Made by a program: the position numbers and the translations under genes
The notes under the pieces: model-generated
What the model saw: only the letters and a program-made list of their open reading frames with translations
What the model was told of the DNA's origin: nothing
Databases searched by the model: none
Shown: positions 1 to 23,166 of the stretch, piece by piece
Layout: every line of letters begins with the position of its first letter
How positions within the stretch are numbered: the first letter of the stretch is position 1
Virus record (IMG/VR): IMGVR_UViG_3300030329_002667
Span: 1 to 23,166 of that record
Source of the DNA: a virus
Reading direction: 5' to 3' (one strand)
DNA: 23,166 bases

Positions 1-64
1 AATCAATCTTTATGTACAATATATCAACTTAACGACAATCGGTCAAGGGGAATAATACAAAAAA

Positions 65-250
65 ATGGAAAAAAGTGAAAAGAAAATTTTGCAGGACCAC
101 ACCGCAGCCATGCGGGATCTGCAGAATGACCTTCAAACCTTTTTTAAAATCGCCCACAAAATTCTTCCAGAGATTGAGCAGACCAAGACACTGACCCGGT
201 TAGAAAAAGAAATGCAGGAAATGAAAGGGAGAAATTGGGATCTCGTTTGA
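65..250 (+). CDS. Small coiled-coil hypothetical protein
   Basis: A 61-residue, charged protein with no recognised family. Its sequence is rich in Glu, Lys, Leu and Gln with heptad-like spacing of Leu and Ile, so a short coiled coil is likely. There is no signal peptide or membrane segment. A purine-rich AAGGGGA-like ribosome site lies around 45-51, about 13 bases before the ATG. The 64 bases before it are AT-rich and hold a possible -10 box (TACAAT, 15-20) whose -35 would lie just at or beyond the window edge. The stop overlaps the start region of the nuclease gene that follows, so the two are probably translationally coupled. Function unknown. Confidence 0.6.
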   Translation: MEKSEKKILQDHTAAMRDLQNDLQTFFKIAHKILPEIEQTKTLTRLEKEMQEMKGRNWDLV

Positions 251-618
251 AGATACCGGAATCGAAGATCCAATCCGCAATCCTGGAGTGGGGCGCCTGG
301 CAGCCTTATGTCCAGATGTTCCGCATCAATGTCATCGGCGTCCCTTTAAAGGATAAAAAAGGGTGGCGCCCTGCACCCAACGCCGGCATGGCAGACATCC
401 ACCTCACCGTCATGGTTGAAGGTATCCCGGTATCCGCATGGCTGGAAGTGAAAGCACCCAAGGCAAAACAGAATAATAACCAACTAAAGTTTGAGAAAAT
501 CGTGACCGCATTTGGGTCACATTATTATATTGTCCGGAGCATTGAAGATGTCCAGGAAGTGGTTTTCCAGCTCAGATCGAAAACATGGGAGCAGATAAAA
601 ACTTCAGTTCCGTTTTAA
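235..618 (+). CDS. VRR-NUC domain nuclease
   Basis: This 127-residue protein has the size and layout of a stand-alone phage VRR-NUC (PD-(D/E)XK superfamily) nuclease. Visible landmarks are an N-terminal E-x3-Q helix (residues 9-13), the Gly-Met-Ala-Asp motif (51-54) supplying the metal-binding Asp, the Glu-Val-Lys core (71-73), and a following Gln (83), with a final strand typical of the family (about 96-105). Family members are structure-specific or nicking nucleases in DNA repair and phage recombination. The start is TTG. The one at 235 has AAGGGA just upstream at 225-230; a second in-frame TTG at 247 overlaps the upstream stop as TTGA and has GGGA at 237-240, so residue 5 may be the true start. 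It sits directly before the exonuclease-annealase pair. Family call is firm; substrate is inference. Confidence 0.85.
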   Translation: MGSRLKIPESKIQSAILEWGAWQPYVQMFRINVIGVPLKDKKGWRPAPNAGMADIHLTVMVEGIPVSAWLEVKAPKAKQNNNQLKFEKIVTAFGSHYYIVRSIEDVQEVVFQLRSKTWEQIKTSVPF

Positions 619-1439
619 ATCCAGTGCGCAGGCTGCACCATGATCTCGATCTGGCCGAGTATCATGCACGCTCGGAGTTATCTGCACACAATCTGATGGA
701 TGTCGAAGTCTCACCGGCCTATGCAGATTATAAAAAGAAAAATCCGCAGGCACCCAATGACGCCATGATTATGGGAACCCTGATCCACGAGGCAACGGAA
801 GACCCGGAAGCCTTCCACAAAAAATATGCACAGGGTCCGGATGTGAAGCTCAATACCAAGTCCGGAAAAGAACAATGGGAGATTTTCCAGGAAGTCAGTG
901 AGGACAAAATTCCGCTGCGCCACCATCAGTTTCTGACGGCGGAAGCCTGCATGGAAGCAGCCTGGAAACATCCGGAAGCAAAACTGTTTTTAGAAAACTC
1001 GGTGAAGGAAGTGTCGGGCTTTGGCCAGGTGCTGCGGACACCGGTTAAGGCAAGACCGGATCTGGACTGTGCGAACTTTTCCAATGACCTGGTTGACATC
1101 AAATCCCGCCAGCTCGGAAAGGCTGCGCGTGATGCGTGGCTCAAAGATTTCTTCAATTACAAAACCTATATCCAGGCGGGGCTGCAAATCGAGGTGTGGC
1201 GCCAGTTGGATTACGAGGTCAACGGATACTATTACATCCTGATCGAAACCGAACCGCCGTACCAGGTGAACGTGCTGCCGCTGGATCAGGAGTGGATTGA
1301 TATCTCCATCGGCATGGTGACCAGGGCCGTGATCAAATGGGAAAAGTATTTAGGTGACGGCAGGCCGGAAGGATATGGAAGGAACCAGAAAAATTTGGAA
1401 GTCGCAGAGTGGATGCGGCGGAAACTGGAATGGCCATAA
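585..1439 (+). CDS. RecE-like (exodeoxyribonuclease VIII type) 5'-3' exonuclease
   Basis: A 284-residue PD-(D/E)XK exonuclease resembling the C-terminal nuclease domain of RecE (PDDEXK_12/DUF3799 type). Visible motifs are M-G-T-L-I-H-E-A at 63-70 (His67), a Glu at 142, K-A-R-P-D at 155-159 (Asp159), Asp171-Ile-Lys173, and the Gln-containing helix Y-I-Q-A-G-L-Q at 195-201 characteristic of the RecB/RecE nuclease group. Such enzymes resect duplex DNA 5' to 3' so that the partner annealase can coat the 3' tail. That partner, a Bet/RecT protein, lies one gene downstream. The ATG at 585 gives a 34-base overlap with the nuclease gene before it and has no strong ribosome site; an in-frame GTG at 624 is an alternative. 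Family confident. Confidence 0.88.
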   Translation: MGADKNFSSVLNPVRRLHHDLDLAEYHARSELSAHNLMDVEVSPAYADYKKKNPQAPNDAMIMGTLIHEATEDPEAFHKKYAQGPDVKLNTKSGKEQWEIFQEVSEDKIPLRHHQFLTAEACMEAAWKHPEAKLFLENSVKEVSGFGQVLRTPVKARPDLDCANFSNDLVDIKSRQLGKAARDAWLKDFFNYKTYIQAGLQIEVWRQLDYEVNGYYYILIETEPPYQVNVLPLDQEWIDISIGMVTRAVIKWEKYLGDGRPEGYGRNQKNLEVAEWMRRKLEWP

Positions 1440-1440
1440 C

Positions 1441-1507
1441 AGACTAACGCAGACAGTCTGCATTTAGTCTGCCAAGTAAGGGAACTTACCAAAGGTAAAT
1501 GGTAAGT
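1441..1507 (+). promoter_or_regulatory. Structured leader with competing hairpins at the 1499 start
   Basis: The short gap before the next gene is full of dyad symmetry. An outer palindrome spans 1441-1470 (AGACTAA/TTAGTCT flanking GCAGA/TCTGC). Next, GTAAG (1476-1480) pairs with CTTAC (1485-1489) across a GGAA (GNRA-type) tetraloop. The same CTTAC region can instead pair as ACTTACC (1484-1490) with GGTAAGT (1501-1507), which puts the AAAGG ribosome site and most of the ATG of the next gene in a 10-base loop. The second and third hairpins exclude each other. The pairing is seen directly; a role in translational control is inference. No T-tract follows, so it is not a typical terminator. Confidence 0.4.
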
Positions 1508-2059
1508 AGGAACTTGCCAAAAAAAGCGCACATTTTGGCGCAGATAAAATGCGGCAAAACATGCGGGGAAATATTGATTGATCTCAAACAGACGCACCAG
1601 GGTTTCCTGGCTGCACTGGATAAGTCGCAGCAATCTGTCTGCGCGGTGGCAGTTTATTTAACCCGGTTAGGTCAGACCATCCAGATGAATGGATTGCAGA
1701 AGGCACCCACTGCCGAGCAGCGCGACGCCTTCCGGGATCTTGGGGATCTGCACATTTTAAAACGGTTGGAAGTGAAGCAGCGAACTATCGATTGGACATG
1801 CCGGTATGACTATCCGTTTAGTGATTTTCTAGTAACCGGGAAATCATCCTTTGACCAGGGAGAAAAACCTTTGGGCTTTATCATTTTAAACCGCGCCGGG
1901 ACGCACGCGGCGATGATCAATTGCGACACACGCCATCAGTGGAGTGTCCGCAGCGTCCGACATCCAAGAGGCACCGAGGCGGAAACCTATGTGTGTGATC
2001 TTAACATCCCCAGGTGGGTCAGCCTGGTGGAAATTTTAAATGAAATGAATGGAGATTAA
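1499..2059 (+). CDS. PD-(D/E)XK nuclease-like phage protein
   Basis: A 186-residue protein that resembles a family of small restriction-nuclease-like proteins found in phages. The core reads Gly-Asp83-Leu, then strand, then Leu-Glu91-Val-Lys93, a D-x(n)-E-x-K arrangement. It is followed by an aromatic segment, a strand ending in I-I-L-N (128-131) and a T-H-A-A motif (135-138) seen in that family. The N-terminal helix around residues 43-60 (A-V-A-V-Y-L-T-R-L-G) is also typical. Start choice is uncertain: ATG 1499 has AAAGG only three bases upstream and lies in a structured region, and the first 30 or so residues look less conserved than the rest. It sits between exonuclease and annealase, so a recombination or repair role is likely. 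Function is inferred from fold only. Confidence 0.65.
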   Translation: MVSRNLPKKAHILAQIKCGKTCGEILIDLKQTHQGFLAALDKSQQSVCAVAVYLTRLGQTIQMNGLQKAPTAEQRDAFRDLGDLHILKRLEVKQRTIDWTCRYDYPFSDFLVTGKSSFDQGEKPLGFIILNRAGTHAAMINCDTRHQWSVRSVRHPRGTEAETYVCDLNIPRWVSLVEILNEMNGD

Positions 2060-2061
2060 TT

Positions 2062-3003
2062 ATGGACACAGCAACAACAAACCTTCCCGCAACCAAACAA
2101 AGATTGTCAGAAATAATGGCATCCGAATTAGGAATGGATGATAAAGAATTTCGCAATGTTATCAAACACACGGTGATGCCTTCACCGAATGTAAACAATG
2201 AACACATCACTGCATTTTTAGTCCTTGCTAATCAGTTTGGAATGAATCCTTTTTCGGATCAAATCCATGCCTTCCCCAACAAAGGCGGCGGGGTAAAATT
2301 GATAGTGGGATATGATGGGTTTATTGAAGTCGCAAACCGCAATCATAACTATCAAGGTTTTGAGCTGTTTGAAGACTTTAATGATAAGGATGAATTGGTG
2401 CGTGTAGGGTGCCAGATATTTAGGTCAGACCGGAAGCATAATCCGGTGATCTGGGAGTACATGGACGAGTGCAAAAGAAACACTGATCCCTGGAGACAAT
2501 TTCCCAAGCGTATGCTACGCAACAAGGCAGTGATGCAAGCGGTCCGCGCTGCATTTGGAAGTGCGAGTCTGATTGATAAAGACGAGGCACGCGACATGGG
2601 TTATGACCAGAACAAAGGAGACTTTATTGACCATGATGATATTGATGTGGAAAAGGATTTAGTTGGACGCCTGGGAACTGCTGCAGAAGAAGTAAAAAAA
2701 ATGATGGATGAAGAGCAGAAACAGGAGGAAACTAAAGCAGATCCGGAACCAGCTGAGAACCAGGTGGAGAGTTCTGAGGAAATCATCACCAAAGATGTAA
2801 AAACTAAATCCGGAAAAGTAACTTTTGAAGTGGGTCCAACGCCTAAAGAAATAGTGATGGAAAAGATTGAAAACTATACCAAGAAAAAAGATCTGGAAGC
2901 CTATTTAAAAAAGGGTGAAGTGGTGATATGGCCGGCACAGTTTACAGAAGATGATGTGAAGGAACTAGTGGGGTATGCAAAGGGACGCCTGGCCGAGCTA
3001 TGA
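2062..3003 (+). CDS. bet: Single-strand annealing protein, Bet/RecT family
   Basis: A 313-residue recombinase of the lambda Bet/RecT superfamily, which coats single-stranded DNA and anneals complementary strands. Characteristic features are the G-M-N-P-F-S-D-Q-I-H-A-F-P block (60-72), the K-G-G-G-V-K-L-I-V-G-Y-D-G-F segment (74-87), and the P-K-R-M-L-R-N-K-A helix (148-156) followed by Q-A-V-R-A-A-F-G (159-166). The RecT-like core ends near residue 190. A Glu- and Lys-rich C-terminal part follows, including a small folded-looking segment at the end (about 265-313); the host-SSB or exonuclease contact often lies in this region in relatives. The start follows the preceding stop by two bases (TAATTATGG). 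Together with the RecE-like gene it forms a complete annealing pair. The gene symbol reflects family, not proven orthology. Confidence 0.92.
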   Translation: MDTATTNLPATKQRLSEIMASELGMDDKEFRNVIKHTVMPSPNVNNEHITAFLVLANQFGMNPFSDQIHAFPNKGGGVKLIVGYDGFIEVANRNHNYQGFELFEDFNDKDELVRVGCQIFRSDRKHNPVIWEYMDECKRNTDPWRQFPKRMLRNKAVMQAVRAAFGSASLIDKDEARDMGYDQNKGDFIDHDDIDVEKDLVGRLGTAAEEVKKMMDEEQKQEETKADPEPAENQVESSEEIITKDVKTKSGKVTFEVGPTPKEIVMEKIENYTKKKDLEAYLKKGEVVIWPAQFTEDDVKELVGYAKGRLAEL

Positions 3004-3419
3004 AAAACAAAGTCCGGTATGGAGTTGAGGCACCAGGCACCTGGCTGACGCCGATCCGCTGGTTAGAATCCCAAACCGATCCGTATTCCGCCACCTGGTA
3101 TTTATTCCGGTGCCGATGCGGGAAGGAAAAGAGGATTAGATATAACGCTGTTTACAATGCCAAAGGCAAACATCAAACCAAATCCTGCGGATGTAAGTTA
3201 ATGCAGCACCTTTTTAAGATTGGTTTTAAAAAGGGAAACATACCCCATCATGCCGGTAAGAGAAATGGCGAAGGCCGAACAGGCAAAGGTGGCGGCGGAT
3301 GGAACAAAGGAAAAATCCGAATCGATCATCCTGACGGCACCTGGGAATGGATCGATGTCCACGCGCAGCTGCCGCCTGACACCGGCGGCCAAACTCTACC
3401 TGGAGAAAGGCAACGATGA
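3000..3419 (+). CDS. Zinc-finger-like DNA-binding hypothetical protein
   Basis: A 139-residue basic protein starting with an ATGA overlap on the annealase stop. Residues 37-66 hold a probable zinc site (F-R-C-R-C-G, then S-C-G-C), a pattern common in phage and intron-encoded DNA-binding proteins with AP2 or HNH-type neighbours. Further on there is a Gly-rich stretch and G-W-N-K-G-K (about 99-104), which recalls the DNA-binding NUMOD3 motif of homing endonucleases; no HNH or GIY-YIG catalytic motif is visible. DNA binding is therefore inferred and cleavage is not supported. The C-terminal 50 codons overlap a second open frame (3250-3429) of similar codon quality, so the last part of the protein is less certain than the first. 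Confidence 0.6.
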   Translation: MKNKVRYGVEAPGTWLTPIRWLESQTDPYSATWYLFRCRCGKEKRIRYNAVYNAKGKHQTKSCGCKLMQHLFKIGFKKGNIPHHAGKRNGEGRTGKGGGGWNKGKIRIDHPDGTWEWIDVHAQLPPDTGGQTLPGERQR

Positions 3420-3592
3420 GCTGGCTTAAATGCCATGACTGCCAGTATATGTTTCAGACCAAAGACGGCCGCGAGTGGCGTGATCTTGGCGGAAGCATAA
3501 CGTGTCCGGAATGCCTGGAGATTGAGAAGCATGATGGCTGGCCACAGCTCAGATACGATGACCCGGATCAAAAGGAGGGTGATGAGAAATAA
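3416..3592 (+). CDS. Small zinc-ribbon protein
   Basis: A 58-residue ORF starting at an ATGA overlap with the preceding stop. It has two Cys pairs, C-H-D-C at residues 6-9 and C-P-E-C at 30-33, spaced as in a zinc ribbon, then a charged tail rich in Asp, Glu and Lys. Such tiny ribbons in phages usually bind DNA, RNA or a polymerase subunit. Start and stop are well defined by tight overlap with both neighbours (the next start is at 3582), and codon use resembles its neighbours. No specific family is recognised; the metal-binding call rests on the Cys spacing. Confidence 0.6.
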   Translation: MSWLKCHDCQYMFQTKDGREWRDLGGSITCPECLEIEKHDGWPQLRYDDPDQKEGDEK

Positions 3593-3749
3593 ACCGGTCT
3601 GGCAATACAATCCGAAGGAGGAAGATCCGGTGCCGTTTAAAGCGGATTATCTGCACCGCGGATGTGTCCGATATGATCCGCGGAAGCTGCTCAGAAAACT
3701 ATTTATGGAAGCAGAAAGGAAAAAGAAAAATGAATCCATATCTGATTGA
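3582..3749 (+). CDS. Small basic hypothetical protein
   Basis: A 55-residue basic protein of unknown function, beginning M-R-N-K-P-V-W-Q-Y. The frame is open further upstream to 3522, but AAGGAGG at 3572-3578 places initiation at ATG 3582 (or GTG 3579), overlapping the zinc-ribbon gene by 11 bases. The C-terminus is a Lys/Glu/Arg-rich helix and overlaps the start of the PP-loop enzyme gene by 20 bases. It contains one Cys and no membrane segment. The strong ribosome site, operon position and dense packing argue that it is real; nothing in it indicates a role. Confidence 0.5.
   Translation: MRNKPVWQYNPKEEDPVPFKADYLHRGCVRYDPRKLLRKLFMEAERKKKNESISD
3714..3733 (+). repeat. Translation-initiation repeat, copy 1
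   Basis: Twenty bases carrying AAAGGA, an A-rich spacer and the ATG of the PP-loop enzyme gene. The identical 20 bases occur again at 4536-4555 in front of the small gene that follows that enzyme, so the enzyme gene is bracketed by the same initiation sequence. Confidence 0.6.
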
Positions 3750-4524
3750 TGCTCCTGCAGTGATCAGTTTCAGCGGCGGACGTAGTTCTGGATTTATGCT
3801 TTGGAACATCCTGGAAGCCTATGACCATCAACTGCCGGATGATATCAAAGTGATCTTTTGTAACACCGGACTGGAACACAAAGAAACCTATGAGTTTATA
3901 CACCGGATTGAACAAAACTGGTGTGATGTGACATGGCTGGAATATTGTCAGATCGAAAACAAAAACACTTTTAAGGTTGTCAATTATTTTAACGCCAGCA
4001 GAAAGGGTGAACCCTTTGATGCAATAATAAAAAAATATGACTATCTGCCAAATCCAAGAAACCGGTTCTGTACTGGAATTTTAAAGATTCAAACAGAAAA
4101 AAAATTTCTTAAAAGTTTAGGCTGGAATCAATGGAATAAAGTGATTGGTTTGCGATCAGATGAGCCGGGCCGAGTATCTAGGATGCAAGACAAAGAAGAG
4201 GATGTTTTGATGCCTATGGCAGCTGCTCAACACAACCACAATGATGTTTTGAATTACTGGAGAAACAATGATTTGGATATGAATTTGCCTTTAGAAGGGA
4301 ACATATGGAGCAATTGCGTTGGATGCTTTTTGAAGGGATATGGAAAGCTTACACTAATAGCAGAAGAACAACCAAAGCATTTGGATTGGTGGATAGAAAA
4401 AGAAACTGAAACAGGAAAAGTTTTTAGAAGAGAAAGGCCATCCTATCAAAGAATTTTAAAAGACTCCAAAGCACAAACAGCATTTGATTTTGGAGATACC
4501 ATTGACTGTTTTTGTACGGATTGA
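3730..4524 (+). CDS. PAPS reductase family PP-loop protein
   Basis: A 264-residue protein of the phosphoadenosine-phosphosulfate reductase family (adenine nucleotide alpha hydrolase fold). The PP-loop S-F-S-G-G-R-S-S-G spans 13-21, V-I-F-C-N-T-G-L-E follows at 41-49, and N-P-R-N-R-F-C-T (108-115) and I-G-L-R-S-D-E-P-G-R (139-148) match family blocks. Cys114, a C-V-G-C pair (196-199) and C-F-C near the end (260-262) could bind a metal or Fe-S centre. Phage members are usually of unknown role; the fold activates a substrate with ATP or handles sulfur, and relatives act in assimilatory sulfate reduction, tRNA thiolation and DNA phosphorothioation (DndC). The ATG at 3730, with AAAGGA nine bases upstream, is preferred over 3664. 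The second half of the gene is clearly AT-richer than its neighbours, a sign of separate acquisition. Chemistry here is not established. Confidence 0.85.
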   Translation: MNPYLIDAPAVISFSGGRSSGFMLWNILEAYDHQLPDDIKVIFCNTGLEHKETYEFIHRIEQNWCDVTWLEYCQIENKNTFKVVNYFNASRKGEPFDAIIKKYDYLPNPRNRFCTGILKIQTEKKFLKSLGWNQWNKVIGLRSDEPGRVSRMQDKEEDVLMPMAAAQHNHNDVLNYWRNNDLDMNLPLEGNIWSNCVGCFLKGYGKLTLIAEEQPKHLDWWIEKETETGKVFRRERPSYQRILKDSKAQTAFDFGDTIDCFCTD

Positions 4525-4535
4525 AACCGAGAAAA

Positions 4536-4555
4536 GAAAGGAAAAAGAAAAATGA
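4536..4555 (+). repeat. Translation-initiation repeat, copy 2
   Basis: Exact copy of the 20 bases at 3714-3733, here covering the AAAGGA ribosome site, spacer and ATG of the 56-residue gene at 4552. The paired copies flank the AT-rich PP-loop enzyme gene and may mark the edges of a gene gained or exchanged by recombination. Confidence 0.6.
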
Positions 4556-4722
4556 GTGAGAAAAAGCAAAGGCTATGCGGTGCCGATTGGCATGATCTGA
4601 TGACCTGGGAAGAATACCTGGAAAACATTATGGTGATGTCAAAAACGTGCCTGCTGGAATCCGGCCATGAGAGTGAACACAAGTGGACCGATGATGATGC
4701 ATGGGGAGTTCAATTCAAATGA
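4552..4722 (+). CDS. Small acidic hypothetical protein
   Basis: A 56-residue protein with a clear ribosome site (AAAGGA, about nine bases before ATG 4552) and an ATGA overlap with the replication gene at 4719. It is rich in Trp, Glu, Asp and His, has two Cys (9 and 33) that are too far apart for a simple zinc knuckle, and ends W-G-V-Q-F-K. No family is recognised. Codon use returns here to the pattern of the main genome, unlike the preceding gene. Its coupling to the replication gene is the only hint of a role. Confidence 0.55.
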   Translation: MSEKKQRLCGADWHDLMTWEEYLENIMVMSKTCLLESGHESEHKWTDDDAWGVQFK

Positions 4723-5630
4723 GTGACTGGTTCAAATATTACCGCAGCAGCTCAGACCATCATCTGCGCAAAAAACCAACCGTATGGCTCTACTGGCTGC
4801 ACTGTTTAGAGTCCGTATCCTGGAAGGATCACACCGTGTTTTGGGATGGAAAAGAGGTGCATTTAAAGCCCGGATCTTTCATCACTTCCATACCCCGAGA
4901 TCAGCTAAAAAACAGTTTCTCATCACAGCAGGTAAGATGGGCCAGGAAGGTACTGCAGCGCTGCAGCATGATAACAGTCAAAACATCCAACGCCGGATCT
5001 CTCATAACCGTCTGCAATTGGCGCAAACACCAGGCGCAAACAGAACGCGCAACGCGGTCCAAAGAACAGGCTAATGACAGCCCAGTAGCAGACGAACAGC
5101 AGATGCGTGACAGGAAAACAGCAATAACAGAAGAAGGTAAGAAGGTAAAGAAGGGAAGAACAAAGAAAATAACTACTGCCGCGCCGGAATATTCCGAGGC
5201 GTTTGAAAAGTTCTGGAAGGTCTATCCGAAACACGAGGATAAAGCCGAGGCGTTTCAGCTTTACCAGGAAATCATTGACCAGGCTCTGGAGGATGATGCC
5301 GAGAAGAAACTGCTCAAGTTCGCATTCGCCTATGCTTCTGAATTCAGCCGCGGAAGGAAACGATTTGCCAAGAAAGCAAAATACATCCTCCGGGATGCTG
5401 AGTGGTATACCTGGATGGATGAAAACCATTTTGAATATCACATGGCAAACGAACCGAGGGAAGAACCCAAGCCAGCGCCCACTGGCATTTCCTCCCTCAG
5501 TGCCTACACCATGGCTGCCAAAACAGAATGCCCAGGCATTGATCCTAAAGCCATCCGTGCAGCATTTGATTCCGGTCTGCACATCAAACAGCTCATCCAA
5601 CAACATCAAACCGAAACCACGCATGATTGA
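4719..5630 (+). CDS. Replisome-organizer-like phage replication protein
   Basis: A 303-residue protein. Residues 1-105 look like the winged-helix N-terminal domain of phage replisome organizers/DnaD-like initiators: W-F-K-Y-Y-R at 4-9, L-K-P-G-S-F-I-T-S at 49-57, a helix-turn-helix around 60-85, and S-L-I-T-V-C-N-W-R-K (94-103) as the wing. A charged, Lys/Arg-rich linker follows (105-155), then a second helical domain with F-W-K-V-Y-P-K-H and K-Y-I-L-R-D-A-E-W, a pairing common in phage replication proteins that recruit the host helicase or its loader. The start at ATG 4719 (GGGGAG at 4703-4708; ATGA overlap) is preferred over 4701. No helicase, primase or polymerase gene lies in the window, so the phage probably relies on host replication or carries these elsewhere. 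Origin binding is inferred. Confidence 0.7.
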   Translation: MSDWFKYYRSSSDHHLRKKPTVWLYWLHCLESVSWKDHTVFWDGKEVHLKPGSFITSIPRDQLKNSFSSQQVRWARKVLQRCSMITVKTSNAGSLITVCNWRKHQAQTERATRSKEQANDSPVADEQQMRDRKTAITEEGKKVKKGRTKKITTAAPEYSEAFEKFWKVYPKHEDKAEAFQLYQEIIDQALEDDAEKKLLKFAFAYASEFSRGRKRFAKKAKYILRDAEWYTWMDENHFEYHMANEPREEPKPAPTGISSLSAYTMAAKTECPGIDPKAIRAAFDSGLHIKQLIQQHQTETTHD

Positions 5631-5814
5631 AAAATACTACGACAGCGCACAGGCCGTTGACTTCTACGCCAAGAATTTCAACATCACCGTCTGTGAACGG
5701 ACCATCCAGCGATGGGCCAGATCCGGTAGGCTGAAGTCCATCAAGCCCGGAAGGAAACGATACTTCACCAAGTCCGATCTCATCGGCGCCCTTACCGAAA
5801 ATGCGCCAGGGTGA
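5623..5814 (+). CDS. Helix-turn-helix DNA-binding protein, MerR/excisionase-like
   Basis: A 63-residue protein overlapping the replication gene by eight bases. Residues 25-53 (R-T-I-Q-R-W-A-R-S-G-R-L then P-G-R-K-R-Y-F-T-K-S-D-L) have the shape of a MerR/excisionase-type helix-turn-helix with wing: recognition helix, Gly turn, basic loop, and the terminal S-D-L helix cap that marks this group. Such proteins act as small transcription factors, excisionases or terminase-like DNA binders. No ribosome site is obvious, so translation is probably coupled to the upstream gene. It sits immediately before the candidate late promoter at 5824, so control of that promoter is an attractive but unproven role. 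Confidence 0.7.
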   Translation: MIEKYYDSAQAVDFYAKNFNITVCERTIQRWARSGRLKSIKPGRKRYFTKSDLIGALTENAPG

Positions 5815-5823
5815 AAAAAAAGT

Positions 5824-5851
5824 TTGACATCCGCACAAACCGTGCATTAAT
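5824..5851 (+). promoter_or_regulatory. Candidate sigma70 promoter for the packaging and virion genes
   Basis: TTGACA (5824-5829), a perfect -35 consensus, is followed after 16 bases by ATTAAT (5846-5851), four of six to the -10 consensus and preceded by TGC, which fits the extended -10 TGn element. Transcription would start near 5858 and run into the terminase genes. It lies in the only sizeable non-coding gap between the replication and packaging modules. Predicted from sequence only. Confidence 0.45.
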
Positions 5852-5892
5852 CTCACTTTTGTTTATGTTGTTTTTGGCGTTATTTCCTTTCA

Positions 5893-5929
5893 GCAGCCGG
5901 ATTCCCATCATTCCCTTGATGCCGGCTGC
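5893..5929 (+). promoter_or_regulatory. Leader hairpin upstream of the packaging genes
   Basis: GCAGCCGG (5893-5900) pairs perfectly with CCGGCTGC (5922-5929) across 21 bases that contain a small inner dyad (ATCA/TGAT, 5907-5920). It falls in the predicted 5' leader between the promoter and ATG 5954. No T-tract follows, so it is more likely an mRNA-stability or regulatory element than a terminator. Confidence 0.35.
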
Positions 5930-5953
5930 ACCACAAAACCACGGCAGGATGCT

Positions 5954-6142
5954 ATGGCACGACTCATCACACTGGAACCCACCGAAGACCAAGACTACAT
6001 CGAGCGCATTGATTACAGATACCTGGAAGAAAAGTACGTTCCACACTGGGTACTGAAATCCGCCATACGCTACCACCACGCACAACAGGGACGCGATTCC
6101 AAACCCTGGATGCGGAATGCTAAATCCCAAAACGATCTGTAG
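5954..6142 (+). CDS. Small hypothetical protein upstream of the terminase
   Basis: A 62-residue protein with Tyr, Arg, Glu and His throughout and no membrane segment or known motif. ATG 5954 is preceded by AGGA at 5946-5949. It is the first ORF after the candidate promoter and overlaps or abuts the small terminase gene. A competing frame (5811-6056) covers its first half but has no ribosome site and loses protein-like character after residue 40. I do not recognise a family. The gene is likely but not certain. Confidence 0.5.
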   Translation: MARLITLEPTEDQDYIERIDYRYLEEKYVPHWVLKSAIRYHHAQQGRDSKPWMRNAKSQNDL

Positions 6143-6143
6143 C

Positions 6144-6590
6144 ATGGGCAAGAAGTGGATTCCCACTGAGGAGATCCTCAAAGACATCGAACAGATGGCC
6201 ATGACCGGCCTCGATGAGCAGGACATCGCCTGGAATTTGGGGATCAACCCAAATACGTTTAGCCAGAAAAAGCATGACCATCCTGAGATCGAAGAGAATA
6301 TAACGCGCGGATGTGCGCAAGGGATTCGGCGGGCCACCTCTTCCCTCCTGGAACAGGTGGATTCCGGCCACCTTGAGGCAACCAAGTTCTTCCTCAAAAA
6401 CCGCCGCCCGGATACCTGGAACAATGACATCCAACACCAGGCCAACATCCAAATCAACCTCAGTCGTTTGAACGATTCGCAGCTGCTCGATGAGCTACGC
6501 GGAGATCCCACGCTGCTGAATGCCGTCAGTGGGCAAATACCGCAGGCAAAGCAGCTAGAAGACTCACCCGATACTCACCCATCAGCATAA
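6144..6590 (+). CDS. terS: Terminase small subunit
   Basis: A 148-residue protein from ATG 6144 (157 if started at ATG 6117; neither has a strong ribosome site, and 6144 directly follows the upstream stop). It has the layout of phage small terminases: an N-terminal helix-turn-helix (L-D-E-Q-D-I-A-W-N-L-G-I-N-P-N-T-F, about 23-39), a central helical region with the A-T-S-S-L-L-E-Q pattern, and the K-F-F-L-K-N-R-R-P-D-T-W motif (about 81-92) typical of the family just before the oligomer-forming end. It recognises phage DNA and hands it to the large subunit, encoded three genes downstream. Stop and next start overlap as TAATG. Confidence 0.78.
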   Translation: MGKKWIPTEEILKDIEQMAMTGLDEQDIAWNLGINPNTFSQKKHDHPEIEENITRGCAQGIRRATSSLLEQVDSGHLEATKFFLKNRRPDTWNNDIQHQANIQINLSRLNDSQLLDELRGDPTLLNAVSGQIPQAKQLEDSPDTHPSA

Positions 6591-7300
6591 TGGCTGGAAT
6601 TAATCCAATGATTTCAGATACTTCACAGCACGCGCTCCGGTTTGCACAACCGTTGCGCCCGGAGACTGAGCAATTGGAAGGGGTTGACCTAGTGTCGGCA
6701 AAACACGGTACAAGATCACGGTATATTTCTGATCGATCCTCGCAAAGCGTTGCAAATACTGCCGATGTGACTGAGTCTAGATCGGACACAACGGAAAATA
6801 TACCGGTATTGCTGCGAAACCCGGAACCTGATGATGCGGCACTCGGATTGGTCCTGGACAGCTGGACCAGGGCCGTAGCTGATCACTCTCCCTGGGCTAC
6901 CTATCTTAGATCTGATATATCAGTTAAAGTTGAGGAAAAGGGAACCGGACGCCAGGCCACCCGGCAGGGGGGTACCACCGCGCCGATACCCCGCCCCATC
7001 CTCCTTCACCACCACGACATACTCCTCAAAAGCCTAATCCCCCATTCCGACATAGCGTTAGCCTGTGACCCATCGGACCCGGACACGGTTTGGGGCTGGA
7101 GCTGCAGCGAGGTGGATTGTCTGCATTTTTTGTATGTCAAGAATGCCTTCCGCGGTTTTGGAATAGGGCGTTTGTTGCTGCGGGAAACTGGGCTGTGGGG
7201 GGATGAGATACGGATATCACACCGGACACCGGCCTTGTATAGCCATTGGCCAGATGTCCATTTTTTATGGAACCCTTATCGGATGATGAAATGGAATTAA
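6590..7300 (+). CDS. GNAT-like N-acetyltransferase between terminase genes
   Basis: A 236-residue protein. The core (about 71-236) fits a GNAT fold: the P-V-L-L-R-N-P-E-P-D-D start strand and helix (72-82), a D-S-W-T-R helix, the strand I-A-L-A-C-D-P-S-D-P-D (155-165), L-H-F-L-Y-V (178-183), and the acetyl-CoA pyrophosphate loop R-G-F-G-I-G (188-193) leading into the L-L-L-R helix. Acetyltransferase-like proteins of this type occur beside terminase genes in other phages; the substrate is unknown. The first 70 residues are polar, low-complexity and rich in Ser, Thr and Arg, unlike the core, and the segment 105-135 is also disordered-looking, so the true start may be internal or the gene may carry an added N-terminus. 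Family call fairly good; role unknown. Confidence 0.7.
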   Translation: MAGINPMISDTSQHALRFAQPLRPETEQLEGVDLVSAKHGTRSRYISDRSSQSVANTADVTESRSDTTENIPVLLRNPEPDDAALGLVLDSWTRAVADHSPWATYLRSDISVKVEEKGTGRQATRQGGTTAPIPRPILLHHHDILLKSLIPHSDIALACDPSDPDTVWGWSCSEVDCLHFLYVKNAFRGFGIGRLLLRETGLWGDEIRISHRTPALYSHWPDVHFLWNPYRMMKWN

Positions 7301-7623
7301 AACAGGTCCATCTGATGCGTGTCTTGCAGATGCCAGGCGGCACGACGGAGTTACTTCAGGCTGGAGAGAAGAATGGAACGGTGACCAAGTTAAACTGGGA
7401 GGAGGATATGATCCAGGTGGTCCGGAATGTTGAGGGGGTAGTGTACACGCGGTATATCCCATTGACGGCAGTTCAGTTTTTGGAAACTTTTGAGGATTCA
7501 AAGGTGGTAGAAGATGGCAGGAAGTCCCAAAAAGCGGGCGCGGCGGGAAGCAGCAAACGATCTGCAGTGGAGCAGGGAGCAAAGGCTTCTAGTCGAGGAG
7601 GCAATAAGAAGAAAGCGGGCTAG
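7291..7623 (+). CDS. Small phage protein preceding the large terminase
   Basis: A 110-residue protein from ATG 7291, chosen because the segment from M-E-L-K-Q-V-H-L on looks protein-like and resembles small conserved phage proteins in this position; ATG 7267 is an in-frame alternative. The first 75 residues form a compact beta-rich unit (M-P-G-G-T-T-E-L-L, then L-N-W-E-E-D-M-I-Q-V-V-R, then Y-T-R-Y-I-P-L-T-A-V). The last 35 are a Lys/Ser/Ala/Gly-rich basic tail that overlaps the start of the large terminase gene by 110 bases in another frame. It overlaps the acetyltransferase gene by 10 bases. No function is known. Confidence 0.65.
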   Translation: MELKQVHLMRVLQMPGGTTELLQAGEKNGTVTKLNWEEDMIQVVRNVEGVVYTRYIPLTAVQFLETFEDSKVVEDGRKSQKAGAAGSSKRSAVEQGAKASSRGGNKKKAG

Positions 7624-9043
7624 GGATCAGGTCCGGGCGAAGCTTGCAGGATTGGGTGAGGCGTTAGTGGAATCACTCCATGAGAAGCAGCGGGAATTCT
7701 TTTTAGCAGATTATCACAAGAAGCTGGCGCGGTGTAGCCGGCGTGCAGGGAAGACGCATTTGGCGGCAGTGGGATTGATCACGGCAGCCGTGGGAATGGA
7801 TAATTTGCTGGTGCCTTACATCACATTGAGCATTAAGAATGCGAGAAGGATTGTATGGAACACGTTGAGGGATTTGGAACGTGGCTGGGGATTTGGGATG
7901 GAGTTTTTGGAGAACCAGCTGACGGTGCGATTTCCGAATGGGAGTCAGATCATCATGGGCGGATGTCAGGATGAGTCTGAAATTGAGAAGTTCCGGGGTC
8001 CGCGTTACAAGCTTTGTGTAATTGATGAATGCCAATCGATAAAGAGCAGAACCTTGGAGAATTTAGTGGAAGATATCTTGGAGCCGGCGTGTTTGGATCT
8101 GGATGGCAGCATCTGGATGTTCGGCACACCAAGCGCGGCGGCTGCAGGATATTTTTACGACATGGATCAGTTGGAGCGATCCCCTTGGCAGAAGCATTTC
8201 TGGACCCTTTTAGAAAATCCGCATCTTCCGGGTGCAGCTGCATGGCTGGAGAGGAAGAAGGAGGAAGCAGGATGGGATGAGGGGGATGCAACGTTCCGGC
8301 GGGAATATGAGGGACAGTGGGTGCGTGATGAAAACTCATTGGTTTATGCATTTAACAAAAAAAGGAACTGTGCAGCGGAGCTGCCGGAAGTCGAGTGGAA
8401 TTATGCACTTGGGGTGGATTTGGGTTTCATTGACAGCACCGCGTTTGTGGTCATCTGCTGGAGTGAGGAAATTCCGGAAACGTATGTGGTGGAGACTCAA
8501 AAATACACCGGGTTCACTGCAGAGGATATTGCAAAAAAAATTCAGTATCTGGATGCAACGTATCAGTTCACAAGGATTGTTGCCGACACTGGCGGTTTGG
8601 GGAAGATGGTGGTGGAGGAGATGTCGAAACGATATTCACTGGATATTCTCCCGGCGCAAAAAAGACAAAAACATGACCACATCGAACTTCTAAATTCTGA
8701 TCTAAAGAAGGGAAAAGTCCTGATTGCTGATGTACCAGAAAACCAGGATCTGATTGATGAGCTGGAACTCTTGGAGTGGGATATGACCGAGATGCTGAAA
8801 GGGCGGTATATTGAGAAGGCAGATTGTGAGAACCACGCGGCAGATGCACTGTTGTATGTATGGCGGGAATCATTGGCGTTTTTGCACACACCTCAGACAT
8901 TGATGCCGATGATCGGGACCAGGGAGTGGTTCCGGGCGGAAGAGCAGCGCATGGAAGCTGCTGCTCTGAGCCAAGTGGAGGATGAGGGTTCCCAGTGGTG
9001 GGAAGAAGGCGGATTGGAACCGGTTTATGAACAACTGAACTGA
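7514..9043 (+). CDS. terL: Terminase large subunit
   Basis: A 509-residue packaging motor with both expected domains. ATPase: adaptor region around 55-64, Walker A C-S-R-R-A-G-K-T (74-81), Walker B L-C-V-I-D-E (167-172) with catalytic Glu172, and the coupling motif F-G-T-P (203-206). RNase-H-like nuclease: G-V-D-L-G (300-304) with Asp302, V-A-D-T-G-G (356-361) with Asp358, and N-H-A-A-D-A (440-445) with Asp444. The enzyme drives DNA into the prohead through the portal and cuts the concatemer. ATG 7514 has an AAAGG about ten bases upstream. The first 40 residues are strongly basic. Its small subunit is at 6144 and its portal partner at 11620, with a large unrelated ORF between them. Call is firm. 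Confidence 0.95.
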   Translation: MAGSPKKRARREAANDLQWSREQRLLVEEAIRRKRARDQVRAKLAGLGEALVESLHEKQREFFLADYHKKLARCSRRAGKTHLAAVGLITAAVGMDNLLVPYITLSIKNARRIVWNTLRDLERGWGFGMEFLENQLTVRFPNGSQIIMGGCQDESEIEKFRGPRYKLCVIDECQSIKSRTLENLVEDILEPACLDLDGSIWMFGTPSAAAAGYFYDMDQLERSPWQKHFWTLLENPHLPGAAAWLERKKEEAGWDEGDATFRREYEGQWVRDENSLVYAFNKKRNCAAELPEVEWNYALGVDLGFIDSTAFVVICWSEEIPETYVVETQKYTGFTAEDIAKKIQYLDATYQFTRIVADTGGLGKMVVEEMSKRYSLDILPAQKRQKHDHIELLNSDLKKGKVLIADVPENQDLIDELELLEWDMTEMLKGRYIEKADCENHAADALLYVWRESLAFLHTPQTLMPMIGTREWFRAEEQRMEAAALSQVEDEGSQWWEEGGLEPVYEQLN

Positions 9044-9045
9044 AC

Positions 9046-11493
9046 ATGGCAGAAAATCTAAAAATTTCCGGACCAGGTGGAGTCGAGGCGATCATGCGCC
9101 AGAAGCAGGCGAATGAGATACTGGACAAATCCTCAAAAAGAATGCCGATCCGCAGCGACATGCTCCAGGCGATGGAGCAGCCTGTTTATCAGACACCGGA
9201 AGAAGAAGAAAATGCCCTACGTCAGGCGTTGATGGCTGCATCAGAATATGTTCCTTCAGAATTAAAAACGGCAGGAAAGTATTTAGGTAAAGCAAATCCT
9301 TGGAAAATCATTGCTGAAAGCCTGCTGATTGGGAAACCGGTTGAGGCGGCAACGACATACGAAAAAATCCCGGCCTATGGGGGAGGAACGCGGGCAAGTG
9401 TCCGGAAGAAACTGGTTGAAGCATTCCAGGAAGCAGATCCGGCAGTTCAATCTCTGAGAAAATACTTCACCAAAGAAGAGCTGGAGCTGATGGCACCGGA
9501 AACTGTGGGTAAAATCCAGATGCTTATGCAGGCGCAGCCCATGACGGCAAAGGAAGAACCTGGTGAAGATCCTAGAATCCTGGCAGGCGGCACCGGAATG
9601 CGGTCCCGCGAGCTGGCAGCCATGGCCCAGGCCGGGAAATCCAAAAAAGGATGGTACCGTGCCAGTGGAAATGCCCTGGATCAGGTCTTTGAATCTGATA
9701 GTCCACGGTTTACAGCACTGCTTGCAGCACTTTCCCCGCAAACCAGTGTCGAATCAAACCTGGAAAACGCGCTGAATGTATGGAAGGGATGGGTAGAAGC
9801 CGGCAGGCCGACTGATGAAGCAGAAATATTGAAGGTGATGGGGGATGCCATCCAAAAATCACCGATTGAGCGGCGTAACCGGGAGCAGCTGGAGCAGCTG
9901 TCGAAGGATCTTGGCCTTGGAGAGGATGGATCGAAGGAAGAATTGATTGAAAAAATTAAAATATTCCAGGCAGAGTCTCCACAGAATGCAAACCAGGTGA
10001 ATTTAAAGTCTGTATTGGGCGCATGGCGTCCGAATTCGATCCGCGCACTGACCACGCCGGAAGGAGAACCCATCCGGCTGTCCGGTGCAAAGGTTCAAAG
10101 CTTCAATTTGAACATCCAGGGCAACAAGGATGAAGTAACCAACGACACCTGGGAAGGGAAAGCCGTTGGGGTTCTTCAAAAAGTCTTTTCCGGTGCCAGA
10201 AGGAAATTTGACACGGCCCTTGGCAGGGAGGAATTAGGCTATAAATCCCCAGGATACCTGGCCAGCAGCGCATTGCATCGGAAAGCCGCAGATATTTTGA
10301 AAAAAGCCACAGGGCGGGATTGGTCTGCGCGGGAAATCCAGGAAACGGTGTGGAGTTTTACCAAAGCAGTGATGGAGCAACGTGGTGAAGCAGGCGAAAC
10401 CCGGACCATCCCGGAGATTATTTCCGACACTGAGGCGATTGATAAACGTATTGCAGAAGTTCCCGACTTTGCTACACTTTTAGGCACTGGTAGATATGCA
10501 CAAATTTTAACAGAGGCAGGCTATGGCGAAAGACTCCCAGAACTCGCAAACATCCAGGGGTTTGGATCAGAAGACCCAGGAAGCGATCCAGGTTCTTACG
10601 GTGAACAAATTATTGGAACCGTTGGCAAACGACTTGAGGAGCAATTTAGAGGGGATGCCGTCCCAAGAGTCTTCAGCAACATCCGGAAAAAGCTCAGACC
10701 CGCTGAAACAGGAGTTAGTGGCAGGGGGGCTTTCACCAGAGGAAGCGGAAGAGCTGCTGCAAATCAGTTAGATTCATTTTCCCTACCTAAAGAAACCGTT
10801 TCGGAGCTGAAATCCCTTGGGATCAATGCTCCTGAAACGATTGTCCAGTTAAAACCCAACAAAAACGGCGTAGCCAGCTTCACCAAGGCCATTACTGAAG
10901 CGGCCAATTCCACAAAATTTGGAAAATCGGTTTATGTTTACTCTCCGGAGGAATATGAACAGATGAAGCTGTTTGTTACCCCAGATAAAAAAGCCGGATT
11001 TGCCATCAAGGATGATGGTGACATTGTCAGTGTCTTCAACCACAAAAAATCTAAATATCGCGGCGTAGGTCCGGTGATGATGCTCCTTGCGGTCCAGGAA
11101 GGCGGCAGGAAACTGGATGCATTTGACACTCAGCTACCGCATATCTATTCAAAAGTAGGTTTTAAAGTCGCAGCAAGACTTCCATGGTCTGATGAGGAAG
11201 CACCTCCCGGATGGAGCAAGGAAGATTTTAAACGGTTCAACAATGGGGAACCGGATGTGGTCTTTATGTACTATGAACCTGACCTACGGAAAACCGAAGT
11301 GCTGACTTTTGGGGCGCGTCAGTATGATCCCAATGATGAAAAGAGGAATGCCACACTTTTCACTGATTATATGGAAGCCGTGGCAGAGCAGATTAACAAA
11401 GTAGAAGGACAAAATGCTGAAGTGGAAGAAGTCACCGAAGACATCGAACTTGACCCAGGAGAAATCCTTGAGTCTAGTGAAGTTCCTCAGTGA
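9046..11493 (+). CDS. Large polyvalent-type phage protein with GNAT-like C-terminus
   Basis: An 815-residue soluble protein, two bases after the terminase stop, with no signal peptide or membrane segment. Residues 1-180 are helical and Glu/Lys-rich. A conserved-looking domain follows at about 200-480, with W-Y-R-A-S (203-207), L-L-A-A-L-S-P-Q-T-S-V-E (225-236) and G-R-P-T-D (253-257); such a domain is seen in large phage proteins, but I do not know its activity. The linker at 490-575 is Gly/Arg-rich and is overprinted by a second ORF. The C-terminal domain (about 605-745) has G-F-A-I-K-D-D-G-D-I-V-S-V-F (651-664), R-G-V-G-P-V-M-M-L-L-A-V (672-683) and I-Y-S-K-V-G-F (700-706), consistent with an acetyltransferase fold. 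Multi-domain proteins like this may be injected with the DNA; here that is inference. An acidic tail ends the protein. Confidence 0.6.
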   Translation: MAENLKISGPGGVEAIMRQKQANEILDKSSKRMPIRSDMLQAMEQPVYQTPEEEENALRQALMAASEYVPSELKTAGKYLGKANPWKIIAESLLIGKPVEAATTYEKIPAYGGGTRASVRKKLVEAFQEADPAVQSLRKYFTKEELELMAPETVGKIQMLMQAQPMTAKEEPGEDPRILAGGTGMRSRELAAMAQAGKSKKGWYRASGNALDQVFESDSPRFTALLAALSPQTSVESNLENALNVWKGWVEAGRPTDEAEILKVMGDAIQKSPIERRNREQLEQLSKDLGLGEDGSKEELIEKIKIFQAESPQNANQVNLKSVLGAWRPNSIRALTTPEGEPIRLSGAKVQSFNLNIQGNKDEVTNDTWEGKAVGVLQKVFSGARRKFDTALGREELGYKSPGYLASSALHRKAADILKKATGRDWSAREIQETVWSFTKAVMEQRGEAGETRTIPEIISDTEAIDKRIAEVPDFATLLGTGRYAQILTEAGYGERLPELANIQGFGSEDPGSDPGSYGEQIIGTVGKRLEEQFRGDAVPRVFSNIRKKLRPAETGVSGRGAFTRGSGRAAANQLDSFSLPKETVSELKSLGINAPETIVQLKPNKNGVASFTKAITEAANSTKFGKSVYVYSPEEYEQMKLFVTPDKKAGFAIKDDGDIVSVFNHKKSKYRGVGPVMMLLAVQEGGRKLDAFDTQLPHIYSKVGFKVAARLPWSDEEAPPGWSKEDFKRFNNGEPDVVFMYYEPDLRKTEVLTFGARQYDPNDEKRNATLFTDYMEAVAEQINKVEGQNAEVEEVTEDIELDPGEILESSEVPQ
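10523..10771 (+). CDS. Nested 82-residue ORF inside the large polyvalent gene
   Basis: This ORF lies wholly inside the 815-codon gene in the +1-shifted frame. Its ATG follows AGAGG by about six bases, after an in-frame stop at 10508-10510. Its codons (CAG, CTG, TTG, GCG, CCG, GAA) match the rest of the phage, and its protein reads like a normal soluble helical protein: a polar N-terminus, a helix with Q-E-A-I-Q-V-L and L-L-E-P-L-A-N-D-L, a Ser-rich linker, and a C-terminal helix pair L-S-P-E-E-A-E-E-L-L. In contrast, the host frame over the same span is Gly/Arg-rich and irregular. No family is recognised. It could be a true overlapping gene, or a separate gene now spanned by a fused frame. 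Confidence 0.5.
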   Translation: MAKDSQNSQTSRGLDQKTQEAIQVLTVNKLLEPLANDLRSNLEGMPSQESSATSGKSSDPLKQELVAGGLSPEEAEELLQIS

Positions 11494-11620
11494 AAACCGG
11501 GTGGCAGAATTTGAAGGGCATGGTTTGAAAGTAAAATTTTACCAGGAAATCCCGGAACTGAAATTACCGGAACTTCCACCAGATAATAGTTTAATCCGAG
11601 AATACCAGATGGAGTCATAA
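11468..11620 (+). CDS. Small hypothetical protein before the portal
   Basis: A 50-residue protein. The frame is open back to ATG 11414, but AGGAGA at 11457-11462 sits five bases before TTG 11468, which gives a tidy N-terminus (M-S-L-V-K-F-L) and a 26-base overlap with the preceding gene. The sequence alternates beta strands (V-A-E-F-E-G-H-G-L-K-V-K-F) and a Pro/Leu-rich tail, like small accessory proteins often found just before phage portal genes. Its stop overlaps the portal ATG as TAATG, so the two are coupled. Function unknown. Confidence 0.6.
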   Translation: MSLVKFLSENRVAEFEGHGLKVKFYQEIPELKLPELPPDNSLIREYQMES

Positions 11621-13497
11621 TGGCATTTTGGTGGCAAGCAGAAACGGAGGAAGAACTGGGAAACCGGTTGACTGAAACCGTAAACCAGCTCAAAGAGGAT
11701 CACCTGGGGCGGATGCAGCTGAACATCGACATGCTGCGGATGTACACCCAGCGGAATTATGAGGCACTGGACCGGTTTGAACCATCGATGCGGATCGGAC
11801 TGCCAATGGCGGAAGATTTTAGGATGCGTCTGAATGTGGTAGGAAACATAACGGACACACTTGTCAGCCGCCTTGGCAAATCTCGGCCCCGCCCCATGTA
11901 TCTGACCAAGCGCGGAGACTACCGGCTGCGGACCAGGGCGAAGAAGCTCACCGATGCAATGGAAGGAATCTTCCACCAGGTGGGCATGTATGATCTGATG
12001 CCGAAGATTTTCCAGGATGCCTGCATCTTTGATTTGGCAGCAATGAAAGTGGGCCGTGATGGAAATGATATTTTTGCAGAAAGGGTCTTTCCCAATGAGC
12101 TGCTGTGGGATTTGAATGCAGCCATGTATTCCGAGGTTCCACCGTCTTTACACCAGACCAAAAAGGTTCCCCTGGAGCAGATGATTCTCAATTTCCCGGA
12201 GCATAAAGATCAAATCATGTACTACTCTGCTGCATCGGACAGTGATTATTTCGGTGAGGAGGGGCATGATGCGGAAATGGTAGAATGTGTCGAGTCATGG
12301 CATCTTCCTTCCATCAATGGCGCAGATGACGGCAGGCACGCGATCACCATGGATAACCTGGTGCTGGTGGATGAGCAGTATAACTATCCGAATTATCCGT
12401 TTGTCACCATGACCTGGGGGGATTCAGTCCTCGGATGGTCCGGAATCTCCCTGGTGGAATCCCTAAAATCGATCCAGTTTGAAATCAATAAACTGGCACT
12501 CAGAATTCAGCAGGCCATGCACCTGGTCAGTGTGCCGTGGATCTTTGTGGCCCACGGCAGCCGCGTGGTGGAATCCAGTTTGAGGAATGCACCCGGCACC
12601 GTGGTCAATTATGTAGGTCAGCCGCCGGTCAGCTACACGCCCACCGCGATGTCATCGGAAGTCTATGCCCACCTGGACCGGCTTTATCAACGTGCCTATG
12701 AAATTGCAGGCGTTTCCGAGCTTTCCGCAACCGGAAGAAAACCCTCCGGGCTGGACAGCGGTGCTGCATTAAGAACGTATCACGATATTGAAACCGAGCG
12801 TTTCATTACGGTGGGTCAGAAATATGAAAAAGCATACATGGATGCAGCCGTGTGGTTCCAGGATCTGGCCCGCGAGATTGTGAAGGATTCCGGATCATTT
12901 CCGGTCAAAGGATTCAAAAGACGCGCCCTAGAAGAGCTGGATTTTAAAGACATCGATTTGGCAGAAAAAGATTATGTGCTGCAAGCCTACCCGGTGAGTC
13001 TCCTTCCATCGACACCGGCAGGACGCCTGCAGGCGGTCACCGAGCTGATCCAGAATGGAGTGATCACCCAGAAGGAGCATATTGTCAGGCTGCTCGATTT
13101 CCCGGATCTGGAATCGGTGACATCCCTCTATGATGCCCTGGAAAGGGATGTGGAGTGGAGGATTTCCGAGATCCTGGAGGATGAACGATACCATGCCCCG
13201 GAGCCGGTGATGGATCTCGCGTTTGCCAAGGAACGGATGACCATCGCGTACCTGGAAGCAGAGCAGGATGGTTTGGAATTAAACAAACTGGATATGATGC
13301 TGCGCTTTATTGATGAGTGTGATGCCCTGATGCAGGAAGGCGCAGCCGGGCCAGAGATTATTACGGAGCAGGCCGCAGCAGCTGGTGGAGAAACCCCACA
13401 GCTGGAAGCCGCATCTCTCCCAGGTATGGAAACCCCAATGACTGAAACAATAACACCGCCGGTAATGCCACCGGCGCCAGAAGGATTGCCAGTATGA
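11620..13497 (+). CDS. Portal protein
   Basis: A 625-residue head-to-tail connector subunit, expected to form the dodecameric ring at the unique vertex through which DNA enters and leaves. Size and layout fit portals of podovirus-like phages: an N-terminal helical part with repeated Arg/Met helices (20-90), a central region with L-V-L-V-D-E-Q-Y-N-Y-P-N-Y-P-F-V (about 250-265) and L-G-W-S-G-I-S-L-V-E-S-L (about 273-284), the stem-to-crown stretch S-E-L-S-A-T-G-R-K-P-S-G (about 367-378), and a C-terminal Pro/Met/Glu-rich tail from about 580. It lies between terminase and scaffold genes as usual, starting at a TAATG overlap and ending with an ATGA overlap on the scaffold gene. Confidence 0.88.
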   Translation: MAFWWQAETEEELGNRLTETVNQLKEDHLGRMQLNIDMLRMYTQRNYEALDRFEPSMRIGLPMAEDFRMRLNVVGNITDTLVSRLGKSRPRPMYLTKRGDYRLRTRAKKLTDAMEGIFHQVGMYDLMPKIFQDACIFDLAAMKVGRDGNDIFAERVFPNELLWDLNAAMYSEVPPSLHQTKKVPLEQMILNFPEHKDQIMYYSAASDSDYFGEEGHDAEMVECVESWHLPSINGADDGRHAITMDNLVLVDEQYNYPNYPFVTMTWGDSVLGWSGISLVESLKSIQFEINKLALRIQQAMHLVSVPWIFVAHGSRVVESSLRNAPGTVVNYVGQPPVSYTPTAMSSEVYAHLDRLYQRAYEIAGVSELSATGRKPSGLDSGAALRTYHDIETERFITVGQKYEKAYMDAAVWFQDLAREIVKDSGSFPVKGFKRRALEELDFKDIDLAEKDYVLQAYPVSLLPSTPAGRLQAVTELIQNGVITQKEHIVRLLDFPDLESVTSLYDALERDVEWRISEILEDERYHAPEPVMDLAFAKERMTIAYLEAEQDGLELNKLDMMLRFIDECDALMQEGAAGPEIITEQAAAAGGETPQLEAASLPGMETPMTETITPPVMPPAPEGLPV

Positions 13498-14399
13498 GCG
13501 CAGAAGAATTGGAAGTTTTACCACCGGAAGACCAGGCCGGCGTGGACGCATGGCTGGAGTCCAAAGGCCGGACATTAGAAGCCACTGAGATTGAAGAAAA
13601 TGCAGAGATTGAAGAAGCTGCACCAGTGGATGAGTCTCCAGAAACTGAAATTGCAGTTGAGAATAATGAAGATGAAACCGTTGAAGAACCTGTGGCCGAA
13701 GAGCAGCCCAGAATCAGCCGAGCGTTTTCAAAAGTGGCTCACAAGGAACGCCGACTTCAGAAAGAACGTGCAGAACTCCAAAAACTGAAAGAAGAACTGA
13801 AACCGTTCCAGGAAGCAAAAGCCGCAGCAGACTCCGGGGATATGATGACGGCCGTTAATAAAGTGGGCTGGAATTACCAGGATGCCACAAAACAGGTGCT
13901 TTCCCACGGCAAGCCGGTCACAAAAAACTCTCAGACATCACAACTGGACCAACGCCTGGCGAAGCTGGAATCAATGGAGAAGCAGAAAAAGGTTGATGAT
14001 TATGTTGCAAAATTAAAAAACATCGTAGAAACTGACGATAAATACGAATTGCTCCGCGCTCAATGGGACAATGCGTGGCCGACTATTCTGGAGATGCAGA
14101 AAATCACGGCCACTACATCTGGAACCATTAAGCCGGAACATGACATCCTCCGGGAAGTGGAGGATTTTTATGAAGAGCAGACGCGAGCCTTGGCATCTTC
14201 TGCCAAGATGCGGAAACTCTTGGGCCAGACCGATGCTGGCCAATCTCAGGAAACGCCATCGGAATCTCAAAGGACAAGACAGAGAACTTTACGAAACAAA
14301 GTCTCTGCCTCTACGCCGTCTAAACCGCGGGCGCCTCAGACCAAGCGGGAACGCCTGGATGAAGCACTTGCAGTGTTTGAATCGAGCGCGAGGGGCTAA
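13494..14399 (+). CDS. Scaffolding protein
   Basis: A 301-residue, highly charged, helical protein between portal and capsid genes, the classical place for a scaffold. The first 70 residues are very acidic; a predicted coiled coil follows (E-R-R-L-Q-K-E-R-A-E-L-Q-K-L-K-E-E-L, about 85-102) and another around 150-180. The C-terminal 60 residues are basic (R-T-R-Q-R-T-L-R and K-P-R-A-P-Q-T-K-R-E-R), as expected for the segment that binds the coat protein electrostatically. It would template prohead assembly and leave before DNA fills the head. No serine protease domain is visible here or nearby. Identification rests on position and composition, since scaffolds are poorly conserved. Confidence 0.78.
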   Translation: MSAEELEVLPPEDQAGVDAWLESKGRTLEATEIEENAEIEEAAPVDESPETEIAVENNEDETVEEPVAEEQPRISRAFSKVAHKERRLQKERAELQKLKEELKPFQEAKAAADSGDMMTAVNKVGWNYQDATKQVLSHGKPVTKNSQTSQLDQRLAKLESMEKQKKVDDYVAKLKNIVETDDKYELLRAQWDNAWPTILEMQKITATTSGTIKPEHDILREVEDFYEEQTRALASSAKMRKLLGQTDAGQSQETPSESQRTRQRTLRNKVSASTPSKPRAPQTKRERLDEALAVFESSARG

Positions 14400-14407
14400 A
14401 CAAGTCC

Positions 14408-14428
14408 TTGACCCATGGATAGGGTCAG
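14408..14428 (+). promoter_or_regulatory. Hairpin in the leader of the capsid gene
   Basis: TTGACCC (14408-14414) pairs with GGGTCAG (14422-14428), including one G-U pair, across a seven-base loop, just before the weak AG-rich ribosome site of the capsid gene. There is no T-tract. It could protect or mark a processed capsid mRNA; this is inference. Confidence 0.3.
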
Positions 14429-14440
14429 AAAGATTCTTAT

Positions 14441-15664
14441 ATGGCTACTGCCACGACACTGGCAGCGTGGTCAAATGCGCTGAAGCAATACTACCGCGCC
14501 GCGGAGGTTGCTAAAGTCGTTTATGACTCACACCCGCTGCTTGAGCTGATTCCGAAGGACGAAAAATTCCGCGGGAAAAATGCTCCAATCCCAGTTTATT
14601 ACAATCGCCCACAGGGCGTATCGGCCGTATTTTCCACGGCACAATCAAACGCAACTGCATCCAAAATCGGTGAGTTTCTCCTGACGCGGAAGACCGCGTA
14701 TGGCGTTGCCACCATCGCCGGTGAAGCCGTTGCAGCCTCGGAAGGTGACCGGTATTCATTTTTGAATGCCATGACCACTGAAATTGACGGCGTTCTCCGA
14801 TCCGTTGGAGATTCCATTTCCACTGCCCTTTTCCGGGATGGATCTGGAGCCATTGGTCAGGTCAATAATGGTAGTTTTGGAGTAACAACCTTGGACCTGG
14901 TGAACGATAGCGATGTTGTCAACTTTGAAGTTGGAATGAAGCTCCAGGTATCTGGCACCAAGTCCGGTGGATCAGTTCGATCTGGAACCTTGGAAGTTGC
15001 TGCAGTCAACCGCACCGCCACAACAATGCAAGTTACCATGACCGGGAACTTGAGTGCTGGCATTGGCGCGATTGCTCAAAACGACTACATCTATGTCCAG
15101 GGGAATTACGACAGCGCGATCACCGGTTTAGGTGGATGGATTCCAACCACAGCACCGGCAGGCGGCGATAGCTTTTTTGGTCAGGACCGCAGCACTGATG
15201 CCACCAGACTGGGCGGCCAGCGCATCGATGGGTCTTCTATGACTATCGTTGAGTCTCTGATTGAAGCTGCTGCAATAACGGCCAGGGAAGGCGGAAAGCC
15301 GGACTATCTGTTCTGCTCGTTTGCCGATTTTGTGAAGATTGAAAAAACCCTCAACGCACAAGTCCAGCGCGAGGTCAAGCAGACCGATTCCATTAGTGGA
15401 TATCGTTCTCTGGATTTCTATGCGCCGCATGGAATTGTAAAAATAGTACCTGATAAATCATGCCCCGAAGGTACGGCATATTTACTGGAACTGAAGCGTT
15501 GGTCTTTAATGTCAATTGGACCGGTTGTGCAGCTTACCGAGCTGGATGGACTCCGCGTATTGCGTCAGTCAGCAGACGATGGCGTAGAATGTCGAGTACA
15601 TTCTTATGCACAAGTGGCCTGTGAAGCACCTGGATTCAATTGCACAATAACCCTTCCATCTTAA
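14441..15664 (+). CDS. Major capsid protein
   Basis: A 407-residue coat protein, probably HK97-fold. The N-terminal arm (about 1-45, ending L-L-E-L-I-P-K-D), the strand I-P-V-Y-Y-N-R-P-Q-G (50-59), and a P-domain-like region with T-R-K-T-A-Y-G-V-A-T-I (82-92) match coat proteins of this phage type. A beta-rich insertion (about 150-225, G-M-K-L-Q-V-S-G-T to D-Y-I-Y-V-Q-G-N-Y) stands in the middle. A conserved G-L-G-G-W-I-P follows (229-235), then the A-domain with P-D-Y-L-F-C-S (about 289-295). There is no N-terminal delta domain with a cleavage site; the scaffold is a separate gene. The region before it is 41 bases, and the ribosome site (AGAAAG) is modest for such an abundant protein. Position and fold features agree. 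Confidence 0.88.
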   Translation: MATATTLAAWSNALKQYYRAAEVAKVVYDSHPLLELIPKDEKFRGKNAPIPVYYNRPQGVSAVFSTAQSNATASKIGEFLLTRKTAYGVATIAGEAVAASEGDRYSFLNAMTTEIDGVLRSVGDSISTALFRDGSGAIGQVNNGSFGVTTLDLVNDSDVVNFEVGMKLQVSGTKSGGSVRSGTLEVAAVNRTATTMQVTMTGNLSAGIGAIAQNDYIYVQGNYDSAITGLGGWIPTTAPAGGDSFFGQDRSTDATRLGGQRIDGSSMTIVESLIEAAAITAREGGKPDYLFCSFADFVKIEKTLNAQVQREVKQTDSISGYRSLDFYAPHGIVKIVPDKSCPEGTAYLLELKRWSLMSIGPVVQLTELDGLRVLRQSADDGVECRVHSYAQVACEAPGFNCTITLPS

Positions 15665-15676
15665 TAAGGAGGGCAA

Positions 15677-16075
15677 ATGGCCAATAATATTTTTTACGGC
15701 GTCCAGGCACTGCAGCCGGAACTGAAAATCATTGCTGGAACCTTCAAACCTAATGGAGGTTCCGCCATTGATAATGACGATTCTGTAGGAACAGGTTTCA
15801 CCGTAGCGCGGACAGGCACCGGACAGTACACCGTCACTCTAGACGATGGATATCCGGGATTGATCTCCGCCCAGGTGAGTGTAGCACTGAACGCAGCTGC
15901 TGCCACGTTTATGCAGATCACCGGCGCACCTGATGTTACCACTGCCAAAACGATTGTTTTTACTGCTCTGACTACATCCACAACAGCTGCTCCGGCAGCC
16001 GCGGATATTGCAGCGCACGCAAACAATCACGTTCATTTTGTTCTGCTTCTTAGGAACACATCCCTGACTAAGTAG
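15677..16075 (+). CDS. Probable head decoration or virion protein
   Basis: A 132-residue protein with a strong AGGAGG ribosome site, directly after the capsid gene. It is rich in Ala, Thr, Val and Gly with alternating strands (G-T-G-F-T-V-A-R-T-G-T-G-Q-Y-T-V-T-L-D-D-G-Y-P, about 38-60), a pattern seen in small structural proteins beside phage capsid genes. There are no Cys and no membrane segment. High predicted translation, beta-rich sequence and position suggest a capsid decoration or head-fibre protein; the exact site in the virion is not readable. Confidence 0.65.
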   Translation: MANNIFYGVQALQPELKIIAGTFKPNGGSAIDNDDSVGTGFTVARTGTGQYTVTLDDGYPGLISAQVSVALNAAAATFMQITGAPDVTTAKTIVFTALTTSTTAAPAAADIAAHANNHVHFVLLLRNTSLTK

Positions 16076-16082
16076 GAGGGGT

Positions 16083-16313
16083 ATGCAAAGTCCAAAAGAA
16101 GCCGCGATCATGATCCTGGGGAAGGGTAAAAATTCCCCGGACATGGTGGAAGAAGACTATGAAATGGAAATTGGCGATGAAGACATGGAAGAAGAGGTAA
16201 TGGAATACTCTGATGAACAGCATGGAATGGCCGGGGAGCTGGTGAGTGCCGTCAATGACGGTGACACCCAAGGCATCCTGGAAGCAATCCATGGGATTTA
16301 TATGAGCTATTGA
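16083..16313 (+). CDS. Small acidic protein of the head cluster
   Basis: A 76-residue, strongly acidic protein with an AGGAGGGG ribosome site just upstream. The middle (about 20-45) is a run of Glu, Asp and Met; the C-terminal 30 residues (A-G-E-L-V-S-A-V-N-D-G-D then I-L-E-A-I-H-G-I-Y) form a helix-turn-helix-like amphipathic pair that recurs in small proteins of phage head clusters. No catalytic motif is present. It may be a chaperone or minor structural component; unknown. It ends two bases before the adaptor gene. Confidence 0.6.
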   Translation: MQSPKEAAIMILGKGKNSPDMVEEDYEMEIGDEDMEEEVMEYSDEQHGMAGELVSAVNDGDTQGILEAIHGIYMSY

Positions 16314-16314
16314 A

Positions 16315-17199
16315 ATGACTGATTATGTAGCTTTATCGACACTGCGGACTTTATCTCGGCAACGCGCCGATATGGAGAATTCACAGTTTATAACCGATAC
16401 CGAGATCTTGCGGTACATCAATAGGGGATACGCGGAGCTTTACGATCTGCTCGTAACAGCGGCAAACTCCGAAGATTATTTCCTAAAAGACAGCACCGTG
16501 CAGCTGGTATCCGGTACTCAAAGCTACGATCTTCCATCGGATTTCTACAAAATGCGGGGGGTCAGTTTGAACCAGGGTTCAGATTCGATCCCCTTGCGTA
16601 GATACAACTTTTCCCAGCGAGATGTTGGCAGCAGATATTCCGTTGCAAGGCGGATGCGCTACCATCTCCAGGGGAATTTTATTTATTTAAACCCTAAACC
16701 CTCCACCAACGACACCATCAAAGTTTGGTATGTTCCAAGTCCGAAAAAGTTTATTGAAAAGACGGTGACTGCGATCACTCGCGGCAGCAGCACCATGTGG
16801 ACCGTGGGAAAAAACCATGGGTTTGTTGTGGGAGATACCATCACCGGGACCGGGTTTTTACCGGCTGCAGATTATGATGTTGATCAGACTATTTCTGCAG
16901 TGGGTGCAGCCACCATCACAACGGACCTGGACACCAGCGGCCTTTCCGATCCAACAACATTTGGGTCAGTGGAATCGCGATTTGATTTCTTCTCCTCCTG
17001 GGACAGTTTTGTGATTGTCTCCGTAGCCATCGATTGCCTGATTAAAGAGGAAGCCGATGTCTCTGCTCTGATGATGGAAAAGGAACAGCTTAAAGCCCGG
17101 ATCACTGCAGTGGCAGAAATGCGGGATCTTGGAGAACCGGTGACCGTCACCGATGTCTCCGCCTATTACACCGATTTCGATTATATGAACTACCTATAA
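16315..17199 (+). CDS. Head-tail adaptor (P22 gp4-like) with beta-domain insertion
   Basis: A 294-residue connector protein. The N-terminal helices (L-R-Y-I-N-R-G-Y-A-E-L-Y-D-L-L, 32-46), the Q-S-Y-D-L-P-S-D-F-Y-K-M-R-G-V motif (69-83) and the F-I-Y-L-N-P-K-P strand (122-129) fit adaptors that bind the portal ring in podovirus-like phages. A beta-rich segment of about 70 residues (147-218: T-V-T-A-I-T-R-G then G-F-V-V-G-D-T-I-T-G-T-G) interrupts the adaptor fold after V-W-Y-V-P-S-P; similar beta insertions occur in phage tail and fibre proteins. The C-terminal helices resume at about 222. The ribosome site is weak, so translation is probably coupled to the preceding gene. Confidence 0.72.
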   Translation: MTDYVALSTLRTLSRQRADMENSQFITDTEILRYINRGYAELYDLLVTAANSEDYFLKDSTVQLVSGTQSYDLPSDFYKMRGVSLNQGSDSIPLRRYNFSQRDVGSRYSVARRMRYHLQGNFIYLNPKPSTNDTIKVWYVPSPKKFIEKTVTAITRGSSTMWTVGKNHGFVVGDTITGTGFLPAADYDVDQTISAVGAATITTDLDTSGLSDPTTFGSVESRFDFFSSWDSFVIVSVAIDCLIKEEADVSALMMEKEQLKARITAVAEMRDLGEPVTVTDVSAYYTDFDYMNYL

Positions 17200-17211
17200 T
17201 GCAGAGGAATT

Positions 17212-17553
17212 ATGAACCCAGTTCAATATAGGAATGTCCCTAGTTACATAAGCGGGGGCGATTTTAGTGGTGATCTCACAGGGGCCACCATCGATGCAGC
17301 ACAATTTACTCATGTTTCCATGACTGTGGTGAACACTTCCACAAACACACCAGCTGGAAATATTTTTATTCAGTTTTCAGATGATGACACCAACTGGGTC
17401 AGCGGATCAGGAACTGCCACCGCGGCGGTAAGCGGCGGGGAAACGAACTGGATACATCATGAGGTTGCAGCCAGGTATGTAAGATTTTTTTGGGATCACT
17501 CCAGTGGAGGAGCAAGTTCAACTGTTTCGGTAGCCTACACACTGAAGAGCTGA
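17212..17553 (+). CDS. Small beta-rich virion protein
   Basis: A 113-residue protein with an AGAGGAA ribosome site. It looks like a single beta-sandwich: V-S-M-T-V-V-N-T (35-42), I-F-I-Q-F-S-D-D-D-T-N-W (51-62), and V-A-A-R-Y-V-R-F-F-W-D-H-S-S-G (85-99) then a final strand. The A-A-R-Y-V-R plus S-S-G pattern is frequent in small phage structural proteins located between adaptor and tail genes. A neck, decoration or tail-accessory role is likely. Its stop overlaps the next start as TGATG. Confidence 0.6.
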   Translation: MNPVQYRNVPSYISGGDFSGDLTGATIDAAQFTHVSMTVVNTSTNTPAGNIFIQFSDDDTNWVSGSGTATAAVSGGETNWIHHEVAARYVRFFWDHSSGGASSTVSVAYTLKS

Positions 17554-17867
17554 TGAGCCGCGTAAACTTCACATCTTTATACACTGAAGATGCAGAAGTA
17601 AATCGGCTGCAGTCTCATATCAAAACAGCACTGAATCCGCTGCTGGAGCTGCCGATTTCAGATGGTGTGATGCTGAAGGACCAAACGATTGAAACGACTG
17701 ACACCGAGATTAATCACGGCCTTGGCCGGGAATACGAGGGGTTTATTATCACCAGGTTGAAAACCAACGCCACGATTTATGAAAGTGCTACGGATAATCC
17801 GAGCAAGAGTCTTTACATCCTGCTGAAAGCCAGCGGGGCCGCGACTGCAGATATCTATATTTTCTGA
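17553..17867 (+). CDS. Small conserved-type virion protein
   Basis: A 104-residue protein. The open frame extends upstream to 17490, but ATG 17553 overlaps the preceding stop (TGATG) and starts a protein-like sequence, so it is preferred. Recognisable is an N-H-G-L-G-R-E-Y-E-G-F-I-I-T block (around 52-65) followed by strands with I-Y-E-S and a terminal I-Y-I-F, a pattern seen in short structural proteins of podovirus-like phages. No enzyme motif. It probably belongs to the neck or fibre-attachment region; position is the main evidence. Confidence 0.6.
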   Translation: MSRVNFTSLYTEDAEVNRLQSHIKTALNPLLELPISDGVMLKDQTIETTDTEINHGLGREYEGFIITRLKTNATIYESATDNPSKSLYILLKASGAATADIYIF

Positions 17868-17875
17868 AGGAAGAC

Positions 17876-19204
17876 ATGGCCACAGCAAATATGTCACTGA
17901 ATGAACCCACGGTAGGTCAGACCACTGGACCCACCTGGGCAACGGAAACCAACAGCAACTGGGAGTCTATTGACGCCCATGACCACACCAGTGGAAAAGG
18001 CGTGCAGCTGACGCCGAGCAGCTTAAATATCAACGCCGATATTGAATTCAATCAGAATTCTGCAACCGAGCTGAAGAGTGTGGTTCTGGATAATACGGTC
18101 CATGGTTCTGCCAGTGGTGACACCAATGTTTCTTTATACGCCTACGATGGAAATCTTTACTACCGGAATGCTTCTGGGGTTGGTGTAAAAATTACAAGCG
18201 GGTCTGCAGTGAGTACAACCGGCGGATCAATCTCCGGGATGTCAACCAATGCCGAGGTTCTGTTTTCCTCAAACAGCTATGCCTTTAAATTTGACAAAAC
18301 CCTTTCTGATCCGGGCATGGCCAAGATGTCATTTGCTGACATCGATCTCTACAAATACGATGCTTCCGGATCTGCTGCCAAAGTCGCACTGAAATTTTTA
18401 GGTTCCGGGACCAGTGCAGCCCTGACCGTTCCGGATGAAACCGGGACGCTGCTCAGTACGGCCACCAATTTTGCTGGCACGATTAACATTGCCACCTCTT
18501 CCTCAAACGCGCCAATCATCCTAAAGCCTAATGGCTCCGGGCATGTGACCATCGGGAATGGAGGAGCTACCGGTAAGCTTACCAGCAATGGTGCATATGA
18601 TTTAATCCTGGATACGAATGGTGGATCGACTTCCTCCAGTATTGCAATTACCGATGGCGCTCACGGAGCTATTTCACTGATTCCAAATGGTGACGGTGAG
18701 ATCGTTATCGGGTCAGGATCTGCATCCGGGAAGATCACAACCAATTCCACCCAAGATCTGGTTTTAGATACAAATGCAGGAACGAATTCCGGATCAATTA
18801 CGATTACCGATGGGGCCGCTGGCAATATAGATATCACTCCTGATGGAGCAGGGTTATCGGTTGTGAAAAATTTAGACTGCAACAATACAAATATAACCAA
18901 CGTAGGTGATATCGATTGTGACAGTATTTCCATCGCAGATGCGTCCGTTGGTCTGGATATTAATTTTGGAGGAAACACCACTCTGAACAAGATTACGTTA
19001 ACCGATAATCTTGCTGATGCTTTGAATGTTACAGAATCAAGTAATTCCTATATGAAATTTGTAACAACTAATAACACCACTGGTAGATACCTAGAAAGAA
19101 TTATTACAAGCAAGGATTTGGAGACATCTGAAAATTCTAAAGTGAAGCAATTAGGAGCGTGTCTTCAATCTAGTTTTCATCAATCTTTATTAATGGGGTA
19201 CTAA
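17876..19204 (+). CDS. Tail fibre or appendage protein with internal repeats
   Basis: A 442-residue, Gly/Ser/Thr/Asn-rich fibrous protein. The N-terminus (P-T-V-G-Q-T-T-G-P-T-W-A to W-E-S-I-D-A-H-D-H-T-S-G-K-G, 11-42) is the attachment type found in many phage fibres. Residues 211-264 and 265-316 are two copies of a roughly 53-residue unit (I-x-P-N-G-x-G-x-V-x-I-G, A-S-G-K-I-T, D-L-V-L-D-T-N, I-T-D-G-A), and a third, shortened start follows at 317; this suggests a repeating beta-helix shaft. Up to about residue 398 (N-S-Y-M-K-F-V-T-T-N) the protein follows a common fibre pattern. The last 40 residues and their DNA are different: AT-rich, with no fibre signature, as if a new end had been joined. 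An intramolecular chaperone is not visible. Confidence 0.72.
   Translation: MATANMSLNEPTVGQTTGPTWATETNSNWESIDAHDHTSGKGVQLTPSSLNINADIEFNQNSATELKSVVLDNTVHGSASGDTNVSLYAYDGNLYYRNASGVGVKITSGSAVSTTGGSISGMSTNAEVLFSSNSYAFKFDKTLSDPGMAKMSFADIDLYKYDASGSAAKVALKFLGSGTSAALTVPDETGTLLSTATNFAGTINIATSSSNAPIILKPNGSGHVTIGNGGATGKLTSNGAYDLILDTNGGSTSSSIAITDGAHGAISLIPNGDGEIVIGSGSASGKITTNSTQDLVLDTNAGTNSGSITITDGAAGNIDITPDGAGLSVVKNLDCNNTNITNVGDIDCDSISIADASVGLDINFGGNTTLNKITLTDNLADALNVTESSNSYMKFVTTNNTTGRYLERIITSKDLETSENSKVKQLGACLQSSFHQSLLMGY
18506..18823 (+). repeat. Tandem coding repeat in the fibre gene
   Basis: Two diverged copies of a unit of about 160 bases (18506-18667 and 18668-18823), clearer at protein level than DNA level, followed by the first third of another unit. 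They encode the fibre shaft and give a place for length change by recombination. Confidence 0.6.
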
Positions 19205-19205
19205 T

Positions 19206-19562
19206 ATGGCTGGATTTCCAAGTGGAAATGGATCAGAACGAATAAAATATGAAAAATTAACTACGGTATCAGATTCTGACCAAACGTTAATTACAGGTGT
19301 AGCACTTCATATCTACACAGTACTTAGTGTAATAGTATGCGAAACGACGGGTAATGCTGAAGAGATTAGAATGGCTTTATACGATTCAGACGGAACATCG
19401 AACGCACATTGGCTGATGCTATATCAGCCAATTGGCGCTTGGGATACTTTTGTTTGGAATGACAAATTCTCGTTTGACGGTGACAAAAAACTAAGAATCA
19501 GAACTACGAATTCAGCCGACTTAGATGTAACGATTACGTATATCGACCAAGACTGGACATAA
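19206..19562 (+). CDS. Small beta-rich protein of the AT-rich fibre cassette
   Basis: A 118-residue protein starting two bases after the fibre stop. It is predicted all-beta (I-Y-T-V-L-S-V-I-V-C, I-R-M-A-L-Y-D-S-D-G, L-R-I-R-T-T, V-T-I-T-Y-I), compact, with Trp and aromatic residues in the second half, like small carbohydrate-binding or capsid-decoration sandwiches. DNA here is markedly AT-rich with codons such as AAA, ATA, TTA and AGA, unlike the genes on either side. A receptor-binding or virion-surface role is likely from context. No close family is recognised. Confidence 0.55.
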   Translation: MAGFPSGNGSERIKYEKLTTVSDSDQTLITGVALHIYTVLSVIVCETTGNAEEIRMALYDSDGTSNAHWLMLYQPIGAWDTFVWNDKFSFDGDKKLRIRTTNSADLDVTITYIDQDWT

Positions 19563-19571
19563 GGAGCTAAG

Positions 19572-20072
19572 ATGAGCGGAATCATTGGATCAACAGGTGT
19601 ACGAAGTGGAATTATCGGTATAGCACAAAATCCTTCCAGCCCAGCTTTTTCTGCGACTCCAATAGCACAATCTAATGTTACTGGCGATGGGACTGCTTAT
19701 TCAATAATAGGATCAGGCGTTTGGACAGAAATATTTGATCGAAATTCCAATTTATCTGACGGTACTTTTACGGCCCCAGTAACAGGAATATATAATTTAA
19801 ACGTAAATATTGCCATAGTAGGCGCCGGTTCTTCAAATACAAATATTCTATTTTATATAGTAACATCGAACAGAGAGTATATTTATAATATAGATCCGTC
19901 AGATATAGTTCAATCTAGTCTAGGAGGTTTTACTGTTAATTATTCAGTGTTAGCAGATATGGATGCAAGCGACACGGCGTTTTTAAAAGTCACAGTTTCT
20001 GGTGGATCTAAATATATCGACACAACTGCTAGTTATAGTAATGGCGCATGGTCTGGGCATTTAGTTGTATAA
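19572..20072 (+). CDS. C1q-like jelly-roll virion protein
   Basis: A 166-residue protein with an AAGGAG ribosome site. The N-terminus S-G-I-I-G-S-T-G-V-R-S-G-I-I-G repeats a short hydrophobic motif, a type of attachment peptide common in marine-type phage fibres. Residues from about 28 on fit a C1q/TNF-like beta jelly roll: an opening strand, then W-T-E-I-F-D (51-56), the signature G-T-F-T-A-P-V-T-G-I-Y (64-74), N-L-N-V-N-I-A-I (75-82), and a final strand. Such trimeric domains cap fibres and bind host surfaces. It lies in the AT-rich cassette after the main fibre and is a plausible host-range determinant. The domain call is moderate; binding target unknown. Confidence 0.62.
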   Translation: MSGIIGSTGVRSGIIGIAQNPSSPAFSATPIAQSNVTGDGTAYSIIGSGVWTEIFDRNSNLSDGTFTAPVTGIYNLNVNIAIVGAGSSNTNILFYIVTSNREYIYNIDPSDIVQSSLGGFTVNYSVLADMDASDTAFLKVTVSGGSKYIDTTASYSNGAWSGHLVV

Positions 20073-20089
20073 AATCAAAACCAAAAATT

Positions 20090-20104
20090 AAAAATAAAAA
20101 TGGC
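20090..20104 (+). repeat. 15-bp direct repeat at a start codon, copy 1
   Basis: AAAAATAAAAATGGC, containing the ATG of the gene at 20100. The same 15 bases recur at 20538-20552 over the ATG of the large tail gene, so the two small genes between are flanked by direct repeats. Confidence 0.5.
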
Positions 20105-20363
20105 TATTTTGAAAATCACAATTTCAATCGACGATACTGATCAAAAAATATTAAATAACGATCTACTTGACATTAACGATTGGTGTCAAAATGCGATTAC
20201 TGGGAAAACAAATAATTGTTGGAAACGAATGCAATCGGAGTGGACTACAAAATTAATGAATGATGAGGCATTTAAAGATTCAATTCCTGGCAATAAAGAT
20301 GAGTTTGTTAATTTAGTTACTGCTCGATCTGATTACAAGAATAGAGCAGAACGTGACGCTTAA
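20100..20363 (+). CDS. Small conserved phage protein of the fibre cassette
   Basis: An 87-residue protein beginning M-A-I-L-K-I-T-I-S-I-D-D-T-D-Q-K and ending A-R-S-D-Y-K-N-R-A-E-R-D. I recognise this general pattern from uncultured marine phage contigs, where it accompanies fibre and tail genes; its function is not known to me. It is mixed alpha/beta, with two Cys and a W-x-x-K-L helix in the middle. There is no Shine-Dalgarno sequence, only an A-rich stretch before ATG, unlike the head genes. The DNA is AT-rich like the neighbouring cassette genes. Confidence 0.6.
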   Translation: MAILKITISIDDTDQKILNNDLLDINDWCQNAITGKTNNCWKRMQSEWTTKLMNDEAFKDSIPGNKDEFVNLVTARSDYKNRAERDA

Positions 20364-20377
20364 AAGAAAGAATATAA

Positions 20378-20545
20378 ATGACATTAGAAGAGATACAAAA
20401 AGAAATAAATCAAACTAAGAATGAATTGGCGAAAGTGCCACAAATAGAGGCACGTTTGCATCGTTTACTAGGTATGGAAGAGATTTTGTTAATCCAAGAA
20501 GAGGAAAGTAAAAAACCTGATCTAAAAGTTGCCAATAAAAAATAA
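20378..20545 (+). CDS. Small coiled-coil hypothetical protein
   Basis: A 55-residue protein with an AAAGAAAG-type ribosome site before ATG 20378. It is helical and charged, with regular Leu/Ile spacing (L-E-E-I-Q-K-E-I, then I-E-A-R-L-H-R-L-L-G-M-E-E-I-L), so a short coiled coil is likely, followed by a Lys-rich tail. It closes two bases before the tail gene. It is too short for the usual length cut-off but fits the tight gene packing and shares the AT-rich codon use of the cassette. Function unknown. Confidence 0.5.
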   Translation: MTLEEIQKEINQTKNELAKVPQIEARLHRLLGMEEILLIQEEESKKPDLKVANKK

Positions 20546-20552
20546 AAATGGC
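20538..20552 (+). repeat. 15-bp direct repeat at a start codon, copy 2
   Basis: Second copy of the 15 bases at 20090-20104, covering the end of the small coiled-coil gene and the ATG of the large tail gene. Base composition changes sharply from AT-rich to GC-richer right after it. Confidence 0.5.
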
Positions 20553-23166
20553 ACTCCAGAAACAATTCATTCCCATTGATCTTGCTGGCGGAATAGACAC
20601 CAAAACAAGCCAGGCCATGGTCTTGTCTAGCAGCTTGACCGAGCTGGAGAATGGAGTGTTTTCTGAAGGTTCCACCGTGACCAAAAGAAACGGATATTCC
20701 AAGCTTTCCCGATCAGTAGCCGGGCCATCAGGAACTGCGGCGATTTCCTCCGGAGATGCCCTTTCCACATTCCAGGATGAGCTGCTGCTTTTCTCAGATT
20801 CAAAACTTTACTCCTATGTCAACGGACGCGATCAATGGGTAGATAAAGGCGGGCATCTTAGTGTCAATGTTTCCTCCGAGGATGTGATCCGAAACGATTA
20901 CCAGCAGAGCAGCCCGGATTTTGCGTATGGTGCCGGTCTTTATGCAATGGCCTGGGAAGACACGCAAGGAGGAATCCGCGCAAGCGTAATTGATGCGGTC
21001 ACTGGTTCTGTTCTTCAGAACAATACCAGCATCGATGCAAACGGAATTCTGCCGCGTGTAATTGAACTGAACCAACGACTTGCCATTGTTTATATCGACG
21101 ATTCAGCAAATAACGTAAAAATTCGGATGCTGGATGTCGCTGACCCGACAACATGGGCGGCGGCAACAAACCTCGCCACCAATACTGCAACCTCCGGACA
21201 TCAACTGGATGCCATCGTTTACCAGGACAACGCCGGATTATTTGCGTACCGCGATAATTCTAATACGATCACGGTGGCATACATCACCCAGGATGGTGAA
21301 ACCGGAACCTCTTTAAACGGTTTTGTGCCGGCTGCCGCAATTGCGGGAACTGATCCGGAAGACAGCCTGGCGATCTACCATGATGCTACGGATCTGAATG
21401 ATAATGATATTTATGTAGCTTATTCCAAAAATTCAGACAGCAGTGGAATCAAACTGGCGAGGCTTAATTTTGACCTGACCCTGGTAGGCAGCCTGATTTC
21501 GGTGGAATCAACCGCAACGGCGATCCCGCGGGTGACAATGAACCGAGATTCTGCCGGCGATGTGGTGATCCTGTGGGAGCATGATAACACCAACGATTAT
21601 GACCATTTGGTTAAAACCGCAACCTACGATATCAGTGGCAGCAGCCTGGGATCGGTCACGGTTTTAAAACGCTCGGTAGGATTAGCCAGCAAAGCATTTT
21701 ATTACAATGCGAAGTGCTATTTTTTAGTTGTCCATGCATCCGATCTTCAGACCACTTATTTCCTGCTCGATTCCACCGGGTTGATTGTTGCAAAAATGCA
21801 GGCCGGTTTTGCAGGAGGGCTGGCGCCCAAAAGCACATTGACCACCGTCACCGATGATGCAGCTGCAGGGATCTGGAAAATGCCTGTCCAGGTCAAGACA
21901 CGCCTAGTTTCTGAAAATAATGATATTTATTCCCTCAAAGGGTTAAGCCTTTCCACGGTTGATTTCACCAAAGCAGATTCATTCCAGGGGATCGAACTTG
22001 GCGAGAACATGCACATTGCCGGCGGCTTTGTTTCCAGCTATGACAGTCAATCAATTGAAGAACATGGGTTCCATCTCTACCCGGAACCAGTAACCCAATC
22101 CACCAATAACAGCACCGGGTCACTTGCAGCAGGGACATATCAATACCGGGTGATTTATGTCCATACGGACGCAAGGGGCCAGATCCACAGATCCGCGCCA
22201 TCTGTCTCTATCACGGCAACTCCCACCGGAGGAAGCAGCACCGTCACCTTGACCATTCCATCGCTGCGCCTGACTGAACATAGCAGCGTAACATGCGAGG
22301 TCTACCGGACCATCACCAACGGAACTTTGTTTTATAAAGTGGGAGAAGTGGCGAATAACACTGGAGTCAATTCGGTCAGCCTGGCAGATGCCGGAGCCAT
22401 AACCGATGGGGATCTGGTTGCCAAAGAAATGCTTTATACCAATGGCGGGATTGTTGAAAACATTGCACCTCCAGCAACCTCGGTAATGGGAGTTTTTAAC
22501 AACAGAATTTTTGCAGTCAGTTCCGAAAATCCAAAGGTTCTTTATTATTCCAAAAAGCGTCAGAAAAAAAGCCCTGTGGAATTCTCGGATATTTTTACCA
22601 TCACAATGAACAAAGCCGAGCGCGTCACGGCGATGGTTGAGATGGATGAAAAGTTGGTGATCTTTGAACCGCAGCAAATCTTTTATATCACCGGAGCAGG
22701 ACCAACTGACACCGGCGCTCAGAATTCTTATTCTGAACCGCAGCTGGTCACTTCTGATGTGGGCTGCACCACAGTCGATTCCGTTGTGATCTCCCCGCTT
22801 GGAATCTTTTTTAAAAGCCTCAAAGGGATTTATCTGCTGGATCGGAAACTGAACACGGTCTATGTGGGTGCTGCTGTAGAAGCCTATAACAGCGAAACGA
22901 TAACCAGCGCGGTTATGGTTGCAGACAAAAGCCAGGTACGTTTCACAACCGAAAGCGGCCCGGCACTGATCTATGATTTTTATTACAACAAATGGGCAAC
23001 CTGGACCAACCATTCCGGTACCGGCGCGGTAACCTGGAAAGCTACAGACACCTATTGTTATCTTAGGACAACCGGCGGCCTGGTTTACCAGGAAGATGCG
23101 TCAAACTTTAAAGATGTTGACAGTTTAATTCCGCTGAAACTGACCACGGCATGGATCAAAACCCAA
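20548..23166 (+). CDS. Large tail protein (P22 gp10-like tail component), partial
   Basis: The frame is open from ATG 20548 to the window end, 873 codons with no stop, so the C-terminus lies outside. The protein is beta-rich and soluble. It opens with P-I-D-L-A-G-G-I-D-T-K-T (8-20), a start common to phage tail and virion proteins that form the tail hub, with L-E-N-G-V-F-S and T-K-R-N-G-Y soon after. Around 580-650 a fibronectin-like segment (Y-Q-Y-R-V-I-Y-V) appears. The later block with Y-Y-S-K-K (about 666-670), D-V-G-C-T-T (738-743) and G-I-F-F-K-S-L-K-G-I-Y-L-L-D-R (752-766) matches the beta-propeller-like part of podovirus tail proteins that bridge neck and fibre. Codon use returns to the main-genome pattern. 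No ribosome site except an A-rich run. Role in the tail is inferred from size, motifs and order. Confidence 0.72.
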   Translation, partial: MALQKQFIPIDLAGGIDTKTSQAMVLSSSLTELENGVFSEGSTVTKRNGYSKLSRSVAGPSGTAAISSGDALSTFQDELLLFSDSKLYSYVNGRDQWVDKGGHLSVNVSSEDVIRNDYQQSSPDFAYGAGLYAMAWEDTQGGIRASVIDAVTGSVLQNNTSIDANGILPRVIELNQRLAIVYIDDSANNVKIRMLDVADPTTWAAATNLATNTATSGHQLDAIVYQDNAGLFAYRDNSNTITVAYITQDGETGTSLNGFVPAAAIAGTDPEDSLAIYHDATDLNDNDIYVAYSKNSDSSGIKLARLNFDLTLVGSLISVESTATAIPRVTMNRDSAGDVVILWEHDNTNDYDHLVKTATYDISGSSLGSVTVLKRSVGLASKAFYYNAKCYFLVVHASDLQTTYFLLDSTGLIVAKMQAGFAGGLAPKSTLTTVTDDAAAGIWKMPVQVKTRLVSENNDIYSLKGLSLSTVDFTKADSFQGIELGENMHIAGGFVSSYDSQSIEEHGFHLYPEPVTQSTNNSTGSLAAGTYQYRVIYVHTDARGQIHRSAPSVSITATPTGGSSTVTLTIPSLRLTEHSSVTCEVYRTITNGTLFYKVGEVANNTGVNSVSLADAGAITDGDLVAKEMLYTNGGIVENIAPPATSVMGVFNNRIFAVSSENPKVLYYSKKRQKKSPVEFSDIFTITMNKAERVTAMVEMDEKLVIFEPQQIFYITGAGPTDTGAQNSYSEPQLVTSDVGCTTVDSVVISPLGIFFKSLKGIYLLDRKLNTVYVGAAVEAYNSETITSAVMVADKSQVRFTTESGPALIYDFYYNKWATWTNHSGTGAVTWKATDTYCYLRTTGGLVYQEDASNFKDVDSLIPLKLTTAWIKTQ

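Follow-up and report, generated by a model that had tools for sequence, protein, structure and literature searches.

A small gene nested out of frame in the gene for a large modular phage protein recurs with the domain DUF7178

An 82-codon open reading frame (ORF) lying wholly inside the gene for a large modular phage protein is, judging by its conservation in relatives, almost certainly a real protein-coding gene. The window examined here, meaning the whole stretch of DNA that was analyzed, is IMG/VR virus record IMGVR_UViG_3300030329_002667 (23,166 bases). The nested gene occupies positions 10523 to 10771 of the plus strand, in frame +1 relative to the outer ORF (positions 9046 to 11493, plus strand; 815 amino acids), within which it is entirely contained. 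Our main reading, to which we assign a probability of approximately 0.9, is that this stretch is dual coded, with the nested protein made by internal initiation at position 10523 and the two coding sequences inherited as a pair. The first reading of the stretch would yield the part of the large protein that lies just after its DUF7178 domain, and the second reading, one base on, would yield a separate small, mostly helical protein. The outer codons for Leu-Thr-Glu-Ala-Gly-Tyr-Gly would provide the Shine-Dalgarno sequence and ATG needed for internal initiation, and the small protein would be made freely alongside the large one. The end of DUF7178 and the nested gene would then form an old pair passed on as one unit.

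The outer gene is located between the genes for the terminase large subunit (positions 7514 to 9043) and the portal protein (positions 11620 to 13497), and its 3' end is overlapped by a small gene of 68 amino acids at positions 11414 to 11620; all of these are on the plus strand. Full-length relatives of the outer protein exist, and it is conserved through the overlap with the nested gene. Its DUF7178 domain (Pfam PF23802; positions 9601 to 10470) was modeled with a pLDDT of 88 as an HhH-GPD DNA-glycosylase-like domain. The whole protein scored 27.2 bits against the Pfam model (curated cutoff, 27), the domain alone scored 30.5 bits, and a six-frame search gave 18.7, which is below the cutoff. 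All 35 of the 35 aligned outer domains matched Pfam DUF7178, with E values of up to 1. The C-terminal module (residues 592 to 787; positions 10819 to 11406, plus strand) is GNAT-like, matching PHROG 2563, a family of unknown function, with an E value of 8.9e-14 and, by tblastn, phage proteins of which some are annotated as acetyltransferases; no Pfam GNAT match was found in the outer protein of the window. A separate gene of 236 amino acids upstream of the terminase gene (positions 6590 to 7300) has a weak acetyltransferase match (PHROG 3810; E value, 8e-4). Relatives of the outer protein reach approximately 3,500 amino acids, and DUF7178 also occurs in proteins of other architecture. In terminase relatives that lack the outer gene, other large proteins occupy its slot. 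In L026, L033, L036, L037, L038, L040, L041, L043, L048, and L049, different large proteins of 784 to 1,163 amino acids are found between the terminase gene and the small gene that precedes the portal gene, and this slot (positions 9043 to 11414 in the window) looks like an exchangeable cargo slot. In L026 and L033, part of the slot protein looks by eye like an ADP-ribosyltransferase domain.

In the window, a TAA stop in the nested frame (positions 10508 to 10510) lies just upstream of the nested start and is followed by AGAGG, a Shine-Dalgarno-like site (positions 10512 to 10516) 6 nucleotides before the ATG, giving the order TAA-c-AGAGG-caggct-ATG. The preliminary description, made from the sequence alone, had reported a well-formed nested ORF with these start features, and they are confirmed here. 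Near the nested start, the plus strand showed neither a promoter-like nor a terminator-like site. When the outer gene was recoded synonymously, with its amino acids fixed and its own codon use retained, frame +1 stayed open over all 82 codons in 29% of recodings, and in 20% the ATG was also kept; similar spurious ORFs are numerous within the window. The open nested frame in the window sequence alone is weak evidence, not beyond chance, and as 29% of recodings leave it open, the argument from the sequence of the window is suggestive but insufficient and conservation must decide. Recoding left frame +1 open in 1.6% of cases for L003 and in 0.7% for L044.

Close relatives that cover the site retain the nested ORF at 43 to 87% amino acid identity. 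It is intact in L001 to L004, with the same stop and 71 to 87% identity, and is also kept in L068 and L083. In L044, the outer protein of which is 56% identical to that of the window, the nested ORF encodes 82 amino acids at 43% identity (E value, 8e-15). Across the nested ORF, silent divergence of the outer frame was 2- to 5-fold lower, and the boundaries of this drop were sharp. Between the window and L001, 4 of 35 outer 4-fold-degenerate sites differed inside the overlap versus 94 of 263 outside it; for the window and L044 the counts were 2 of 14 versus 116 of 157 (P = 1.6e-5), and for three sister pairs pooled they were 10 of 105 versus 200 of 835 (P = 4.5e-4). In sliding windows, the trough in silent divergence starts and stops with the nested ORF, and over the overlap the third position of the outer codons is no longer the fastest changing. 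The overlap with the next gene (positions 11414 to 11620) served as an internal positive control, and silent divergence was also low there, at positions 11398 to 11508. A narrow dip at approximately positions 9418 to 9492 of the outer gene (9/57) coincides with no known overlapping gene, and a mild dip near positions 10822 to 10968 is without explanation here. Alignment of homologs and comparison of silent rates, as the preliminary description had proposed, thus found the nested frame kept and the outer frame silently constrained over it.

A motif from the outer domain, searched against virus contigs, yielded 61 loci. In most of them, frame +1 is open right after the outer motif Ile-Leu-x-x-(Ala/Gly)-Gly-Tyr-Gly and encodes a small protein of similar pattern. 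From 30 non-redundant examples a held-out test was constructed, in which the sequence under test and those closely related to it were excluded from the nested-frame profile. The true nested frame scored above all 300 synonymous recodings of its own outer codons in 28 of the 30. With fixed 60-codon stretches, the nested frame passed in 22 of 30 (mean z, 6.0), compared with 0 to 3 of 30 for upstream control stretches; the +2 frame of the overlap passed in 8 of 30, which would be unsurprising given the shared bases. In the mirror test, in which recoding held the nested protein fixed, the outer frame was conserved in 22 of 28 cases. Taken together, the two tests indicate that neither frame arises merely as a consequence of the other one.

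When the scan was repeated with another outer motif, 61 further loci were obtained, with 48 complete sites. The first-round profile identified the nested frame at an E value of <0.01 in 10 of these, and the weaker matches of this sample were also all in frame +1; the lower rate reflects the many lineages there that have no nested gene or a divergent one. The profile was then iterated over all loci and matched 69 DUF7178 sites, 68 of them in frame +1. The single frame-0 match is probably L024, where the outer frame is interrupted shortly before the nested gene (positions 5207 to 5219 of that locus) and the nested frame is intact; the interruption may be genuine or may reflect a sequencing error. 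Iteration can cause a profile to drift, but drift would not confine the matches to one frame at one site. In total, 38 of 55 DUF7178 lineages had the nested protein at this place and in this frame, and on a tree of the outer domain most branches include it, with losses or gains at several points. Its sequence is strongly variable.

No nested gene was detected in the remaining 17 of the 55 lineages, among which L140, L145/L161, and L166 have look-alike ORFs below the threshold. Lineages without the ORF provide a natural negative control for silent constraint. The group comprising L118, L122, L123, L128, L130, L141, L142, L152, and L169, along with others, has kept the outer Gly-Tyr-Gly without the nested ORF, and in that group no silent constraint was found at the nested site. 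Ratios of silent divergence at the site to that in the rest were 0.98, 1.11, and 1.50 in clusters without the nested ORF, compared with 0.13 to 0.82 in clusters with it, some of which were individually significant (P = 2.5e-7, 5.7e-6, and 9e-4) and others not. Homologs with stops in the inner frame, which the preliminary description had named as evidence that would count against a second gene, were confined to a minority of deeper lineages, and these also lacked silent constraint.

Silent constraint by itself does not prove translation, and it could in principle reflect another signal in an untranslated ORF, such as an RNA structure or a regulatory site. We consider this very improbable, since the held-out nested profiles recognize the translation and not its synonymous recodings, and the constraint stops at the nested stop codon and is absent from lineages without the ORF. 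The start region is also less structured than its shuffles (−10.1 kcal/mol versus a shuffle mean of −15.9), and as 199 of 200 shuffles fold at least as well, it is unusually unstructured. By these comparisons of sequences, the second frame is conserved as protein, as is the first, and the start signals go beyond what the outer protein requires. The claim that the linker is overprinted by a true second gene is thus strongly supported, both frames being independently conserved.

How the nested frame would be reached was assessed from its start signals. Across 30 lineages, an ATG was observed near the site in 21, versus 10.6 expected from synonymous recodings, and a start together with a Shine-Dalgarno sequence in 18, versus 7.7 expected. 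Nested-frame stops just upstream were, if anything, commoner than expected (12 versus 6.7). Under a rival explanation, +1 programmed frameshifting near the Gly-Tyr-Gly codons would produce a shorter large protein with an alternative tail and no free small product. The nested frame does lie directly after the DUF7178 domain, and frame +1 is open well upstream in several lineages; some, namely, L066, L067, L079, and L091, have no ATG at the expected place. The upstream stops, however, would leave only a very short stretch in which to shift, no slippery sequence common to the lineages was seen at the site by eye, and the enrichment of start codons, Shine-Dalgarno sequences, and upstream stops favors internal initiation. 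Frameshifting is consequently judged improbable, and a free small protein made by internal initiation is the more likely product given these sequence signals.

The preliminary description had also raised the alternative that three once-separate genes, one upstream, the small gene itself, and a GNAT-like one downstream, had become joined; this could have come about by evolution or through a sequencing frameshift. The large protein is indeed modular, its N terminus, its DUF7178 domain, and its GNAT-like end all being found in other arrangements: the GNAT-like end is also found on other phage proteins, and the N terminus differs between the window and L044. In L098 (positions 1184 to 1471 of that locus), the nested gene continues approximately 90 bases beyond the end of the outer ORF, so that the nesting is partial. 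Against joining, the same uninterrupted outer frame was found in independent contigs, where a sequencing error would not recur; it continued through the overlap in the related proteins examined, with the exception of L024, and it is conserved there independently of the nested frame. A sequencing frameshift is accordingly disfavored, and since the outer frame is continuous and conserved, a joining of three genes is not needed and has very little probability. Of the earlier interpretation, overprinting therefore stands and gene joining is disfavored, and the nested gene is, with high confidence on the evidence of conservation, best viewed as a real, old, and dual-coded gene.

Neither the nested protein nor its alignment gave a credible match in Pfam, PHROG, or PDB sequences. 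A match to DUF4473 (E value, 0.04) was below the cutoff, and the sole tblastn match in cultured phages, to Pectobacterium phage MA13 (E value, 8), was at chance level. The fold model consists of two helices, a flexible stretch, and two short helices and was poor and unfit for a structure search. The DUF7178 motif was absent from the bacterial and archaeal genomes scanned, and a search of plasmids with one query likewise returned none. Among cultured phages, only weak or standalone DUF7178 relatives were identified, and Mycobacterium phage Myrna was a structural match but not a sequence match. The nested profile gave no match in the four longer records of cultured phages that were searched. Within the literature searched, which consisted of open-license papers only, DUF7178 was not mentioned and the nested overlap was not reported.

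As the nested protein was found only with the DUF7178 module, a helper role for that module suggests itself, and it may well act as a small helper or regulator of the protein that carries DUF7178. More specifically, and only tentatively, it may serve the module by binding as an inhibitor or as an assembly chaperone while virions are made. The fact that 17 lineages do without the nested gene speaks against a strict need for it. The absence of the gene from those 17 of 55 DUF7178 lineages and its strong sequence variability would also suit a protein that is real but functionally unrelated to DUF7178, for instance, a general packaging or lysis factor; any interaction between the two proteins is putative. 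Such an unrelated function is a serious possibility, at somewhat less than even odds, against which stands the observation that no nested-profile match was found away from DUF7178 sites among 24,775 ORFs, these being ORFs of loci fetched around DUF7178 or the terminase gene, with whole genomes searched in few cases, which limits the search for free copies.

The DUF7178 model was compared with proteins of known structure, and its likely fold is that of an Ogg-like HhH-GPD DNA glycosylase. In VIA comparisons, Ogg glycosylases were in the top five rows, with Z values of 10.0 to 10.8 over 173 to 183 residues, values that helical models can reach by chance. On this comparison, the predicted fold would resemble that of Ogg-type 8-oxoguanine DNA glycosylases from archaea and thermophiles, namely, MjOgg (3knt/3fhf), TmOgg (3n0u), and SsOgg (3fhg), although the hairpin looks shorter and any such activity is predicted. 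In EndoIII and MjOgg, the catalytic Lys/Asp pair is 18 residues apart. The alignment of outer domains contains the invariant columns K349 (positions 10090 to 10092) and D367 (positions 10144 to 10146), which have the same spacing. Plain Foldseek gave no significant PDB match for the model, and sequence-profile searches of the outer domain against known HhH-GPD families, which remote members can escape, gave no credible match; the glycosylase reading thus rests on the fold. A PDB match of the outer profile to 3wtc, a putative oxidoreductase, looks like chance.

Nested out-of-frame genes are known in phages, examples being lambda Rz1 within Rz and phiX174 E within D. The gene described here resembles these in being a whole gene contained within a second one, read from the same strand in a different frame and with its own start signals. 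It differs in its setting, as those are lysis or structural genes and here the outer gene encodes a large modular protein, and in its recurrence with one domain across divergent lineages; no sequence relation to either system was found. Neither Pfam, in which DUF7178 is a family of unknown function, nor the PHROG library, in which the corresponding family is PHROG 3842, describes the nested gene. Like the large polyvalent proteins of phages and conjugative elements, the outer protein is large and modular and is encoded near the terminase and portal genes. GNATs are among the polyvalent effector domains listed in a paper on these proteins, the main text of which does not contain the word "overlap" (PMC5512222). 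The polyvalent-protein domain LPD38 was identified in two relatives (L097 and L103), but neither an LPD nor any other polyvalent-protein domain was detected in the protein of the window. The large protein may perhaps be a polyvalent-type effector with DNA-glycosylase-like activity.

Phage nested genes have each usually been a local case, and here the same one recurs in 38 divergent lineages. Because its relation to one domain is fixed, dual coding can be tested on a broad natural sample in which lineages without the gene serve as controls, and DUF7178, a domain of unknown function, gains a likely fold from the model. Gene finders usually reject ORFs of this kind and, given the recurrence of this one in uncultured phages that are only distant relatives, have probably missed a real and widespread protein. 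It is conceivable, if doubtful at present, that this is an unnoticed family existing solely as an overprinted gene, which shares its bases with the last part of DUF7178, a glycosylase-like effector domain, and moves with it among modular phage proteins as its built-in inhibitor or chaperone; if so, a weapon and its safety catch would share the same DNA. Hidden partners inside other modular phage proteins would be worth looking for.
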